Origin: Paraflavitalea soli
Lineage (GTDB): Bacteria; Bacteroidota; Bacteroidia; Chitinophagales; Chitinophagaceae
Direction: 5' to 3'
Length of the DNA: 64,000 nucleotides
Assembly: GCF_003555545.1 (NCBI RefSeq)
Contig: NZ_CP032157.1
Coordinates: 1,306,546 to 1,370,545 of the forward strand
The notes under the pieces are model-generated. The model did no database searches. It had not been told where the DNA came from and saw nothing but the letters and a program-made list of their open reading frames with translations. The translations under genes were made by a program, and so were the position numbers. Shown in pieces: positions 1-64,000 of the stretch (positions within the stretch are counted from its first letter, which is position 1; every line of letters begins with the position of its first letter).

Positions 1-207
1 GTGGCCGAATATTGGGCGGAAGGCACCCAGTGGTGGTTCTGGAGCAACTACGAGTTTTATGATGGCGATACCCGGGTGCAAACGCCGGATGACCTCAAAG
101 CCTATGATCCCGCTTTATACAGTATTCTGGAGCGGGTGTATCCCGGTCACCATAATCCTGCTGATGTGTATTATGGTCGTAATGTGAGACCAGCAAAGCG
201 CAAGTAG
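1..207 (+). CDS. C-terminal fragment of a probable secreted zinc-peptidase-like protein
   Basis: The reading frame is open from the first base and ends at 207, so only the last ~68 residues of a longer protein are present; the GTG at position 1 is not necessarily a start. The residues EYWAEGTQWWF followed by a 'DDLKAYDPALYSIL' segment resemble the C-terminus of extracellular proteins related to lethal-factor-like metallopeptidases, where a Glu in 'EYWAEG' can be a metal ligand. That family assignment is from memory of similar tails and is weak. A strong terminator follows 37 bases downstream. Confidence 0.4.
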   Translation: MAEYWAEGTQWWFWSNYEFYDGDTRVQTPDDLKAYDPALYSILERVYPGHHNPADVYYGRNVRPAKRK

Positions 208-243
208 ATTGGTAAGCTGATTTCATTAGAACAAGTACGTATA

Positions 244-286
244 AACCAGTGCCACCCGCACATTGCGGGAGGCGCTGGTTTTTTTC
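244..286. terminator. Bidirectional intrinsic terminator
   Basis: AACCAGtGCCacCCGC, a 5-base loop, then GCGGgaGGCgCTGGTT followed by TTTTT. It separates the rightward fragment ending at 207 from the leftward Fn3 gene ending at 296 and could serve both. Confidence 0.8.
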
Positions 287-295
287 ATTAAATCA

Positions 296-916
296 TCAGG
301 CTGCCATGCGCAGTTGAACATTGGTATAGGCAATTTGCTGGCGGGGGCCGATTGCTGCCACCCTGAACCAGTATTTCTTACCTGGCTCAAGATCGGTAAT
401 GGTGGCTTTGCGCACCGTTGTAAATTGTTGTGTCCATTCGCTGGTGGGTGTCAGCGGGTCGGCTGTATATTCATGAATGTAGGATCGGGCACCTGTGACG
501 CGGTCTACGCTGGAAACTACCTCGCCTTCATTTACACCGTTGCCTACTGAAAAATTGTCGGGCACGCTGATGGGCGGCAGGTTGGCTGCAGGCTTTGCAA
601 GGTCAAAGCCGCTGCTCACGAGGGCCGCCTCACTGCCACCGGATGTAAAGGTTACATAGCCGGCAAGGTCCATCAATGTTTTTTCCAATAAGCTGCGCAT
701 AAGGTTTTTGTTAGCTACCTCTGCCTTGTCGCGTGTTAGTGCTTTAGATAGGGCAGTAGCGTAGGCCGTTATATGCGAATTTACAACTGTGAGTGCAGGA
801 ACCGGGGTGGTGAAATACGTATTATCGGTCATTGCTGCTACAATAGCCTGGGCTTTTATTTCCAGTTCGGGATCAGACAGTCTTACAAAATCAAGTTTTA
901 AACGCGGTGTTTTCAT
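296..916 (-). CDS. Fibronectin type III domain protein
   Basis: 206 residues without a signal peptide. The N-terminal half (about 1-110) is helical and resembles the conserved N-terminus of Bacteroidota Fn3 proteins (RLSDPELEIKAQ, then helices). The C-terminal ~85 residues form one Fn3-like module with the typical ITDLEPGKKYWFRVAAIG strand pattern. Such proteins are common in accessory regions of this phylum; the molecular role is unknown. It stands alone, with a terminator at its 3' end and 80 bp of upstream AT-rich DNA. Confidence 0.7.
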   Translation of the reverse strand: MKTPRLKLDFVRLSDPELEIKAQAIVAAMTDNTYFTTPVPALTVVNSHITAYATALSKALTRDKAEVANKNLMRSLLEKTLMDLAGYVTFTSGGSEAALVSSGFDLAKPAANLPPISVPDNFSVGNGVNEGEVVSSVDRVTGARSYIHEYTADPLTPTSEWTQQFTTVRKATITDLEPGKKYWFRVAAIGPRQQIAYTNVQLRMAA

Positions 917-1188
917 GATAAAAGATTGATTGGTTTTTTAAATAAAATTGGATTGTATTCGCCACCGGGCGAAACGTGCTACTAAGGGAGGGATTAATCT
1001 TTAACTTGTACAAGGTTTAAGATAATAGTACGGAGTGAAATACAGGTGCGCATACGGGATATAGAATAAGTCCTTTCTTATGTATCGGATTGTATAACGG
1101 TACCGGTTAAATAAATAGTACGTGGGTAAACGATATTTGTATTTATTTGACAAATGTAGGTTGCCCGTTGCCTTTCTAAAGCAAAAAA

Positions 1189-1475
1189 GCTTGAAAGCGA
1201 AGCCTGTCGCTTTCAAGCTTTCATCGTGCGCTTTAAAAGGGTGGTCGCTCCCTTTTAAGCTTTGTGCCTTCGGCTGCAAGCTTTCGTCACTTCCTTTAAA
1301 AGGGATGATGTTCCCTTTCAGGCTTTCATCGATCGCTTGTAAAGGGATATTGTTCCCTTTCAGGCTCTCAGCCTTCCCTTGTAAAGGGATGACGCTCCCT
1401 TTCAAGCTTTCATCGCCCGCTTGTAAAGGGAGAGGCGTCCCTTTACAGCTTTTCGCGCTCCCTTTCAAGCTTTTA
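1189..1475. repeat. Array of alternating inverted ~21-bp repeats downstream of ssb
   Basis: Read on the minus strand, units containing AGCYTGAAAGGG alternate with units containing CCCTTTACAAGC. The two are near reverse complements, giving a 42-bp higher-order period seen at about 1299, 1341, 1383 and 1425. Every unit pair forms dyads such as AAAGGGA-N6-TCCCTTT. The left end (1189-1218) is a perfect 12-bp inverted repeat, GCTTGAAAGCGA with a 6-base loop. Because 21 is a multiple of 3, long open frames exist on both strands: 155 codons leftward from a TTG with heptads like DESLKG/IPLQA, and 122 codons rightward. Neither looks like a real gene. The array starts inside the last codons of ssb. Bases 917-1188 hold nothing recognisable. 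Confidence 0.8.
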
Positions 1476-1797
1476 GTAGCTCTACATTGAATAAAATGAT
1501 CTCGGTTACATTACGGAGAATGCCCTGCTTATCTATATAATCACGATTGATCAATTTGCCCTCTATGGCAATGTTCTTGCCTTTAACTGCATATTTTTTT
1601 ACAAGCTCGGCCAAATCACCCCAGGCAATGAGGGTATGCCATTGCATTTCAGTGGTTCTTTTTCCGGCAGTATTCCAATAGGTTACTTTAGAACCGAGAG
1701 AAAGACGGGCCCACTTTTTACCTGTGGAGGTAACCCTTGCTTCCGGCTTGCTACCAATTTGGCCAATGAGCTGTACCTTATTTTTGAGCGTGTACAT
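1465..1797 (-). CDS. ssb: Short single-stranded DNA-binding protein (OB fold)
   Basis: 110 residues matching the SSB OB-fold core: LIGQIGSKPEARVTSTGKKW at the N-terminus, WHTLIAWGDLAELVKKY in the middle, and a final strand EIILFNVELL. The long linker and acidic DDxxPF tail that recruit partners in housekeeping SSBs are absent; the protein stops at ELLKA. It is probably a mobile-element or accessory SSB. Its start (ATG at 1797) lies inside the end of the SymE-like gene (20-base overlap), implying coupled translation. Its stop codon is formed within the first unit of the 21-bp inverted-repeat array. Confidence 0.85.
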   Translation of the reverse strand: MYTLKNKVQLIGQIGSKPEARVTSTGKKWARLSLGSKVTYWNTAGKRTTEMQWHTLIAWGDLAELVKKYAVKGKNIAIEGKLINRDYIDKQGILRNVTEIILFNVELLKA

Positions 1798-2200
1798 GGT
1801 TGCTGAGTTTCTGAATTATTGTACTGAGGTGCCGAAGGTCATTGTCATTTACCACAGGTGGGTGGAGGCCGGGGATCACGATGAGCATGCCATTGAAAGC
1901 AATGGTTTTGGCATACCCATTGGGTGCAAGGCCTGCATTTTGCAGCCATGCCCCACGCAGGCTGAGCCAGGGTACTGACCTCCGGGGAGATATTTTGCTT
2001 TTGGTAGGCACGCCGTTGAGCTTAATAAAACTTTCGCGCTGTGGAGGAAGGCCTTTTTCGAGCATAAACCTCTGGACCAGTTCCAGTATTTGAGCAGGGC
2101 TGTGCATAGGTGCTGCTTCTGCAGGAAGGAGGGTGGCGGTGGCTGCTGCCTGGGAGCAGGCCTCCGGCAATAGCAGTGTTGCTTTTCTTTTTTTTGACAT
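1778..2200 (-). CDS. SymE-like (AbrB-fold) protein
   Basis: 140 residues. The segment PWLSLRGAWLQNAGLAPNGY followed by a Gly-Met-Leu-Ile-Val strand matches the SymE pattern 'P-x-L-x-G-x-WL-xx-AGF' seen in the SOS-linked SymE toxin family, which derives from the AbrB/MazE fold. The N-terminal ~50 residues are Ala-rich and unassigned. In Enterobacteria SymE is repressed by the antisense RNA SymR; no such RNA is demonstrated here. It sits between an unknown 91-aa gene and ssb in one leftward unit and overlaps ssb by 20 bases. Toxicity is inference only. Confidence 0.65.
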   Translation of the reverse strand: MSKKRKATLLLPEACSQAAATATLLPAEAAPMHSPAQILELVQRFMLEKGLPPQRESFIKLNGVPTKSKISPRRSVPWLSLRGAWLQNAGLAPNGYAKTIAFNGMLIVIPGLHPPVVNDNDLRHLSTIIQKLSNHVHAQK

Positions 2201-2233
2201 ATATGCAAGGATTAAAATGGTAAATGAAGCAGG

Positions 2234-2509
2234 TTATTGATCAGTTTTCTTATGGGCTATAGTAAAATTGGCCATGAGCGCATGTGCGCCACGATTGCAA
2301 AAGAGCATAATATCGCTGCGAGCTTCGCCTGTTGTAAAATTTTCATGGTTGGTGGTGAGCGCACACTCCAGCAGCTCGGTAAAAAAGAAGTAAATATCAT
2401 CCGGTGAATAATCCTCGGTAAACTGTTTAATTGCTTCGGCAGGCTCAGCCGGATACTTATGGCCCAGGCTAATGCACAGGCCCTCAAAGGCAACGTTCAT
2501 AGCTTTCAA
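2234..2509 (-). CDS. Hypothetical protein, first gene of SymE/ssb unit
   Basis: 91 residues, mildly acidic, predicted mostly helical, no signal peptide or membrane segment. I recognise no family. It precedes the SymE-like gene by 33 bases on the same strand, so co-transcription is likely. The ATG at 2509 or the next Met codon at 2500 could be the start. The long structured leader described at 2660-2850 lies just upstream. Confidence 0.6.
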   Translation of the reverse strand: MKAMNVAFEGLCISLGHKYPAEPAEAIKQFTEDYSPDDIYFFFTELLECALTTNHENFTTGEARSDIMLFCNRGAHALMANFTIAHKKTDQ

Positions 2510-2659
2510 TTTTGTGGTGAAGAAATAGATGGCCTGCTTTCATGGCGGCATGAAAGTGATCTTTGATGCTATGGTAATGAGTGTTGCGAGGCATTCCTGT
2601 ACACAGAATGCATCAGCTGTGGGGAGTGAGTGATAATTGTATGGAAATGTTAAGCTGAG

Positions 2660-2850
2660 AGGCGGGCATAAAAATACCATAGCGCGGGCCTCTGCTTACC
2701 CGATTTGAGGCCGTAGGAAGCCCTGTACACAGATAAGAGAGAACCCGCGCTATGGTTCGCGGGCTCTTCACTCTTCATCTCGTGTACTGAAATTTCCTAC
2801 GTTTCAAATCGAGAATCAAAGCGAATAGCTTCAATGCATTTATTGAACTA
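2660..2850 (-). ncRNA. Candidate structured RNA / long leader with rod-like fold
   Basis: On the minus strand a long imperfect hairpin can be drawn from 2811 to 2701: CGATTTGA/TCAAATCG, then GTAGGAA/TTCCTAC, then GTACAC/GTGTAC, then CCCGCG/CGCGGG around an 8-base loop. A second structure competes: the apical sequence ACCATAGCGCGGG (minus strand, 2756-2744) is perfectly complementary to CCCGCGCTATGGT at 2688-2676, which is followed by ATTTTTAT. A TACTTTTG -7 element sits at 2862-2855 on the same strand. It could be a 6S-like RNA, an attenuating leader of the 2509-1465 genes, or a stand-alone RNA; strand and ends are inferred. The rest of 2510-2659 shows only a direct repeat CCTGTACACAGA (near 2600 and 2722). 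Confidence 0.45.
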
Positions 2851-2854
2851 GTCG

Positions 2855-2862
2855 CAAAAGTA
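2855..2862 (-). promoter_or_regulatory. Bacteroidota -7 element TACTTTTG
   Basis: TACTTTTG followed by C on the minus strand matches the TAnnTTTG -7 consensus of this phylum. No clear TTG -33 box is visible at the usual distance. Transcription would start near 2849 and run into the rod-like RNA and the 2509-1465 genes. Confidence 0.45.
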
Positions 2863-2976
2863 AAATATTGCTACATTATGGCATAACCGTAATTTGATGT
2901 AAATATATATAATTATTTATATAGTGCGGGTATGCACGTCACGTATTTTTTAAAACTTTTTTTACTTAGCTATATA

Positions 2977-3342
2977 ATGAGTAGCCAAGAAAATAGCGCA
3001 ATTGATCAATATGCAATAGACTTCGTTAAGAAGCTTATGGAAGAAAAAGAGATTGATCGACAAGGTATAGCTGATATCCTCGGTCTTTCTCGTTCGTTTG
3101 TTAGGGATGTTGAATTGGGTTATAATAGAGCCAAATACAATCTTCGCCACATCAATGCCCTGGCCGATTACTTTGGCATGTCTCCCCGCGAGTTCCTGCC
3201 CGAAAAAGCCTTCCCGGTAGATGGGGTGGAAGAGAGGGTGGTGAAGGCTCCGGTGAAGAAGGCGGCGGCTAAGAAAGCGGCTGTGAAAAAGGTGGCTGCT
3301 AAGAAAGTTCCAGCTAAGAAGGCTGGCCGAAATAATAGGTAG
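2977..3342 (+). CDS. XRE-family helix-turn-helix regulator with Lys/Ala-rich tail
   Basis: About 121 residues from ATG 2977; an upstream in-frame ATG at 2932 would add a hydrophobic MHVTYFLKLFLLSYI and is less likely. Residues ~8-75 are a Cro/C1-type HTH: KEIDRQGIADILGLSRSFV, then a recognition region and ALADYFGMSPREFLP. The last ~30 residues are repeats of PVKKAAAKKA, like histone H1 or bacterial H1-like tails, suggesting non-specific DNA or RNA binding. It lies 82 bases upstream of the ATPase gene on the same strand and could regulate it. The gene is AT-rich compared with the flanking metabolic genes. Confidence 0.8.
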   Translation: MSSQENSAIDQYAIDFVKKLMEEKEIDRQGIADILGLSRSFVRDVELGYNRAKYNLRHINALADYFGMSPREFLPEKAFPVDGVEERVVKAPVKKAAAKKAAVKKVAAKKVPAKKAGRNNR

Positions 3343-3424
3343 ATTCCTAAATACAAAATGCCAAATTCTGCAACTTATTGTCTTTTAATGTAATTTGGCC
3401 AAATCTATTATCTTTGGCTATACT

Positions 3425-4561
3425 ATGCTTGATTCATTAGCAATAAAGAATTTCCGCAATTTAAAGGACCTTACAATCCCCTCCTTGGGTAAGGTGAATC
3501 TGATCACTGGTAAAAACAATACTGGCAAATCAGCCATTTTAGAAGCTATTGCCATTTATGCCTCCAGGGCCGATATGGGAGTAATACTTCAACAGCTTGA
3601 AGATAGGGGAGAGTATTATAATGATGGAGAGTCAAAGGGAGATCTTACTGAAATTCTTATACGTTCTTTTTCATCATTGTTCAATAATCGCTTTATAGGG
3701 TTTGATTCTAAAGACGCTATTTTAATAGGTCCCATTCAATTTCCACTACTAGAAAATCGTGTTTTTGAAGATATACCGGTTTCCCTCCGATTTAGAAAGT
3801 ATATTGATGAGAGTAATGCCGATGCTCAGGGTAATGTTATTTTTAGAGGCAGGATACCGGTAGAGGAATACAGTTTGGGTACATTTAAGTCAGATGCAAA
3901 AATTGGCCTTGAAATAGCAGTTGGCTTTGAATCATTTATTTTGCCTCTTGATAAAAAGGTCTCCTTGTATAATGTTTCGAGAAACCGAATCTATGAAGGT
4001 AATTTTCAGTTTGTAAAAACAGGAAGCTTAGATAGAGAATTTAATGGTCGATTGTTCGATAAAATCACTCTTACTGAAAAAGAGCGGTATGTAATTAATG
4101 CGCTTAAATTTATAGAGCCTTTTACGGATAGAATAGCCTTCGTTGAAGAGGTAAAGGGTAAAAGAACTGCGGTTATAAAATTGACTGGTTCAGTGGCTAT
4201 ATTGCCGCTTCGTAGTATGGGTGATGGTATCAATCGCATATTTACTATTATACTTGCAATGGTAAACGCTGAAGGCGGCTATTTATTAATAGATGAATTT
4301 GAAAACGGATTACATTATACCGTACAAGAACAACTTTGGAGTATAATTTTCAAGTTAGCCCAGGAATTAAACATTCAGGTATTTGCCACTACACATAGTG
4401 AAGATTGTATCGCTGCTTTTAGCAGAGTATTAAACACACCCAACCAAACTTTACAGGGGAAATTAATTCGACTTGATAATGTAAATGGAACCATTCAACA
4501 GGTCGAATACAATGCAGAGGAATTAAAAATTGCTACAGACCAAAACATTGAAACCCGGTAA
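3425..4561 (+). CDS. OLD/ABC-type AAA ATPase, probable defence-system ATPase
   Basis: 378 residues from ATG 3425; a TTG-initiated extension from 3395 is unlikely, since family members start at the LxIKNFRNL strand. Walker A GKNNTGKS is at ~29-36, Walker B plus signature LLIDEFENGLH at ~290, and an H-loop ATTHSED at ~322. This places it among the AAA_15/AAA_21 ATPases that pair with TOPRIM nucleases (OLD, PARIS AriA and relatives). The next gene's ATG follows its TAA directly. The pair is AT-rich and sits in an accessory region, consistent with horizontal transfer. The defence role is inferred from the family, not shown. Confidence 0.8.
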   Translation: MLDSLAIKNFRNLKDLTIPSLGKVNLITGKNNTGKSAILEAIAIYASRADMGVILQQLEDRGEYYNDGESKGDLTEILIRSFSSLFNNRFIGFDSKDAILIGPIQFPLLENRVFEDIPVSLRFRKYIDESNADAQGNVIFRGRIPVEEYSLGTFKSDAKIGLEIAVGFESFILPLDKKVSLYNVSRNRIYEGNFQFVKTGSLDREFNGRLFDKITLTEKERYVINALKFIEPFTDRIAFVEEVKGKRTAVIKLTGSVAILPLRSMGDGINRIFTIILAMVNAEGGYLLIDEFENGLHYTVQEQLWSIIFKLAQELNIQVFATTHSEDCIAAFSRVLNTPNQTLQGKLIRLDNVNGTIQQVEYNAEELKIATDQNIETR

Positions 4562-5190
4562 ATGATAATCAAAGAAAAGTTTCCCAAAAAACTGCTTGTG
4601 GAGGGAAATGATGACCAACATGTGATCTGGTCCTTATGTGAACAATTTCAGGTTGCAGAATCATTCGATGTTATAGATTGCATCGGTATTAATAAATTGT
4701 TGGATCAAATTTCCATACGATTTAAGCAGTCTCAAATTGAAACTGTTGGAATTGTAATTGATGCAGATGTTGAAGTAGGTAAAAGATGGGCATCTCTCAG
4801 AACAATATTAAATGGTCAAGGCTTTACTGTGCCTGATGCATTGCCTCCCGATGGTCTGATACTTAGCCGGACTGATGGCAAAAGGATAGGCGTATGGATC
4901 ATGCCAGATAATATGCTTAATGGAATGCTGGAGGATTTTATTTCCTTTCTGGTTCCCCCGATGACCAGTTATTTCCAATTGCTACCTCTACGCTGGAAAG
5001 TATAGAAAAGGAGCAGCTTAATAAATATGCTGCTGTTCATAGGCCAAAAGCCTTAATCCATTCATGGTTATCCTGGCAGGAAGATCCCGGCACGCCTATG
5101 GGACTGGCTATCACCAAAAGATATTTGAATACTAATGGTGATCTATGCACACGATTTATTGCCTGGTTGAATAGATTATTCAATAATTAA
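4562..5190 (+). pseudogene. DUF3226/TOPRIM-like partner of the ATPase, broken by a 1-base frameshift
   Basis: The annotated frame ends early at 5005 (147 aa). Its N-terminal part has TOPRIM-like motifs: LLVEGNDD at 11-18 with the catalytic-type Glu, and a DAD motif at ~69-71 before VGKRW. After GMLEDFISFLVPP the natural continuation DDQLFPIATSTLE ... HSWLSWQEDPGTPMG ... LNRLF lies in another frame and runs to a stop at 5188-5190. Adding one C to CCCCC at 4955-4959 restores a ~209-residue protein typical of this family. It may be a sequencing error, a real mutation, or a phase-variable tract. Confidence 0.75.
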
Positions 5191-5240
5191 TTCTATGCTG
5201 AATTAGCTGATTTACTTATAGAAATAATTGATACAAAATC

Positions 5241-5273
5241 AAAAGCCTCCCACAATACTGCGGGAGGCTTTTT
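5241..5273. terminator. Bidirectional terminator
   Basis: AAAGCCTCCC, a short loop, GGGAGGCTTTTT. It lies between the ATPase/TOPRIM pair (rightward) and the GH127 gene (leftward, ending at 5302). Confidence 0.85.
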
Positions 5274-5301
5274 CAATTACTACTTATTTAATTCATCACT
5301 A

Positions 5302-8070
5302 TTACTCCTTCTCCTTGATCCACACTGCCGAAGCTGCTACACGGTCCATACGCGCCTGTGGCGGTTCATTGGGGCGGGTGGGCTGCGTCTGCTGGCCCGC
5401 TGCAGGCAATGGGGTAGTTGGTATCCTGTTTAGCCGGGCAAAGTTGGGGATCGCTATCAGGGGCGTGCCATCACTCCAGGTTCCTTTAATGGTCATTACA
5501 CCATTGAGGAAGGTGGGTTTCCACTCCATCGTCAGCGGTGTTTTGCCGATCACTTTGTTGATATCGCCATTGTTGTCGGCTGTTTCCACATTGTAGATCA
5601 ATGGACCTACCCGCAGCGCCACGCGGCCCCTGTCGGCTTCTATCCTTTCATCTGCTGTTACCTTTTGTATTTCCATAGGAAGCACTATGTCGATCTTATC
5701 ACCTTTTTTCCAGGCGCGGCGGATGGCTACATAACCATTCTCGATCTTCACAGGTACTGCCTGGCCATTTACTTTCAACGATTTTAGTCCGCTTACCTGT
5801 GGTACAGGCGTGTACAACTCACTCGTAGTACGATTGGGCACCCTTACATACACGGTGAATGTTTTGGATGCTTTGGGATTTACGGTAATACCAACATTGC
5901 CACTCCAGGGGTAATCGGTTTTTTGTACCATCTCCACATCGGTACCTACTACACGCTCTACTTTGATGGTGCTGCCCACATACATGTTTACATAGAGGCC
6001 ATCTTCACCCGTTACATAGGTCCAGGTAGGGATCATCAGCAGCGTACGGGGGATATTACCCACACAGCAAGGGCACACATGCCAGGCGTAGCGGCCCTGT
6101 GCAGAAGAAAGTGGATTGGTATAATAAAAGTTCTTTCCTTCCAGGTCGATAGAGCCCAGCAGGGCATTGTACATCGATTCTTCGTACAGGTCGGCATATT
6201 TGGCATCGTGATAGGCCAGGTTCATCTTGTATTGGAAGAAGATAAGGCCAGCGCTGGAGCAGGATTCGCAATACGCATTGTTGCGCAGGGAATAGTTGCC
6301 GCCAAAGCCTTCAGAAGTTTCTCCGCTGCCAATACCACCGGTGAGGTAATACTTTTTATTGATCATATTATTCCAGAGAGACATTACAGCGCTCTGGTAA
6401 TCTACATCGCCTGTTTCTGCAGCCACATCGGCCATGGCAGAATAGTTATACGTGGCGCGTACGGCATGACCTACTGCTTCATATTGTTGTTGTACCGGCA
6501 CATGGCTTTGGTCATATTCACTGCCGTCCTTACGATTGTCCAGCAGGAATTTGGCCAGGTTCACGTAGCTGTCACCATGACTGCCTTTGCCTTCCATATC
6601 ATTTACGAAGCGGCCAAAGCGTACCAGCGCCTGTTCCATTTCCTGATGACCATCATACCAGGCAATTTTACCAGGGCCAATATTGGCTACCCAGCAATCG
6701 GCCAGTCTTTTGGCGGCATCATACAATCGCTTGTCCTTTCCTTCGGTGAGTGTATAGTGGTTGATGGCGCTTTCAATAAAATAACCCGCCACATATCCTT
6801 CATGATCGCCACGGTTGCGGGGATTCCACCTGGTTTTCCAGTGGGCGGTATCACGCAGGGTATAGGCAGTGTGGAGGTAGCCATCAGGCTCCTGCGCAGC
6901 CAGGATGATGGGTATCCATTCTTCTAGTTTCTTTTTCATTTTCTCCTGTGCGGCAATGATCGCAGCATCGCCTTGCGGGTCTACCATCAGCGCAATACAC
7001 ATGGATTCTACTGTCTGGTGCACCCAGGCATTGGAGAATACATAGCCTTTATGTTTGGCATGCGGCTCACCCCTGATGGCTTTGGCTGCTTCAATGAAAT
7101 TATCAAGGCCGCCTTCGCCGGTAGTAAGATCGGTACGTTCATTCTGGTCAATACAGAAAGGTATCCAGTTTACGATCATGGCTTTCGCACGATCACTCCA
7201 CAACTTGCTGTCGATCTTATACCTTTTGGTGTACACTACATCCAACCTTTTTGCCTTTGGTGGTTGGTGTACGATTACTTTCAATGTGGAGGCTACGGTA
7301 TTTTTGCCTTCCGTGGCAGTAAGCTTCAGCTCATACTTGCCCGGGGTGGTAAATTGGGCGGTAGCATTTTTATCGCCGGTATTACTGAAGATAACATTGC
7401 CGGGGCCGGATGCTTTGGCCCAGGATACATTGCTTACAGGCGTAACGGACTTGATCGTTGCCGCCAGGTAGGATTTGCCGCCCACCATTACATCACGGTC
7501 TATGCCGGCTATTACTACCGGGGCAGGTGAGGGGGAGTTCTCTGTCTTATATACGGCCCATTCTACCAGGGTGGAAGAGCCTCTGTCGGCAGAGTCCAGC
7601 GCAAGGCGCAGCTTAGTGGTCTTTATTTCATCAAAAGTAGTAGCATTGTATTGGTTATTGGCGAGGCCAAAACCAGCAGCATTTTTTACCGGCACGAAGT
7701 TGCTGCCATCCCAGTATTCCAGGCGGTAGGCCATGGGCAGGCGGATGGCACTGTTATAGTCCCACCAGTACACCGCAATCTCTTTGGTGCTTACGGGCTG
7801 TGCCCATTCGTACTGCACCCAGAATTGAGAACGGGGAGGCTGAGGCCTGTTGCCTCCGCCGCCGCCACGTTGGTTGCCGCGGGGGGTAGGTGTAAGACCA
7901 TCATTCAGGGCATCGAGAGAGCCTCCAAACCGGTTGATGGCAGAAGGGGAGGCTACAATGGCCAGGTTGGGACGCGGATCAGGCGACTTCTCCTGGCCGA
8001 TGGCTGGTGCAGCCATCATGGCAAGCATTGCTGTAATAGCACCGTTACGTACAGAACGATTAATTTGCAT
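5302..8070 (-). CDS. GH127-family beta-L-arabinofuranosidase with discoidin-like and Ig-like modules
   Basis: 922 residues. Residues 1-25 are a signal peptide ending AIGQ. Next comes an F5/8-type C-like sugar-binding module (~30-180) with a Gly/Pro-rich insertion (PTPRGNQRGGGGG), then an Ig/PKD-like module (~185-270), then the DUF1680/GH127 catalytic (alpha/alpha)6 barrel and C-terminal beta domains. Active-site landmarks are visible: CESC near residue 600 and CPCC near 667, matching the Glu/Cys set that binds zinc and supplies the Cys nucleophile in HypBA1. It would release L-arabinofuranose from plant glycans in the periplasm or outside the cell. It is divergent from the AraC-type gene at 8196, and its -7 element TAAATTTG overlaps the CTATTCAAAT box. 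Confidence 0.85.
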   Translation of the reverse strand: MQINRSVRNGAITAMLAMMAAPAIGQEKSPDPRPNLAIVASPSAINRFGGSLDALNDGLTPTPRGNQRGGGGGNRPQPPRSQFWVQYEWAQPVSTKEIAVYWWDYNSAIRLPMAYRLEYWDGSNFVPVKNAAGFGLANNQYNATTFDEIKTTKLRLALDSADRGSSTLVEWAVYKTENSPSPAPVVIAGIDRDVMVGGKSYLAATIKSVTPVSNVSWAKASGPGNVIFSNTGDKNATAQFTTPGKYELKLTATEGKNTVASTLKVIVHQPPKAKRLDVVYTKRYKIDSKLWSDRAKAMIVNWIPFCIDQNERTDLTTGEGGLDNFIEAAKAIRGEPHAKHKGYVFSNAWVHQTVESMCIALMVDPQGDAAIIAAQEKMKKKLEEWIPIILAAQEPDGYLHTAYTLRDTAHWKTRWNPRNRGDHEGYVAGYFIESAINHYTLTEGKDKRLYDAAKRLADCWVANIGPGKIAWYDGHQEMEQALVRFGRFVNDMEGKGSHGDSYVNLAKFLLDNRKDGSEYDQSHVPVQQQYEAVGHAVRATYNYSAMADVAAETGDVDYQSAVMSLWNNMINKKYYLTGGIGSGETSEGFGGNYSLRNNAYCESCSSAGLIFFQYKMNLAYHDAKYADLYEESMYNALLGSIDLEGKNFYYTNPLSSAQGRYAWHVCPCCVGNIPRTLLMIPTWTYVTGEDGLYVNMYVGSTIKVERVVGTDVEMVQKTDYPWSGNVGITVNPKASKTFTVYVRVPNRTTSELYTPVPQVSGLKSLKVNGQAVPVKIENGYVAIRRAWKKGDKIDIVLPMEIQKVTADERIEADRGRVALRVGPLIYNVETADNNGDINKVIGKTPLTMEWKPTFLNGVMTIKGTWSDGTPLIAIPNFARLNRIPTTPLPAAGQQTQPTRPNEPPQARMDRVAASAVWIKEKE

Positions 8071-8102
8071 GGTTCAATTTAATTAATATTAACCTAGGGT
8101 CA

Positions 8103-8120
8103 CTATTCAAATTTAAACAG
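8103..8120. promoter_or_regulatory. Degenerate copy of the CTATTCAAAT operator-like box
   Basis: CTATTCAAATTTAAACAG lies in the 125-bp divergent region between the GH127 and AraC-type genes. Its left half equals the half site of the perfect palindrome at 9364-9387, and its right half has lost symmetry. On the minus strand it overlaps TAAATTTG, a possible -7 element of the GH127 gene. Confidence 0.45.
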
Positions 8121-8195
8121 GTACAAAGGATTGAAATACGCATATATTAACCAATGCAAGGTGTTTATTAACCTTATGTCAAAACCAAGGCCGTT

Positions 8196-9335
8196 ATGAT
8201 TTCTTTTGTAAGTGTATTAAAGACAATTATCACGCTGGGAGCGGTTCAGGGGATCATTGCGGGTGTTTTGCTTTTTTGGGGGAAAAGGAACAGGAAGGCT
8301 AACCGCATCCTTGCTGTGATGCTCTGGCTTTTTTCCCTGGCCTGCCTCGATCTGCGCATGAACCAGGAGTCCATCCTGTACAGCAGTACCCTGGGCGGTA
8401 TGATCGATGCTTTTATACCCTTCATGATCATCATGCCCCTGGGGCCACTCTTGTACTTTTATATACGCGCGAGTCTGGAGCCTGATTTTCGCTTGCAAAA
8501 GCAACACCGCAAACATTTTTATACCGCCCTGCTTGATATACTGCCCCAACTGGCTGCCATCATTTACATTACCGGCATTATTATGGGTATTGTAAAAAAG
8601 AGTATTCCCTTAGGCTATTATATTGATGTGTACAATAACTATGTGGATATTCCCCGCTGGCTTTCCCTCACGATATACCTTTGGCTATCGGCCCGGTACC
8701 TGGGGGCGTCGTCGGCTGGCGGTAAAGTAGAAAATGCCACCCTGCTACGCTGGCTGCGACAATTTGTACGCGTGTTCCTGGCTTTCCAATTGATATGGTT
8801 CATCTACCTCATTCCTTATGTGATCCCCAGGTATAGCAACAAGCTGCTGGACCTGGTGGAATGGTACCCGGTTTTCATCCCACTTGCCATACTCATCTAT
8901 TGGCTGGGCATTAAAGCCCTCATGGTCACCTATGCCTTACCCCTCGCTGGTAAAAAGAGCGCCCCCGGCACCGCCCTTGCCGCCGATACGGTAGAGCATA
9001 CCATCGCCACCCTCAAAAAAGCGATGGAGCGGGAGACCCTCTACCTCGATCCGGCCCTCAACCTCACCCTGCTATCCCAACATACCGGTATCGCTCCCAA
9101 AACCATCTCTGCGGTGCTTAACCAGCACTTCCATACCAGCCTCAATGAATTTGTGAATGAATACCGCATCCGCGCGTTCCAAAAACGACTCCTGGAAGCG
9201 GACCTGCAAAAACTTACTATTACCGGCATCGCCTTCGACTGTGGCTTCAATTCGCAGGCTACTTTCCAGCGCGCCTTCAAGCAGATCACCGGCATGTCCC
9301 CCTCCGAATACCGCAAGTCGGTCATCCAGGGATAG
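8196..9335 (+). CDS. AraC-family regulator with multi-pass membrane N-terminus
   Basis: 379 residues. The first ~250 contain about seven hydrophobic helices (starting ITLGAVQGIIAGVLLFW) separated by short loops. The last ~105 form a two-HTH AraC/XylS DNA-binding domain (SLNEFVNEYRIRAFQKRLLE, then TGIAFDCGFNSQATFQRAFK and TGMSPSEYRK). This architecture is common in Bacteroidota and suggests a membrane-tethered sensor-regulator whose ligand is unknown. It sits between the GH127 gene (divergent) and a serine hydrolase gene, and the same sequence motif occurs in both promoter regions, so those two genes are plausible targets. Confidence 0.85.
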   Translation: MISFVSVLKTIITLGAVQGIIAGVLLFWGKRNRKANRILAVMLWLFSLACLDLRMNQESILYSSTLGGMIDAFIPFMIIMPLGPLLYFYIRASLEPDFRLQKQHRKHFYTALLDILPQLAAIIYITGIIMGIVKKSIPLGYYIDVYNNYVDIPRWLSLTIYLWLSARYLGASSAGGKVENATLLRWLRQFVRVFLAFQLIWFIYLIPYVIPRYSNKLLDLVEWYPVFIPLAILIYWLGIKALMVTYALPLAGKKSAPGTALAADTVEHTIATLKKAMERETLYLDPALNLTLLSQHTGIAPKTISAVLNQHFHTSLNEFVNEYRIRAFQKRLLEADLQKLTITGIAFDCGFNSQATFQRAFKQITGMSPSEYRKSVIQG

Positions 9336-9363
9336 CAATAACCAGTCATTTTACGATTGACTA

Positions 9364-9387
9364 CTATTCAAATCCGGATTTGAATAG
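9364..9387. promoter_or_regulatory. 24-bp perfect palindrome upstream of serine hydrolase gene
   Basis: CTATTCAAATCC followed immediately by its exact reverse complement GGATTTGAATAG. It lies 51 bases before the ATG at 9438 and 28 bases after the AraC-type stop codon. It has no T run, so it looks like an operator rather than a terminator. Confidence 0.6.
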
Positions 9388-9437
9388 GTTAAAACGCTCT
9401 TTTTCAGGTGTTTTGTCCGATCATAAAATACCTCTAT

Positions 9438-10823
9438 ATGAAAAGAGCCTTCGTAGCCATGTTATTTATTATTGCAGCAGTAGCAGAGACCCGTGCCCAG
9501 GCGCCCTCCGACCGGGAAGTAGAAAAGTCACTTGACAAATTACTGCAATCCGAGTTCAAAGCCGGGGAGCCTGGTATCGTAGTACTGGCAGCCCGCAAGG
9601 GGAAGGTCATTTACCGAAAAGCCTTCGGCAGTGCCAACCTGGAAATGGATGTGCCCCTAAAACCCGATATGGTGTTCAGAATAGGGTCCGTAACCAAGCA
9701 GTTTACTGCCATCGGCATCCTGCAGCTGGCAGAACAGGGCAAGCTGCGCCTGAGTGATAGTGTGCAGCAATACATCAAAGATTTTCCTTCCAAGGGCCAT
9801 ACCATTAGCATCGAGCAATTGCTCACGCATACCTCCGGTATCCACGAATACACCATCATTGATCATCCTGATCCCTATATTGAGCGGCACGATTTTACGC
9901 CCCAATTCATCATCAACCATTTTAAGAATGCTCCCCTGGATTTTGTGCCGGGCACCAAATACGCATATTCCAATTCAGGATATGTATTGCTGGCTTATAT
10001 TATAGAAAAAGTAAGTGGTTCCTTGTATCATGATTATATGCGTAAAAATGTACTCGACAGGGCTGGTCTGCAGCATACCTATTATGTAAATGAGAAAACC
10101 ATTGTGCAAGGGCGGGTTAATGGCTATACCCGCGACAGAGGCTTTTATGAAAATACCGACTACCAAACCGTTTCTATGGGGTATGGCTGTGGTGATCTGT
10201 TGAGCACGGTAGACGATCTGTATGCCTGGAATAATGCCTTGCTGGCCGGTAAACTGGTCAAAAAAGAAACCCTGGATAAAGCTTTTACATCGTACAAGCT
10301 GCCCAATGGTAAGCCCACCGGCTATGGTTATGGTTGGTACAGCACCGTTTTGAATGGCGCCCAATGCATCAAACATGAAGGGCAGGTGAGTGGTTTCATA
10401 GCCATGGAGTCTTATTATCCGGAACAGGATGTGTTTGTGGCCTACCTTACCAATGTGAAGTCCGGAGAAGACAGGACGGATTTTAGTGATCGGCGGTTCA
10501 GACTCTTTAGCAAGATACCTACCATGGTATTGGGCGATCTCTTACCCAAAGAAGTACCTATTGCCGATTCCATACTCGATACCTATACCGGCAAGTACAA
10601 GGCAGCATCGGGCACCAAGACCATCGAGGTCAACAGATCCGGCCACGCTTTATTCCTGGTGGATCGCGTTCCCTTTAAAATGCATGCATTGGCTGAGAAC
10701 AGGTTTAAGGTAATCGAACTGCCTATAGATACAGTGGTTGAATTTGTGCGGGGAGCTGATGGAAAAATAACAGGCCTGAAGGTGGAGCAGAACGGGACCT
10801 TTGAATGGAAAAAGATACAATAG
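9438..10823 (+). CDS. Secreted serine hydrolase, class C beta-lactamase fold
   Basis: About 461 residues from ATG 9438, where a signal peptide MKRAFVAMLFIIAAVAETRAQ begins. The beta-lactamase-type domain spans ~25-350 with the SxxK motif SVTKQF at ~84-87 and the YxN motif YSNSGY at ~177. A C-terminal ~90-residue beta domain follows. Family members act as esterases, D-aminopeptidases or PBP-like proteins; true beta-lactamase activity is not implied. It has its own operator-like palindrome upstream and a long hairpin downstream. Confidence 0.85.
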   Translation: MKRAFVAMLFIIAAVAETRAQAPSDREVEKSLDKLLQSEFKAGEPGIVVLAARKGKVIYRKAFGSANLEMDVPLKPDMVFRIGSVTKQFTAIGILQLAEQGKLRLSDSVQQYIKDFPSKGHTISIEQLLTHTSGIHEYTIIDHPDPYIERHDFTPQFIINHFKNAPLDFVPGTKYAYSNSGYVLLAYIIEKVSGSLYHDYMRKNVLDRAGLQHTYYVNEKTIVQGRVNGYTRDRGFYENTDYQTVSMGYGCGDLLSTVDDLYAWNNALLAGKLVKKETLDKAFTSYKLPNGKPTGYGYGWYSTVLNGAQCIKHEGQVSGFIAMESYYPEQDVFVAYLTNVKSGEDRTDFSDRRFRLFSKIPTMVLGDLLPKEVPIADSILDTYTGKYKAASGTKTIEVNRSGHALFLVDRVPFKMHALAENRFKVIELPIDTVVEFVRGADGKITGLKVEQNGTFEWKKIQ

Positions 10824-10826
10824 TTA

Positions 10827-10875
10827 ACATAAACAGAACAAGCCTGAGGGTGATTCAGGCTTGTTCTGTTTATGT
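10827..10875 (+). terminator. Long hairpin terminator
   Basis: A perfect 21-bp stem (ACATAAACAGAACAAGCCTGA and its complement at 10855-10875) with a 7-base loop, starting just after the hydrolase stop codon. It has no T run, so it may act as an mRNA-stabilising hairpin rather than a classical terminator. Confidence 0.6.
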
Positions 10876-10943
10876 CTGGAGCTTGTCGAGGGCCTTGCTC
10901 GTCAGATGTCAGTCTACCTGTCGAAGCCGTCTGCCTTACTATT

Positions 10944-11273
10944 TTATACAGCAATATCTTCTTCTGCCATCAGTTTGAAAACAGCGCCATCCATGTTCTC
11001 ATTGATCTGCAACTGGCAGGAAAGGCGACTGTTTGATTCTGCATCGGGCAAAGTATCCAGCATATCCAGCTCGGCATCGCTATGCGCGCCCAGGTTGTCC
11101 ATGCCTTCCAGTACCTGCACATGGCAGGTGCCACACATCGCCATGCCGCCACAGGTGGCCAGCACATTGTATTCATTGGCCTTTAGGATCTCCATAAGGT
11201 TCAGACCCATGTCTTCAGGCACTTCCAGCAGTCTTTCTTCACCTGCCTTGTTGAGTACGGTAATATTGATCAT
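10944..11273 (-). CDS. Adrenodoxin-type 2Fe-2S ferredoxin
   Basis: 109 residues. The cluster ligands are Cys41, Cys47, Cys50 (ATCGGMAMCGTCHV) and Cys86 (SRLSCQL), the spacing of vertebrate-type/Isc-type [2Fe-2S] ferredoxins. It carries electrons, most plausibly from the reductase encoded 14 bases upstream on the same strand, to an unidentified oxygenase or biosynthetic enzyme. The short gap and shared strand indicate one operon. Confidence 0.9.
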   Translation of the reverse strand: MINITVLNKAGEERLLEVPEDMGLNLMEILKANEYNVLATCGGMAMCGTCHVQVLEGMDNLGAHSDAELDMLDTLPDAESNSRLSCQLQINENMDGAVFKLMAEEDIAV

Positions 11274-11287
11274 CTTATTCCTTTCTT

Positions 11288-12292
11288 TTAAAATGCGTTC
11301 ACCCCATTCACCGTGGTGTATTTAAAGCTCAGCCGTTGATTGGGGTACACGTGTTTGAAAGCGCTGTGCGCCATCAATGCCGATTCATGGAATCCGCAGA
11401 GGATCAGCTTTAATTTACCCGGGTAAGTATTAATATCGCCAATAGCGTAAATTCCTTCAATATTGGTGGAGTAGTCAACCGTGTTCACACTGATTTGCGA
11501 TTTATCGATCTGCAGTCCCCAATCAGCAATTGGTCCCAGCTTGGGGCTAAGGCCAAATAAAGGGATCAGGTAATCCGTAGGCCTGGCTGTTACAGTTTTG
11601 TCACTTGCCTCGATCAGTACTTCATTCAGCTTGCCATTGCCATTGATCTTTACGATGTTCGATTTCAGCACCAGGTTGATCTTACCTGTTTCTGCCAGGT
11701 GGAATACCTTCTCAGCTGAATCCGGCGCGCCACGGAAAGTATCGCTGCGGTGCACCAGGGTTACCGATTTGGCGACATTGGATAAGAAGATCGTCCAGTC
11801 AAGTGCGGAGTCACCACCGCCGGCCAGTACAATATCTTTGTCCCTGAACAGTTCGGGGTCTTTCACCATATAGGTTACACCCTTGCCTTCAAAAGCTTCC
11901 AATTGCTCGATCGCTGGCTTGCGGGGCTCAAAACAGCCCAATCCGCCGGCAATGGTGATTACCTTGCAGTGGATCTTTGTATCGTCGGAAGTAGTAACAA
12001 TAAAGGATTTGTCTTCCTGGCGTTCGATGCTTTCTACCCTTTCGCCGAGGCTGAAAGTAGGGGAGAAGGGGGCTATCTGTTTCTTCAGGTTATCTACCAG
12101 TTCCTGTGCTTTGATCTCAGGTGCACCAGGAATATCATAAATGGGCTTGTAGGGATAAATTTCCGACAATTGACCACCTACCTGGGGTAAAGCATCTACC
12201 AGGTGGCAGCGCATCTTCAACAAGCCAGCTTCAAACACAGCAAATAATCCTACAGGACCGGCGCCAATAATACAAATATCAGTTGTAATCAT
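11288..12292 (-). CDS. Ferredoxin--NADP(+) reductase, thioredoxin-reductase-like
   Basis: 334 residues with an N-terminal FAD motif GAGPVG at 10-15, an NAD(P)-binding region around 'DIVLAGGGDSALDWTIFLS', and a C-terminal FAD segment GIYAIGDINTYPGKLKL. The redox-active CxxC of thioredoxin reductase is missing, which is characteristic of the YumC/ONFR-type ferredoxin reductases. Its gene is followed directly by the 2Fe-2S ferredoxin gene, its likely partner. A well-formed promoter lies 105 bases upstream. Confidence 0.88.
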   Translation of the reverse strand: MITTDICIIGAGPVGLFAVFEAGLLKMRCHLVDALPQVGGQLSEIYPYKPIYDIPGAPEIKAQELVDNLKKQIAPFSPTFSLGERVESIERQEDKSFIVTTSDDTKIHCKVITIAGGLGCFEPRKPAIEQLEAFEGKGVTYMVKDPELFRDKDIVLAGGGDSALDWTIFLSNVAKSVTLVHRSDTFRGAPDSAEKVFHLAETGKINLVLKSNIVKINGNGKLNEVLIEASDKTVTARPTDYLIPLFGLSPKLGPIADWGLQIDKSQISVNTVDYSTNIEGIYAIGDINTYPGKLKLILCGFHESALMAHSAFKHVYPNQRLSFKYTTVNGVNAF

Positions 12293-12396
12293 TATATATA
12301 ATACTCATTAATGTTAAGGAAAAGAGGGCTGTTTACCCTTTTCACAGTGCAAGCATTCGTAGGAAGGTGTAATAATGGTCGTTTTTTAACAGGCTG

Positions 12397-12427
12397 CAAA
12401 ATTACGACGCAGATAGTTCATTATCAA
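12397..12427 (-). promoter_or_regulatory. Promoter of the ferredoxin reductase/ferredoxin operon
   Basis: Minus strand: TTG, 20-base spacer, TAATTTTG, matching the phylum-specific TTG/TAnnTTTG consensus. Transcription would start near 12391, giving a ~100-base leader. The remaining part of 12293-12571 shows nothing else recognisable. Confidence 0.65.
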
Positions 12428-12571
12428 CCGTATTAGGAAAACAAGTTTACGCAATCAGAAAAAACATCCTCCAAAGGGCATTTTCCACTGCAGTACTAAC
12501 AAAGACGGGGAATGATAGTTCGCTGGTTGCCAACAGGTTTAAATTAAAAATGGGAGGTTTCTGGAATGACA

Positions 12572-12603
12572 AAAGGCTTTAGGTCTTTCAACCTAAAGCC
12601 TTT
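12572..12603 (-). terminator. Hairpin terminator of the Gly/Ser-linker lipoprotein gene
   Basis: AAAGGCTTTAGGT, 6-base loop, ACCTAAAGCCTTT. It lies 23 bases beyond the stop codon of the leftward gene ending at 12626. Confidence 0.7.
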
Positions 12604-12625
12604 GTTAAATCTGGCGGCTTGTATT

Positions 12626-13444
12626 TTACTGAAACATGATCGTGATCTGCTTCACCTGTCCATCATAATCGATGGTGGAGGTCCCTTTTTGTGAACAACG
12701 CGTAGGCCAGGATGATTTGTTGGGAAACAGGTCCCAGTTTAGTTTCACTGCTGAATTGCTCGTCGTATAATCCCAGTAGGTATTGCTGGAGCTGTTGCTG
12801 GGGCCATACGAACTAATAAAGTTTTGGTAACTCTGAAAGGTGCCATCTGCTTTGTAAAGTTCTGCATTCATCGTACCATTAAAGGCGCTGCCCTGTCCCC
12901 AACTGGAATTACTGGCGCAATCGCCCGTGGGTTTATAAACCCTCACTTTGAAAGTACCTCGTTTCGGGATCGTACTGCCACCTCCGCTTCCGCTGCCATT
13001 ACCGCTGCCAGACCCGCTTCCTCCTCCGTTGCACGGGAAGGTGGAGCTCTTTATATATTCGGTGGCATTATTGGTATTCACTGCCTGCGCCGGAACACCT
13101 ACCAGTAAGGTATTGTTAATGTACTTCAGCGGAAACTTAATGGTGTTTCCTTGAATCACAAAGGTCATGGAAGGTTCGGAAGCATTATAAGTGCCTGTTG
13201 TCAATACACCATTGGCGCAGGATTGGGCTACCGTGCCGGAAAAACTGATATAAGCCGTTGCCTGGCCATCGTTGCGTTGCCAGTAATTGCCCGTGGTGCT
13301 GCCGCCGCCACTGCCGTTTCCATTTCCGCTTCCACTGTCGTCTTCCTCATCGCCCATGTCTTTCATACAGGCGTTGAGCGATAATAATAAGCTACAAAAA
13401 AAGAACGCTTTGAGAAGGCAAAGCGTTGTAGAGGTTGTTTTCAT
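12626..13444 (-). CDS. Lipoprotein with Gly/Ser/Asn-rich linkers
   Basis: About 272 residues from the ATG at 13444; seven extra codons upstream are possible. The signal peptide ends with a lipobox LSLNAC. An acidic GDEEDD stretch and two Gly/Ser/Asn linkers (near 40-60 and 145-165) separate two beta-rich segments. The first (~60-140) resembles small extracellular beta domains (SCANGVLTTGTYN). The second ends with paired Cys. Six to seven Cys residues suggest disulfides. No enzyme motif is visible; a surface-anchored role is inferred. Confidence 0.7.
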   Translation of the reverse strand: MKTTSTTLCLLKAFFFCSLLLSLNACMKDMGDEEDDSGSGNGNGSGGGSTTGNYWQRNDGQATAYISFSGTVAQSCANGVLTTGTYNASEPSMTFVIQGNTIKFPLKYINNTLLVGVPAQAVNTNNATEYIKSSTFPCNGGGSGSGSGNGSGSGGGSTIPKRGTFKVRVYKPTGDCASNSSWGQGSAFNGTMNAELYKADGTFQSYQNFISSYGPSNSSSNTYWDYTTSNSAVKLNWDLFPNKSSWPTRCSQKGTSTIDYDGQVKQITIMFQ

Positions 13445-13643
13445 TTCAGGGGTATTTAGACCCACAAAATAGCCATGGCTGCCAGCAGGTAAAATACCCC
13501 CAAAGGGGGCTTTTTAACAGTAATGATATAGAGGAATACCATATGTGAGGTGAAGTTCATATAAATAAAAGATTCATTGCCGGCAAAAAAATCACTACTT
13601 TAATGATGCTAATCAGACCCCAAACCACTTAAACACCCCAACC

Positions 13644-14333
13644 ATGTACTTCCAGATAGCCATGCTTTGTGCTTGCTTAGGGACCCTCATTGCATTCGTT
13701 CCAAAGATCGATGTATGGGTTGTAAAGTATAGATTGGCAGTCACTGCACTTTGGCTTTCCATATTGGTAGGAATATGTCGCTTGCTGGCCATATGGGCTA
13801 CTTCCGGAACTGTCCTCACGAAAAATGCCCTCCTGTTTGTCTATAACTGGGGCAAAGCGGCCCTGTTTTTCCTGGTAGCCTGGCTCACCGTTTTACTGGT
13901 CAAGTCAATGGTAAAAGATAGTAATTTGTCTGCCCCTTTCAAGAGAATGGCAGGAAGGATCATGAAGACAACTATATGGGCTGCTGCCATTACGTGTGCT
14001 TCCTTCTATTTGATGGTTACCATTGGTAAATCAAAGAATGCAAAGGAAATGGAAGATTTCTTTGTGCAATCGGGTTATCCGGCTTCCCTCAATTATGTGA
14101 TCATAATGGTGGAATGCTTTTTCTCTATCGGGCTGATCCTCCATACAAGACTAAGAACCGGATTACTATCGGCCATCGTGCTCCTGTTCGTGATGTTGGG
14201 TGCCATCTTTACGCATGTCAGAAATGGCGATCCCTTAGAAGCATCTTATGACGCTTTTACACAGTTACTGGTCCTGTGTTTCCTGATAATCCTATTTCTG
14301 GTGGAGAAGAAATATCGGAAAGCCAATGGCTGA
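13644..14333 (+). CDS. Multi-pass membrane protein with DoxX-like C-terminal half
   Basis: 229 residues with about six to seven hydrophobic helices. The C-terminal half (PASLNYVIIMVECFFSIGL, then two more helices and an EKKYRKANG tail) resembles small DoxX-like four-helix proteins. Substrate unknown. It is a single gene ending 16 bases before the convergent PhnA gene. Confidence 0.65.
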   Translation: MYFQIAMLCACLGTLIAFVPKIDVWVVKYRLAVTALWLSILVGICRLLAIWATSGTVLTKNALLFVYNWGKAALFFLVAWLTVLLVKSMVKDSNLSAPFKRMAGRIMKTTIWAAAITCASFYLMVTIGKSKNAKEMEDFFVQSGYPASLNYVIIMVECFFSIGLILHTRLRTGLLSAIVLLFVMLGAIFTHVRNGDPLEASYDAFTQLLVLCFLIILFLVEKKYRKANG

Positions 14334-14349
14334 AAATAGGGCGGTGTTC

Positions 14350-14934
14350 TTAGTCGTTTTGTCTTCTTACGTATTTGGTAAGGATCACAATAAGCTGTCC
14401 TTCTATTTTGCCTTCAATTTGTTCTGTATTTTCTGGTACCAGCCGGATATTCTTAACTACGGTGCCCATTTTGGCATTGAGGGTAGAACCTTTCACATCC
14501 AGTGATTTGATCAGTACTACCGTATCGCCGGATTGCAACACATTACCATTGCTGTCTTTGTGCAGCTCTACCGTTGCGTCATTTTCATGGTCGCCAGTGG
14601 CCTTGGCCCAGGCAAGGGTTGGTTCGTCAAAATACATCATCTCCAGACTATCCTGAGCCCAGCTTTCCTGTCTTAGCCTGTTCAGCATTCGCCAGGCCAT
14701 TACCTGCACACCCTGTACTTCGCTCCACATAGACTCACTCAGGCACTTCCAGTGATTGCTATCCAACTCTTCTTTTTTGTCTATTTGTGCCTGGCATTTG
14801 GGGCAGATCAATATTACCTGGTCAAGGCTGTTGCTGATAGAAGGCGGTACTTCGTAGGCTTTCAGTGCGCCTGTTGCCCCACAAAGCTCACATTTGCCCC
14901 CACTTCTCTGTTGCAGTAAATCGTCCTGTTTCAT
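14350..14934 (-). CDS. PhnA/YjdM-type zinc-ribbon protein
   Basis: 194 residues, longer than the ~110-residue E. coli PhnA. An N-terminal zinc ribbon has CELC at 15-18 and CPKC at 44-47. The C-terminal PhnA domain includes SGDTVVLIKSLDVKGS and a final VILTKYVRR. Despite the name, a phosphonate role is not established for this family. The middle ~60 residues (about 60-120) form a helical insertion typical of Bacteroidota versions. Confidence 0.85.
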   Translation of the reverse strand: MKQDDLLQQRSGGKCELCGATGALKAYEVPPSISNSLDQVILICPKCQAQIDKKEELDSNHWKCLSESMWSEVQGVQVMAWRMLNRLRQESWAQDSLEMMYFDEPTLAWAKATGDHENDATVELHKDSNGNVLQSGDTVVLIKSLDVKGSTLNAKMGTVVKNIRLVPENTEQIEGKIEGQLIVILTKYVRRQND

Positions 14935-14965
14935 AGTTGATAAAAATGGCCGCGAAGGTAAGGTT

Positions 14966-16240
14966 TTATTTTTCCCCGATCACCTGTACTAATTGCATTA
15001 TCCAATCCGATTGGTTGTTCAGAATCGTATCCGGGGTCACTCCATAGTTCTCATAAGGCAGGTATTGTGTGTTATCCCGCATGTCAGTCATTATAGCGCC
15101 ATATTGACCGCTGGGTAGGGTTGCCATGCCGCCATAGTTCACGCCATAGGTAATGGTGCCCATCGTGGTTTGTCCAAAGGTGCTGATGCCAGCAAACCTT
15201 TTCAACTGAAGCGTAAATATTTCACCCTGGCTCATGGTGGCATTGTTCATCAGCAGGTAAGCCTTGTGGCTCTCTGCATATTTTTTGACCAATGCAAAGA
15301 ACTTGTACGATACCTTATCAGCTCCCCCGGTATTGTTCCTTACATCCACGATCAGGTATGGCGCAGTTAAAGAATCTTTTATCCTGTCATAAAAGGCCTG
15401 CGACACCGCCATATCTTTTGTCATGGCCGAAAAGTTGCCCAGTCGCAGGTATTGTATGGCGGGACTAATGCTCTTGAGCTGGAAAGCCGGTTCACTGGCC
15501 GGGATATTGCTATGATCCGTTTCATGGAGGATCTTTTTGTATACGGTTTGTGATACGGAGGAATAAAACATGGAATTGATCAGCGAATGGTTCCTGAATT
15601 TTTCATTGCTGTAAAAAATCAGGTTCTTTTTCAGCGGATGCCCATACACCGCCCTGAAACAATGAGGGGCATATTCATACAGCCGGATGGCTATTTGTCC
15701 TTTCTCCCACTGGGGCAGGGTGGTGTGCAATACTACACCCGTAAGTGCTCCCTGGCCGGCCCTGTACACACCCACGGTAAGCAAACTGTCATAATAATAA
15801 ATGCCTTCCACCGAATCGGTGGCTATTGGGGCGAGCACTGCCTCAAGGGAATCGAGGTTTATGGCGGTGGCCGGGTAGTTCTTGAAAAAGGAGCTTTGGC
15901 GGTATTGTTTCACTGCTTCGACGTTCTGTTGCTCAGAAAGTTTCAATTCAATAGATGGAAGTTGGATGAACCCCAGGTGATTGTCCCGTAGGGGTATAAA
16001 CAATTGTACCAGCTTATAGTAGTTGTCAAAGCTATTGCCAACCTGGAGTGTATCAGCACGTAATGATTGATAAAGGGCGTGGAAGGCCGGTTCTTTGTCT
16101 CCCTTTACCTGGTCCTTATAGGAGGGCGTCTTTTTCAGCAGGTCGTACAGAGCATCCAGGTCGGCGCGATAGTTGCCCGTCTGCGATTGGGCAGCGGGGG
16201 AGAGGCTATAGGTCAGGAGGAACAAAAATAGATAGCGCAT
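14966..16240 (-). CDS. S41-family peptidase-like secreted protein
   Basis: 424 residues with an N-terminal signal peptide (MRYLFLFLLTYSLSPAAQSQ). The C-terminal ~170 residues match the tail-specific protease fold: 'YLIVDVRNNTGGADKVSY' and NNATMSQGEIF, whose Ser (~338) aligns with the S41 nucleophile, then GTITYGVNYGG. No PDZ domain is evident. A periplasmic or extracellular location is expected. Nothing else is visible in the 280 bases that follow upstream of the next leftward gene. Confidence 0.8.
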   Translation of the reverse strand: MRYLFLFLLTYSLSPAAQSQTGNYRADLDALYDLLKKTPSYKDQVKGDKEPAFHALYQSLRADTLQVGNSFDNYYKLVQLFIPLRDNHLGFIQLPSIELKLSEQQNVEAVKQYRQSSFFKNYPATAINLDSLEAVLAPIATDSVEGIYYYDSLLTVGVYRAGQGALTGVVLHTTLPQWEKGQIAIRLYEYAPHCFRAVYGHPLKKNLIFYSNEKFRNHSLINSMFYSSVSQTVYKKILHETDHSNIPASEPAFQLKSISPAIQYLRLGNFSAMTKDMAVSQAFYDRIKDSLTAPYLIVDVRNNTGGADKVSYKFFALVKKYAESHKAYLLMNNATMSQGEIFTLQLKRFAGISTFGQTTMGTITYGVNYGGMATLPSGQYGAIMTDMRDNTQYLPYENYGVTPDTILNNQSDWIMQLVQVIGEK

Positions 16241-16520
16241 AGTAAATTGGTGATCGGTTAAATATACTCCAATATTACCAGGCCTGCCGGTAGAAGGATT
16301 AGCTGATCTGCCAACTGGAAAAAATTGTCTTCCAACTCATCAATAAGCTTTCATTATACAAGCCTTGCAAGAACTCATTTACTTCTTTTTGTTCATGCCT
16401 ATGCTCCGACCAACTGTGCAGCCAGATCGAAAGTGTTACCGCATACAATGATGCATATTTCAATGAAGATATCTTTTATCTTTTTGGCGAGATTGAAGGC
16501 AAGTGGAAGAGCTAAAGCTG

Positions 16521-17177
16521 TTACTTTTTCAGTAACCCGTCTTTCACCAGTTGGGCTACCAGCTTTTTGGGATAGTCGCGTACAAAATTGTCGATACTGC
16601 CCGGATTTACCGTTTCTGATTGAGCACTCCAGATCAGCTTTTCAGTGGAAGCATCATAAAGGTTGGTCTCCATGAAATAGGTCTTATCAGTCGCATAATA
16701 ACCGGCATCCCACATATTCGGGTACCAGTAATTATAATAGCTGTAAAATCCGCCATACCACCGGTAGTAGGGGTAGGGCGCGTAATACCTGTTATTGCCG
16801 GGTACATAGCGTGTCTCGCTTTCCTTATTGATCAGTGATACCGTGAGGATGGCATCTACACCGGCTTGTTTGATCTTGTCCAGCATTTCTTCCCGTGGGG
16901 GCAGTTTCTCGTAAAAAGAAGGGGAGAAGAATTCGGTACTTTTTACAGCCTTGATATTCCGTGCCGCTGCTTCTGCTGCCAGGGCGTTTTCCAGTTTGGT
17001 GCGCACTTCCATATTGCGGCTGAGAGAGGCAAGAAAAACACTGGCGTTTTCCCTGGCATGTCCCTTTACTTCCGGGTCGATCCAGGAACCCGTGATCCGC
17101 GTATTGGATCCGCAGGCAAATAAAAACGATACCAGCATAAGCAGCATTCCCAGGCGGAAATTACGTTTCAGTTGCAT
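16521..17177 (-). CDS. Tyr-rich lipoprotein, paralogue of the protein at 57071
   Basis: 218 residues. The lipobox is FLFACG, the start of the mature lipoprotein. Features shared with the 57071 product are a 'xxTGSWxDxE' N-terminus, a central VDAILTVSLINKExxxxYVPGN segment, a Tyr/Trp-rich stretch (PYPYYRWYGGFYSYYNYW), then YFMETNLYD and a final basic LVKDGLLKK. It may bind to or sit in the outer membrane; function unknown. It is divergent from the ECF sigma factor gene, which could control it. Confidence 0.7.
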   Translation of the reverse strand: MQLKRNFRLGMLLMLVSFLFACGSNTRITGSWIDPEVKGHARENASVFLASLSRNMEVRTKLENALAAEAAARNIKAVKSTEFFSPSFYEKLPPREEMLDKIKQAGVDAILTVSLINKESETRYVPGNNRYYAPYPYYRWYGGFYSYYNYWYPNMWDAGYYATDKTYFMETNLYDASTEKLIWSAQSETVNPGSIDNFVRDYPKKLVAQLVKDGLLKK

Positions 17178-17361
17178 GTGTATTAGTTTGAATGGTGAAA
17201 CAGTTCAGAGCGCCGGGGTAATAATGGCTTGCTGTTTAAGATAGAACAAATATACATAATCGACATGTATTAACCCTGCCGGGTTTATTACTGTGCATAA
17301 AGTTCCCGGCGACTACCTGCATCGTAGCTAAAACTATTTTTCCCTTTACTCCGTATATAAT

Positions 17362-17928
17362 GTGCATCTGATTTACTCATCGCTTTTGAAAGGATCACCA
17401 ACATATACTGAGCAGGAACTGGTTAGTTTGCTGAAACAGCGCGCACAGGCGGCTTTCAGCTACTTGTATGATAACTATTCAGCTACCCTTAATGGGGTTA
17501 TCTTCGGTATCCTGCAGGATGGAGAGGTTTCGGGCGATGTATTGCAGGAAGTTTTTGTGAAGATCTGGCGGCAGATAGAACACTACGACCCGGCCAAAGG
17601 CAGACTTTTCACCTGGATGTACAACATAGCACGCACTACCGCCATTGATACCTTACGCAGCAGGGATTGGAAAAACAGTCAACGCAACAATTCATTGACC
17701 GAAGAATATACCTTGTTACGGGATAGCGTACCGCATCCCGGTGAAGATCTGGGCCTGCGTAAGATCGTTCAACATTTAAAAGAAGATTACAAAGTACTCG
17801 TAGAGTTGTCCTATTTTCAGGGATATACCCAGGAAGAAATAGCGGGAATGCTGAACATCCCCCTGGGTACTGTAAAAACAAGGATCAGGGCAGCGATACT
17901 TCAATTAAGACAACAGGTTAAATTGTAA
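17362..17928 (+). CDS. ECF-type RNA polymerase sigma factor
   Basis: 188 residues from GTG 17362; the exact start is uncertain because no ATG lies in frame nearby. Sigma region 2 is at ~30-100 (LFTWMYNIARTTAIDTLRSR) and region 4 at ~130-185 (YTQEEIAGMLNIPLGTVKTR). It is followed after one base by a membrane anti-sigma factor gene, the usual ECF arrangement, so its activity is presumably released by an envelope signal. Confidence 0.9.
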   Translation: MHLIYSSLLKGSPTYTEQELVSLLKQRAQAAFSYLYDNYSATLNGVIFGILQDGEVSGDVLQEVFVKIWRQIEHYDPAKGRLFTWMYNIARTTAIDTLRSRDWKNSQRNNSLTEEYTLLRDSVPHPGEDLGLRKIVQHLKEDYKVLVELSYFQGYTQEEIAGMLNIPLGTVKTRIRAAILQLRQQVKL

Positions 17929-17929
17929 A

Positions 17930-18739
17930 GTGGATATACAGGCATACATACAAAGTGGAGTTATTGAAAGTTATGTTTTGGGCATAGCCAATAACGATGA
18001 AGTGGCCGAATTGCAGCGGCTACGCCTGGAACATCCTGCAATAGACGCTGCCGTAGTACAAGCGGAAGAATGGCTTCGTAATACAGCCCCCCAATTTGCC
18101 GTCCCGGTAGCTGGTAATGCAAAAGAACAATTAATGGCCACCCTGCAGCAGGAGTTCAGTACTTCCGCGCCGGAGATCACTACAACTTCCATACCACCCG
18201 CACCTGTCGTGCAGATGGGTACCCGCTACATAGCCGCTGCTTCCCTCATCCTGTTTATGGCCAGCGCGGGTGTTAATGTGTATCTCTATAAGAAGTACAC
18301 CAAAGCCAACAGGGATTACCTGGCGCTTCAAAACGAACACAACAATCTCCTGGCCGATAACAAGATTTATCAAACCCGCCTGACTGATCTGCACAAAAAT
18401 ATGCAGCTCATGGCGGCGCCCGGCATGCTGAAAGTCTCGATGCCCGGTATTGCAGGCAAGGAGAACAACCTCGCTACTGTGTACTGGGATTCCCACACCA
18501 AAAATGTGTACCTCATTGCCAGCAATCTGCCGCCTGCACCTGCGGGTAAGCAATACCAGCTTTGGGCCCTGGTAGATGGTAAGCCTGTAGATGCAGGCAT
18601 GCTCGACAATTGTACTGTGCTTTGCCAGTTGAAGCCAGTGCAGCATGCCCAGGCATTTGCCATCACACTCGAAAAAGCTGGCGGCAACTCCGTGCCCGAT
18701 CTCACTCAACTCTATGTAATGGGTAAAGTACCATCATAA
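17930..18739 (+). CDS. Anti-sigma factor, RskA-type C-terminal domain
   Basis: 269 residues from GTG 17930. An N-terminal cytoplasmic ~95 residues (IQSGVIESYVLGIANNDE) bind sigma in this family, one transmembrane helix lies at ~98-118, then a coiled-coil stretch and the periplasmic RskA domain (~165-265: 'VYLIASNLPPAPAGKQYQLW', DAGMLDN, FAITLEKAGG). It is encoded directly after the sigma factor and would hold it at the inner membrane. Confidence 0.88.
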   Translation: MDIQAYIQSGVIESYVLGIANNDEVAELQRLRLEHPAIDAAVVQAEEWLRNTAPQFAVPVAGNAKEQLMATLQQEFSTSAPEITTTSIPPAPVVQMGTRYIAAASLILFMASAGVNVYLYKKYTKANRDYLALQNEHNNLLADNKIYQTRLTDLHKNMQLMAAPGMLKVSMPGIAGKENNLATVYWDSHTKNVYLIASNLPPAPAGKQYQLWALVDGKPVDAGMLDNCTVLCQLKPVQHAQAFAITLEKAGGNSVPDLTQLYVMGKVPS

Positions 18740-18778
18740 ATAATTACTGGTGCGCATACCGCCAGTTCAGATGCAGGG

Positions 18779-18807
18779 ACCGCCTCACAAAGGCGGTTTC
18801 TTTTTTT
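18779..18807 (+). terminator. Terminator of the sigma/anti-sigma operon
   Basis: ACCGCCT, short loop, AGGCGGT, then TTCTTTTTTT; 40 bases beyond the anti-sigma stop codon. Confidence 0.85.
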
Positions 18808-18985
18808 GTGTCATCAAATTAACAAGCTCCTTAAAACCTTTCGAAAACACACATCGTATATATAATGACACCCACACAAAATCGTATAACGGTAATGGTA
18901 CAGCTTCCTGGCTGTTGTCACCAGCAATCACGATCGTAGTTTGCTTGAAAGAGAAACAATAATTTTTAATATTAAATCATCACAA

Positions 18986-19399
18986 ATGAAAAGGACAATG
19001 AACCTTATGGCAATTTGTTTGCCCTTATTGATGGCTTCTAAAGGCCAGTTACAGGCAGCTACTACGCCTGCACCTGCTATGCACACAGCTATAATAGTAG
19101 CCGATTGGACCAAGTCTGCTACTGGCACCTGGGCCGGTATGAAAGATGGCGTTACCTATTGGTACAAGCTCGATAAAAAGGCAGGCTTGTGGTGGAGCAC
19201 GGATGGTAAAAAATGGGCTGAGGTAAAGGATGGCGCCTGGGCCGATAAAGATGGCAAGTGGTTAAAGATCCACGACAAGAAACTGGTATGGAGCACAGAT
19301 GGCAAGGCATGGTCCGAAGTGCCTGAATGGAAATGGGAAGGGGCTGATGGTAAATGGTATAAGTTTGATAGTCACTGGACGCTCTGGGTGAATGGATAG
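18986..19399 (+). CDS. Small secreted Trp/Lys-rich repeat protein
   Basis: 137 residues from ATG 18986; an upstream in-frame start at 18941 would spoil the signal peptide MKRTMNLMAICLPLLMASKG. The mature part contains imperfect repeats of W-x-TDGKxW-(S/A)EV (two clear copies) and DGKW-L/Y-K segments, giving more than ten Trp. No enzyme motif is present. It follows the sigma/anti-sigma operon on the same strand but after a terminator, so it may be a target of that sigma factor. I do not recognise the family. Confidence 0.65.
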   Translation: MKRTMNLMAICLPLLMASKGQLQAATTPAPAMHTAIIVADWTKSATGTWAGMKDGVTYWYKLDKKAGLWWSTDGKKWAEVKDGAWADKDGKWLKIHDKKLVWSTDGKAWSEVPEWKWEGADGKWYKFDSHWTLWVNG

Positions 19400-19424
19400 T
19401 ACGATGTAGCTTCCGGTAGCGGAT

Positions 19425-19457
19425 AGCCCCCTGAACATTGTTCAGAGGGCTTTTTTT
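19425..19457 (+). terminator. Intrinsic terminator
   Basis: AGCCCcCTGAAC, a 3-base loop, GTTCAGaGGGCT followed by seven T. It ends the Trp-rich protein transcript. Confidence 0.88.
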
Positions 19458-19560
19458 ATATATTTTGTTTTTGTATCTTTAAAATATCCCCACCCGCTAT
19501 ACGCCCTTTGTCGGGCATGCCTCCTTTAACCCTTGATTATTTTATCTAAATTTTCAAGCG

Positions 19561-20889
19561 ATGAAATACACGTTTACTATTGTCATTATCTTTTTGGGAA
19601 ATCTCGTATTCGGACAAACAAGATCAATACTGATCAATAACGTAGAGATCTTCAATGGGAAAGATGAAAAAACAACCATCGGAAATGTATTGATTGAAGG
19701 CAACCTGATCAAGACGATTTCTACCAGCCCCATTCCCACTAATAAAAGCGCCAATACACAGATCATTGACGGAAAGGGGAAGTTTTTGATGCCCGGACTG
19801 ATCGATGCCCATGTACATTTAACCATGGAATCTATTCCTAAGCAAGTGGCGTTGGTATCTGATATTGCTTATGTTAACCTGGTCGCTGCAGATGCTGCCG
19901 GAAAGCAATTATTACGCGGGTTCACTACTGTACGCGATATGGGGGGAGCCACATTTAGCCTAAAGAAAGTAATAGAACAGGGATTATTTATCGGACCGCG
20001 TATCTATCCAAGCGGTGCTACTATCTCTCAAACTGGTGGACATGGTGACTTTGGGATGCCTACAGATGTTCCCCGGCAGATAGGTGCGCCACTTAGTTAC
20101 ATGGAAAAAAACGGTATGACCATCATTGCTGATGGTGAAGACCAGGTTTTAATGAGAACAAGGGAACAATTACGTCTGGGAGCTACCCAGATAAAGCTGA
20201 TGGCGGGTGGGGGCGTATCCTCCAATTATGATCCGTTGGATGTAGCCCAGTTTACAGAGGCAGAAATTAAGGCTGCAGTGGAGGGGGCCGGCAACTGGGG
20301 CACTTATGTTGCTGTACATGCTTACACCCCCAAAGCCATTACCGCGGCCGTAAACGCCGGCGTAAAGTGTATAGAACATGGGCAACTGATGGATGATGCT
20401 ACTGCAAAACTGCTTGCTCAAAAAGGCATATGGCTATCACTTCAGCCTTTTTTGGATGATGAGGATGCAAACCCTCATCCCGAAGGTTCCGAAAACAGGA
20501 AAAAGCAATTGCAAATGACCAATGGTACCGACAATGCCTTCGCACTTGCTAAAAAATACAAGATCAAAACTGCATGGGGTACCGATTGTCTTTTCGATCC
20601 TAAACTGGCTACAAGACAAGGAGCCCAGCTTGCCAAACTCATAAGGTGGTACACCCCTTACGAGATTTTAAGAATGGCAACCTCGGCCAATGCAGAATTA
20701 CTGGCCCTGTGCGGCCTGCGTAACCCCTATGCAGCAGGTAAACTCGGCATAATTGAGCAGGGCGCATACGCTGACCTGCTCCTGGTTGATGGCAACCCCT
20801 TAAAGAATATTAAATTGATTGAAGACCCCGAAAAAAACTTTCTCATCATAATGAAAGATGGCATTATTTATAAAAATAGGGTTCAATAG
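19561..20889 (+). CDS. Secreted amidohydrolase (imidazolonepropionase-like)
   Basis: 442 residues. A signal peptide MKYTFTIVIIFLGNLVFGQ is followed by a small beta sandwich and the TIM-barrel metal site: DAHVHLT at ~80, a Lys in 'TQIKLMAGGG', His in AVHAYTP and EHG, and Asp in AWGTDC. The C-terminal NPYAAGKLGIIEQGAYADLL segment is typical of Xaa-Pro dipeptidase/prolidase-like amidohydrolases. It probably hydrolyses a cyclic amide or dipeptide outside the cytoplasm; substrate unknown. A weak hairpin (ATAAACCA / TGGTTTAT) lies at 20901-20926. Confidence 0.85.
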   Translation: MKYTFTIVIIFLGNLVFGQTRSILINNVEIFNGKDEKTTIGNVLIEGNLIKTISTSPIPTNKSANTQIIDGKGKFLMPGLIDAHVHLTMESIPKQVALVSDIAYVNLVAADAAGKQLLRGFTTVRDMGGATFSLKKVIEQGLFIGPRIYPSGATISQTGGHGDFGMPTDVPRQIGAPLSYMEKNGMTIIADGEDQVLMRTREQLRLGATQIKLMAGGGVSSNYDPLDVAQFTEAEIKAAVEGAGNWGTYVAVHAYTPKAITAAVNAGVKCIEHGQLMDDATAKLLAQKGIWLSLQPFLDDEDANPHPEGSENRKKQLQMTNGTDNAFALAKKYKIKTAWGTDCLFDPKLATRQGAQLAKLIRWYTPYEILRMATSANAELLALCGLRNPYAAGKLGIIEQGAYADLLLVDGNPLKNIKLIEDPEKNFLIIMKDGIIYKNRVQ

Positions 20890-21042
20890 CAACTAAAACA
20901 ATAAACCACCCCGAAGGATGGTTTATACCCATTGTGTAACAAAGTTGTTCACCGGACATTGGATAACGATAAGGATTGGTTAATGGTACATAACGAGCTA
21001 AATAAGGTATGGTCAATGTTACTGGTTCCGGCAATGGGCAGG

Positions 21043-21294
21043 CTAAGCAAAATCCCCGTCAAATAATAGTATGATCTTGCTGCAGGGGACACCCAGCAAT
21101 AAGCTAATAGCCTTTATTTCTTTATAACGTAACTCTTCCGGGCGCTGAATAATGTCATCAATGCGACTGGTATTTTTTCTCAATTCCCGCGCAATCATTG
21201 ATTTCGGTATAGTGTCAAATATTTGCTCAAATGCTGTAATGCTCCTGGTATTAATAAGGTCCCTCACAGTCTTGAAGCGTACATCCGTATGCAT
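21043..21294 (-). CDS. Small putative DNA-binding protein next to the polymerase genes
   Basis: 83 residues, helical. Its core (KSMIARELRKNTSRIDDIIQ, then EIKAISLLLGVPCSKI) resembles a shortened XRE-type helix-turn-helix, but the match is loose. It is divergent from the DnaE-type polymerase gene, across a 444-bp region rich in GAATAC/TTGT boxes, so it is a candidate regulator of that cluster. Function is inferred from position only. Confidence 0.55.
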   Translation of the reverse strand: MHTDVRFKTVRDLINTRSITAFEQIFDTIPKSMIARELRKNTSRIDDIIQRPEELRYKEIKAISLLLGVPCSKIILLFDGDFA

Positions 21295-21347
21295 TATCGA
21301 AAGTAAAATAAGTAAACGGCTTTCTCTTTTACAGGATGTATTTTCTC

Positions 21348-21494
21348 GAATACGAATTGTACATTATTGAATACAAAAAGGAGCAAGCAGAATACAGATT
21401 GTCTTTTCCCGGAACAGGTTGTATTCAACGTCCAAAGAACGACCCGTAACCTTCATCAATACAATTCATCTTTCTATAATTACAAGTTGTATTA
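21348..21494. promoter_or_regulatory. Cluster of GAATAC-N4-TGT boxes upstream of the polymerase genes
   Basis: Four related 14-bp boxes occur: GAATACGAATTGTA (21348-21361), GAATACAGATTGTC (21390-21403), and on the opposite strand GAATACAACCTGTT (21426-21413) and TAATACAACTTGTA (21494-21481). Half sites are GAATACAAA at 21369 and AATACAATT at 21459. This looks like a multi-site operator in the divergent region 21295-21737. Nothing else was recognised there. Confidence 0.5.
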
Positions 21495-21737
21495 CGTGTA
21501 GAATGCCTCCTCACTTTATTGATGTGCAACAATACTTTCTTAGTTACAGTGTTACTATCCGTTTGCTAATTCCTTTAGTAATTTTACATCGTCGCTACAT
21601 TGATGCAGTAGTTTATCCCTCCCCGTTGATAAGCTCCATCAATGCATGATACACCAATTCCAATTACATACAAGTTTAATGAACAGGCCCTGGCCTGTAC
21701 TGGCATCGTTTTGCCCATAAGGCAACCGCACATACCC

Positions 21738-24700
21738 ATGTACCTGAATTGTAAAACATATTACAGCTTCAAATACGGCACCTTCAGCACAGAAGGTCTC
21801 GTGCAGGAAGCGGCGGAACAGGGAGTAGCGGCACTTGCTTTAACCAATATCAACGGTACCCCTGATGCATGGCCCTTTGTAAAACATTGCAACAAGGCCG
21901 GCATAAAGCCCATCCTTGGTGCAGAGATACGCAATGGTAATACTTTATTGTATATACTCATTGCCGCTAATAACAGCGGTTTCGAATGGATCAACGCTTT
22001 TATATCGGGCTTTCTTAAATCCCACAAACCTTTTCCGGAGCCCACCGCCATTACAACTTTTTTTGAGCAAATTGCCGACGGCTATATTGTTTATCCCCTG
22101 GGAGCAAAACCCCTCGATACCTTATTGAGAAATGAGTTTATAGGCGTACAATCTACTGAGGTCAACAAACTGTACAATACACCTGCCCAGTACCGCGATA
22201 AATTCATTATCCGTCAGCCCGTTACATTTCAAACACCTGACCACTACGATGTGCACCGCCTGCTGAGGGCCATGGACCACAATGTCATTGAATCGAAGCT
22301 GCCGCCCGATGCTGTATGCGCACCCCACGAGTATTTCGTATCACAGAAATACTTGCTCCAGGCTTTTCAGGCTTACCCTCAGATCATCACCAATACCTTA
22401 CGACTCATAGATTCTTGTTCCATTGAGCTCGATTTCGATACCCACAAAAACAAACAATATTTTACCATCAGCAAAGAAGATGATTCCGTATTGCTGCGGA
22501 AGTTGGCCATTGACGGGCTGCAGCAGCGTTATGGCCACAATACCGCAGCTACTGAGCGGCTCTACAAGGAGCTTAAGGTTATCAACGACCTCGGCTTTAC
22601 AGCTTACTTCCTCATTACCTGGGATATCATCCGCTATGCTAAAAGCCGGGGTTTCTATCACGTAGGGAGAGGCAGTGGTGCCAACAGTATAGTGGCCTAC
22701 TGCCTCAAAATTACCGATGTCGATCCGCTCGAACTCAACCTCTATTTCGAGCGGTTCCTCAATCCTGAACGAACCTCGCCGCCTGATTTTGACATTGACT
22801 TCTCGTGGCTCGAACGTGATGAGATCATGGATTACATCGTCAAGCGCTATGGAGAAAAGCAGGTGGCCCTTATGGGTGCCTATGTTACCTTCAAACAAAG
22901 GGCCGTAGTACGTGAGCTTGCCAAAGTGTTTGGCCTGCCAGAACAGGAAATAGACGGCCTCTCCAAATTACCTTTCGTTACCCCGCTTGCTTTTGAAGCC
23001 TGGAAAAAACTGAGCGCCCGGCCATCATCAATAGATGATTACCGTAAAGGCATTGCCTGGTACCAGACCAGCAGCCGTCCGATCAACTACCAGGCCATCA
23101 TAACACGGCTGGGTCAGAAATACCTGCTTAACGATGGGGAAGTGGCAGCGCTGGCCCAGTCACCTATCAGTTGCGGTATTGTGGACGATGTTATCTGGAA
23201 AATACTTTATTACAGCCCTTTCATCCACAATTTTCCCAGCCACCTCAGTTTGCACGTAGGTGGCATGCTCATCAGCGAAAAGCCCATCCATGCCTATACT
23301 GCTACCTTTTTTCCTCCCAAGGGCATTGCTACCACGCAAATTGACATGCACATTGCTGAAGACATAGGCCTCGATAAACTGGATGTGCTCAGCCAACGTG
23401 GACTCGGCCATATCAAAGAAACTGTGCGACTGGTGCAGGAAAACCAGGGTATCCGCATACACATCGATGAAGTGGAGAAGTTTAAGAAAGATCCCCGGGT
23501 TAAAGCACAGCTACAGCAGGTCAATACCGTTGGCTGCTTTTATATAGAAAGTCCGGCCATGCGTCAACTGCTTAGCAAACTCAGGTGTGATAATTATCCC
23601 GTACTAGTAGTAGCCAGTTCTATCATAAGGCCCGGTGTAGCCAGCAGCGGCATGATGCAGCAATACATTTCCCGCTATCTCGAACCCCATACCACCGAAT
23701 ACCTGCACCCTGTGATGGAGGAAATACTCAGTGAAACATTCGGTGTTATGGTATTCCAGGAAGATGTAATGAAAGTAGGTCATTACTTTGGGGGGCTCAA
23801 CATGGCAGCAGCCGATTCCCTGCGCCGTGCTATGAGTGGCAAATCACGGGGTACCGATCACTTTGCCGCCCTCAAAGATGAATTCTACGGCAACTGTACA
23901 GCTAAAGGATACACGGAAGAGCTGATTACCGAAGTATGGCGGCAAATGGAATCATTCGCCGGCTATTCCTTTTGCAAAGCCCACTCTGCCAGCTATGCTG
24001 TTGAGAGTTTCCAGGACCTCTATCTCAAGACCTATTATCCCATCGAATTTATGGTGGGTGTCATCAACAACTTTGGCGGATACTACAGCACCGAAATATA
24101 CTTTATCGAACTGCGTAAGGCTGGTGGTATACCACATTTGCCCTGTGTCAACGCCAGCAGTTACAATACCACCATCAAAGGCAAAGATGTTTATACAGGT
24201 TTTGTATTTCTCACCAGTCTCGAAAAATATACTGCACAAATCATCATCAAAGAAAGGGAGCGCAATGGACCCTACCTCCACCTCCAGGATTTTGTGGAGC
24301 GAACAGCCATCGACCCCGAACAAATGAACATTCTCATCTCGATAGGTGCTTTCCGCTTTACCGGTAAGTCAAAAAAGCAACTGTTGTGGGAAGCCAACTT
24401 CCTGCAAAAACGCCAGCAAGCACCCGTTGCCAGTCATGCTATGTTCAAAGAAAAGCCCATGGCTTTTAAGCTGCCCAACCTGGCCGATCATCCCGTCGAT
24501 GATATGTATGACGAAATGGAGATCATGGGATTTCCTTTCAGGAACCCTTTTGAGCTCATGAAAGAACAAACCGTACAGCGTCAGTTTTCCAAAGAGTTGC
24601 CGCAGCACCTGGGCAGGCAGGTAAGTATGGTGCTTTATTTTGTAGATTATAAAGTACTCTCCACCGTCAACGGTTCCATCATGGCCTTCGGCTCCTTCCT

Positions 24701-24884
24701 TGATGAACAAATGGATTGGGTGGATACCGTTCACTTTCCCGTTTCTTTCCAGCGATATCCATTAAAAGGGAAAGGCTTTTACCGCATCAGTGGAAAAGTG
24801 GTGGAAGACTTCGGTTTTCACAGCGTAGAGGTTTCCTCTATGGAAAAGATAGGATACAAAGAACGAACCTATGCAAATCTCTGA
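21738..24884 (+). CDS. DNA polymerase III alpha subunit, error-prone DnaE2/ImuC-like
   Basis: 1048 residues from ATG 21738; an in-frame ATG at 21642 would add 32 unlikely residues. Order: N-terminal PHP domain, C-family polymerase palm with the catalytic motif PDFDIDF at ~350, fingers and thumb ('FGVMVFQEDVMKVGHYFGGL', GYSFCKAHSASYA), HhH region and a short OB-like tail. The PHP metal-binding HxH start is replaced by CKTYYSFKYG, so it probably has no PHP nuclease activity. It lacks the long tau-binding C-terminus of housekeeping DnaE. The next gene, dinB, follows after 3 bases, indicating a translesion synthesis operon. Confidence 0.85.
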   Translation: MYLNCKTYYSFKYGTFSTEGLVQEAAEQGVAALALTNINGTPDAWPFVKHCNKAGIKPILGAEIRNGNTLLYILIAANNSGFEWINAFISGFLKSHKPFPEPTAITTFFEQIADGYIVYPLGAKPLDTLLRNEFIGVQSTEVNKLYNTPAQYRDKFIIRQPVTFQTPDHYDVHRLLRAMDHNVIESKLPPDAVCAPHEYFVSQKYLLQAFQAYPQIITNTLRLIDSCSIELDFDTHKNKQYFTISKEDDSVLLRKLAIDGLQQRYGHNTAATERLYKELKVINDLGFTAYFLITWDIIRYAKSRGFYHVGRGSGANSIVAYCLKITDVDPLELNLYFERFLNPERTSPPDFDIDFSWLERDEIMDYIVKRYGEKQVALMGAYVTFKQRAVVRELAKVFGLPEQEIDGLSKLPFVTPLAFEAWKKLSARPSSIDDYRKGIAWYQTSSRPINYQAIITRLGQKYLLNDGEVAALAQSPISCGIVDDVIWKILYYSPFIHNFPSHLSLHVGGMLISEKPIHAYTATFFPPKGIATTQIDMHIAEDIGLDKLDVLSQRGLGHIKETVRLVQENQGIRIHIDEVEKFKKDPRVKAQLQQVNTVGCFYIESPAMRQLLSKLRCDNYPVLVVASSIIRPGVASSGMMQQYISRYLEPHTTEYLHPVMEEILSETFGVMVFQEDVMKVGHYFGGLNMAAADSLRRAMSGKSRGTDHFAALKDEFYGNCTAKGYTEELITEVWRQMESFAGYSFCKAHSASYAVESFQDLYLKTYYPIEFMVGVINNFGGYYSTEIYFIELRKAGGIPHLPCVNASSYNTTIKGKDVYTGFVFLTSLEKYTAQIIIKERERNGPYLHLQDFVERTAIDPEQMNILISIGAFRFTGKSKKQLLWEANFLQKRQQAPVASHAMFKEKPMAFKLPNLADHPVDDMYDEMEIMGFPFRNPFELMKEQTVQRQFSKELPQHLGRQVSMVLYFVDYKVLSTVNGSIMAFGSFLDEQMDWVDTVHFPVSFQRYPLKGKGFYRISGKVVEDFGFHSVEVSSMEKIGYKERTYANL

Positions 24885-24887
24885 TCA

Positions 24888-26051
24888 ATGATCCTTACTC
24901 CACAACGACATATTGCCCATTTTGACCTCGATACATTTTTTGTATCTGTGGAATGCCTGCAGGACAGCCGCCTCAAAGGTAAGCCCGTTATTATTGGCGG
25001 CAGCAGCGACAGGGGAGTAGTGGCCTCCTGTAGTTATGAAGCGCGTAGTTTTGGTATCCATGCTGCCATGCCTATGAAACTGGCCCGGCGTCTTTGTCCG
25101 CAGGCTGTCATTCGTCAGGGCGATATGGAGTTATACAGCAAATATTCGCGCCTTGTTACAGACGTGATCGCCGATACCGTGCCCTTGTTTGAAAAAGCAT
25201 CCATTGATGAATTTTATGTTGACCTGACCGGCATGGATAAATACTTTGGTAGCCAGCTTTACACTGCCAACCTTAAAAAGAAAGTCATTAAAGAGAGCGG
25301 CCTGCCAATCTCCTATGCCTTGGCAGGCAATAAACTTGTCAGTAAAGTAGCCACCAACGAAGGAAAGCCTAATGCTGAAATGTGTGTGGCCTGGGGGCAG
25401 GAGAAAAGTTTCCTGGCGCCGCTGAGTGTCGCCAAAATGCCCGGCGTAGGTAAGGAGACTGCTTTCCTGCTCCTGAAAATGGGCGTAGAAACCATCAAAG
25501 TGCTCAGTGAGATACCGGTAGAAATGCTGTCCAACCTGCTGGGCAAAAATGGGGTATCGCTCTGGCACCATGCCCAGGGAATGGATGAAACACCCGTAGT
25601 ACCTTACCATGAACAAAAGTCTATCTCCACCGAAACCACTTTTCAGCAGGATACCATTGATCTTGAGCTGCTCCATGCCCAGTTGGTTCGTATGACCGAG
25701 AAAATTGCTTTTCAGCTGCGCGAAGAAAGTAAGCTCACCGGTTGCGTCACCGTAAAGCTGCGCTATTCCAACTTCGATACCGTTACAAAGCAAAAGACCA
25801 TAGCTTTTACAGCGGCCGATCACAAGCTCATTAAAGTGGTGAGGGAATTGTTTGATGCGTTGTATGAACGCCGCATGATGGTAAGATTACTCGGCGTTCG
25901 GTTTACCCACCTGGTACCGGGCAATGATCAGATCAATATGTTTGAAGATACCGAGCACCTGGTACAATTATATCAGGCAATAGACAGTATCAAACACCAA
26001 TACGGAGAGCGTTTCGTAGGCCGTGCCCGTGGTTTGAGGCCTAACTCCTGA
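24888..26051 (+). CDS. dinB: Y-family DNA polymerase IV
   Basis: 387 residues. Palm motifs are FDLDTFFVSVE at ~12-22 and KASIDEFYVDLTG at ~104-116, with acidic residues for two metals. The fingers segment SYEARSFGIHAAMPM, a helix-hairpin-helix thumb (KMPGVGKETAFLLLKMG) and a little-finger domain follow. A short C-terminal tail (QINMFED) resembles a beta-clamp-binding peptide. Co-transcribed with the DnaE-type polymerase 3 bases upstream, it would perform lesion bypass. It converges on the SRAP gene, with 3 bases between stop codons. Confidence 0.92.
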   Translation: MILTPQRHIAHFDLDTFFVSVECLQDSRLKGKPVIIGGSSDRGVVASCSYEARSFGIHAAMPMKLARRLCPQAVIRQGDMELYSKYSRLVTDVIADTVPLFEKASIDEFYVDLTGMDKYFGSQLYTANLKKKVIKESGLPISYALAGNKLVSKVATNEGKPNAEMCVAWGQEKSFLAPLSVAKMPGVGKETAFLLLKMGVETIKVLSEIPVEMLSNLLGKNGVSLWHHAQGMDETPVVPYHEQKSISTETTFQQDTIDLELLHAQLVRMTEKIAFQLREESKLTGCVTVKLRYSNFDTVTKQKTIAFTAADHKLIKVVRELFDALYERRMMVRLLGVRFTHLVPGNDQINMFEDTEHLVQLYQAIDSIKHQYGERFVGRARGLRPNS

Positions 26052-26054
26052 CTC

Positions 26055-26864
26055 CTACACTGCTTCTTCCAATGCCGGCAGATCCTCATAGACAAACGGC
26101 TCCGCTGGCTCCAGCGCTTCCCGGAAGTCTTTGGCAATAGAATATGCTTCCATTTCGGCAGCCGGATATTGATACCGTGCTAATTCCGTGATCCTTTCTT
26201 CCGAAAGATCGCCCAACAGCCATTCAAAGGCAAGATTCTCCGGCAATATCGTGGGCATTCTTTTCTTACTGTTGTGTACCTGCTCCATCAGTCCATTGGC
26301 GGCTGTCGTAATAATGGCAAAGCTTTCCACATATTCTCCCGTACTTTGATCCGTCCATGGCTGCCATATCCCGGCCATGAAGAAATAAGGTTTCCCCTTT
26401 ACGCCAATATGATAAGGGTACTTCACCGCCGTTTTCACCGGCTTGCCTGTTTTCTTGCTCACCGGAAACAGGTGTCGCCATTCATAAAACCCTGTTGATA
26501 ACACCAGGCACCGGCGTGTAAGAGCTGCCTGTCGATAGATCTTTCTGGGCAGCAACAATTCTTCCGACACAGCATTCAGTGTAGTAATAGGCGGGTGAAA
26601 CTGGCCGCTTTCATCCTTATAGCCAAAACGCATTTTGCTCACCGAATCGCGGGTTTTCTGATAGGCAGGGATAAAGCCCCATTCCATTTGTACCAGGTCA
26701 AAATCATTGCCCTCCTCAGTCTTTTTCAAAACCGGGTGATTGGAATAGTTAAATCCTACATGCAGCGGATTACTAAGAAAGTCATAATTGACAATGAGCT
26801 TTTCCAATTGCTTCAACCTGATATATTCGATGCGGGTTACCCGCACGCCATTGTAATAGCACAT
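26055..26864 (-). CDS. SOS response-associated peptidase (SRAP/YedK family)
   Basis: 269 residues. Cys2 directly after the initiator Met is the residue that forms a thiazolidine crosslink with abasic sites in HMCES/YedK. GFYEWRH at ~145-151 supplies the conserved Glu, and KRMPTILPE holds the conserved region after the active-site His. It protects abasic sites in single-stranded DNA, which fits the neighbouring translesion polymerases. It lies one base after a small upstream gene, so those two are one unit. Confidence 0.92.
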   Translation of the reverse strand: MCYYNGVRVTRIEYIRLKQLEKLIVNYDFLSNPLHVGFNYSNHPVLKKTEEGNDFDLVQMEWGFIPAYQKTRDSVSKMRFGYKDESGQFHPPITTLNAVSEELLLPRKIYRQAALTRRCLVLSTGFYEWRHLFPVSKKTGKPVKTAVKYPYHIGVKGKPYFFMAGIWQPWTDQSTGEYVESFAIITTAANGLMEQVHNSKKRMPTILPENLAFEWLLGDLSEERITELARYQYPAAEMEAYSIAKDFREALEPAEPFVYEDLPALEEAV

Positions 26865-26865
26865 A

Positions 26866-27108
26866 TTAATTCTTTTTTTGGAAGTGAGCTTCTATCAGTT
26901 TTCCAATTACCTGCGCCAACTCCTGTTTTCCTTCGGGCACGGAAGTCCAGAATACCTGCCCTTCGGCGCTAGTAGCCGTGGTGATCACCAACGGCTTGCC
27001 ATCCTGCATCGGGATCAGGAACATCGGCCTGCCTGAAAGATCTAGTTCCCGCACAGGCAATAGGGCGCCATTGAAGATAATCTCAAATACATCACCAGAA
27101 ACTTCCAT
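26866..27108 (-). CDS. Hypothetical protein preceding the SRAP gene
   Basis: 80 residues, beta-rich start (GDVFEIIFNGALLPVREL), one C-terminal helix ending in a basic FQKKN. I know no family. The stop codon lies one base before the SRAP start codon, so translation is probably coupled and a shared role in damage tolerance is plausible. Confidence 0.65.
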   Translation of the reverse strand: MEVSGDVFEIIFNGALLPVRELDLSGRPMFLIPMQDGKPLVITTATSAEGQVFWTSVPEGKQELAQVIGKLIEAHFQKKN

Positions 27109-27315
27109 ACCATACTTTTTTAATGACGAAAAGCGTATATAAAGATACGGAATACTAAATAAATTAGTAGTAAATGGGCTGGCATTTTACACGCCTGACT
27201 GGTAATTGGTTAAACCTTCACCTTTTTAACAGGTCATAGAAAATAATAATACGGGTTGTTTTCCGTTTTTGATCTCGTCATCAAGTGTAAGGCCCATAGA
27301 ATTAAGCCGCTATTT

Positions 27316-28254
27316 ATGAAAAAATTGATCATTTGTTCTCTGTTCACCACAGTTTCCCTGTTTTTATTAATTGCCTGCGGCAAAAAGAAGGACGATGCCC
27401 AGGAAGAGAAAGTTTACCGGGTAGAGGGAACCATCACCGTTGACGGACGGGAAAGGACCTTCCTGTTAAACCTGCCGCCAACTTATTATACTGGTTCGGG
27501 TTTTTCATTGGTCATTGCCATGCATGGCGGTGGTGGATCAGCAACCCAATTTGAGACCTCCTCCCGCCTGACGCAGAAGGCGAATACCGAAAACTTTATC
27601 GTCGTATATCCTGAAGGCGTAAAAAGTACTGGTCCATTAGGCGCCCGTACCTGGAATGCCGGCACCTGTTGTGACTTTGCCGTTACCAATAATATCAATG
27701 ATGTAAAGTTTATTGCCCAGCTTATAGATAAGCTAGTTGCAGATTATAAGATCAATCCTAAAAAGGTATATGCAACCGGCCATAGTAATGGCGGTATGAT
27801 GTCGTACCGGTTAGCATGTGAATTATCAAACAAGATTGCTGCCATTGCGCCCAATGCCAGTACCATGGTAGTTACCCAGCCCTGCAATCCTGTCCGTGCT
27901 GTTCCCATCCTGCATATGCATTCGGTATTGGATGAGCATGTGCCTTACAATGGCGGTACCGGCAATGGTATTTCTGGCGTGTATGCACCACCAGTGGATT
28001 CTGTATTGGATGTGTGGTCCTCTAAAAATGCCTGTGCTACAAAAGCACAGGTGGTTGTCAATAATAGCAGTTATCAATTCACTCAATGGGTCAATTGCAG
28101 CAATAGTACCCTTATTCACTATTATTTGACGAAGGATGGGGGGCATGCCTGGCCTGGTGGTTTACCGGGTAGTCTCAACGGAGATACTCCTTCCAAAGCG
28201 ATCAATGCCAATGATCTTCTGTGGAACTTTTTCAAACAATACCAGCTACCGTAG
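27316..28254 (+). CDS. PHB-depolymerase-like esterase lipoprotein (alpha/beta hydrolase)
   Basis: About 312 residues from ATG 27316, where MKKLIICSLFTTVSLFLLIACG gives a lipobox. The family signature is visible: LVIAMHGGGGSATQFE oxyanion region, nucleophile elbow TGHSNGGMMSYRLAC, catalytic Asp in HSVLDEHVPY and His in DGGHAWPG. LpqC-type members cleave feruloyl or short-chain esters on polysaccharides as often as polyhydroxybutyrate, so substrate is open. A monocistronic gene; it ends 29 bases from the convergent regulator gene. Confidence 0.85.
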   Translation: MKKLIICSLFTTVSLFLLIACGKKKDDAQEEKVYRVEGTITVDGRERTFLLNLPPTYYTGSGFSLVIAMHGGGGSATQFETSSRLTQKANTENFIVVYPEGVKSTGPLGARTWNAGTCCDFAVTNNINDVKFIAQLIDKLVADYKINPKKVYATGHSNGGMMSYRLACELSNKIAAIAPNASTMVVTQPCNPVRAVPILHMHSVLDEHVPYNGGTGNGISGVYAPPVDSVLDVWSSKNACATKAQVVVNNSSYQFTQWVNCSNSTLIHYYLTKDGGHAWPGGLPGSLNGDTPSKAINANDLLWNFFKQYQLP

Positions 28255-28283
28255 GTATTAAACAGAGCAATAAGCTAACACTT

Positions 28284-29261
28284 CTACATCCTGAATCCTG
28301 AATTGTATTTCTCCCGGTAATCCACTGGCGTCATTCCCGTCACTTTCTTAAATACATCCCTGAAGGTTTGGGTGTCTGAATAACCAACTGCCAGCATCAC
28401 TTCAGTAATCGAGCGCCGACCTGCTTCCAGTTGCTTTTTGGCAGCTTCAATCTTCACCCGCTGTATATATTCTGCTACTGTGAGAAAAGTTGCTTTCTTG
28501 AACCGTCTTTCGAATGTGCGGCGTGTTACGTTAAATTGATCAGCCAGGTGGTCGACTGTGAGCTTCTCCTCAAAATGTGCTTCAATAAATTCCTGTGCAT
28601 CCTTGATCACCCCGTCTTCATGGTCTTTCAATCCACTGAATACTACAAACGGTGTTTGCTGGTGCCTGTCCAGGTCAATTACAAAATACTTAGCTGTATG
28701 AATGGCGATCTGCCGGTCAGTAAATTTCTCCACCAGGTACAGTAATAGATTCCAGTAGGCATTGTTGCCGCCGCTTGAATACACGCCTTGCTGTGCTGTC
28801 ATCACTTTTTCTTCTACCAGCGTAACCGATGGATAAAAATGCCTGAACTCATTGGCATATAACCAGTGCGTGGTGCATTGCTTGCCTTTGAGTATCCCGG
28901 AAAAAGCCATCAGGAAAGCTCCTACGCAAAGGCTCGCTACTTCTGCACCTTTTTTGTATTGTTCTGCGATCCAGGGAGCGTAATCTTTATTTTTATACGA
29001 AGAACTTACCATATCGCCCATCATAGAAGGAATGATAATAAGATCTGTGTGGTCAATATCTTTCAGTAGCATATCCGGGCGTAAAGTGAACAAGCCATTA
29101 TTCAATGTTACTTCTTCCATAATGCCCGCCACTTGTACTTTAAACAATGGAGGCTTGCCTGCTTGTTGCAGAAATTCATTCACCATAGTAAATACATAGC
29201 GACTGTCGGCAATTGAGGCCAGTACTGCATTTTTGAGTGCAAGGATGGAAATATGTACCAT
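28284..29261 (-). CDS. GlxA-type AraC-family regulator with DJ-1/PfpI domain
   Basis: 325 residues. The N-terminal ~190 form a DJ-1/PfpI-like domain (SLCVGAFLMAFSGILKGK, with Cys at the nucleophile elbow). The C-terminal ~100 form an AraC HTH pair (VDHLADQFNVTRRTFERRFK, then MLAVGYSDTQTFRDVFKKVT). It is divergent from the VOC/DoxX genes. Its -7 element lies only five bases before the ATG, so its mRNA may be leaderless. Confidence 0.88.
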   Translation of the reverse strand: MVHISILALKNAVLASIADSRYVFTMVNEFLQQAGKPPLFKVQVAGIMEEVTLNNGLFTLRPDMLLKDIDHTDLIIIPSMMGDMVSSSYKNKDYAPWIAEQYKKGAEVASLCVGAFLMAFSGILKGKQCTTHWLYANEFRHFYPSVTLVEEKVMTAQQGVYSSGGNNAYWNLLLYLVEKFTDRQIAIHTAKYFVIDLDRHQQTPFVVFSGLKDHEDGVIKDAQEFIEAHFEEKLTVDHLADQFNVTRRTFERRFKKATFLTVAEYIQRVKIEAAKKQLEAGRRSITEVMLAVGYSDTQTFRDVFKKVTGMTPVDYREKYNSGFRM

Positions 29262-29265
29262 ACTA

Positions 29266-29298
29266 CAAAAGTAGCAGAAATGGGTGTCGCAAACACCC
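29266..29298 (-). promoter_or_regulatory. Promoter with overlapping dyad, GlxA-type gene
   Basis: Minus strand: TTTG (29293-29290), 16-base spacer, TACTTTTG (29273-29266). The -33 part lies in the inverted repeat GGGTGT-cgcaa-ACACCC (29282-29298). A second TGTCGCA at 29308-29314 repeats the one at 29285-29291 with a 23-bp shift. On the plus strand TAGCTTTG at 29346-29353 may serve the VOC gene. Confidence 0.5.
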
Positions 29299-29382
29299 GC
29301 CTAAGAATGTCGCATTTACACAGTATGAGGAAGGGAAGAGCGCAGTAGCTTTGTGTAATAACAATCAAAAACAAGTATAACC

Positions 29383-29811
29383 ATGTTAACAATCACACCC
29401 TACCTGCATTTCATGGGCAACGCAGAAGAGGCCATGACCTTCTATAAATCTGCCCTGGGAGGTGAATTCACCATCATTGGCCGGTTTAAGGATGTGCCGG
29501 GGGGAGAAAAAATGTCGCCGGAAGACCAGCAGAAGCTCATGCATATATCACTCACTCTTCCCAATGGCGGCGTGATCATGGCTACGGACATCCTAAGCTC
29601 CATGGAACATACTCTCGTGGCGGGTAACAACTATCATATCTGCCTGCATACCAGGAGCGAGGTTGAAACGGATAAGTTCTTCAATGCACTGGCTGCCGGC
29701 GGTAAGGTTACCATGCCTCTCAACAAGACCTTCTGGGGCGCCTATTTTGGCATGTGCATCGACAAGTATAATATTCAATGGATGATCAACTACAATCAAA
29801 ATCAACAATAA
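29383..29811 (+). CDS. VOC-superfamily (PhnB-like glyoxalase fold) protein
   Basis: 142 residues with the PhnB/3-demethylubiquinone-methyltransferase-like pattern YLHFMGNAEEAMTFYKSALG at the N-terminus and WGAYFGMCIDKYNIQWMINY at the C-terminus. Two beta-alpha-beta-beta-beta units are expected. Substrate unknown. It precedes a DoxX gene by one base, so both are expressed together, and it is divergent from the GlxA-type regulator. Confidence 0.85.
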   Translation: MLTITPYLHFMGNAEEAMTFYKSALGGEFTIIGRFKDVPGGEKMSPEDQQKLMHISLTLPNGGVIMATDILSSMEHTLVAGNNYHICLHTRSEVETDKFFNALAAGGKVTMPLNKTFWGAYFGMCIDKYNIQWMINYNQNQQ

Positions 29812-29812
29812 T

Positions 29813-30190
29813 ATGAAGCCTAAGACGACCAAACTGCTCTACTGGATATTAACCATTATATTCGCCCTGGCCATGTTCTTCGATGGTATTGGCGGCGTTA
29901 CCCAGCAGGAGGCCGGACAAGAAGTAATGCGGCATCTGGGATACCCCATGTATGTGCTTATTATATTCGGCGTAGCCAAACTGCTCGGTGTGATCGCCAT
30001 CTTACAAACAAAATACCAGACCATCAAAGAGTGGGCCTTTGCCGGTTTTGCCTTCAACTTTCTCGGAGCATTTGCTTCAAGGGCTTTTGCCGGCGATGGC
30101 TTTGGGCTGATCGTATTGCCGCTAATAATGCTGGCCGTAATGTTCCTCGTCTATGCACTCTGGAAGAAATATCAATTGGTAAAGCAATAA
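29813..30190 (+). CDS. DoxX-like small membrane protein
   Basis: 125 residues with four hydrophobic helices (YWILTIIFALAMFFDGIGG; PMYVLIIFGVAKLLGVIAIL; WAFAGFAFNFLGAFASRAF; LIVLPLIMLAVMFLVYAL), the DoxX_2 pattern. It is translated one base after the VOC gene. The inner-membrane role is not known; such pairs often lie near stress regulators. Confidence 0.8.
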   Translation: MKPKTTKLLYWILTIIFALAMFFDGIGGVTQQEAGQEVMRHLGYPMYVLIIFGVAKLLGVIAILQTKYQTIKEWAFAGFAFNFLGAFASRAFAGDGFGLIVLPLIMLAVMFLVYALWKKYQLVKQ

Positions 30191-30266
30191 CTAAAACCTG
30201 CAAATATGAACTGGGCAACCTGAAGGGTATTCTGGAGCAACAATAAATAAATTAACTCTTCCTCAG

Positions 30267-30297
30267 CCAGTAGCAACAAACTGCTACTGGTTGTTTT
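30267..30297 (+). terminator. Terminator of the VOC/DoxX operon
   Basis: CCAGTAGCA, 6-base loop, TGCTACTGG, then TTGTTTT. Confidence 0.8.
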
Positions 30298-30368
30298 ATG
30301 CCTGACGGCGGACGCTCTTTTATAATAAAGAATTTGTTTATTTACGATATGCTAATTAATTTAGCATT

Positions 30369-30650
30369 GTGAAAGGAGAGATCACAGTACGCATTGAGGG
30401 CCTTATGAGGCATTATCCGGTAGAACGTATTTATGTTACGCCGCAGATAGAGCATTTTAGGGTATCCGGTCGTAATGGGGTGATCGTATTCCAGAGTAAC
30501 CGGCCCTATCTTCGTGGCAACGGCCTTAGAATGAAACGTATTGATTGGAAACTCATTGAAGGCAACCTCCGTAGTATGAGCGCCAAAGATGCCTTCGCTC
30601 AAAGCCTCGATGACTACGTAAAGCAGCTTGAAAAAGAGGGAAAGTTGTAA
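30369..30650 (+). CDS. Hypothetical 93-residue protein
   Basis: Starts at GTG 30369 directly after a dyad ATGCTAA-N5-TTAGCAT (30349-30367). Basic N-terminal half, strands RIEGLMRHYPVERIYVTPQIEHF, and a C-terminal helix (KDAFAQSLDDYVKQLEKEGKL). I do not recognise the family. The dyad abutting the start codon suggests repression at the promoter or a leaderless mRNA. Confidence 0.6.
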   Translation: MKGEITVRIEGLMRHYPVERIYVTPQIEHFRVSGRNGVIVFQSNRPYLRGNGLRMKRIDWKLIEGNLRSMSAKDAFAQSLDDYVKQLEKEGKL

Positions 30651-30655
30651 TTCAA

Positions 30656-31040
30656 AACATCAATGTTGAATTATTGTACACTTACCGGAGTGTAGGTAAG
30701 TTAATTGTTGCAAAAGAACGCCATGAAAAATACGATGAAGTTTCCCTTAGGAAAATGTTTCATGAACTATCCTTTCTACTGACTTCGTCGCTGGGAAAAG
30801 GCTTTAGTGGCAGCCAGCTTACATATATGCGTGTCTTTTACCTTTGGTTTCGCCACTTTCCGGTTGTGCCGGCAAAAAACGAAGTGGTTTGACAGTGGCA
30901 AACCACCCACAAAAAGGCGTCCAAAGCCTGCTATCTTTGAAATAGGAAAAGGCTTTGCCTTCTTTGTATCAAAATACCAATTGTACCTACCCGATAAGAA
31001 AGTGCTGCAGCAACGGGTTGAAAGATTGTTACTTGCCTAG
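30656..31040 (+). pseudogene. Decayed YhcG/DUF1016-type nuclease gene
   Basis: The first part (to 30892) encodes NVELLYTYRSVGKLIVAKE and SSLGKGFSGSQLTYMRVFYL, matching the DUF1016 N-terminal domain. A different frame (~30915-31040) then encodes PAIFEIGKGFAF joined to KYQLYLPDKKVLQQ, which in intact YhcG proteins flank the PDDEXK nuclease core. The catalytic core between those segments and much of the middle are missing, and the two parts are out of frame. Intact homologues have about 330-380 residues. This is a remnant, likely of a horizontally acquired gene. Confidence 0.72.
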
Positions 31041-31152
31041 CAACCAATCAAAGCTTACATTGTCAAAAAAGCCCCTCCTGATCCTGTTAGCGGCCCTTAC
31101 TCTGAGCCTGGAACAAGGGAGAAGTCCCCTTATCAATCGCTTAACACGAACA

Positions 31153-31187
31153 TTTGTTAGTTTTTGTGATAAATTCTGTTACTTTTG
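31153..31187 (+). promoter_or_regulatory. Promoter of the acyl-CoA dehydrogenase gene
   Basis: TACTTTTG at 31180-31187 matches the -7 consensus; a TTTG at 31153-31156 lies 23 bases upstream, slightly far for a -33 box. Leader of about 25 bases to ATG 31218. Confidence 0.5.
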
Positions 31188-31217
31188 TGCCTCAACACCA
31201 ATAAACAGACAGGTCAT

Positions 31218-32372
31218 ATGCAATTCCAGCTCACAGAAGAACACCTCATGATCCGCAATGCCGCAAGGGATTTTGCCCGCCAGGAATGTTTACCCGGCGT
31301 AATCGAAAGAGACGAACACCAGAAATTCCCCAAAGAACAGGTACTCAAGCTTGCTGAACTGGGCTTTATGGGTATGATGGTAGATCCTAAATACGGCGGC
31401 AGTGGTTTGGATACGGTGAGTTATGTGCTGGCCATGGAAGAGATCAGTAAAGTTGATGCCAGTGTAAGCGTTTGCATGAGTGTAAATAACAGCCTCGTGT
31501 CCTGGGGCCTGGAAGCATTTGGATCGGAAGAACAGAAGCAAAAATACCTTACCCCCCTGGCGCAGGGGCGTAAAGATGGCGAGTTGTATATAGGGGCTTT
31601 CCTGTTGAGTGAACCCGAAGCCGGCAGTGACGCCACTTCACAACGCACCACAGCTGAGGACAAAGGCGACTATTACTTGTTGAATGGAACCAAGAACTGG
31701 ATCACCAATGGTTCCTCTGCCTCTGTATACCTCGTAATGGCGCAAACAGATGCTTCAAAGGGCAGCAAGGGGATAAATACCTTTATTGTTGAAAAAAGCT
31801 GGCCGGGCGTAGTGGTGGGCGCCAAGGAAAACAAACTCGGCATCCGCGGTAGCGATACCCACAGTATTTTATTCAATGATGTAAAAGTGCCCAAAGAGAA
31901 CCGCATAGGGGATGATGGTTTCGGTTTCACCTTTGCCATGAAAACCCTCGCCGGCGGTCGTATAGGCATCGCTTCCCAGGCATTGGGCATTGCCAGTGGT
32001 TCCTATGAGCTCGCATTGAAATATTCAAAAGAACGCAAGGCCTTTGGCAAAGAATTGATGCAGCACCAGGCTATTCAGTTCAAATTGGCCGATATGGCTA
32101 CCCGTATAGAAGCCGCCCGGTTATTGTGTCTCAAAGCCGCCTGGGAAAAAGACCAGCACCAGGATTATGCATTAAGTTCTTCCATGGCCAAAGTATTTGC
32201 CAGTGAAGTAGCCATGTGGGCTTCTGTGGAAGCCGTACAGATACACGGCGGATACGGTTACGTAAAAGAATACCATGTGGAAAGGCTGATGCGTGATGCC
32301 AAGATCACGCAGATCTATGAAGGCACGTCCGAAGTACAACGCATTGTAATAAGCCGCTCCATACTCAAATAA
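31218..32372 (+). CDS. Acyl-CoA dehydrogenase, short-chain type
   Basis: 384 residues from ATG 31218 (MQFQLTEEHLMIRNAARDFA). It has the three-part FAD enzyme fold. Signatures are AFLLSEPEAGSDATSQRT (flavin-binding) and 'QIHGGYGYVKEYHVERLMRD', with the catalytic-base Glu in QIYEGTSEVQR near residue 368, the position used by short-chain/butyryl-CoA dehydrogenases. It introduces a double bond in acyl-CoA in beta-oxidation, passing electrons to ETF. Single-gene unit with its own promoter and terminator. Confidence 0.92.
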   Translation: MQFQLTEEHLMIRNAARDFARQECLPGVIERDEHQKFPKEQVLKLAELGFMGMMVDPKYGGSGLDTVSYVLAMEEISKVDASVSVCMSVNNSLVSWGLEAFGSEEQKQKYLTPLAQGRKDGELYIGAFLLSEPEAGSDATSQRTTAEDKGDYYLLNGTKNWITNGSSASVYLVMAQTDASKGSKGINTFIVEKSWPGVVVGAKENKLGIRGSDTHSILFNDVKVPKENRIGDDGFGFTFAMKTLAGGRIGIASQALGIASGSYELALKYSKERKAFGKELMQHQAIQFKLADMATRIEAARLLCLKAAWEKDQHQDYALSSSMAKVFASEVAMWASVEAVQIHGGYGYVKEYHVERLMRDAKITQIYEGTSEVQRIVISRSILK

Positions 32373-32398
32373 TCATCGGCCAAAACCAATTGCTGCTG

Positions 32399-32447
32399 AT
32401 GCCAATGATACTTGCTATCATTGGCATATTTTTTTATAGTAATTTTG
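32399..32447 (+). terminator. Terminator of acyl-CoA dehydrogenase gene overlapping the next promoter
   Basis: GCCAATGATA, 5-base loop, TATCATTGGC, then a TTTTTTT run. The -7 element TAATTTTG for the next gene follows at 32440-32447, and its possible -33 TTG lies in the 3' arm of the hairpin. Confidence 0.85.
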
Positions 32448-32482
32448 CGGTCGTTTTCCGGCAACCAGCAATTATTTCACAC

Positions 32483-33244
32483 ATGGCAGTAAACATTGAG
32501 CAATATAATTCGATCAGGAAAGAATTGGGTAAGGAGGTAACACTTGTTGCTGTATCCAAAACAAAACCGGTAGAAGACATCAAAGCCTTGTATGACCTGG
32601 GGCAGCGGGATTTTGGTGAGAATTATGTGCAGGAACTGGTGGAGAAACAACTATTGCTGCCTAGTGATATCCGCTGGCATTTTATTGGTCACCTGCAATC
32701 CAATAAGGTCAAATACATTGCCCCTTACGTACACCTGATCCATGGTGTAGACAGCTATAAACTCTTATTGGAAATAAACAAACAGGCTGCCAAGAATCAG
32801 CGTGTCATTCATTGCCTGTTACAGGTGCATATAGCCCGGGAAGAAACCAAGTTTGGCTTCAGCCAGGCAGAACTGGCAGAGGCGCTGGAAAGCCTGCATA
32901 ACAGCCAGGTGGCGGGCGAACTGCAGCATGTACAGGTGAGCGGCTTAATGGGTATGGCTTCCTTTACAGAAGATCAACAACATATTCAAAACGAATTTAT
33001 ATACCTGAAGGGCCTGTTTGATGAATACTTTCCTGCTCGCCCTTCCGAACTGCCTGCCTCCAATTCCCAATCTGGTACTGCTGAATCTCCAGGTTCTGTT
33101 CCTGGTACCTCATTCCCCACTTCCAGCCCCTCTCTTCCGATCCTCTCTATGGGTATGAGCAGCGATTACAGCCTGGCTATCAGCTGTGGCAGTAATATGG
33201 TAAGGGTCGGAAGCCTGCTTTTTGGCGCCCGCTCCAAGGCCTGA
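32483..33244 (+). CDS. YggS-family PLP-binding protein (PLPBP)
   Basis: 253 residues from ATG 32483; an upstream in-frame ATG at 32390 lies in the terminator and is rejected. VAVSKTKP at ~22-29 carries the PLP-binding Lys; RWHFIGHLQSNKVK and the C-terminal LSMGMSSDYSLAI...GSNMVRVGSLLFGAR are diagnostic. It maintains PLP homeostasis in the cytosol. Unusually, a ~35-residue Ser/Pro/Gly/Thr-rich insert (33033-33138) separates the helix ending DEYF from the ILSMGMS strand; normal family members have a few residues there. Confidence 0.92.
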   Translation: MAVNIEQYNSIRKELGKEVTLVAVSKTKPVEDIKALYDLGQRDFGENYVQELVEKQLLLPSDIRWHFIGHLQSNKVKYIAPYVHLIHGVDSYKLLLEINKQAAKNQRVIHCLLQVHIAREETKFGFSQAELAEALESLHNSQVAGELQHVQVSGLMGMASFTEDQQHIQNEFIYLKGLFDEYFPARPSELPASNSQSGTAESPGSVPGTSFPTSSPSLPILSMGMSSDYSLAISCGSNMVRVGSLLFGARSKA

Positions 33245-33280
33245 GATCGGCAATAAAGGTCCTTTCAACTCCCTTTTACT

Positions 33281-33410
33281 GGCAAACAACGAATAAATTA
33301 TGCATCCCGTCGTCTGCACGGTATTTTTACTGTGCAATTAAGGATATAAGATAGTGTTTTTCATAGGTTATTGATTAATGGTTAAGGGCTGTTTCTACAG
33401 CTCTTTTTTT
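33281..33410 (+). ncRNA. Copy 1 of duplicated structured element, candidate small RNA
   Basis: Conserved parts: ACRAATARATTATGCA-like start (to 33304), a 43-base variable part with hairpin GCACGGTA-TTTT-TACTGTGC (33316-33335), a 33-base block (33348-33380) identical to copy 2, and a terminator GGGCTG-TTTCTA-CAGCTC followed by seven T (33386-33410). No long frame runs through it. It is read downstream of yggS and might also act as its terminator region. Confidence 0.5.
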
Positions 33411-33561
33411 GTGTTTATACGTGTAGTCACTTCGTCTTTTCCAGTAGCATTTCCTCAACCGTCCAGGAGATAACCCACTAATCCCACTAATCCATCAAAT
33501 CCACCTCATCCTGGTTCAGACAGACAATCGTACCCTTTAGGTCATTCATCCCCGTTTCCCC

Positions 33562-33692
33562 GACAAACATCGAATAGATTATGCAATGGCCCCTTTGAAG
33601 AGTAGCTTTATACTCGTATTAAAGGCAAAAGATAGTGTTTTTCATAGGTTATTGATTAATGAATACAGGGGCTGTTTCTACAGCCCTTTTTT
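33562..33692 (+). ncRNA. Copy 2 of duplicated structured element, candidate small RNA
   Basis: Same layout as copy 1, 281 bases downstream. The variable part is again exactly 43 bases but has a different sequence with a hairpin at the same place (GAGTA-N6-TACTC, 33600-33615) and an extra outer CCTTT/AAAGG pairing. The 33-base block at 33629-33661 is identical. The terminator GGGGCTG-TTTCTA-CAGCCC-TTTTTT ends inside the last codons of the convergent dioxygenase gene. Bases 33411-33561 between copies show nothing else. Confidence 0.5.
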
Positions 33693-34319
33693 ATTGGGAT
33701 AATTCGGAATGTGCAGGCCCAGAAAGATATCCCTGTTGGCGATCAGCAGTCCATCTTTGGAGCTGAGTTGTACAATGCCGCTACCGCCATATAAAGGCTG
33801 TTTCCTGCGCTCTTCAGCTGTTAATAGAGGATCATCATCAAATAAATACTCATCGATAAAATAAGGTGTTTTATCGGCTTCCTTAAGTACGGGATGGACA
33901 TGCGCCGGTATTCTCTCCTTTGGATAAGCCGCCGGCTTAAGCGTGTAAAATGCATACCTTCCATCTTCACCGGTTCGTATCCATCCACGGATATAGCCAT
34001 GTCTTTTGGCCCAACCTTTTTCATTGCCTTTGGTGGCATATACTCCGGTTTGATCGGTATGATAGATATAGAGTACCACATTGCGTGCAGGCGTCTTGCC
34101 ATCCGCTTCATACACTATTCCGGTGATCACCATTTTGCGACCGGCATCCTTAAAATCGGGCAGGGTATCCATCCAGTTAAGCTGGTTAAAGGGGACCGGG
34201 CATTCAAAAATGGCTTCACAACCTTCGCAGGGACCGCCGATCTGGCCAGTGACCTTATTTTGTGCACAGCCCGTTACTGTCGATAACAACAGGACGGGCG
34301 CCAGCAGTAAGATTTTCAT
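33678..34319 (-). CDS. Intradiol-dioxygenase-like lipoprotein
   Basis: 213 residues. The signal peptide ends with a lipobox (TVTGC). The protocatechuate-3,4-dioxygenase fold is suggested by ITGIVYEADGKTPARNVVLYIYHTDQTGVY, then RGWIRTGEDGRYAFYTLKPAAYP and IPAHVHP. In true enzymes two Tyr and two His bind Fe(III); the His pair HVH is present. It is secreted and anchored, unlike cytosolic catabolic dioxygenases, so its substrate is unclear. Its stop codon lies inside the terminator hairpin of the convergent RNA-like element. Confidence 0.82.
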   Translation of the reverse strand: MKILLLAPVLLLSTVTGCAQNKVTGQIGGPCEGCEAIFECPVPFNQLNWMDTLPDFKDAGRKMVITGIVYEADGKTPARNVVLYIYHTDQTGVYATKGNEKGWAKRHGYIRGWIRTGEDGRYAFYTLKPAAYPKERIPAHVHPVLKEADKTPYFIDEYLFDDDPLLTAEERRKQPLYGGSGIVQLSSKDGLLIANRDIFLGLHIPNYPNKKGL

Positions 34320-34513
34320 ATCAGGCTATTTTGTTAAATTGATGGATACAAAATGAACACATCCCTGGCGGGGTATAAAATAACTTACACCTCCGGTAGC
34401 CATCGCGTGATGAAAAGCAGGCATCCTCTGCACGTTGCCGCATTTCGTGTAGTGCTTCCGGCAGCAGGTGTAAGAATAAATGATAACTGCTTTTTGTATA
34501 TTTATTTTGAGGT

Positions 34514-35539
34514 ATGAACATGCAATCCATATTCAGACGCTATAAACTCGACCACCTGCTGGGCTGGCTGGTACTGTTTGGCGGCTGGCACTTTTTCCGT
34601 TACCAGGATTATCCCCGCAATACAGGTTGGTTGGTTACCGGCCTCAAAGTAGCCGATCTGGCCCTCATGGTCTATATCACCAATTACCTGCTCATTCCCC
34701 AGCTGCTGTATAAAAAGAAATACATTCTCTTTGCCCTTACGTTTCTCATCGTGGTCACCGGATTCAGCTGGCTTAAGATGTATTTGGAAGGCCAGATCAT
34801 GAACCGGCCCTCCTTATTTGATGTATTAAATGATACCAAACGGCGTTTTTATGACAATGTCATCCCCCATATCTTATTGGTGAGCACCGGTGCTGCTTTT
34901 AAACTCCTGATGGACCATGCCAGTGCCCAGCGCAGGCTGGGGGAGGTATCCAAAGAAAAGGCCGAAGCTGAGCTCAACTTCCTGAAGTCGCAGATCAATC
35001 CACACTTCCTGTTCAATTCTTTAAATTCCATTTATTTCCTGATCGATAAGCAGAATGCCACAGCACGGCAAACCCTGCTGCAGTTTTCCGATCTGCTGCG
35101 TTACCAATTGTATGACTGCAATGCCGATACCATTGAGATCGAAAAAGAAGTAGCCTACCTCCAGGATTTTATCCGGCTGCAACAGCTGCGTAAAGACCAC
35201 TATTACGAGGTTGATGTACAGGTAGCGCCAGCGGTGAGGGGGTTCCGGATAACTCCTTTGCTACTCATTCCTTTTGTTGAAAACGCTTTCAAACATATTT
35301 CTCACCACCCCGATCAGCGTAACTTTGTACAGGTAACACTCGACAAAGAAAATGGCTCCTTTCTTTTTATGGTGGAAAACTCAAAGGAAAATTACCAGCG
35401 CTCCACCGAACCGCCAGGCGGTATTGGTCTTAGTAATGTAAAACGGAGGCTCGAGCTCCTGTATCCCCGGAAATATGAATTGCAGATCGATAATAATGAT
35501 GCTACCTTTAAAGTAGCGTTAAACCTTCATTTGTCATGA
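34514..35539 (+). CDS. LytS/YehU-type sensor histidine kinase
   Basis: 341 residues. Four transmembrane helices (within ~15-130) precede a short coiled coil and the His_kinase domain: LNFLKSQINPHFLFNSLNSI around residue ~160-178 holds the phosphorylated His. The C-terminal ATPase domain has the N box PFVENAFKH and a GIGLSNVKRRL glycine box. It overlaps its response regulator gene by four bases (ATGA), so the pair is translated together. Confidence 0.9.
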   Translation: MNMQSIFRRYKLDHLLGWLVLFGGWHFFRYQDYPRNTGWLVTGLKVADLALMVYITNYLLIPQLLYKKKYILFALTFLIVVTGFSWLKMYLEGQIMNRPSLFDVLNDTKRRFYDNVIPHILLVSTGAAFKLLMDHASAQRRLGEVSKEKAEAELNFLKSQINPHFLFNSLNSIYFLIDKQNATARQTLLQFSDLLRYQLYDCNADTIEIEKEVAYLQDFIRLQQLRKDHYYEVDVQVAPAVRGFRITPLLLIPFVENAFKHISHHPDQRNFVQVTLDKENGSFLFMVENSKENYQRSTEPPGGIGLSNVKRRLELLYPRKYELQIDNNDATFKVALNLHLS

Positions 35540-36258
35540 CACTACAATGCATCATCATAGACGATGAACCGCTGGCCCGCACCGGGCTTAAAGAATACAT
35601 CCAGGATGTAGATTTTCTCCAATTATCGGGCGAGTTTGATAATCCCATGAAGGCTATTGAACTCATCACTCAGCAAAAGATCGACCTTATTTTCCTGGAT
35701 ATCCAAATGCCCCGGATGACCGGACTCGAATTCCTGAAAACATTGACTCAACCGCCCATGGTGATCTTTACTACCGCCTATCCCCAATATGCTGTAGATG
35801 GATTTGAACTCAATGCCATTGATTACCTGCTAAAGCCCTTTTCCTTTGAACGTTTCTGCAAAGCAGCGATCAAGGCCAAATCCCTCAGAGAACCGTCGGC
35901 ACATCCCATTGCTCCGGGCGCTGGTACTGAGCCCGACTACTTTTTTATCAAGAGCGATAACAAGCTTATCAAGGTCAAATACGAGGAGATATTGTTTGTC
36001 GAGGCCTTGCAGAACTATGTAGCAGTTCATACCACCGAAAAAAAATACATCACCTACCTCACGTTCCGCAGTATTGAAGAATACCTGCCTGCCGGCCGCT
36101 TTGTACGTACCCATAAGTCCTTTATTGTGGCCGCAGCCAAGGTGGAAAGCATTGAGGGCAATGATATTCGCATCGGTCAACACCATATTCCCATTAGTCG
36201 CACAGAGCGGGAGGTAGTACTTCAGCGACTACTCCAAAACCGCCTCCTGAAGAGATAA
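35536..36258 (+). CDS. LytTR-family response regulator
   Basis: 240 residues. Receiver domain with IIIDDEPLAR at the N-terminus and phospho-acceptor Asp in FLDIQMPRMTG (~55); a Lys in LLKPFSFERF completes the site. The C-terminal LytTR DNA-binding domain (~130-235) contains FIKSDNKLIKVKYEEILFVE and an RTHKSFIV segment. It is the cognate partner of the upstream LytS-type kinase. Confidence 0.92.
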   Translation: MTLQCIIIDDEPLARTGLKEYIQDVDFLQLSGEFDNPMKAIELITQQKIDLIFLDIQMPRMTGLEFLKTLTQPPMVIFTTAYPQYAVDGFELNAIDYLLKPFSFERFCKAAIKAKSLREPSAHPIAPGAGTEPDYFFIKSDNKLIKVKYEEILFVEALQNYVAVHTTEKKYITYLTFRSIEEYLPAGRFVRTHKSFIVAAAKVESIEGNDIRIGQHHIPISRTEREVVLQRLLQNRLLKR

Positions 36259-36283
36259 TCCCGGAATTTTTCGTAAATTCGCA

Positions 36284-36328
36284 TTTACATATGCCACGGG
36301 TGTCGAAAGACCGTGGCATATTCGTAAA
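36284..36328 (+). promoter_or_regulatory. Leader hairpin upstream of glnS
   Basis: TTTAC, TATGCCACGG, an 11-base loop, CCGTGGCATA, and GTAAA; the upper 10-bp stem is perfect. A GTAAA at ~36273 could pair with TTTAC instead. It ends 10 bases before the glnS ATG and has no T run, so it may affect translation start rather than termination. TAAATTCG just upstream resembles a -7 element. Confidence 0.4.
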
Positions 36329-36337
36329 TACAGGTAT

Positions 36338-38017
36338 ATGACTGAGATTAAAAAAGCAGAAGAAAGAAGCCTCAACTTTATTGAGGAGATCATTGAAGAG
36401 GACCTGAAGGCGGGCAAGTACAAATCAATCGCTACCCGTTTTCCGCCGGAGCCCAATGGCTACCTGCATATTGGCCATGCCAAGAGCATTTGCCTCAACT
36501 TTGGGTTGGCCCTCAAATATGGCGGCACCACCAACCTCCGTTTTGATGACACCAACCCCGTTACAGAAGACACCGAATATGTAGAGAGTATCAAGGCTGA
36601 CGTGCAATGGCTCGGATTCCAGTGGGCCAATGAATTATATGCTTCTGATTATTTTGAACAGTTGTATGGATTTGCCGTCAACCTGATCAAAAAAGGACTG
36701 GCCTACGTAGATGATTCTACCAGCGAAGAAATTGCCAAACAGAAAGGAACACCTACTACACCCGGTACCAGGAATCAATATGCAGACAGGAGCGTGGAAG
36801 AAAACCTGCGCCTGTTTGAAGAAATGCGCAACGGTAAATATCCGGACGGACAGAAGGTATTGCGCGCAAAGATTGATATGGCTTCGCCCAATATGCACCT
36901 GCGTGATCCGCTCATGTACCGCATCCGGCACGCACGCCATCACCGTACCGGCGATGCCTGGTGCATTTATCCCATGTACGATTTCGCTCATGGACAAAGT
37001 GATTCCATTGAGCATATCACCCATTCCATTTGTACCCTGGAATTCATTCCGCACCGTCCTTTGTACAACTGGATGATTGAACAACTTGAGATATTCCCTT
37101 CCCATCAATATGAGTTTGCGCGTCTCAACCTGAATTACACCGTGATGAGCAAGCGCAAGCTGAAACAATTGGTAGAAGAAAAGCATGTTACCAGCTGGGA
37201 CGATCCCCGCATGCCTACTATCAGTGCCTTTCGTAGAAGGGGCTACACACCCGAGTCTATCCGTGATTTCTGTGAGCGGGTAGGGGTGGCCAAACGGGAT
37301 AATATCATTGAATATTCCCTTCTGGAGTTTTGCATCCGTGAGCACCTCAATAAGATCGCCCAACGGCGCATGGTGGTATTTGATCCGCTGAAGGTCACCA
37401 TCACCAACTTCCCCGAAGGGGAAGTGGAAATGCTGACGAGCGAAGACAACCCCGAGGATGCCAATGCCGGTCACCGTGAAGTACCGTTTAGTCGTGAGCT
37501 GTACATCGAACAGGAGGATTTTATGGAAAACCCTCCCAAGAAGTTCTTCAGGTTGGCTCCGGGTGGTTTGGTGCGGTTAAAGAGTGCCTATATCATCAAA
37601 TGCGAGGAGGTGATCAAAGATGCGGAGGGTAAAGTAACCGAGGTGAAATGTACCTATGTTCCTGAAAGCAAGAGTGGCTCCGATACCTCCGGTCTCAAAG
37701 TACAGGGTACCCTGCACTGGGTAAGCGTGGCGCAGGCCATCAGTGTGGAAGTAAGAGAGTATGACAGGTTGTTCAAAGTGGAAGATCCTTCCAGTGAGGA
37801 AGGTGATTTCAAGGATTATATCAATCCCGATTCATTAAAGGTAATTGGAACAGCTTATGCAGAACCGGCCTTGAAGACTGCCCGCTTTGAAGAACGCTAC
37901 CAGTTCCTGCGCAAAGGCTATTTCTGCCTGGATAAAGATACTTCCGAAGAGCGTATGGTGTTCAATCGCACCGTTACCCTCAAGGATGCCTGGGCGAAGG
38001 AAAAGAAGAAAGCATAG
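36338..38017 (+). CDS. glnS: Glutaminyl-tRNA synthetase
   Basis: 559 residues, the usual length. Class I synthetase with PPEPNGYLHIGHAKS (HIGH motif) at ~34-48 and VMSKRKL (KMSKS-like) at ~267-273. The C-terminal anticodon-binding beta-barrels are complete to the end (FNRTVTLKDAWAKE). It charges tRNA-Gln directly. Single gene with its own leader; no gene follows closely on this strand. Confidence 0.95.
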   Translation: MTEIKKAEERSLNFIEEIIEEDLKAGKYKSIATRFPPEPNGYLHIGHAKSICLNFGLALKYGGTTNLRFDDTNPVTEDTEYVESIKADVQWLGFQWANELYASDYFEQLYGFAVNLIKKGLAYVDDSTSEEIAKQKGTPTTPGTRNQYADRSVEENLRLFEEMRNGKYPDGQKVLRAKIDMASPNMHLRDPLMYRIRHARHHRTGDAWCIYPMYDFAHGQSDSIEHITHSICTLEFIPHRPLYNWMIEQLEIFPSHQYEFARLNLNYTVMSKRKLKQLVEEKHVTSWDDPRMPTISAFRRRGYTPESIRDFCERVGVAKRDNIIEYSLLEFCIREHLNKIAQRRMVVFDPLKVTITNFPEGEVEMLTSEDNPEDANAGHREVPFSRELYIEQEDFMENPPKKFFRLAPGGLVRLKSAYIIKCEEVIKDAEGKVTEVKCTYVPESKSGSDTSGLKVQGTLHWVSVAQAISVEVREYDRLFKVEDPSSEEGDFKDYINPDSLKVIGTAYAEPALKTARFEERYQFLRKGYFCLDKDTSEERMVFNRTVTLKDAWAKEKKKA

Positions 38018-38116
38018 CTTCATCTGTCAATCTTTTGAAGTCTTTAAATAACAAATGTCAGGCCCACCGGCTTGATATTTGCTATTTAGTTTGTCATACC
38101 TCCTGGGTTGCGACTC

Positions 38117-38395
38117 TCAATCTTCGTCCCATTCGATGGAGTTCCACCATTTTCCTAATTCCTTCCATACCCACTGTAATCGTCGCTGCCATGTCAATTC
38201 CCTATATGTCCCGTCTACGGTATTTCTCAAGGAATCAGTCATTGAAATATCCATGGTTACATCCAGTAGCGCTTGTCGTATCAACAGCGCCAGCGCCGAT
38301 AGACTCAGTGCGATGAAGAATAACCGGTTGTCAGAGGCAAAACTCAATAGTGCCCCAATGATGATCAGGGCTACACTTGGTATAGTCGTATTCAT
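38117..38395 (-). CDS. Small membrane protein with Trp-rich C-terminus
   Basis: 92 residues: two hydrophobic helices (PSVALIIIGALLSFA; LFFIALSLSALALLI), then a soluble tail with WQRRLQWVWKELGKWWNSIEW. No known family. It is 43 bases downstream of the Cys/Gly-tailed protein gene, and the two genes share a nearly identical ~20-base sequence directly before their start codons. Confidence 0.6.
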   Translation of the reverse strand: MNTTIPSVALIIIGALLSFASDNRLFFIALSLSALALLIRQALLDVTMDISMTDSLRNTVDGTYRELTWQRRLQWVWKELGKWWNSIEWDED

Positions 38396-38438
38396 ATAAA
38401 GAACTCTTTTGTAAAAAATGGGTTACCAATATCAGGGT

Positions 38439-39185
38439 TCAATCGCCTCCTCCGCAACCTCCTCCACATCCGCCACTGCAACCTCCGTCTCCGCCACATC
38501 CACTATCTCCGCTGTCTCCACCACAACCGCTGCATCCGCCACCACATCCCCCGCTTTCCCTGTTGGATCGCGACCTGTTTGGTTGTGCTATCATTGATAA
38601 TCCCAGGAAAAGGAACATAAACAATACCCCGAAGTGTGAAGTGATGGCCCCTCCTACAAATCCCAGTAGGATGAAGAGGATCCCTGTGAGTTTGGGATGC
38701 CAGCGCCGCTTTCGCAGTATCCAGTGGGTGCTTGTATTGGCTCTTACAAATTCAACTGCTCCAAATCGCTTATCCGAAGTTGGCCAGATATCATCTGGAG
38801 GCTCGTTTCCAAACTTGTGGCGGTAAAGTTGTAAAGTGGATTCGTAGTAACTGATAAACTTGTCTCTTTCGGCGGGGCCGCCTTCTGTGGGAGTGTGGTG
38901 GATGTCTTTTCCAAGGATGTTTCGGCAGAGGTCGTTCCAGTAGGATTTGGTATACACTAAGTGAAGATGCCAGGCCTGATCTACTTCATCGGAGGGGGTG
39001 ACTGGCTGGGGGCTGATCATGCAGAGAAAAATGAATCTTTTGTACTCCGCAATGACCCGTTCCGTGAATAAAGGTGGCCATCCATTTTCCCTGGCCAAAC
39101 GTTGAGAGAAAGAAAGAACATCATTAGGGTTGTCTGGGGAGAAACTTTCCAGTTTGCTCCATAATAGCGATTCATCAATAATCAT
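38439..39185 (-). CDS. Membrane protein with N-terminal GRDP-like domain and Cys/Gly-rich tail
   Basis: 248 residues. The N-terminal ~140 residues include SDEVDQAWHLHLVYTKSYWN and an HHTPTEGGPAERDKF segment, the pattern of glycine-rich-domain proteins (DUF1399-like) in bacteria. Two transmembrane helices follow (GILFILLGFVGGAITSHFGV; LFMFLFLGLSMI). The last ~45 residues are almost only Cys, Gly, Ser and Asp (CGGGCSGCGGDSGDSG pattern), with about a dozen Cys. The role of the tail is unknown. Confidence 0.75.
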   Translation of the reverse strand: MIIDESLLWSKLESFSPDNPNDVLSFSQRLARENGWPPLFTERVIAEYKRFIFLCMISPQPVTPSDEVDQAWHLHLVYTKSYWNDLCRNILGKDIHHTPTEGGPAERDKFISYYESTLQLYRHKFGNEPPDDIWPTSDKRFGAVEFVRANTSTHWILRKRRWHPKLTGILFILLGFVGGAITSHFGVLFMFLFLGLSMIAQPNRSRSNRESGGCGGGCSGCGGDSGDSGCGGDGGCSGGCGGGCGGGD

Positions 39186-39252
39186 AAAGAACTCTTTTAC
39201 AAAAATAGATCGCCAATATTACCCGAATATTAAGTGTTTGTATAAAAGCAAA

Positions 39253-39280
39253 TGCCGTACTGAAATATTGCAGTACGGCA
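39253..39280 (-). terminator. Hairpin terminator of the M20 amidohydrolase gene
   Basis: TGCCGTACTG, 8-base loop, CAGTACGGCA, between the leftward gene ending at 39303 and the next leftward gene starting at 39185. The T run is stronger on the plus strand (TTTT). Confidence 0.7.
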
Positions 39281-39302
39281 TTTTACAATCAATGTGTTAT
39301 GA

Positions 39303-40643
39303 TCAGAATCCTTTTTTAGCATTCCCTTTGGTATCTCCACCTGCTTTCAGTTTGGCATAGTCAAATACCAACTGGCAAAATCCTTTAACGCCTACGTCCA
39401 GGCGGCTGTCATCAATATAGAAATCAGGCGTATGGTGAGGTGGCGCCTTGGTTTTGTCTGCACCTTTGGGCATGCCGCCAAAGTAAATAAAGAAGGAGGG
39501 GGCCTTGGTGCCAAAGAAGGAGAAGTCTTCTGCGCCCGTTACCCATTCCCTTTCTGTCACATTGCTCTTGCCGGCCGCCGTTTCCAGCGAGGGCAGCATC
39601 ATTTTTACCAGTTCGGGATCATTATACGTAACCAGGGTTTTGGTGTCAATGGTCACTTCTGCTACCGCGCCCATGGCTTCCGCTACTGTGGTGGCTACCT
39701 TACGGATGCGTTCATGTGTTTCTTTTTGCATCTTGCTGTCCAGCGTACGGATCGTGCCTTCCAATAGAGCTTCTTCCGGGATGATGTTGGGGCGTACGCC
39801 ACTGTGAAACTTGCCTACAGTGATAACCACCGGTGCTTTCGTCAATTCAGATTGGCGGCTTACAATGGTTTGCAGCGCGCTGATGATTTCCGTAGATACT
39901 ACTATAGGGTCGATTCCTTTCCAGGGTTGTGAACCATGTGATTGTTTACCTTTTACCTTGATGGTAAACCAATCGGAGGAGGCCATAAAAGCGCCCGATT
40001 TGTATTCAAATTTGCCTATTTCAATGTCAGATTCTATGTGCATGCCAAATACAGCATCTACTTTAGGATTGTCCATTACCCCTTCTTTCACCATCAGGGG
40101 AGCACCGCCTTCCTCATCACCTGGAGGTCCTTCTTCAGCTGGTTGAAAGAAGAATTTTACTGTACCGGGTACCTCTTTCTTCATGCCGGCCAGCACCTCG
40201 GCTGTTCCCATCAGCATGGCTACATGGCTGTCGTGGCCACAGGCATGCATCACGGGTACTGATTGGCCCAGGTAATCAGCTGTTACCGTTGACTTAAAAG
40301 GAATGTTTACCCGTTCCTGCACCGGCAGCGCATCCATATCAGCCCGCAGGGCTACTACTGGCCCCGGTTTACCGCCGCGGAGGATGGCCACAACACCGGT
40401 TTTGGCGACACCTGTTTGCACCTCCAGCCCCAATGCCTTGAGGTGGGCAGCTACATATTCTCCGGTTTTAACTTCCCGGTTGGAAAGTTCCGGATGCTCA
40501 TGCAGGTAACGCCGCCACTCTACCAACCTGGGTAGGATCGCTGTGGCTTTTTGTTCAATCTGTGTCGATACATTTTGCTGTGCTGATCCAGTGAGGGAGG
40601 ACAAAAGCAGTAAAAGACAGAGTAGTTTGGCAATGAAACGCAT
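39303..40643 (-). CDS. Secreted M20-family amidohydrolase
   Basis: 446 residues from the ATG at 40643, where the signal peptide MRFIAKLLCLLLLLSSLTGSAQ starts; upstream in-frame codons overlap the next gene and are rejected. Metal ligands are visible in MHACGHDSHVAM and PAEEG, with EDFSFF near the C-terminus. The peptidase domain is interrupted by a dimerisation domain (~210-320), as in IAA-amino acid hydrolases and N-acyl-amino acid amidohydrolases. It likely releases amino acids from N-acyl conjugates in the periplasm. Confidence 0.88.
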   Translation of the reverse strand: MRFIAKLLCLLLLLSSLTGSAQQNVSTQIEQKATAILPRLVEWRRYLHEHPELSNREVKTGEYVAAHLKALGLEVQTGVAKTGVVAILRGGKPGPVVALRADMDALPVQERVNIPFKSTVTADYLGQSVPVMHACGHDSHVAMLMGTAEVLAGMKKEVPGTVKFFFQPAEEGPPGDEEGGAPLMVKEGVMDNPKVDAVFGMHIESDIEIGKFEYKSGAFMASSDWFTIKVKGKQSHGSQPWKGIDPIVVSTEIISALQTIVSRQSELTKAPVVITVGKFHSGVRPNIIPEEALLEGTIRTLDSKMQKETHERIRKVATTVAEAMGAVAEVTIDTKTLVTYNDPELVKMMLPSLETAAGKSNVTEREWVTGAEDFSFFGTKAPSFFIYFGGMPKGADKTKAPPHHTPDFYIDDSRLDVGVKGFCQLVFDYAKLKAGGDTKGNAKKGF

Positions 40644-40680
40644 GGGTGGCTGTTTAACCGTCAATATAAAGAAATAATCG

Positions 40681-41232
40681 TTACCGCCAATCCCATACCA
40701 CCACATGCCAGTTATCTATCATATCTGTATAGGTATGAATGGTCTCAAATCCTACCCGTTTGTGGGCCTTCAAAGACCGGTAATTGGAACTAGATATTTC
40801 AGTAATGATAAAATCATAATGGGGGCTGTATACTTCCTTATGGTGCTTGTACAGCCTATCGAATAAGCCTTTTGCCCGGTGATCCTTGGATACACATATC
40901 TGGCCCATTACATAGAACCGGAAATCGTATAATGGTTTTCCCTGCCACTGCAGCTTTTCAAAATTCACAAACATGGGCTCAAGGTCGGGATAAGCAGTCC
41001 GGCCTTCCAGGGTTACTGTCATGGCATAGGCTACCACTTCCTCTTCCTGTTTGATAATTACACTGGGGGCAATGGCTTGTAGCTGTTGTAGCATGGGCAG
41101 GTTAAACTGCATGGTCAGAAACCCCTGTGCATCCTTTTCTTCCTGGCTAATGTGTTGTTTCAGGTTCTGTTGCTGCAATTGCAGTATCTGCTCCAGTTCT
41201 TTATCAGAACCTACTGTAGTGGCTAGGTACAT
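40681..41232 (-). CDS. GNAT-family N-acetyltransferase
   Basis: 183 residues. The acetyl-CoA binding region is around VMGQICVSKDHRAKGLFDRLYKHH (~115-135), followed by EISSSNYRSLKAHKRVGF, a typical GNAT beta5-alpha4 pattern. Substrate unknown. It is 9 bases downstream of the methylmalonyl-CoA mutase gene on the same strand, so they may be co-transcribed. Confidence 0.85.
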   Translation of the reverse strand: MYLATTVGSDKELEQILQLQQQNLKQHISQEEKDAQGFLTMQFNLPMLQQLQAIAPSVIIKQEEEVVAYAMTVTLEGRTAYPDLEPMFVNFEKLQWQGKPLYDFRFYVMGQICVSKDHRAKGLFDRLYKHHKEVYSPHYDFIITEISSSNYRSLKAHKRVGFETIHTYTDMIDNWHVVVWDWR

Positions 41233-41241
41233 GAAACGAAG

Positions 41242-42804
41242 TTACTTATATTCCCCGTATACTTCCCGTAGCGTATCAGCAATTTCGCCCAATGTACACT
41301 TGTGCTCTACGGCCTCAATAACCGTAGGCATAATGTTCTCCTCACTACCTGCTTTGTCAGAAAGGAGTTGCAATAACTGGTCGCATTTTGCATGATCGCG
41401 TTGACGGCGCAGGATGGCCAGCTTTTCGCTTTGTACCTGGCGGATGGAGTCATCTATTTTAAAGCCCGGGGTGGTATTGGTCTCTGTTGATTGAAATTTG
41501 TTAACGCCTACGATGATCTTTTCAGTGCGTTCTATCTGTCGCTGGTAGTCATAGGCACTGCGGGCAATTTCATCCTGGATAAATCCCTGTTCGATGGCGC
41601 TTACACTGCCGCCCATCGCATCTATTTTACCGATCAGTTTCCAGGCTTCTTCTTCCACCTGTTTGGTTAGCGATTCAACAAAGTAAGAGCCCGCCAACGG
41701 GTCTACTGTACCGGCAGCACCGCTTTCAAAAGCTACTATTTGTTGCGTGCGCAGCGCAATGCGTGCAGCCTCTTCTGTAGGCAGGCTCAATGCTTCATCA
41801 TACCCGTTGGTATGCAGTGATTGAGTGCCGCCAAGCACTGCCGCCAGGGTTTGAACTGTTACACGGGCGATATTATTGAGCGGTTGTTGTGCTGTAAGTG
41901 TGCTACCGCCTGTTTGCGTGTGGAAGCGCAGCATCATGGCTTTGGGGTCTGTTGCCCCCAGTTCTTTCATCATCCGCCCCCACATGCTCCGGGCGGCGCG
42001 GAACTTGGCTACCTCCTCAAACAGGTCATTGTGTGCATTGAAAAAGAAGGAGAGCCGTTTACCAAATACATTAATGTCTAGCCCCTTTTCCAGGGCTGCT
42101 TTTACATAAGCTTTTCCATTGCTAAGCGTAAAAGCAATTTCCTGTACGGCCGTGCTGCCGGCTTCCCGGATATGGTATCCGGAAATGGAGATCGTATTCC
42201 ATTTGGGCAGATCCTGGCTGCACCACTCAAAAATATCGGTGATAATGCGCATGGAAGGCTTGGGCGGATAGATATAAGTGCCCCTGGCCGCATATTCCTT
42301 CAGGATATCATTTTGGATGGTACCGGTCAGCTTTTTAAGATCAGCGCCCTGTTGTTTGGCAAGGGCTACATACAGACTCAGCAGGATAAACCCTGTAGCG
42401 TTGATCGTCATGGAGGTAGATACATCCTCCAGCTTAATACCTTTAAAAAGCGTTTGCATGTCCTCCAGGCTGTCAATGGCCACACCTACCTTGCCTACTT
42501 CGCCTTCGGCCAGTGGGTGATCACTGTCATAACCTATCTGAGTAGGAAGATCAAAAGCGACACTCAATCCCATTACCCCCTGTGACAGCAGGTAATGATA
42601 GCGTTTGTTGCTTTCTTCGGCAGTACTGAAACCAGCATATTGCCGCATGGTCCACAGCTTGCCCCGGTACATATCCGGCTGCACGCCCCGGGTAAAAGGG
42701 AATTCACCGGGTGGCGGCAGGGGAGGGATCCCTTGCAGGCTATTGGCATCATACAATTCCCTGATCTCGATTCCGCTGTCTGTAAAGATCTTTTTTTCAG
42801 GCAT
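41242..42804 (-). CDS. Methylmalonyl-CoA mutase, large-subunit substrate domain only
   Basis: 520 residues from ATG 42804. The family core is clear: [75 protein letters not shown]. The ~130-residue C-terminal B12-binding domain is absent, so it needs a separate B12-binding subunit, as in archaeal and some bacterial two-part mutases (alpha-type large subunit). It rearranges methylmalonyl-CoA to succinyl-CoA or a related acyl-CoA such as isobutyryl-CoA. No small subunit is visible in this window. Confidence 0.88.
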
Positions 42805-42842
42805 AAGCACTCATTAATTTCAAAGTTCCGGTAGGGGGGATA

Positions 42843-43388
42843 TCAGGCCATCAGCTTGCGCGCTTCATAGCTCAATGCATCCGCCACTACGTTGTGTAAA
42901 GATGCTTTTGGATTCTGCATCAGCATTTCCAGTATACTGCGGTTTAGGTCCTGTGCAGTGGCCTCAGCCGGCAAGAAAGAGGTGATCTGGTTTACGATCA
43001 ACATATTCTGATCTTTCAGGTTGCGCACGGCATCCCAGGCGTCCTGCGATACATACATCTGCTGGGTTACATTGTATTCAAATTCTCCTTTAATGTTGTG
43101 AACCAGCACCGCCTGCATGTCACGGGCCGTCAGGCCGGGTTCATTGAGCCGGTTTATGAGATTGGGCAGGGCTATCCGGTCTACCAGCAGGATCAGCCTT
43201 TCATAGGCCTGTAACTGCAATTGTTTGGTAGGCGTGGTAGCGGCTGCTTCCTGTTTTTCTGTCTTCTTTTGAGCTGCCAGGGCCTGTTTGGCTTCCTTGC
43301 GTTGTTTCCAGAACAAATAGGCCAGGGTACCGCCTAATACAAAGGCTATAATAAGCTGCCATATAAGTTCATTCCAGGAAAGTGTCAT
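42843..43388 (-). CDS. Membrane-anchored hypothetical protein with coiled coil
   Basis: 181 residues: one N-terminal transmembrane helix (LIWQLIIAFVLGGTLAYLFW), a Lys/Glu/Ala/Gln coiled segment (~28-55), and a helical cytosolic domain (RLILLVDRIALPNLINRL; DAWDAVRNLKDQNMLIVNQ). It resembles a conserved but uncharacterised Bacteroidota family. It lies 38 bases upstream of the mutase gene on the same strand and has a -7 element TACATTTG at 43418-43411. Confidence 0.65.
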   Translation of the reverse strand: MTLSWNELIWQLIIAFVLGGTLAYLFWKQRKEAKQALAAQKKTEKQEAAATTPTKQLQLQAYERLILLVDRIALPNLINRLNEPGLTARDMQAVLVHNIKGEFEYNVTQQMYVSQDAWDAVRNLKDQNMLIVNQITSFLPAEATAQDLNRSILEMLMQNPKASLHNVVADALSYEARKLMA

Positions 43389-43505
43389 TCGGGTTAGTTT
43401 TTTGAGTCAACAAATGTAGTGAAATGCTTTTTGAGTTCTCTCTAACGGTTTTTAGGGCGTTTATAGTCTGCCAGGTCCTATGATTGTCAATTGTTTGTTG
43501 CGGGA

Positions 43506-43536
43506 TTGACTGTTCCTGCCAATCTTTGTACTTTTG
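43506..43536 (+). promoter_or_regulatory. Promoter of the IscA-type gene
   Basis: TTG (43506-43508), 20-base spacer, TACTTTTG (43529-43536); an almost ideal Bacteroidota promoter, 17 bases before the ATG. Confidence 0.7.
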
Positions 43537-43552
43537 AGGTAAATATTGTGTA

Positions 43553-43894
43553 ATGGAAACCGTTTCGGTCCCCGTTCAATTTACCCCTAATGCCCATAAA
43601 GAGCTTACCCGTTTGATGAGCGAGCCTGGTTTTGATACCAGTAAATTTCTTCGGATAGGTGTAAAAGGCGGCGGCTGTTCCGGCTTGAGCTATGTGCTGG
43701 GCTTTGATGATAAGCAGGAAAGTGATGTGGTATATGAGCTGGATGGCCTTACTTTTATTATGAACCAATCGCACGGTCTCTACCTCATGGGGATGCAGAT
43801 CGACTGGGAAGATGGCCTCAATGCCCGCGGTTTTTCCTTCACCAATCCGAATGCCAGCAAAACCTGCGGCTGCGGTACTTCGTTCTCTGTATAA
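43553..43894 (+). CDS. A-type iron-sulfur carrier (IscA/SufA/ErpA family)
   Basis: 113 residues. Conserved Cys42 in GGGCSGLSY and the CGC pair Cys105/Cys107 near the C-terminus are the metal ligands of A-type carriers. It takes part in Fe-S cluster insertion, possibly for proteins such as the ferredoxin in this window. It is a single gene with a strong promoter, divergent from the membrane protein at 43388. Confidence 0.92.
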   Translation: METVSVPVQFTPNAHKELTRLMSEPGFDTSKFLRIGVKGGGCSGLSYVLGFDDKQESDVVYELDGLTFIMNQSHGLYLMGMQIDWEDGLNARGFSFTNPNASKTCGCGTSFSV

Positions 43895-44089
43895 AATTAC
43901 TCCGATTGATTTCCTGAAGATTAGCAGGGGCTTGTCCTGAACAGGTGGTAACCCTTAATGCTTCACTGAACAATTATTGCAGTGTCTTATTATCATTGCC
44001 TGAAATTCCTTTCCGGCAAGTGTTCCTGGTTTCAATGTGCGGATTTTTCATTTAACTTCCATGAGCGTAACCGCCATTAAACCAGATAT

Positions 44090-45292
44090 ATGAAAATTCC
44101 TGTTGTTAATCCCAAAGCTACTTTTGGGGCACTCCTGATTGGAGCGGTATGTTGTTTGCTTTTCCCTGTATCCTGCTCCAATGCATCTGCCGACTACGCA
44201 GATCCAATCCAAAGTATCGAGAACAGTCTTATTCCTATCACCTCAGATGGTTCCACTATTCACCAGACTATTTATGAACGTATGAAAGTGTTGGGTATTC
44301 CCGGGGTGAGCATTGCTGTTTTTGACAGCGGTCATATCATTTGGGCAAAAGGATATGGACTGAGGGACCTGGAACGGTCACTACCGGTTGATACAAACAC
44401 CCTTTTTCAGGCAGCCTCTGTATCAAAACCACTGGCTTCGGCAGCTATGTTCAAGCTTGTTGAAAACAATACCCTGTCCCTGGATGAAGATGTAAACCTG
44501 AAGCTGCGGGGCTGGAAAGTGCCCGATAACCAATATACCACTACGGAGAAAGTAACACTGAGGCGTATTGTGAGCCATACCGCAGGTCTTGGGGTGCATG
44601 GTTTTAGTGGTTACAACCAGAAAGATTCCATTCCCACCCTGGCCCAAATACTGGAGGGTGCCCCACCGGCCAATTCTCCCCCTGTCCGCGTAATTGCCCT
44701 CCCTGGAAAAAAAGAAACCTATTCAGGCGGCGCCTTTACTGTGATGCAGCTCCTCATGGAAGAAACAACTGGCAAGCCTTTGGGCCAACTGGCGCAGGAG
44801 TTGGTATTTGCCCCTGTTGGCATGACGCACAGCACCTATACATTACCACTGCCAGCCCGGTTTGATACGCTGGTTGCCAAAGGTTATGATGATAATAAAA
44901 AACAGGTGGAAGGTGGATACCATGTTTTTCCTGAAATGGCAGCTACCGGCCTGTGGTCCACACCTTCCGATCTTGCCAGGTTTATGCTCAATATAGGCAA
45001 TGCTTACCGGGGCGGCGATGGTTTGCTGAAGCAGGCTACTGTGCAAACCATGCTTACAAGGTCTTCAGGAGGAAGCGGTCATGGATTTGCGCTGGATGGA
45101 AAAGATTCCGCTCTATGCTTCTGGCACAGCGGAAGCAACGCAGGTTTTACTGCCTATGCAGTGTCTTTTGAACAGATAGGAAGAGGCGTAGTGATCATGA
45201 CCAACTCGAAAAAGGGAATGCCTTTTATCCATGAATTGCTTCGGGCCATTTCGAAAGAATATCGCTGGCCTTCCATGTGGCCGAAAGAATAA
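44090..45292 (+). CDS. Serine hydrolase lipoprotein, beta-lactamase fold
   Basis: 400 residues. A signal peptide with a lipobox (FPVSCS) anchors it. SxxK is in ASVSKPL at ~106-109, a Tyr motif in YSGGAF (~208), and a C-terminal HSGSNAGF triad-like segment replaces KTG. It is distinct from the hydrolase at 9438, sharing only the fold. It probably acts on peptidoglycan peptides or esters at the envelope. It ends 3 bases from the convergent isomerase-like gene. Confidence 0.85.
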   Translation: MKIPVVNPKATFGALLIGAVCCLLFPVSCSNASADYADPIQSIENSLIPITSDGSTIHQTIYERMKVLGIPGVSIAVFDSGHIIWAKGYGLRDLERSLPVDTNTLFQAASVSKPLASAAMFKLVENNTLSLDEDVNLKLRGWKVPDNQYTTTEKVTLRRIVSHTAGLGVHGFSGYNQKDSIPTLAQILEGAPPANSPPVRVIALPGKKETYSGGAFTVMQLLMEETTGKPLGQLAQELVFAPVGMTHSTYTLPLPARFDTLVAKGYDDNKKQVEGGYHVFPEMAATGLWSTPSDLARFMLNIGNAYRGGDGLLKQATVQTMLTRSSGGSGHGFALDGKDSALCFWHSGSNAGFTAYAVSFEQIGRGVVIMTNSKKGMPFIHELLRAISKEYRWPSMWPKE

Positions 45293-45295
45293 CTT

Positions 45296-46171
45296 TTATC
45301 GTAACAACTTCTTTGTATATGCAGCACTTTTCTCCACACAGGCCATATCATTGGGGATATAATTATTCCCTTGTTCTACGTACATATGTTTGGCCCCTGC
45401 CTCACTGGAGTAGGAGAGTAGTTTGGTAAAGTCAATGTCACCATCACCCATCGTGGTATGCAACTCCGGGTTCGTTTTGTCTTTATCTTTTAAATGCCAG
45501 AGCGGAAAACGGCCCGGGTGTTTTTTGAATAGTGCCGGAAGGTCCTGTTTCATATAAGTAGACCAGTAGAGGTCCAACTCCAGCTTTACGTAGTTGGGAT
45601 CACTATCCCTCAATAACATGGCATAACCGGTATCCCCATTGTGGTCTATGAATTCAAAATTGTGGTTGTGGTAGGCTAGTTGCAGCCCTGCTTTATTGAT
45701 CCGCTCACCGATCTTGTTCAGCGTAGTTACTATTTCCTTGAATTTTTCGATAGACCGCAGCGATTCATCCAGCCAGGGCCATACAATGTAAGTTTGTTTC
45801 AGGATCAGCGCTCCCTGGATACATTCATCTACATACCTATTGAGATCATCAACCGTCTTACCCGGCAATACATATTTATCCAGATCGTAGTGCCCGCTGG
45901 GACTGGTGAGTCCACTGTTTTCCATCAATGACCTGAATTCCGCAGGCGTAAATTTGTAGTATTGTCTGTTGAATCCGTATGTTTCCACTTCCTGATACCC
46001 AAAGGAAGCAATTTTAGCAAGTGTACCACGGGTATCTTTGGCCATTGCATTACGGATCGTATACAACTGTAGGCCTAGTTTGTATTTGGGTTTCAATACA
46101 AAGGATGATCCCATCATCCAGGCGGATGCCAGTACACCAGTTTGCCTGATAAAAGTTCTGCGGTTGGTCAT
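45296..46171 (-). CDS. Exported xylose-isomerase-like TIM-barrel protein
   Basis: 291 residues. MTNRRTFIRQTGVLASAWMM looks like a Tat-type signal (RRTF). The AP-endonuclease-2/sugar phosphate isomerase barrel is visible: GLQLYTIRNAM, ETYGFNR, AYHNHNFEF, LELDLYWS, LWHLKDKD, and YVEQGN at the end, each near a strand end that supplies metal ligands. It probably acts as a periplasmic sugar isomerase or epimerase; substrate unknown. No neighbouring gene shares its transcript. Confidence 0.85.
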   Translation of the reverse strand: MTNRRTFIRQTGVLASAWMMGSSFVLKPKYKLGLQLYTIRNAMAKDTRGTLAKIASFGYQEVETYGFNRQYYKFTPAEFRSLMENSGLTSPSGHYDLDKYVLPGKTVDDLNRYVDECIQGALILKQTYIVWPWLDESLRSIEKFKEIVTTLNKIGERINKAGLQLAYHNHNFEFIDHNGDTGYAMLLRDSDPNYVKLELDLYWSTYMKQDLPALFKKHPGRFPLWHLKDKDKTNPELHTTMGDGDIDFTKLLSYSSEAGAKHMYVEQGNNYIPNDMACVEKSAAYTKKLLR

Positions 46172-46457
46172 GCAATCGGAGATTAGGTTTCTATGTTAAT
46201 TGGTTAGAAAACGAAAAGTAACAAGAAATCGGGAGAATAGTTACCTTCTTTTAAGGCGACTGCTAACAGGCATGTCCCAAAGACATGTTACTAAGGACAA
46301 AATGCAATAAACTACGTTGTAACGTCTGTTTTGGCATTTAAATACAGCTTGTTTCGTTGTGCGATCACCCCTGTATATTGTCGCAGACACCACCTGTTCA
46401 TTTGAATTACTACCAGTAAGTTTGCCCTGCCTTGCTTTAAAAGCCAAAACATAACTT

Positions 46458-47024
46458 ATGCAAAACAAAACCAATGGCATAGCCTTGCTCATGCCCATCA
46501 CCTTAATTTGTTTAATTATGAGTACGTCATTACCCGCTTCGGCACAGCAATCCGGTACAAAGGATTTGACAGTCACCCGTACTTTTGATGCTCCGGTGGA
46601 AAAGGTATTCAAAGCCTGGTCTGAGTCGGAACTGGTAAAGAAGTGGTGGCAGCCCGATGGCTTTACTACACCTGTAGCCAATATGGATTTTAAGGTGGGA
46701 GGGAAATCGCTGCTTTGTATGCGTTCTCCCGATGGGCATGATATGTACAATACCTGGACCTACAGCAAGATCGTGCCCAATGAAAGGATCGAGTTTGTAT
46801 TGAACTTTTCCGATAAGGATGGCAATAAACTGGATCCGGCAAAGATAGGTATGCCTCCGGGACTCCCAGCAGATGTACGCCATGTGATCACCTTCAAGTC
46901 TGTAGGTGACAACAAAACCGAAGTAACCGTTAAGGAGTATGGTTATGGTTCAGATGAAATAGTGGAGATGTCTAAAGCCGGCCTCGAACAATGCCTTAAT
47001 AAGATGGCCACTGCGCTCAAATAA
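46458..47024 (+). CDS. Secreted SRPBCC (AHSA1-like) domain protein
   Basis: 188 residues. A signal peptide (to ASAQQ, ~32) is unusual for this normally cytosolic fold. The AHSA1/START-like domain shows LTVTRTFDAPVEKVFKAWSE, KKWWQPDGFTTP, YSKIVPNERIEFVLNF and the C-terminal helix 'GLEQCLNKMATAL'. Hydrophobic ligand binding is likely. The 280 bases upstream (46172-46457) contain only a small hairpin (CATGTC/GACATG near 46272-46290). Confidence 0.8.
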   Translation: MQNKTNGIALLMPITLICLIMSTSLPASAQQSGTKDLTVTRTFDAPVEKVFKAWSESELVKKWWQPDGFTTPVANMDFKVGGKSLLCMRSPDGHDMYNTWTYSKIVPNERIEFVLNFSDKDGNKLDPAKIGMPPGLPADVRHVITFKSVGDNKTEVTVKEYGYGSDEIVEMSKAGLEQCLNKMATALK

Positions 47025-47051
47025 AACACTTGCCTGATATCAAATAAAAGA

Positions 47052-47077
47052 AAAAGCCGGGCACTCGCCCGGCTTTT
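47052..47077. terminator. Bidirectional terminator
   Basis: AAAAGCCGGG, 6-base loop, CCCGGCTTTT, between the SRPBCC gene (rightward) and the aminotransferase gene (leftward). Confidence 0.88.
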
Positions 47078-47174
47078 AACTCATTTAAGAATATCAGTAA
47101 CTGAAGTTTAGTTAAGCCTGGAATATCAGCCTTCTAAATTCTAAATACTATATTCTGTATTCTTTCTTCTACTT

Positions 47175-48365
47175 CTACTTCAGCTTCGCCAGCGCTGCAA
47201 TGATGCGCTTCCAGGCCTCTTCGATCTTCTCCATGCTGTTGGCAAAAGAGATACGGATGGCTGTAGGCTCACCAAATGCACGACCGGTTACGGTGCTTAC
47301 ATGCGCTTTATTGAGCAGGTACATACACAGGTCATCAGCATCTTTAATCACCTCTTCACCATCTGTCTTACCAAAATACTGGCTTACTGTGGGAAATACG
47401 TAAAATGCGCCATCAGGTTCTGCAAATTTAAAACCCTCAATTCCGTTCATGATTTCCAGTACCCTTTTCTTGCGACGCTCAAATTCCTTGTTCATCTCCT
47501 GTGAAGGACGCAGGTCGCCTGTAAAGGCTACAATGGCTGCACGTTGTGTAATACTGTTGGTACCGCTGGTGAGCTGACCCTGTAATTTTTCACAGGCTTT
47601 CACCACATCAGGATGAGCAGCTACGATACCTAGACGGTAACCGGTCATGGCAAAACCCTTGCTCAAACCATTGATGATGATCACACGGTCTTTCAGGTCA
47701 TCAAACTGTGCAATGCTTTCATGTTTACCCACAAAATTGATGTACTCATAGATCTCATCAGAGAGAATATATACATTGGGATATTTGCGGAATACTACTG
47801 CCAGTGCTTCCAGTTCCTGCTTGCTGTATACAGAACCACTGGGGTTGCAGGGAGAAGAGAACATGAACAACCTGGTCTTATCAGTCAAAGCTTCTTCCAG
47901 TTCGGCAGGAGTGATCTTGTATTTGTTTTCGATAGAAGTTGATACCAGTTTAACTACACCTTCACCCAGCTTCACAATTTCAGAATAGGTAACCCAGTAG
48001 GGGGTAGGGATCACTACTTCATCGCCTTTGCTCACGACTGCCCACACAGCATTGGCCAGACTTTGCTTGGCGCCGGTGGAAACAATAATATTTTCAGGCT
48101 TATAGTCCAGTCCGTTGTCGCGCTTCAGCTTTACGCACACTGCTTCACGCAGGTCAGGATAACCGGCTACAGGAGTGTAGTGACTGTAGTTGTCGTCAAT
48201 TGCTTTCTTAGCCGCATCCTTAATGTGCTGGGGCGTGTCGAAATCGGGCTCTCCCAAACTAAGGTCAATAACATCGATGCCTTTGGCTCTCAGCTCACGT
48301 CCGAGCTTTGCCATTTTCAACGTTTCAGGCTCGTTGAATAATTGTAATCTGGTTGATAGTTGCAT
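47175..48365 (-). CDS. PLP-dependent aminotransferase, aspartate aminotransferase class Ib
   Basis: 396 residues. Family signatures: DVIDLSLGEPDFDTPQHIK, the conserved NPSGSVYS, DEIYEYI, and the PLP-Lys in NGLSKGFAMTGYRLG at ~235; C-terminal AIRISFANSMEKIEEAW binds substrate carboxylate. It transfers amino groups between aspartate or other amino acids and 2-oxoacids in the cytosol. Single gene with a TACTTTTG element ~40 bases upstream of the ATG (48413-48406). Confidence 0.9.
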   Translation of the reverse strand: MQLSTRLQLFNEPETLKMAKLGRELRAKGIDVIDLSLGEPDFDTPQHIKDAAKKAIDDNYSHYTPVAGYPDLREAVCVKLKRDNGLDYKPENIIVSTGAKQSLANAVWAVVSKGDEVVIPTPYWVTYSEIVKLGEGVVKLVSTSIENKYKITPAELEEALTDKTRLFMFSSPCNPSGSVYSKQELEALAVVFRKYPNVYILSDEIYEYINFVGKHESIAQFDDLKDRVIIINGLSKGFAMTGYRLGIVAAHPDVVKACEKLQGQLTSGTNSITQRAAIVAFTGDLRPSQEMNKEFERRKKRVLEIMNGIEGFKFAEPDGAFYVFPTVSQYFGKTDGEEVIKDADDLCMYLLNKAHVSTVTGRAFGEPTAIRISFANSMEKIEEAWKRIIAALAKLK

Positions 48366-48405
48366 AATTAATAAGTGTCTGTGCTTGCTTTTTAAACGAA
48401 TGGCG

Positions 48406-48413
48406 CAAAAGTA
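48406..48413 (-). promoter_or_regulatory. -7 element of the aminotransferase gene
   Basis: TACTTTTG on the minus strand with a 3' GC; no clear TTG at -33, where instead the T run of the upstream terminator lies. It is next to the terminator at 48427-48462. Confidence 0.5.
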
Positions 48414-48426
48414 ATACAGTTTGTGG

Positions 48427-48462
48427 AAAAAAAAGCCCTGCTACTATAAGGTAGTCAGGGCT
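48427..48462 (-). terminator. Terminator of the MacB-type permease gene
   Basis: Minus strand: AGCCCTG, imperfect inner stem, CAGGGCT, then eight T; 22 bases after the stop codon at 48484. Confidence 0.88.
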
Positions 48463-48483
48463 GCTATAGGAAAGTAGAAAGGC

Positions 48484-50832
48484 TCACTCTGTTCTGAGCG
48501 ACTTTACCGGGCTGGTCAAAGCTGCTTTGAACCCATGAAAACTTACTGTGGCCACGGCGATCACTAAGGCCAGCAGTCCGGCCACTGCAAACATCCACCA
48601 GGAAAGGCTGATACGATAATCCCAGTTCTGCAGCATCATATTCAATACCCATCCTCCCAGCGGTGCAGCCACCAGGAAGGCGATCAATACAGGTTTTAGA
48701 AAGTCCTTCGACAGGGTGATCCATACCTGCGATACGCTCGCTCCCAGCACTTTACGCACACCAATCTCTTTGTTGCGTCGCTCGGCCAGGAAGGCTGAAA
48801 GGCCAAACAACCCCAGGCAGGAGATGAAAATAGCCAGTATACCTATAATATTGGTCAATTGGCTTGTATAGCGCATGCCCTCCAGGCGTTGCTGGAGCAC
48901 CTCCGCTGTAAAATGGTATTCAAATGGTGAGCCAGGACTTACTTTCTTCACAGCCAGTTCTACCTGGGCCATCGTTTTGCGCCAGTCATCATCGTTCCGA
49001 AACCGCAGGAACAAATGATTCATGCCACCGCGGTTCAGTTTAATGAGCATGGGGCCAGGTTTAGCCATGGGACTGTTGAAAACGAAATCCTGTACCACTC
49101 CAATGACGGGTGAACCGCTTAATCGTGTGCCAACGATTGGCGATTTAAGACCCATCTTCAGGGCTGCGGCCTGGTTGATCAGGCAACCGCTTGTATCTGT
49201 ACCGAATGCCGGGCTGAAATCACGGCCCTCCGCCATTTTTAAACCCGCTGTTTTTACCCAGTCGTATTGCACATCCGTTACAGTCATATAGAAGCGTTGG
49301 TCGGCTGTTTTGCCTGGCCAGTCAATACCGTCTACAGCACCGCCGAAGTTGATGAGGTTATTAGTGCCACCGGAAATACTGACCACTCCAGGTATTTGAG
49401 ACAATTCATTTTTCAGCAATTGGAATTTGGGCCCCATATCGCCCCGTAGGGGAATCTCTACCAGATTTTCAGCTTCGTAACCGATCGGCCGGTTCTCGGC
49501 ATGCTTTGATTGTTTGAAAATAACGATCGTGGCCAGGATCAGGAAGATGGATACTACAAACTGGAAGGTCACGAGCCCCTTACGTAATAGCGAACCTCCT
49601 TTGCGGTTGGTGATCACTCCCTTTAAAACCAATACTGGTTTAAAACTACTGAGGAAGAAGGCAGGGTAGCTACCTGCCACAAGGCCAGTAAATAATACCA
49701 TGCCCAGCAGTGAAAGCCATATTTGCCAGTTGGAAAGATCAAGCGTCATGTCTTTCCCGGTATAATGATTCAAAGCCGGAAGTGCAATCACAGCGAGGAA
49801 TATACCCAACAACAGGGAAACGAAGGTGAGCAACATTGCTTCGCACAGGAACTGGAAAATGACCTGTTTGCGAAAAGCTCCCATTACTTTACGTACACCC
49901 ACTTCCCGGGCACGGTGTTCCGACCGGGCCGTGGAAAGATTCATGAAATTGATGCAGGCGATCAGTAGCACAAACAGACCGACCGCGCCCATTAGCATCA
50001 CGGCATAGATGCGTCCACCGGCAGGTTTACCATTCTTAAATTCTCCATACAGCCACATTTTACTAAATGGATAAGCAAATAAGCCCGAATTTTCGTTCCC
50101 TGTCTTCTCTTTGTATAATTTATCCAGCTTTGTATTAAAAGTGGTGAGATTAATGCCGGGCTTTAATTCCATCCAGGTAGCTATAGCGCTATTGTCCCAT
50201 TTATTGATCCATGAACGGTTTTCGTATTCGTACTGGACGAAAGGGATGATCACATCAAAATGCTCGCTGCTGTTTGCCGGCAGGTCCCGGATCACAGCAC
50301 CCACCTGCAAAGCATATTGGTTATTATACCTGATCAGTTTACCCATGGGGTCTTCCTTTCCAAACAACTTTTTAGCTATCTTTTCCGTGATTACTATCGA
50401 TCCTGATTGTTCCAATGCTTTCACCGGATCGCCCGAAATAGCCGGAAATGTCATCATCCGGAAATAGTCAGGCTCTACATAGACCGTTTTTTCATACAGT
50501 GATTTTTCTCCCACATTGAACAACCCCTGCCCGCCATTGCCATAGCGGGATACATATTTTACCTCTGCCAGGTTGGTCCGTAATACTTCCGCCAGTGGGC
50601 CCGGCACAGATTTGCCGGCACTAATGTCCCCTGACAGCTTGTTGGTAACTATCAATGCATGGATATTGGGCAAATGGGTATGAAACTTATCATAACTGGT
50701 CATATCCAGGATACAGATCATCGCCAGGATACTGATGGCCAGTCCTACAGCCAGCCCGCTGATATTAATAAAAGAGGAAACTCTGTTCCGGGTCAGGCTA
50801 CGCCAAGCTATCTTAAAGTAATTTTTCAGCAT
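48484..50832 (-). CDS. MacB-type ABC transporter permease (two FtsX modules)
   Basis: 782 residues. Order: TM1 (~20-42), MacB periplasmic core domain (~45-240), three TM helices of the first FtsX module (~285-400, SEHRAREVGVRKVMGAFRKQ), a second linker helix, a second periplasmic core (~450-660) and a second FtsX module (~665-770, RRNKEIGVRKVLGASVSQVW). No ATPase gene is adjacent. In Bacteroidota such lone permeases pair with a separate MacB ATPase in antimicrobial or lipoprotein export; the cargo is unknown. Confidence 0.88.
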   Translation of the reverse strand: MLKNYFKIAWRSLTRNRVSSFINISGLAVGLAISILAMICILDMTSYDKFHTHLPNIHALIVTNKLSGDISAGKSVPGPLAEVLRTNLAEVKYVSRYGNGGQGLFNVGEKSLYEKTVYVEPDYFRMMTFPAISGDPVKALEQSGSIVITEKIAKKLFGKEDPMGKLIRYNNQYALQVGAVIRDLPANSSEHFDVIIPFVQYEYENRSWINKWDNSAIATWMELKPGINLTTFNTKLDKLYKEKTGNENSGLFAYPFSKMWLYGEFKNGKPAGGRIYAVMLMGAVGLFVLLIACINFMNLSTARSEHRAREVGVRKVMGAFRKQVIFQFLCEAMLLTFVSLLLGIFLAVIALPALNHYTGKDMTLDLSNWQIWLSLLGMVLFTGLVAGSYPAFFLSSFKPVLVLKGVITNRKGGSLLRKGLVTFQFVVSIFLILATIVIFKQSKHAENRPIGYEAENLVEIPLRGDMGPKFQLLKNELSQIPGVVSISGGTNNLINFGGAVDGIDWPGKTADQRFYMTVTDVQYDWVKTAGLKMAEGRDFSPAFGTDTSGCLINQAAALKMGLKSPIVGTRLSGSPVIGVVQDFVFNSPMAKPGPMLIKLNRGGMNHLFLRFRNDDDWRKTMAQVELAVKKVSPGSPFEYHFTAEVLQQRLEGMRYTSQLTNIIGILAIFISCLGLFGLSAFLAERRNKEIGVRKVLGASVSQVWITLSKDFLKPVLIAFLVAAPLGGWVLNMMLQNWDYRISLSWWMFAVAGLLALVIAVATVSFHGFKAALTSPVKSLRTE

Positions 50833-50982
50833 ATATTAATGGAGATTATCGGGTTGGTCAATTCCCGGCCAAGAAAATGCCAGAGTATTAATAGGTTATT
50901 AATCAATAGTATATGTTAATTTGAAATTCTACCTACTGTTCTTTTTTGATACAATGGGTGTTCATTATTGGCTACTGATTAT

Positions 50983-51134
50983 TACTTTTGCAGCCATCTC
51001 TCCAACCGCCGGTTTATCGTTTGTCCTAATACCTAAACGTCCGGCTATCTGTATACGCTTGCCGAAACCTTCTATAAGCCTCATTTTCAGGCTTATTTTG
51101 CTATTTCCTTTTCTGTTTGAAAACCCTATCTTTG
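50983..51134 (+). promoter_or_regulatory. Possible promoters and leader of secDF
   Basis: TACTTTTG at 50983-50990 and TATCTTTG at 51127-51134 both match the -7 consensus; neither has an ideal -33 box. Between them lies a hairpin AAGCCT-N7-AGGCTT (51076-51094) followed by a T-rich stretch. The rest of 50833-51163 holds no other recognisable element. Confidence 0.35.
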
Positions 51135-51163
51135 CCAACTCCTAAAAAATAAACAACATTGCA

Positions 51164-54100
51164 ATGAGAGCACTGGTTAGCATTTTTGCTGGATTATTGA
51201 TCCTTATATCCCTTTACCAGCTATCCTTTACCTGGTTCGTGAACAAACATGAGAAAAGTTTGGATGCAAAAGCATCTGCCTACATCAAAAAGGCATACAC
51301 TGCCGCCGCGCAAAAATACCCTGGCGATAAAGAAGCCCAGGCTGCTTATCAGGATTCTCTGAATACCTACAAAGCACATTATTACGATAGTTTACGTTCT
51401 GCCACAAAAGAAACTAAAATTACCTGGTGGGGTCAAACTTACCAGAAAGCCAAAGAAAGCGAATTGTTGTTGGGTCTCGACCTTCAGGGCGGTATCAATG
51501 TAACGATGGATGTGGCGTTGGATGGACTGATCAAAGGATTGGCCAATAATCCCAAAGATCCACAGATCACCAAAGCCATTGAAGAAGCCCAACGTTTGAA
51601 GCTGACCAGCGATCAAAACTTTATCAACCTCTTCATCACTGCTTTCAAAACCGTTAATCCCGGCGCTAAACTGGCTCCTCATTTTGCCAAAGCCGGCAAT
51701 AAGTTGAGCGCCAACGCCACCGATGAGCAAGTGATTGCTTATATTAAAGGAAAGGCAAATGCAGCCATGGCTCAAACCTACGAGGTGCTGAGAACGCGTA
51801 TTGATAAATTTGGTGTGGCTCAACCCAGCATCAGCCTGGATGAAAATAAAGGTATCATTACCGTTGAACTGGCTGGCGCCAGCGATCCAGAGCGTGTAAG
51901 GAAATATCTGCAGTCTACTGCCAACCTCCAGTTCTGGGAAGTATATACCATGAATGATGGCATCATACAAAATGGCTTCGTCAATGCTGATAAAGCGTTG
52001 GAAGCTTATTTATATGGTACTACCGCACCCAAAGACAGCAATGTTGTGGTACCCGATTCTCTCAAAGGCACTACGAAGGCTGATTCTATCAAGAGTGCTG
52101 CCGATAGCGCATTGCTGGCATCCCGTTCCAACCCGCTGTTCAGGGTATTGAATCCTGCCCGTCCTTATCAACAAGGCGGTTATCCTGCTTATGTGGGAAT
52201 TGCTGCCATAAAAGATACCGGTAAAGTAAACCAGTACCTTAATATTCCTGCTGTTAAGAATAACTTTCCCGGCAATGTAAAGTTCGTATGGGGCAAGCAG
52301 GAGCGTGATGACAACGGCAAGGCCAGTGAAATCCTCACTTTGTTTGCCATTAAAACCATTCCTGGTAAAGAAGGCGCTCAATTGGAAGGTACTGCCATTG
52401 AAGATGCCCGTCAGGAGTTTGACCAAACTACCAATGAAGTACTGGTAACCATGGATATGAATGATGCCGGTGCCCGCCTTTGGTCTAGCATGACCGAACG
52501 CAACATCGGTAAGCCCATCGCCATTGTACTGGATGATATTGTTTATACAGCTCCTAACGTAAACCAGAAGATCGATGGCGGCCGTTCCCGTATTACTATG
52601 GGCGCCAGCAACGCCAAAAACAGGGCCCTGGTAGTGGAAGAAGCCCAGGATATCGCCAATATCCTGAAATCTGGTAAGGTAGAAGCGGCTGCTAAGATTG
52701 TGCAGGAGCAGGTAGTAGGACCTACCCTGGGTGACGAAGCCGTACACGGTGGTATCATGTCCTTTTCCATCTCTTTCGCCGTGATCTTCCTGCTGATGCT
52801 GGTATATTATAATACAGCTGGTATAATTGCCAATATTGCCCTGATCTTAAACCTGCTGTTTACCGTAGGTGTGCTAAGTGCCATGGGCGCTACACTGACT
52901 GCTCCCGGTATTGCCGGTTTGGTATTGACCATTGGTATGGCAGTAGATACCAACGTAATCATCTTTGAACGTATTAAGGATGAACTGGCGCATGGCAAAT
53001 CCCATGAACAGGCGATCAAGGACGGCTACCGCCGTTCATTACCGCCAGTGCTCGATGCGCACATCACTACCTTATTAACGGCCATCATCCTGGCTATCTA
53101 CGGTCTGGGACCTGTATTGGGCTTTGCCACTACACAGATCATCGGTATCTTGTTGTCCCTGTTCTGTGGTATCCTGGTATCCCGTCTGATCACTGACTTC
53201 TATACTAATAAGAATCGTCACTTCAAATATTTCACCGGTCTTTCCAAGCGCATCTTCCAGCATGCCAGCTACCCATTCATTAAGTTCCGTAAGGTAGCTT
53301 ATGGTATCACAGTAGTAGTACTGATCCTGGGTGTTGCCGCTATCTTCAATGGCTTTGATGAAGGTGTGGAATTTAAAGGTGGAAGAAGCTATGTAGTTAA
53401 TTTTGGCAAACCGATCGATGAAGAAAAAGTCAGGGAAGCTTTGGATAAAACATTCCACAAGGCCCCCCTGATCAAAACGTATGGCAGCCCCAATAAACTG
53501 GAGATCACTACTGATTTTAGGATCAATGAAGAAGGATTGTCTATCGATTCGGCTGTGCGCAATACCCTGTTTAGCGGTCTGAAGCCATTATTGCCCGCAA
53601 ATCTTACCGCGGAAGAGTTTGCCACTACCAAGTGGGTTGAAGGAACCAAGAAGGTTGATCCTACGATCTCTGATGACTTGAAAAGCGGTGCACAATGGGC
53701 TACCTTCTGGTCGCTCCTGATCATCGCCATCTATATCTTTATCCGTTTCCGCGACTGGCGTTATTCACTGGGTACCATCGTGGCCCTGTTGCACGACGTA
53801 TTGGTTACCCTGGCCGTATTCTCCTTCCTGAAAGGCGTGGTGCCTTTCCCATTGGAAATCGACCAGCACTTCATTGCGGCGATCCTGACGGTGATCGGTT
53901 TCTCGATGAACGATACCGTGATCGTATATGACCGTGTGCGTGAATACAGCCATACCATGAAGGGGATGAATAAGGAAACCCTTATCAATAAGGCTATTAA
54001 TGATACGCTGAGCCGTACCATTATGACCTCACTTACCGTGTTCCTTACCATCTTTATCCTGTTCCTGGTAGGTGGTGAAGTAACCAAAGGGTTTGCCTTT

Positions 54101-54271
54101 GCTATGTTGATCGGTGTGGTTACCGGTACCTATTCATCCATCTTTGTTGCGGCTCCCATGCTGGTTGACCTGGCTAAGAACAAGCCCCTGGGTGAAGCCG
54201 ACGCAAAACCTGGCGCTACTGCCCCTGCTGTAAAAGCCAAGGCTCCGGCTGCAACAGCTAAGAAAGCATAA
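51164..54271 (+). CDS. secDF: Fused protein-export membrane protein SecDF
   Basis: 1035 residues, SecD and SecF in one chain, as usual in Bacteroidota. N-terminal TM, SecD motif ELLLGLDLQGGINVTMDVA, periplasmic P1 domain, then SecD helices (AMVDTNVIIFERIKDEL-like motif with the proton-relay Asp in AVDTN). The SecF half starts ~700 (GFDEGVEFKGGRSYVV) and carries FSMNDTVIVYDRVRE. About twelve TM helices in total. An Ala/Lys/Pro-rich tail (~30 residues) follows. It uses proton flow to complete preprotein translocation with SecYEG. Confidence 0.95.
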   Translation: MRALVSIFAGLLILISLYQLSFTWFVNKHEKSLDAKASAYIKKAYTAAAQKYPGDKEAQAAYQDSLNTYKAHYYDSLRSATKETKITWWGQTYQKAKESELLLGLDLQGGINVTMDVALDGLIKGLANNPKDPQITKAIEEAQRLKLTSDQNFINLFITAFKTVNPGAKLAPHFAKAGNKLSANATDEQVIAYIKGKANAAMAQTYEVLRTRIDKFGVAQPSISLDENKGIITVELAGASDPERVRKYLQSTANLQFWEVYTMNDGIIQNGFVNADKALEAYLYGTTAPKDSNVVVPDSLKGTTKADSIKSAADSALLASRSNPLFRVLNPARPYQQGGYPAYVGIAAIKDTGKVNQYLNIPAVKNNFPGNVKFVWGKQERDDNGKASEILTLFAIKTIPGKEGAQLEGTAIEDARQEFDQTTNEVLVTMDMNDAGARLWSSMTERNIGKPIAIVLDDIVYTAPNVNQKIDGGRSRITMGASNAKNRALVVEEAQDIANILKSGKVEAAAKIVQEQVVGPTLGDEAVHGGIMSFSISFAVIFLLMLVYYNTAGIIANIALILNLLFTVGVLSAMGATLTAPGIAGLVLTIGMAVDTNVIIFERIKDELAHGKSHEQAIKDGYRRSLPPVLDAHITTLLTAIILAIYGLGPVLGFATTQIIGILLSLFCGILVSRLITDFYTNKNRHFKYFTGLSKRIFQHASYPFIKFRKVAYGITVVVLILGVAAIFNGFDEGVEFKGGRSYVVNFGKPIDEEKVREALDKTFHKAPLIKTYGSPNKLEITTDFRINEEGLSIDSAVRNTLFSGLKPLLPANLTAEEFATTKWVEGTKKVDPTISDDLKSGAQWATFWSLLIIAIYIFIRFRDWRYSLGTIVALLHDVLVTLAVFSFLKGVVPFPLEIDQHFIAAILTVIGFSMNDTVIVYDRVREYSHTMKGMNKETLINKAINDTLSRTIMTSLTVFLTIFILFLVGGEVTKGFAFAMLIGVVTGTYSSIFVAAPMLVDLAKNKPLGEADAKPGATAPAVKAKAPAATAKKA

Positions 54272-54293
54272 TAATTATGATCTTGTTTATAGT

Positions 54294-54325
54294 ACAAAGC
54301 CTGTGGTTCATACCCACGGGCTTTG
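54294..54325 (+). terminator. Hairpin after secDF
   Basis: ACAAAGCCtGTGG, 6-base loop, CCACgGGCTTTGT; good stem, weak T run. Further on, GTGAATAG/TTGACTATTCAC form another inverted repeat around 54349-54402. Confidence 0.6.
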
Positions 54326-54423
54326 TTGCATTTAAGAGGCCGGACAGTGAATAGGGAATAGTCAATAGATCGACTCAAACGGATTCACTGTTGACTATTC
54401 ACCATTGTCTTGCCCCAAAAAGA

Positions 54424-54449
54424 AACGTCGTCCACCCACGGACGACGTT
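54424..54449 (-). terminator. Terminator of the Lys/Ala-rich secreted protein gene
   Basis: Minus strand: AACGTCGTCC, 6-base loop, GGACGACGTT followed by TCTTTTT; 43 bases after the stop codon at 54493. Confidence 0.8.
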
Positions 54450-54492
54450 CATAAACCCTAACAAAACCGACCTTGCTTTATCGAAAAAGTTA

Positions 54493-54687
54493 CTATGGCT
54501 TAGTAGCTGTTTTATCGTGTTTTTTATGGTGGTGCGCTGCTTTCTTGGTAGTATCCTTGGCAGGAGCTTCCTTAGCAGGAGCAGTTGTTTCTTTCTTAGC
54601 TTTAGGAGCAGGTTTAGGAGTCGTTTGAGCCATTGTCAAGCCGGTTAAAGCTATCACCAGGGTGGCTAACAAAAATACCTTTTTCAT
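54493..54687 (-). CDS. Small secreted Lys/Ala/Pro/His-rich protein
   Basis: 64 residues: a signal peptide (MKKVFLLATLVIALTGLTMAQ) followed by a low-complexity basic mature part (TTPKPAPKAKKETTAPAK, then AAHHHKKHDKTATKP). No fold is expected. Its own strong terminator supports it as a real gene. The His cluster could bind metal; function unknown. Confidence 0.75.
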   Translation of the reverse strand: MKKVFLLATLVIALTGLTMAQTTPKPAPKAKKETTAPAKEAPAKDTTKKAAHHHKKHDKTATKP

Positions 54688-54911
54688 TTTCTGTATATTT
54701 TATGTTGAAAATTGTTGACGGAATAAAGCTATCCAAATAATTAGCCCGTACTCAATTTTTGGGGGTGGTTAACCGCTGTTTAACTTCTGTTAATGAATTG
54801 TTGATGAGCAGTGGAAACCTTTGTAACTTCCCTTAACGATCGGTTAACCAGATAAAAAGAAAATGATAGATAATGCATAGCAAATTTGCCGGAGGTATAT
54901 ATTTAAACGGT

Positions 54912-56177
54912 ATGCGTTCTTCAACCCTCAGGTGGATCATATTGCTGGCAACATTACTGATTGCCCTTATTACTGGTGTCCAGCTATTCTGGCTCAATAA
55001 GGTCTATTCGTTTGAACACAAGACCTTTAATACAAATGTGGTGAAAAGTATCCGGGGGCTTTACGAGGATATGGATATTGCCGATACGCCGGCCAATCAC
55101 CTCCAGGACCTGATAGAGCATCCTTCTCCCGACTATTTCCTGTTTCGGGTGGAAGGGACGTCAATTCCTTACGATTCCCTGGTCTTTTACCTTAAACATG
55201 AACTGAACGATTTTGATGTGCTAACGGATGCGCTTATAGGTTTGTACGATTCAAAGAAGGGTACCTACATTGCTGAGCAATATATACCAGCCGCTGCAGC
55301 CCGGTATGACCCCTCTCATAATGTATTACCGGTGTACCAGCGCGATCACGATTATGTATTGCTGTATTTCCCGCACCGCAATAAATATGTGCTGGCCCAG
55401 ATGAATTTCTGGTTCATCAGTACGGCCATCCTGTTCTTTGTATTGATCAGCCTGGCCATCATCCTTTTCTACTTTTACCGGCAGAAATTCCTGGTAGAAG
55501 TTCAAAAGGATTTTGTCAATAACTTTACCCATGAATTTAAGACCCCCCTGGCGGTCATGAAAATATCATCTGAAGTCCTGCTTCAGGATAAGATTGTGAA
55601 CCAGCCAGAGCGGTTGTTCAAGTACGCCAACATCATCCAGCACCAGACCCAACACCTCCAGAGCCAGGTAGAGCGGCTGCTGCATATCGCTTCCACCGAC
55701 CGGCGGGAACTGCCCATTGAAAAAGTGAGGGTGCCGGTAAAAGAGATCATCGAGCAGGCCGTAGCCAAGATCCAGCCCCTGGTAGACGATAAAGAGGCGC
55801 TGGTGGAAATACAAAGCGCTGAAGAGCCCGGCTATGAACTGCTGGCCGACCGGGTACACCTGGAACTGGCAGTGGTCAACCTGCTGGAAAACGCCCTTAA
55901 ATACTCAACCAAACCCCATGTGATCATCAGTACAGGGCAGGAGGATGGGCACCTGTTTATTTCCGTCAAGGACAATGGTATCGGTATTGAGAAAAAATAC
56001 CAGAAAAATTTATTCAAAAAGTTTTACCGGGTGCCCACCGGCGACGTACATAATGTAAAGGGATTCGGTCTTGGACTGAATTTTGTTAAACGGATCATCG
56101 ATGCTCACCACGGCAGTATCAAAGTGAATAGCCTGCCGGGGATCGGGACTGAATTTAAAATGCTATTCCCGCTTTAA
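54912..56177 (+). CDS. Two-component sensor histidine kinase (RprX-like)
   Basis: 421 residues from ATG 54912; ATG 54873 would add 13 polar residues before the first TM helix. Two TM helices (~7-28 and ~165-187) flank a periplasmic sensor domain. HisKA has NNFTHEFKTPLAVMK with the phospho-His at ~207; HATPase has the N box LLENALKYS, DNGIGIEKKYQ and GFGLGLNFVKRIID. The response regulator gene follows after 7 bases. It resembles RprX/RprY, found throughout this phylum. Confidence 0.9.
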   Translation: MRSSTLRWIILLATLLIALITGVQLFWLNKVYSFEHKTFNTNVVKSIRGLYEDMDIADTPANHLQDLIEHPSPDYFLFRVEGTSIPYDSLVFYLKHELNDFDVLTDALIGLYDSKKGTYIAEQYIPAAAARYDPSHNVLPVYQRDHDYVLLYFPHRNKYVLAQMNFWFISTAILFFVLISLAIILFYFYRQKFLVEVQKDFVNNFTHEFKTPLAVMKISSEVLLQDKIVNQPERLFKYANIIQHQTQHLQSQVERLLHIASTDRRELPIEKVRVPVKEIIEQAVAKIQPLVDDKEALVEIQSAEEPGYELLADRVHLELAVVNLLENALKYSTKPHVIISTGQEDGHLFISVKDNGIGIEKKYQKNLFKKFYRVPTGDVHNVKGFGLGLNFVKRIIDAHHGSIKVNSLPGIGTEFKMLFPL

Positions 56178-56184
56178 TAAAACT

Positions 56185-56901
56185 ATGCAAGCCATGTTAA
56201 CAAGAAAAGGCAGGGTATTATTGGCTGAAGACGACCTTTCTTTGAGCTATGTGATCAAGGACAATCTGGTAGATGCCGGGTATGAGGTAATTGTGTGTCC
56301 CGACGGACAAACCGCTATTGATCAATTTGAAAAGGGCCGTTTCGACATCTGCCTGCTGGATGTGATGATGCCCAATAAAGACGGATTTAGCGTAGCCCGT
56401 AAGATCCGCCAGCACAGCGATGTGATCCCCATCCTCTTCCTCACCGCACGTTCTATGGAAGAAGACCGGATCAAGGGGTTTTTATCCGGCGCCGACGATT
56501 ATATTACCAAGCCCTTCAGCATGCAGGAACTTTTGCTGCGGATGGACGTATTTATGCGTCGTACCCGGAAACTGGCTGCCGATCATGTGCAGCAATTCAC
56601 CATTGGAAAACTCACCTTCTCCTATACGGATCTTAAATTGAACGCCCCGGATGAGAGCTTTACCCTCACCCAAAAGGAAGCCGATCTCCTCAAATTCCTC
56701 TGCGAGCATGCCAACCATATTTTAAAACGGGAGGAAGTACTCCTCAATGTTTGGGGAAAGGACGACTATTTCCTGGGCAGGAGTATGGATGTTTTCATGA
56801 CCAAGCTCCGCAAGTATTTTAAAGCCGATCCCGACGTACTGTTGGAAACCATTCACGGCGTGGGCTTCCGTTTTAATGCTGCTGTTCAGGTGCCTGCCTG
56901 A
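56185..56901 (+). CDS. OmpR/PhoB-family response regulator (RprY-like)
   Basis: 238 residues from ATG 56185 (an internal Met at 56194 is also possible). Receiver domain with LAEDDLSLSYVI, phospho-Asp in LLDVMMPNKDG (~59) and Lys in YITKPFSMQELL. The winged-helix effector domain (~140-235) ends TIHGVGFRFNA. It is the partner of the upstream kinase. Confidence 0.92.
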   Translation: MQAMLTRKGRVLLAEDDLSLSYVIKDNLVDAGYEVIVCPDGQTAIDQFEKGRFDICLLDVMMPNKDGFSVARKIRQHSDVIPILFLTARSMEEDRIKGFLSGADDYITKPFSMQELLLRMDVFMRRTRKLAADHVQQFTIGKLTFSYTDLKLNAPDESFTLTQKEADLLKFLCEHANHILKREEVLLNVWGKDDYFLGRSMDVFMTKLRKYFKADPDVLLETIHGVGFRFNAAVQVPA

Positions 56902-57070
56902 CATGCCTTCCCGGGTATACGATTTGCACTTATATAGTGAATGGATTCTTTTAGCATTCCGCTAACAAATTTGAATGATTTGTTATTGACTACCATGTAG
57001 TTAAACCGTGGAATGAAAATTGAATCTCATATAGGGAAGCTAGATTTTATTCACTATAAAGCGCTCTTTT

Positions 57071-57703
57071 ATGAAAAAGCTAATCGTACCGGCCAGTATG
57101 GCCATTATGATACTCCTGGCTGCCTGTTCTTCCACCAAGGTTACTTCTTCCTGGAAATCGGATGAGGCCAACAAATTGAACTACCGCCAGGTGCTGGTAT
57201 TGGGACTAATGCCCAATAAAGACCGCAGCATACGTATGAACATGGAAAATGAACTGGCCGAAGAGCTGAAAGGCTCAGGTGTCAATGCCATTGCAGCCAG
57301 TACTGTTTTTTCCCCCAACCAGCTAAACAATATGAACGAACAGCGGGCCCTTCGCTTTTTGCGCAACAAAGGGTATGATGCTGTAATGACCATCGTATTG
57401 CTGGACAAGGCCAAAGAAAAGAATTATGTACCCGGTAATGTATCCTACCAGCCTTATGGCGGTTATTACAGCCGCTTCTGGGGCTATTACCGTACCGTCT
57501 ACGGCAGGGTCTATACACCGGGCTATTATACCACCAGTACCAATTATTTCTGGGAAAGCAACCTTTACAGTGTCGCTGATAACAAAATGCTCTATTCGGT
57601 CCAATCCAAATCTTTTGATCCTTCGGAGGATAAAATTGGCCGCGACTATGCCAAACAGATCACCCGCGATATGCTAAAGCAAGGTGTGTTGGTTAAAAAA
57701 TAA
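57071..57703 (+). CDS. Tyr-rich lipoprotein, paralogue of the protein at 16521
   Basis: 210 residues with lipobox ILLAACS. It shares with the 16521-17177 product the KVTSSWKSDE start, VMTIVLLDKAKEKNYVPGN centre, a Tyr/Gly-rich stretch (YQPYGGYYSRFWGYYRTVYG), YFWESNLYS and a basic LKQGVLVKK end. No known function. Upstream lie a small dyad AACAAAT-N7-ATTTGTT (56964-56984) and a separated inverted repeat TATAGTGAAT (56933) / ATTCACTATA (57049). It follows the RprXY-like pair on the same strand and might belong to its regulon (inference). Confidence 0.7.
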   Translation: MKKLIVPASMAIMILLAACSSTKVTSSWKSDEANKLNYRQVLVLGLMPNKDRSIRMNMENELAEELKGSGVNAIAASTVFSPNQLNNMNEQRALRFLRNKGYDAVMTIVLLDKAKEKNYVPGNVSYQPYGGYYSRFWGYYRTVYGRVYTPGYYTTSTNYFWESNLYSVADNKMLYSVQSKSFDPSEDKIGRDYAKQITRDMLKQGVLVKK

Positions 57704-57737
57704 ATCTAGATAACCTGCATAAAAATAAATGAATCAA

Positions 57738-57772
57738 TAAAATAGTCTCTTTATGCGGGAGGCTATTTTATT
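57738..57772. terminator. Hairpin terminator between convergent genes
   Basis: AAAATAG-tCTC, short loop, GgAG-gCTATTTTATTTG, between the 57071 gene (rightward) and the CheB gene (leftward, stop at 57824). Confidence 0.7.
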
Positions 57773-57823
57773 TGTGGGTAGGTGTTCGGGATGCTGAATA
57801 CAGGGAGCAATGGCTCCTTTAGA

Positions 57824-58414
57824 TCAGGTGTTAAGGAATAAGCTGTTTATAAAGCCAGCCAGCTGATCGGCGGGGAGCACTTTATCTACCTGTACCTGCT
57901 CCACTGCCTGCCGGGGCATATAATCGACATCGGCCGAATCGGGGTCCTGCACCAGGCAGGTGCCTCCATGGCTTTTGATGCTTTTCATACCATCTACTCC
58001 ATCGGCATTGGCGCCCGAAAGTAAGATGCCCAGCAGGGAAGGCCCATAGGCCTCCGCGGCGGATTCAAACGTGATATCAATACTTGGACGACTGTAATTC
58101 ACTTTTTCCGATACATCGAGGGAAAAGGTATGGTCTTTTTCCAGCAACAGGTGGTAATCGGTAGGGGCTATGTAAATCGTATTGGGCTCAACCGGTTCCT
58201 TTTCTTCTGCTTCCTTTACCGGCCAGGTGCTCTTGGCGTTGAGGAGGTCTACCAGTATTTCATCATTGGAAGGCTTGCGGTGGGTAACGATAATGATGGC
58301 CACCGGCAGGCGGGGATGAAGGGCCGGTATCAGTTTTAATATAACATCCAGGCTACCGGCGGAACCGCCGATAACGATCAGTTGGATAACAGGTATTATG
58401 CTATTTTCCGCCAT
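57824..58414 (-). CDS. CheB-type methylesterase domain protein without receiver
   Basis: 196 residues covering only the CheB catalytic domain. The active-site Ser is in GGSAGSLD (~14-20), His in VTHRKPSND, and Asp in LLSGANADGVDGM. The usual N-terminal receiver domain is absent. It starts inside the end of the CheR gene (19-base overlap), so the two are translated together. In this setting (CheR, CheB, hybrid kinases, no flagellar or MCP genes) it probably tunes a sensory kinase complex rather than taxis. Confidence 0.9.
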   Translation of the reverse strand: MAENSIIPVIQLIVIGGSAGSLDVILKLIPALHPRLPVAIIIVTHRKPSNDEILVDLLNAKSTWPVKEAEEKEPVEPNTIYIAPTDYHLLLEKDHTFSLDVSEKVNYSRPSIDITFESAAEAYGPSLLGILLSGANADGVDGMKSIKSHGGTCLVQDPDSADVDYMPRQAVEQVQVDKVLPADQLAGFINSLFLNT

Positions 58415-59217
58415 ATCCTTTCTTTATTGTCCAGCTGTTTGTATTTACGGAAAATGGGTGCATACTTCAGGTTTTCTTTGGCGCCCAGGGCCAGGAACCC
58501 CAAAGAGTCCAGGCTGTCATCAAATAATTGCAAGGCGTTGTTTTGAAGGTTCCTGTCGAAGTAGATCAATACGTTCCGGCAAAAGATGAGTTGAAATTCA
58601 TTGAAGGAACTGTCTGAAACAAGGTTGTGGGTAGCTACCACCATTTTGGCGGCCAGCTTTTCATCAAACTTGGCCCAGTCATACTTGGCGGTATAATATT
58701 GGGAGAAATCCTGTTTGCCGCCCGATTGGATATAATTCTCTGAATACTGTTTTATAAAACGCAAAGGGAAAATGCCTTTGCGCAGCCGTTCCAAAACACC
58801 CGGATTGATATCGGTGGCATACAACAGGGATTTCTTCAGCAAGCCTGCCTCCTGCAACAGAATAGCCATGGAGTACACTTCTTCCCCGGTAGAGCAGCCG
58901 GCATGCCAGATGCGTATAAATGGGTGGGTAGCCAGTACAGGCAGCACTTCTTCCCGTATGGCTTTGTAGAAAGAAGGGTCACGGAACATTTCGGTCACAT
59001 TGACGGTGATCTCTTCCACAAAGCGGCGGAAGTAAGTGCTGTCGGTTTGTATCTGTCTTCTGAACTGTTCAAACGAGGTGAATTTATCCAACGCGTATAA
59101 ACGGTTGATCCTTCTTTTCAGGGAAGCTTTGGAATAGTCGTTAAAGTCATACCCATACCTTTCCAGCACATTCTGGAGCAGTATATCCATTTCCTTGTCC
59201 TGTATTTCAAATTCCAC
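58396..59217 (-). CDS. CheR-type protein-glutamate methyltransferase
   Basis: 273 residues. N-terminal helical CheR domain (ILLQNVLERYGYDFNDYS), then the Rossmann SAM-binding domain with IRIWHAGCSTGEEVYSMAI (~100-118), YATDINPGVLERL, and IFCRNVLIYF. It methylates Glu side chains of sensor proteins in classical systems. It is 34 bases downstream of the hybrid kinase gene and overlaps CheB. Confidence 0.92.
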   Translation of the reverse strand: MEFEIQDKEMDILLQNVLERYGYDFNDYSKASLKRRINRLYALDKFTSFEQFRRQIQTDSTYFRRFVEEITVNVTEMFRDPSFYKAIREEVLPVLATHPFIRIWHAGCSTGEEVYSMAILLQEAGLLKKSLLYATDINPGVLERLRKGIFPLRFIKQYSENYIQSGGKQDFSQYYTAKYDWAKFDEKLAAKMVVATHNLVSDSSFNEFQLIFCRNVLIYFDRNLQNNALQLFDDSLDSLGFLALGAKENLKYAPIFRKYKQLDNKERIWRKIA

Positions 59218-59251
59218 GGCTATTGTTTTAAGTAGCTGCTATCGCCGGCTG

Positions 59252-62200
59252 TTATTTGCCTGCATCATACAACCATACCCGCAGCAGGGATAGCAGTTGG
59301 TCAATATCCACCGGTTTGCTGATATAGTCCGATGCACCGGCCTCTATACATTTTTCCCGGTCGCCTGTCATGGCTTTGGCGGTAACGGCAATCACTGGCA
59401 ATTTACTGAAAGCGGGGTTAGCTTTGATGCGTTTGGTCGATTCATAGCCATCCATTTCCGGCATCATCATATCCATCAATACGATATCCACGCCGGGATG
59501 TTCCTGCAATTGCCGCAGCGCCTCTTTCCCGTCCATGGCGGATACTACCTTCATATGATAGGCTTCCAGGGCTTTGGTAAGGGAGTAGATATTGCGGATA
59601 TCATCATCGGCGATCAATACGGTCTTATCTTTTAACACTTCCTGCAATAGGCCCAGATTGTTGGACGACCTGCCGGAGTTGGCGTCTTTTTCTCCCACCA
59701 GGTGCAAGAAAAGGGAGACTTCATCCAGTATGCGCTGGTAGGAGTGGGCTGTTTTGATCACAATAGAATCGGCATACTGCCTGATCTTCATTTCTTCGGC
59801 CCTGGAAAGGTTCTTGCCAGTAAAAATGATGATGGGTATATTTTCCAGGCCAGGTGTTTTCTTCACTTCATCGAGCGTATCATAGGATCGCTGGTTAGGA
59901 ATGCCCATATCCAGTATTACACAGTTCACTTCTTTTTGAAGCAGGGCCTCTACGCTGCCGATCACAGTATTTTTGATCTCTGTATTGACCTTGAAGTTTT
60001 CCAGGTAATAGGCCAGCGCTTTGGCGTGCTTCATGTTCTCTTCCACAATGAGCACTTTGCGTGGATTGTTGGTGAGCATGAATTCAATACGGGCAAAAAT
60101 ATCCTGCATTTGCTCATAGGCTACGGGCTTATTGATGAAGTCTACCGCTCCTTTGGAAATGCTCTTGTATTTGCCATCATAGGCGCTCATCATGTGTACG
60201 GGTATATGCCTGGTTTGCGGATTGTTCTTGAGGTCTTCCATTACTTCCCAACCATCTTTCACAGGCAACTGTATATCCAGCAGGATGCCTGCCGGCATAA
60301 ATTGTAAAGCCAGTGCCAGTGCTTCATCGCCCCGTACACTCACCACGCCCTTATAACCTTTGTTGCGGGTATAGTCCAACAAGGATTTGGCAAAATTGGT
60401 ATCGTCTTCCACAATGAGGATCACTTTGTCGCGGTGATTGATCTTGTGCCGGTCATCGGGTACATTCTCGGGTATGATATCGCTGATATAGCGCTGACGT
60501 AATTCCTGCGCAGGTACAGGCAAAGGCAATGACGACGGTGCCTGGGTGCCTGGCTGATCAGGCTGCAAGGGGCGGTCGGTGTTGGTGGTCCCACCCAAGG
60601 CTGCAAGGGCCTGGGATAAAGGGATGTGTACGGAGAATTCACTGCCCTGGCCGGGTTCGCTTTCCAATAGTATTTCGCCACCCAGCAGCCTGGCCAGTTG
60701 GCGGCTGATGGATAGGCCCAACCCGGTACCACCATATTTGCGGCGGGTAGACCCATCGGCTTGCTGGAAGGCTTCAAAGATGATCTTTTGCTTATCCGGA
60801 GAAATACCAATACCGGTGTCTTTTACCGTAAAGGCAATGGTATGGCCCTCACTGCCAGGCATGGATATGTTCAGGGCTACATATCCCTTGGCGGTGAATT
60901 TTAGTGCATTGGCAATAAGGTTCTTGATGATCTGTTCCAGGCGCAGCCTGTCGGTCTCAATAATGCCCTGTACGTTGTTGTCGATGGTGGTTTTGAATGC
61001 AATGCCTTTCTCTTTGGCCATGGGGCCGAAAAGGGCTACCATATCATCGACTATTTCCTGTACCGGTACATCGGCATACTGCAGTTCCATCTTGCCTGCT
61101 TCGATCTTCGAGAGGTCCAGTATCTCATCGATCAGCGACAGCAGTCCATGACCAGAGCTTTGTATTACCCGGGCATATTCTATTTGTTCGCTGGAGAGGT
61201 TTTGCTCATTGTTTTCCGACATCAGCCTCGACAGCAGGAGTATGGAGTTGAGTGGAGTGCGCAATTCGTGCGACATATTGGCGAGGAACTCCGATTTGTA
61301 GCGGGTGCTTTGTTCCAGCTCTTCTGCCTTTTTCTGTATCTCCAGGTTCCTTTCAAATACCAGCTGGTTCTTCTCTTCCAGCAGGCGGGCCCTTTCTTCC
61401 AGTTCTCCATTGGCCTCTACCAGTTCTTCCTGTTGTACTTTCAGTTCTTCTTCCGATGCCTGCAGCTTTTCTGTCTGGGCTTCCAGTTCGCTGTTGATAT
61501 TCTCCATTTCATTGTGCTGGGCCTGCAATTCTTCCGACTGCGACTGGGTTTCTTCCAACAGTTCCTGCAGGCGGCGGCGGCTTTCTATGCTGTTAATGAC
61601 AGTGCCTATATTGTGAGCAGCCGATTCAAGGAAGATAATTTCGGTTGGGGTATATGCTTTAATAGCTGCCAGTTCGATCACGCCCATGATCTTTTTTTCA
61701 AAGAAGAGAGGAATGGCAATAATGTTCTTCGGCTTGATGCTGCCAGTAGTATGGCTGATGGTAATGAGACCTTCAGGCACTTCTTGCAGGTAAATAGTAG
61801 AGGCGCTGTCGGCGCATTGTCCGGCGATGCCTTCTCCGAAAGCTATACGCGGTTTGGCGAGCTTTTCATCAAAAGCAAAACCTTTGATAAAGCGCAGGCT
61901 GGTATTGTCCTCGGCCAGGTAAAAAGCGCCGGCCTGGCTATTGGTATAATTGGCTACATAGGCTAATATACCATGTGATAACAGGGGCAATTCATATTCG
62001 CCCAGCATCTTTTCATTAAGGGCGGCAATACCTGTTTGGAGCCATTCCTTATCGGCCAGCAGGCCGAAGGAATGTTCCAGCGAATTGCCCATCTTATTGA
62101 GTGCTACACCCAGGCTGCCCAGTCCGTCTTCTCCTTTGTCCTGAACGCGTACGCTGTAATCGCCGGCAGATATCTTGTTGGCTACATCCTGGATGATATT

Positions 62201-62878
62201 GATGCGGCGGGTAATGTCTTTGTCTTTTTCCGCCAATGCCATCTGAAGGCGGGTGGTCTTCTCAAAATCGCTGTTGACCCGCATAAAGGAAATAACGGTG
62301 ATGATGAGGGAAAGGGCAGCGGCTATTACAATGAGAAGGGGAGTGTAGGTAGAGAACCGATTCATTCGTGCTGTGCGCATGGCCAGCAACTGCTCTTCTG
62401 TTTTTATCATTTCGTTGACTACCTGTCTTGCCTCATCCATATGTTTTTTGCCTTCCAGCAATTGTTCTGTAGTGACCTCTTCGCCACCGCGCTTTTGAAC
62501 GATGCGACGTTCCAGGTTCGATAAGCGCAATACCACTATTTCCTGTAGCCTGTTGGTACGCATTTCCTGTTGGCGGTTATCAGCTGTCAATGTTTTTAGC
62601 TGAACCACGTATGCCTTGGCGCTGTCAATAGAACCATTATACGGAGTCAGGAAGCGATCATCGCCGGTAAGGAGGTACCCCCGCTGACCCGTTTCCGCAT
62701 CTTTGAGGGTAGACATGATCTTTTCTACCAGTTGCTTCACTTCGTTGGTATGTTCTACCTCGCCGGCACTTTTCAGCAGGTTGCTGATGCTTACGTAAGA
62801 GGCTACAGAGCTTATGATCAACAGGAATAATGAAACACCAAAGCCAATTAACAGGTTCCGTTTAAAAGTCGATTTCAT
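59252..62878 (-). CDS. Large hybrid histidine kinase: CHASE3-HAMP-GAF-HisKA-HATPase-REC-REC-REC
   Basis: 1208 residues. A TM helix at ~8-28, a CHASE3-like periplasmic domain (GQRGYLLTGDDRFLTPY) to ~170, TM ~175-200, HAMP ~205-275, GAF ~285-435, a long coiled coil ~445-530 (Glu/Gln-rich), HisKA with NMSHELRTPLNS (phospho-His ~540), HATPase ~650-765. Three receivers follow: REC1 (Asp in LLDIQLP, ~869), REC2 (Asp in ILDMGIP, ~989) and REC3 (Asp in LMDMMMPEMDG, ~1136). REC2 is the most divergent but keeps its Asp. It is co-oriented with CheR and CheB, which may modify this kinase. Confidence 0.92.
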   Translation of the reverse strand: MKSTFKRNLLIGFGVSLFLLIISSVASYVSISNLLKSAGEVEHTNEVKQLVEKIMSTLKDAETGQRGYLLTGDDRFLTPYNGSIDSAKAYVVQLKTLTADNRQQEMRTNRLQEIVVLRLSNLERRIVQKRGGEEVTTEQLLEGKKHMDEARQVVNEMIKTEEQLLAMRTARMNRFSTYTPLLIVIAAALSLIITVISFMRVNSDFEKTTRLQMALAEKDKDITRRINIIQDVANKISAGDYSVRVQDKGEDGLGSLGVALNKMGNSLEHSFGLLADKEWLQTGIAALNEKMLGEYELPLLSHGILAYVANYTNSQAGAFYLAEDNTSLRFIKGFAFDEKLAKPRIAFGEGIAGQCADSASTIYLQEVPEGLITISHTTGSIKPKNIIAIPLFFEKKIMGVIELAAIKAYTPTEIIFLESAAHNIGTVINSIESRRRLQELLEETQSQSEELQAQHNEMENINSELEAQTEKLQASEEELKVQQEELVEANGELEERARLLEEKNQLVFERNLEIQKKAEELEQSTRYKSEFLANMSHELRTPLNSILLLSRLMSENNEQNLSSEQIEYARVIQSSGHGLLSLIDEILDLSKIEAGKMELQYADVPVQEIVDDMVALFGPMAKEKGIAFKTTIDNNVQGIIETDRLRLEQIIKNLIANALKFTAKGYVALNISMPGSEGHTIAFTVKDTGIGISPDKQKIIFEAFQQADGSTRRKYGGTGLGLSISRQLARLLGGEILLESEPGQGSEFSVHIPLSQALAALGGTTNTDRPLQPDQPGTQAPSSLPLPVPAQELRQRYISDIIPENVPDDRHKINHRDKVILIVEDDTNFAKSLLDYTRNKGYKGVVSVRGDEALALALQFMPAGILLDIQLPVKDGWEVMEDLKNNPQTRHIPVHMMSAYDGKYKSISKGAVDFINKPVAYEQMQDIFARIEFMLTNNPRKVLIVEENMKHAKALAYYLENFKVNTEIKNTVIGSVEALLQKEVNCVILDMGIPNQRSYDTLDEVKKTPGLENIPIIIFTGKNLSRAEEMKIRQYADSIVIKTAHSYQRILDEVSLFLHLVGEKDANSGRSSNNLGLLQEVLKDKTVLIADDDIRNIYSLTKALEAYHMKVVSAMDGKEALRQLQEHPGVDIVLMDMMMPEMDGYESTKRIKANPAFSKLPVIAVTAKAMTGDREKCIEAGASDYISKPVDIDQLLSLLRVWLYDAGK

Positions 62879-62993
62879 TGAAAGATTTATTAGGTACCTT
62901 TTTACAATGTTTGTATTCGATTTAGCACTTGTCGGCGAGATGGCAGCATTCGCATGCGTCGCAGGGGAAAGCTGTCACCTCTCCTTATTGACC

Positions 62994-64000
62994 TCATTGT
63001 TGCTTCACAGGAAGTATCATGATAAATGTACTGCCCTTGCCTTCTTTACTTTCGGCAGTAATCAGTCCATTATGGGTATCCATGATCTTTTTTACAATGG
63101 CCAGCCCAATGCCGGTGCCTTCATATTCCTCTCTCGAGTGCAGGCGCTGGAAAATAGAAAATATCTTATTGAGGTAGATCTCATTAAATCCAATGCCATT
63201 ATCTGTTACGGTAATACGGCAATACTTTCCGGCCGGTGAAGGGATGCTGTAAGGATCTTTCTCCGTCACCAGTACCGATCGGATATGGATAACGGGTTTG
63301 TCCCGTTTGTTGGAAAACTTGAGGGCGTTGCTCAGTATGTTTTGAAATACCTGCCTGATCTGGGCTGGTATCACCTCCAGGGCTGGGATATTATCGGTGT
63401 GAATGATGGCCTCTTTTTCCTGTATCAGCAGTTCCATGTCCACCAGTATTTCCTGGATCACGAGGTTGATATTGGTCGTCTCAAAAACACCGGATATGGA
63501 GAGCCGGCTATAATTGAGGACATCGGTGATCAGGTTATTCATGCGCTCGGAGGAATGGATCAGCCGGTTAATATAGCCTACGGCGTCGGAATTATTGGAC
63601 AGGAACCTGTCCCTGATGAGGTGACTGAATACCTGGATCTTGCGTAAAGGTTCTTTGAGGTCATGGGAAGCAACATAAGCAAACTGTTGGAGCTCATGAT
63701 TGCTCATCTCCAATTCCTTATTGGCCTGGACCAATTCCTGGGTGCGTTCATTTACCCGTTGTTCCAGCAGCTGGTTTACCATTTTCTGTTCATGAATATC
63801 AGTAAAGATGCCTACCCATTTCAGGATATTGTTTTCCTTTTTTACAGGTGTAAGGGTGAGGAGATGAATGCGGTATTCTTCCGACTTCAGTGGTCTGATC
63901 CTTAGTTCTGTTTCCAGCTGCAGACCGGCTCTTATAGCTTCTTCAATGCATTTTGCAATGGAGATAGCGCCGGGCGGCGTTTGCGGGAACATATCCTTAC
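62994..64000 (-). CDS. PAS-domain sensor histidine kinase, N-terminally truncated by the window edge
   Basis: The last ~335 residues of a longer protein; the frame is open through the right edge and the Met at 63992 is inside a PAS fold, so it is not the start. Visible parts: a PAS/PAC segment (ending ILKWVGIFTDIHEQK, ~60), a coiled coil, HisKA with FAYVASHDLKEPLRKIQ, and HATPase with NILSNALKFSNK, DNGIGFNEIYL and GTGIGLAIVKKIMD. It resembles cytosolic, phytochrome-like bacterial kinases. It is upstream of the hybrid kinase in the same direction, 115 bases apart. Confidence 0.9.
   Translation of the reverse strand, partial: KDMFPQTPPGAISIAKCIEEAIRAGLQLETELRIRPLKSEEYRIHLLTLTPVKKENNILKWVGIFTDIHEQKMVNQLLEQRVNERTQELVQANKELEMSNHELQQFAYVASHDLKEPLRKIQVFSHLIRDRFLSNNSDAVGYINRLIHSSERMNNLITDVLNYSRLSISGVFETTNINLVIQEILVDMELLIQEKEAIIHTDNIPALEVIPAQIRQVFQNILSNALKFSNKRDKPVIHIRSVLVTEKDPYSIPSPAGKYCRITVTDNGIGFNEIYLNKIFSIFQRLHSREEYEGTGIGLAIVKKIMDTHNGLITAESKEGKGSTFIMILPVKQQ

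Follow-up and report, generated by a model that had tools for sequence, protein, structure and literature searches.

The tandem repeat described here lies at positions 33281 to 33692 of the window, by which we mean the whole 64,000-nucleotide stretch of DNA analyzed, taken from the 8.44-Mb genome of Paraflavitalea soli. Both copies of the repeat sit between a gene with an Ala_racemase_N domain (32390-33244), presumably yggS and hereafter called yggS-like, and a convergent dioxygenase-domain gene on the minus strand (33678-34319). A preliminary description of this DNA had reported 33 bases that are identical in the two copies. Direct comparison confirmed this: the block at 33348-33380 matches that at 33629-33661 exactly, and the 14 repeated 20-mers found in a plus-strand scan of the window were confined to it. 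A region of 43 bases in each copy (33305-33347 and 33586-33628), a G-U to G-C change between the terminator stems, and a short frame, GTG TTT TTC ATA GGT TAT TGA, in both copies had also been described, and we found each of them. The repeat is not a product of chance, because each of the 5 genus genomes, that of P. soli included, carries the two copies.

Anatomy of the two predicted genes

Both copies have the layout of a small-RNA gene on the plus strand, which supports the earlier suggestion of duplicated small-RNA-like genes; in each, a rho-independent terminator lies 3' of the seed region. In copy 1, an upstream promoter box, CAAACAACGAATAAATTATG (33283-33302; mean majority identity of 0.91 over 21 aligned rows), contains the -33-like element ATTATG (33297-33302; 0.86). 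A 19-nt promoter spacer (33303-33321; 0.49), which accounts for much of the variable region, is followed by the -7 box TATTTTTA (33322-33329), kept as TAnnTTT(A/G); the Bacteroidota consensus is TAnnTTTG. The predicted small RNA of about 77 nt would extend from 33334 to 33410, with its start placed at the end of the -7 box plus 5. It would include the constant core, or predicted seed, GTGTTTTTCATAGGTTATTGATTAATG (33354-33380), which is identical in 21 of 21 rows, and an intrinsic terminator with a nine-pair stem, a UUUC loop, and a T-run (33384-33410).

The class I alignment, as we call this set of rows, gave the corresponding elements of copy 2: the upstream promoter box CAAACATCGAATAGATTATG (33564-33583), a 19-nt spacer (33584-33602), and the -7 box TAGCTTTA (33603-33610). 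By the same start rule, its predicted small RNA of about 78 nt would cover 33615-33692, with a core identical to that of copy 1 (33635-33661) and an intrinsic terminator (33667-33692). Transcripts of about 100 to 130 nt had been proposed; the predicted length of 77 to 78 nt is shorter. Over the 21 rows, mean majority identity was 0.89 in the -7 box, 0.71 in the leader, 1.00 in the core, and 0.95 in the terminator. The five genus genomes contribute 10 of these rows and 11 other genomes one each, so the rows are not independent. In silico folding left about half of the seed unpaired in the predicted transcripts. The leader before the seed, its start set by the rule, would measure 20 nt in both window copies and 9 to 13 nt in other genera. 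Masking of the seed by the leader was considered and rejected: real leaders paired no more than shuffled ones (9 to 90 of 100 shuffles reached the real value across the 21 rows).

Paralogous classes in the genome and the phylum

The P. soli genome holds related RNAs of two further kinds, class II (GGTTTTTCATAGGATATTGGATT...) and class III (...AGGATAAGGTTTAATGG...). Class II has UUUUUCAUAGG(A/U)UAUUG and the terminator in common with class I; it differs by GGUUUUUCAUAGGAUAUUGGAUU, by a core that in 14 of 28 loci comes immediately after the -7 box, and by a dyad found in 10 of the 28 promoters. What class III has in common with class I is AGGAUAAGG-type sequence and the terminator; it differs by ...AGGAUAAGGUUUAAUGGUUAA...GAUUAG and in keeping UUUCAU in only 3 of 10 own-genome matches. 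We searched with two models, R1 for classes I and II and R2 for class III. Both include members from the P. soli genome, and these members necessarily match. R1, which is based on a MAFFT alignment, has a poor structure of six pairs and acts mainly as a sequence model.

At an E value of ≤1e-4, R1 gave eight matches in the P. soli genome (two class I and six class II), and these eight RNAs carry the seed. The other four genus genomes had 10, 9, 8, and 9, a multicopy state of 8 to 10 class I/II matches in each of the five. Elsewhere in the family, 9 of 13 genomes had R1 matches, compared to 0 of 11 genomes from other families of the order. Over the phylum (E of ≤0.01), matches were found in 24 of 395 genomes: 13 were among the 14 listed for the family and 11 among the 381 from elsewhere. 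The matches outside the family were all weak (E of ≥6e-4), and the CATAGG core was absent from the seven of these 11 loci that were read. R2 returned 10 own-genome matches, which are looser relatives, and matched 6 of 390 genomes overall, all in the family. When all ten were read, two had UUUUCAU, one each had CUUUCAU, UCAUCAU, and a CAU lacking the U-run, and the remaining five had no CAU at that place; class III is therefore a sister class without a constant anti-start-codon piece. A first family search had matched 98 of 294 genomes, a figure in which class I and class II matches are pooled with matches to the terminator alone, so that it is no family count.

Five near-identical class III RNAs (G000:C1:2526094, 8438369, 470208, 7962340, and 6366795; L261 to L265) share a TTTAGTAC...TTGTTATAATA stretch upstream and lack CAT in front of AGGATAAGG. 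They are perhaps a recent expansion of a separate small-RNA subfamily. At the gathering level, Rfam gave no match in the window and only DUF805b RNA among 15 related loci. The DUF805b match (RF02914) lies at L004:2060-2096 on the minus strand, near a class III member. We found no prior account of such a Chitinophagaceae small RNA in the limited literature collection searched.

Similarity to FopS and pairing with start codons

According to the available text of PMC11697453, FopS of Bacteroides thetaiotaomicron has 14 paralogues, a single-stranded 5' seed, and a terminator, is bound by the RRM protein RbpB, represses SusC-type mRNAs at the start codon, and is conserved in Bacteroidaceae. In a relaxed Rfam search, the FopS model (RF04319) gave full-length alignments to both copies (29.1 bits and E of 0.017 for copy 1; 27.7 bits and E of 0.032 for copy 2), and neither reached the gathering score of 56. 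STnc410 (E of 0.01), an implausible enterobacterial family, and SCARNA6 (E of 0.82) also matched at this relaxed level and are taken as chance. Five class II loci had no FopS match at an E of ≤5, and under strict filters RF04319 had no match in the P. soli genome at an E of ≤0.01. The model passed its cutoff in 5 of 395 genomes, from two families that we take to be Bacteroidaceae and a neighbor; the control, Bacteroides ihuae, also matched. Below the cutoff, the model also matched class III loci in two genomes of the family to which the window belongs, as well as loci in two other families; of the latter, L134 looks like FopS and L137 like a gene start.

The FopS R1 seed, GUGUUUUUCAU, is identical over its 11 bases in both copies. 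The local score against the FopS 5' region was reached by 2 of 20,000 shuffles for copy 1, 21 for copy 2, 43 for class II, and 3 and 13 for class III. Downstream of UUUCAU alone, the corresponding numbers were 334, 9426, 4239, and 575 and 712.

In the core, UUUUUCAU is complementary to AUGAAAAA. We computed pairing with 56 susC starts (from at least 56 TIGR04056 matches) and with the starts of 257 genes sampled over 400 kb of the genome. Relative to 40 shuffled seeds, the class I seed had z scores of -1.6 on susC, -1.9 on signal-peptide controls, -2.0 on ATGAAA controls, and -0.7 on all controls. When 54 susC starts with a signal peptide were compared with 125 other signal-peptide genes (the control stretches holding at most three susC genes), no class preferred susC (P = 0.34, 0.94, and 0.53 for classes I, II, and III). 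Measured against all 257 genes, susC starts gave better pairing with class I (P = 0.019, uncorrected) but not with class II (P = 0.63) or class III (P = 0.19). The Bacteroides FopS seed likewise showed no susC preference on the P. soli starts (P = 0.96). The best class I duplex covered the AUG in 48 of 56 susC genes versus 182 of 257 others (Fisher P = 0.029, uncorrected), and strong AUG-covering duplexes numbered 9 of 56 versus 29 of 257 (P = 0.37). This test has little weight in either direction, because a simple signal-peptide rule was used to select the gene starts and an anti-AUG is part of the seed itself.

Within one mismatch, TAWCCTATGAAAA had 46 matches in the P. soli genome, compared to 37 for the reversed control. 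Ten of the 11 perfect matches are small-RNA genes identified in this analysis, and a few of the 30 sites read (L089, L098, and L102) resemble gene starts. The genome also has nine RRM_1 matches above cutoff. One match lies about 0.8 kb past the end of the window (G000:C1:1371300-1371503), and three are clustered within 1.1 kb (G000:C1:784805-785856).

We consider it probable that the repeat comprises two complete tandem small-RNA genes on the plus strand whose constant core pairs with start codons in the manner of FopS. Judged from sequence, homology of the window RNAs to FopS is plausible, not proved. The alternative that deserves the most attention keeps the same small RNAs and thus overlaps with this explanation, differing in ancestry and targets only: pairing with AUGAAAAA requires UUUUUCAU, and the likeness to FopS would be convergent, with a different set of targets. 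Such convergence is possible because most of the FopS similarity lies in GUGUUUUUCAU and it is weak downstream of UUUCAU, above all for copy 2 and class II. The lack of a susC preference over other signal-peptide genes, the class II loci without a FopS match, and the finding of no convincing R1 match outside the family among the loci read are consistent with it. Against it, several features coincide: a GUG precedes UUUUUCAU, the sequence that follows is similar in copy 1 and class III, the layout is the same, and the genome carries multiple copies along with RRM proteins. We regard convergence as unlikely, while giving it appreciable weight.

Promoter and the variable 43 bases

In 21 of 21 class I rows, exactly 19 nt separate the ATTATG-like element from TAnnTTT(A/G). 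The -33-like hexamers were chosen after the alignment had been viewed, which makes this box a fitted one; the ungapped alignment, too, shows the constant spacing. The available text of PMC9723704 places a TAnnTTTG box at -12 to -5 in flavobacteria, and that of PMC7366714 gives a sigma-ABfr consensus of TTTG near -33 and TAnnTTTG at -7. In three plus-strand FopS loci (L129, L130, and L143), our start rule puts +1 on the first G of Bacteroides FopS. TAnnTTT(A/G) occurred within one base of the expected place in 14 of 28 class II loci and was missing there in the other 14; TAnnTT was found in 18 of 28.

Applied to the window, the start rule makes the variable 43 bases mostly spacer and -7 box, with about 14 leader bases transcribed. 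The best reading of this region is thus as mostly untranscribed promoter spacer. The preliminary description had taken the same bases as a targeting part that diverged after duplication; promoter anatomy was found there instead, and the seed-like sequence lies in the constant block. It is likely that the variable and the targeting part had been interchanged. The hairpin described in the variable region was clear in copy 1 (z of -3.1 versus shuffles), where the spacer forms its 5' arm, but weak in copy 2 (z of -1.4), and the copy 1 stem is not kept in relatives: 9 of 9 pairs form in copy 1 and 3 to 6 of 9 in the other 20 rows, with gaps counted as unpaired. As a candidate conserved hairpin, the region was rejected, since no consensus structure exists there across the 21 rows. 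Longer small RNAs of 100 to 130 nt that target through this hairpin would explain why the region varies and why copy 1 folds strongly. They are improbable in view of the invariant spacing, the low spacer identity, and the loss of the stem, and also because the -7 box stands directly before the core in Bacteroides FopS and in half of the class II loci.

Upstream of the class I -33-like element, the window copies (33283-33295 and 33564-33576) and relatives share a conserved CAAAC(A/G)TCGAATA box, which is possibly a dedicated activator site. A search of the P. soli genome for a regulon with the class I promoter gave only the two copies at up to one mismatch, and five others at two or three mismatches versus three control matches. 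Ten of the 28 class II loci (L053, L056, L149, and L150, for example) have a dyad, TACC-N7/8-GGTA, that overlaps the -33 region, compared to 0.12 expected from mononucleotide shuffles; it lies 51 to 52 bp before the core in 10 of 10 and is a candidate operator for a regulator.

Conservation of class I in relatives

In all five genus genomes, the core of copy 1 is flanked by GGATATAAGATAGT upstream and GGTTAAGGGCTG downstream, and that of copy 2 by TTAAAGG-N-AAAA(A)GATAGT upstream and GAATA(C/A)A(A/G)GGGCTG downstream. Since the copies are distinct in every one of them, the duplication is older than their split and both copies were retained. The earlier description had named conservation of the terminator alone as the finding that would speak against it; this was not observed, and a 25-base core is kept in other genera too. 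An exact match to this core occurred in 18 stretches from a collection of 84,980 species, in which the P. soli genome is possibly not counted. Their names are Paraflavitalea, Niastella, Longitalea, Pseudoflavitalea, Pseudobacter, Gynurincola, and Chitinophagaceae bacterium, and we take the family of these genera to be Chitinophagaceae. Two copies were present in 3 of the 18 stretches, all from genus members, and one in the other 15, within the stretch fetched.

A yggS-like gene adjoins the class I RNA in 16 of 17 loci tested; it had no match at the remaining locus (L031), which is near a contig end. The RNA gene is downstream of the yggS-like gene on the same strand in 15 of the 16. Where the gene beyond the RNA was matched, it encodes a sensor kinase or GlnRS. 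In a Pseudobacter metagenome-assembled genome (L021:1480-1620), the class I unit, with both its promoter and its terminator, is encoded on the strand opposite to that of its yggS-like and kinase neighbors, possibly through a small inversion or reinsertion. That the whole unit is reversed is as expected of a self-contained gene.

A promoter, a short conserved stretch, and a terminator would also make up a transcription attenuator or a riboswitch-like leader of a downstream gene. This is very improbable here: what lies downstream of copy 1 is copy 2, the gene after copy 2 is convergent, the downstream genes of relatives differ, and the unit is reversed in L021. Least credible is a gene for a tiny peptide, VFFIGY, whose GTG...TGA frame is unbroken in the two copies as well as in the aligned rows of class I, given that the frame has no synonymous change over 21 rows (nucleotide identity of 1.00) and is missing from paralogues of classes II and III, whose cores agree in part with that of class I, class II having TGG or TGG-like codons for GTG and TGG for TGA.

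Discussion

Sequence comparison establishes the anatomy of the two genes, its conservation, and their paralogues. From these features, we infer how the probable pair of FopS-like small-RNA genes would work. Each copy would be transcribed from its own sigma-A-type Bacteroidota promoter, with the -33-like ATTATG, the unconserved 19-nt spacer, and the -7 box. The transcripts would start near 33334 and 33615 and consist of a leader of about 20 nt, the constant core, and the intrinsic terminator. The core, GUGUUUUUCAUAGGUUAUUGAUUAAUG, is most likely the acting part. Within it, UUUUUCAU would pair with AUGAAAAA at mRNA start codons, a common start of exported proteins, and the rest of the core would lengthen the duplex upstream. 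Translation initiation would be blocked, as for FopS in B. thetaiotaomicron, and an RbpB-type RRM protein may modulate the pairing.

A wider and more tentative proposal, to which we give somewhat less than even credence, is that FopS-like start-codon antisense RNAs are an old layer of regulation in Bacteroidota. Chitinophagaceae would have expanded them to 8 to 10 genes per genome with one anti-AUGAAAAA seed and different promoters, marked by the class I box and the class II dyad, and with a sister class III partly without the anti-start-codon piece. Different signals would then converge on one blocking site, and the tandem pair with its leaders would be an expansion peculiar to the genus. A multicopy relative or look-alike of FopS in Chitinophagaceae would suggest that small RNAs pairing with start codons are not a gut specialty. 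Several classes with different promoters, together with a natural duplication, could serve to separate the roles of seed, leader, and promoter.

We do not file the window RNAs as FopS because they score 27 to 28 bits below the gathering score, lack a SusC preference over other signal-peptide genes, and differ in predicted seed position: FopS starts with the seed, whereas class I has the predicted 20-nt leader before it. After the common UUUUUC, moreover, the window core has AUAGGUUAUUGAUUAAUG and FopS has AUGGUAUUAGAUUUAAGG, and FopS is reported from Bacteroidaceae in the available text of PMC11697453, whereas the window RNAs occur in Chitinophagaceae. The likenesses are the GUGUUUUUCAU seed, a 5' part followed by an intrinsic terminator, a length of about 70 to 80 nt, several paralogues per genome, TAnnTTTG-type promoters, and RRM-domain proteins in the genome. 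GibS of B. thetaiotaomicron, in the available description (PMC7366714), is set apart by a second seed, R2, a PM2 promoter, and conservation within Bacteroides; it resembles the window RNAs in its 5' seed R1, common to GibS and FopS, which pairs with the start-codon region of mRNAs.
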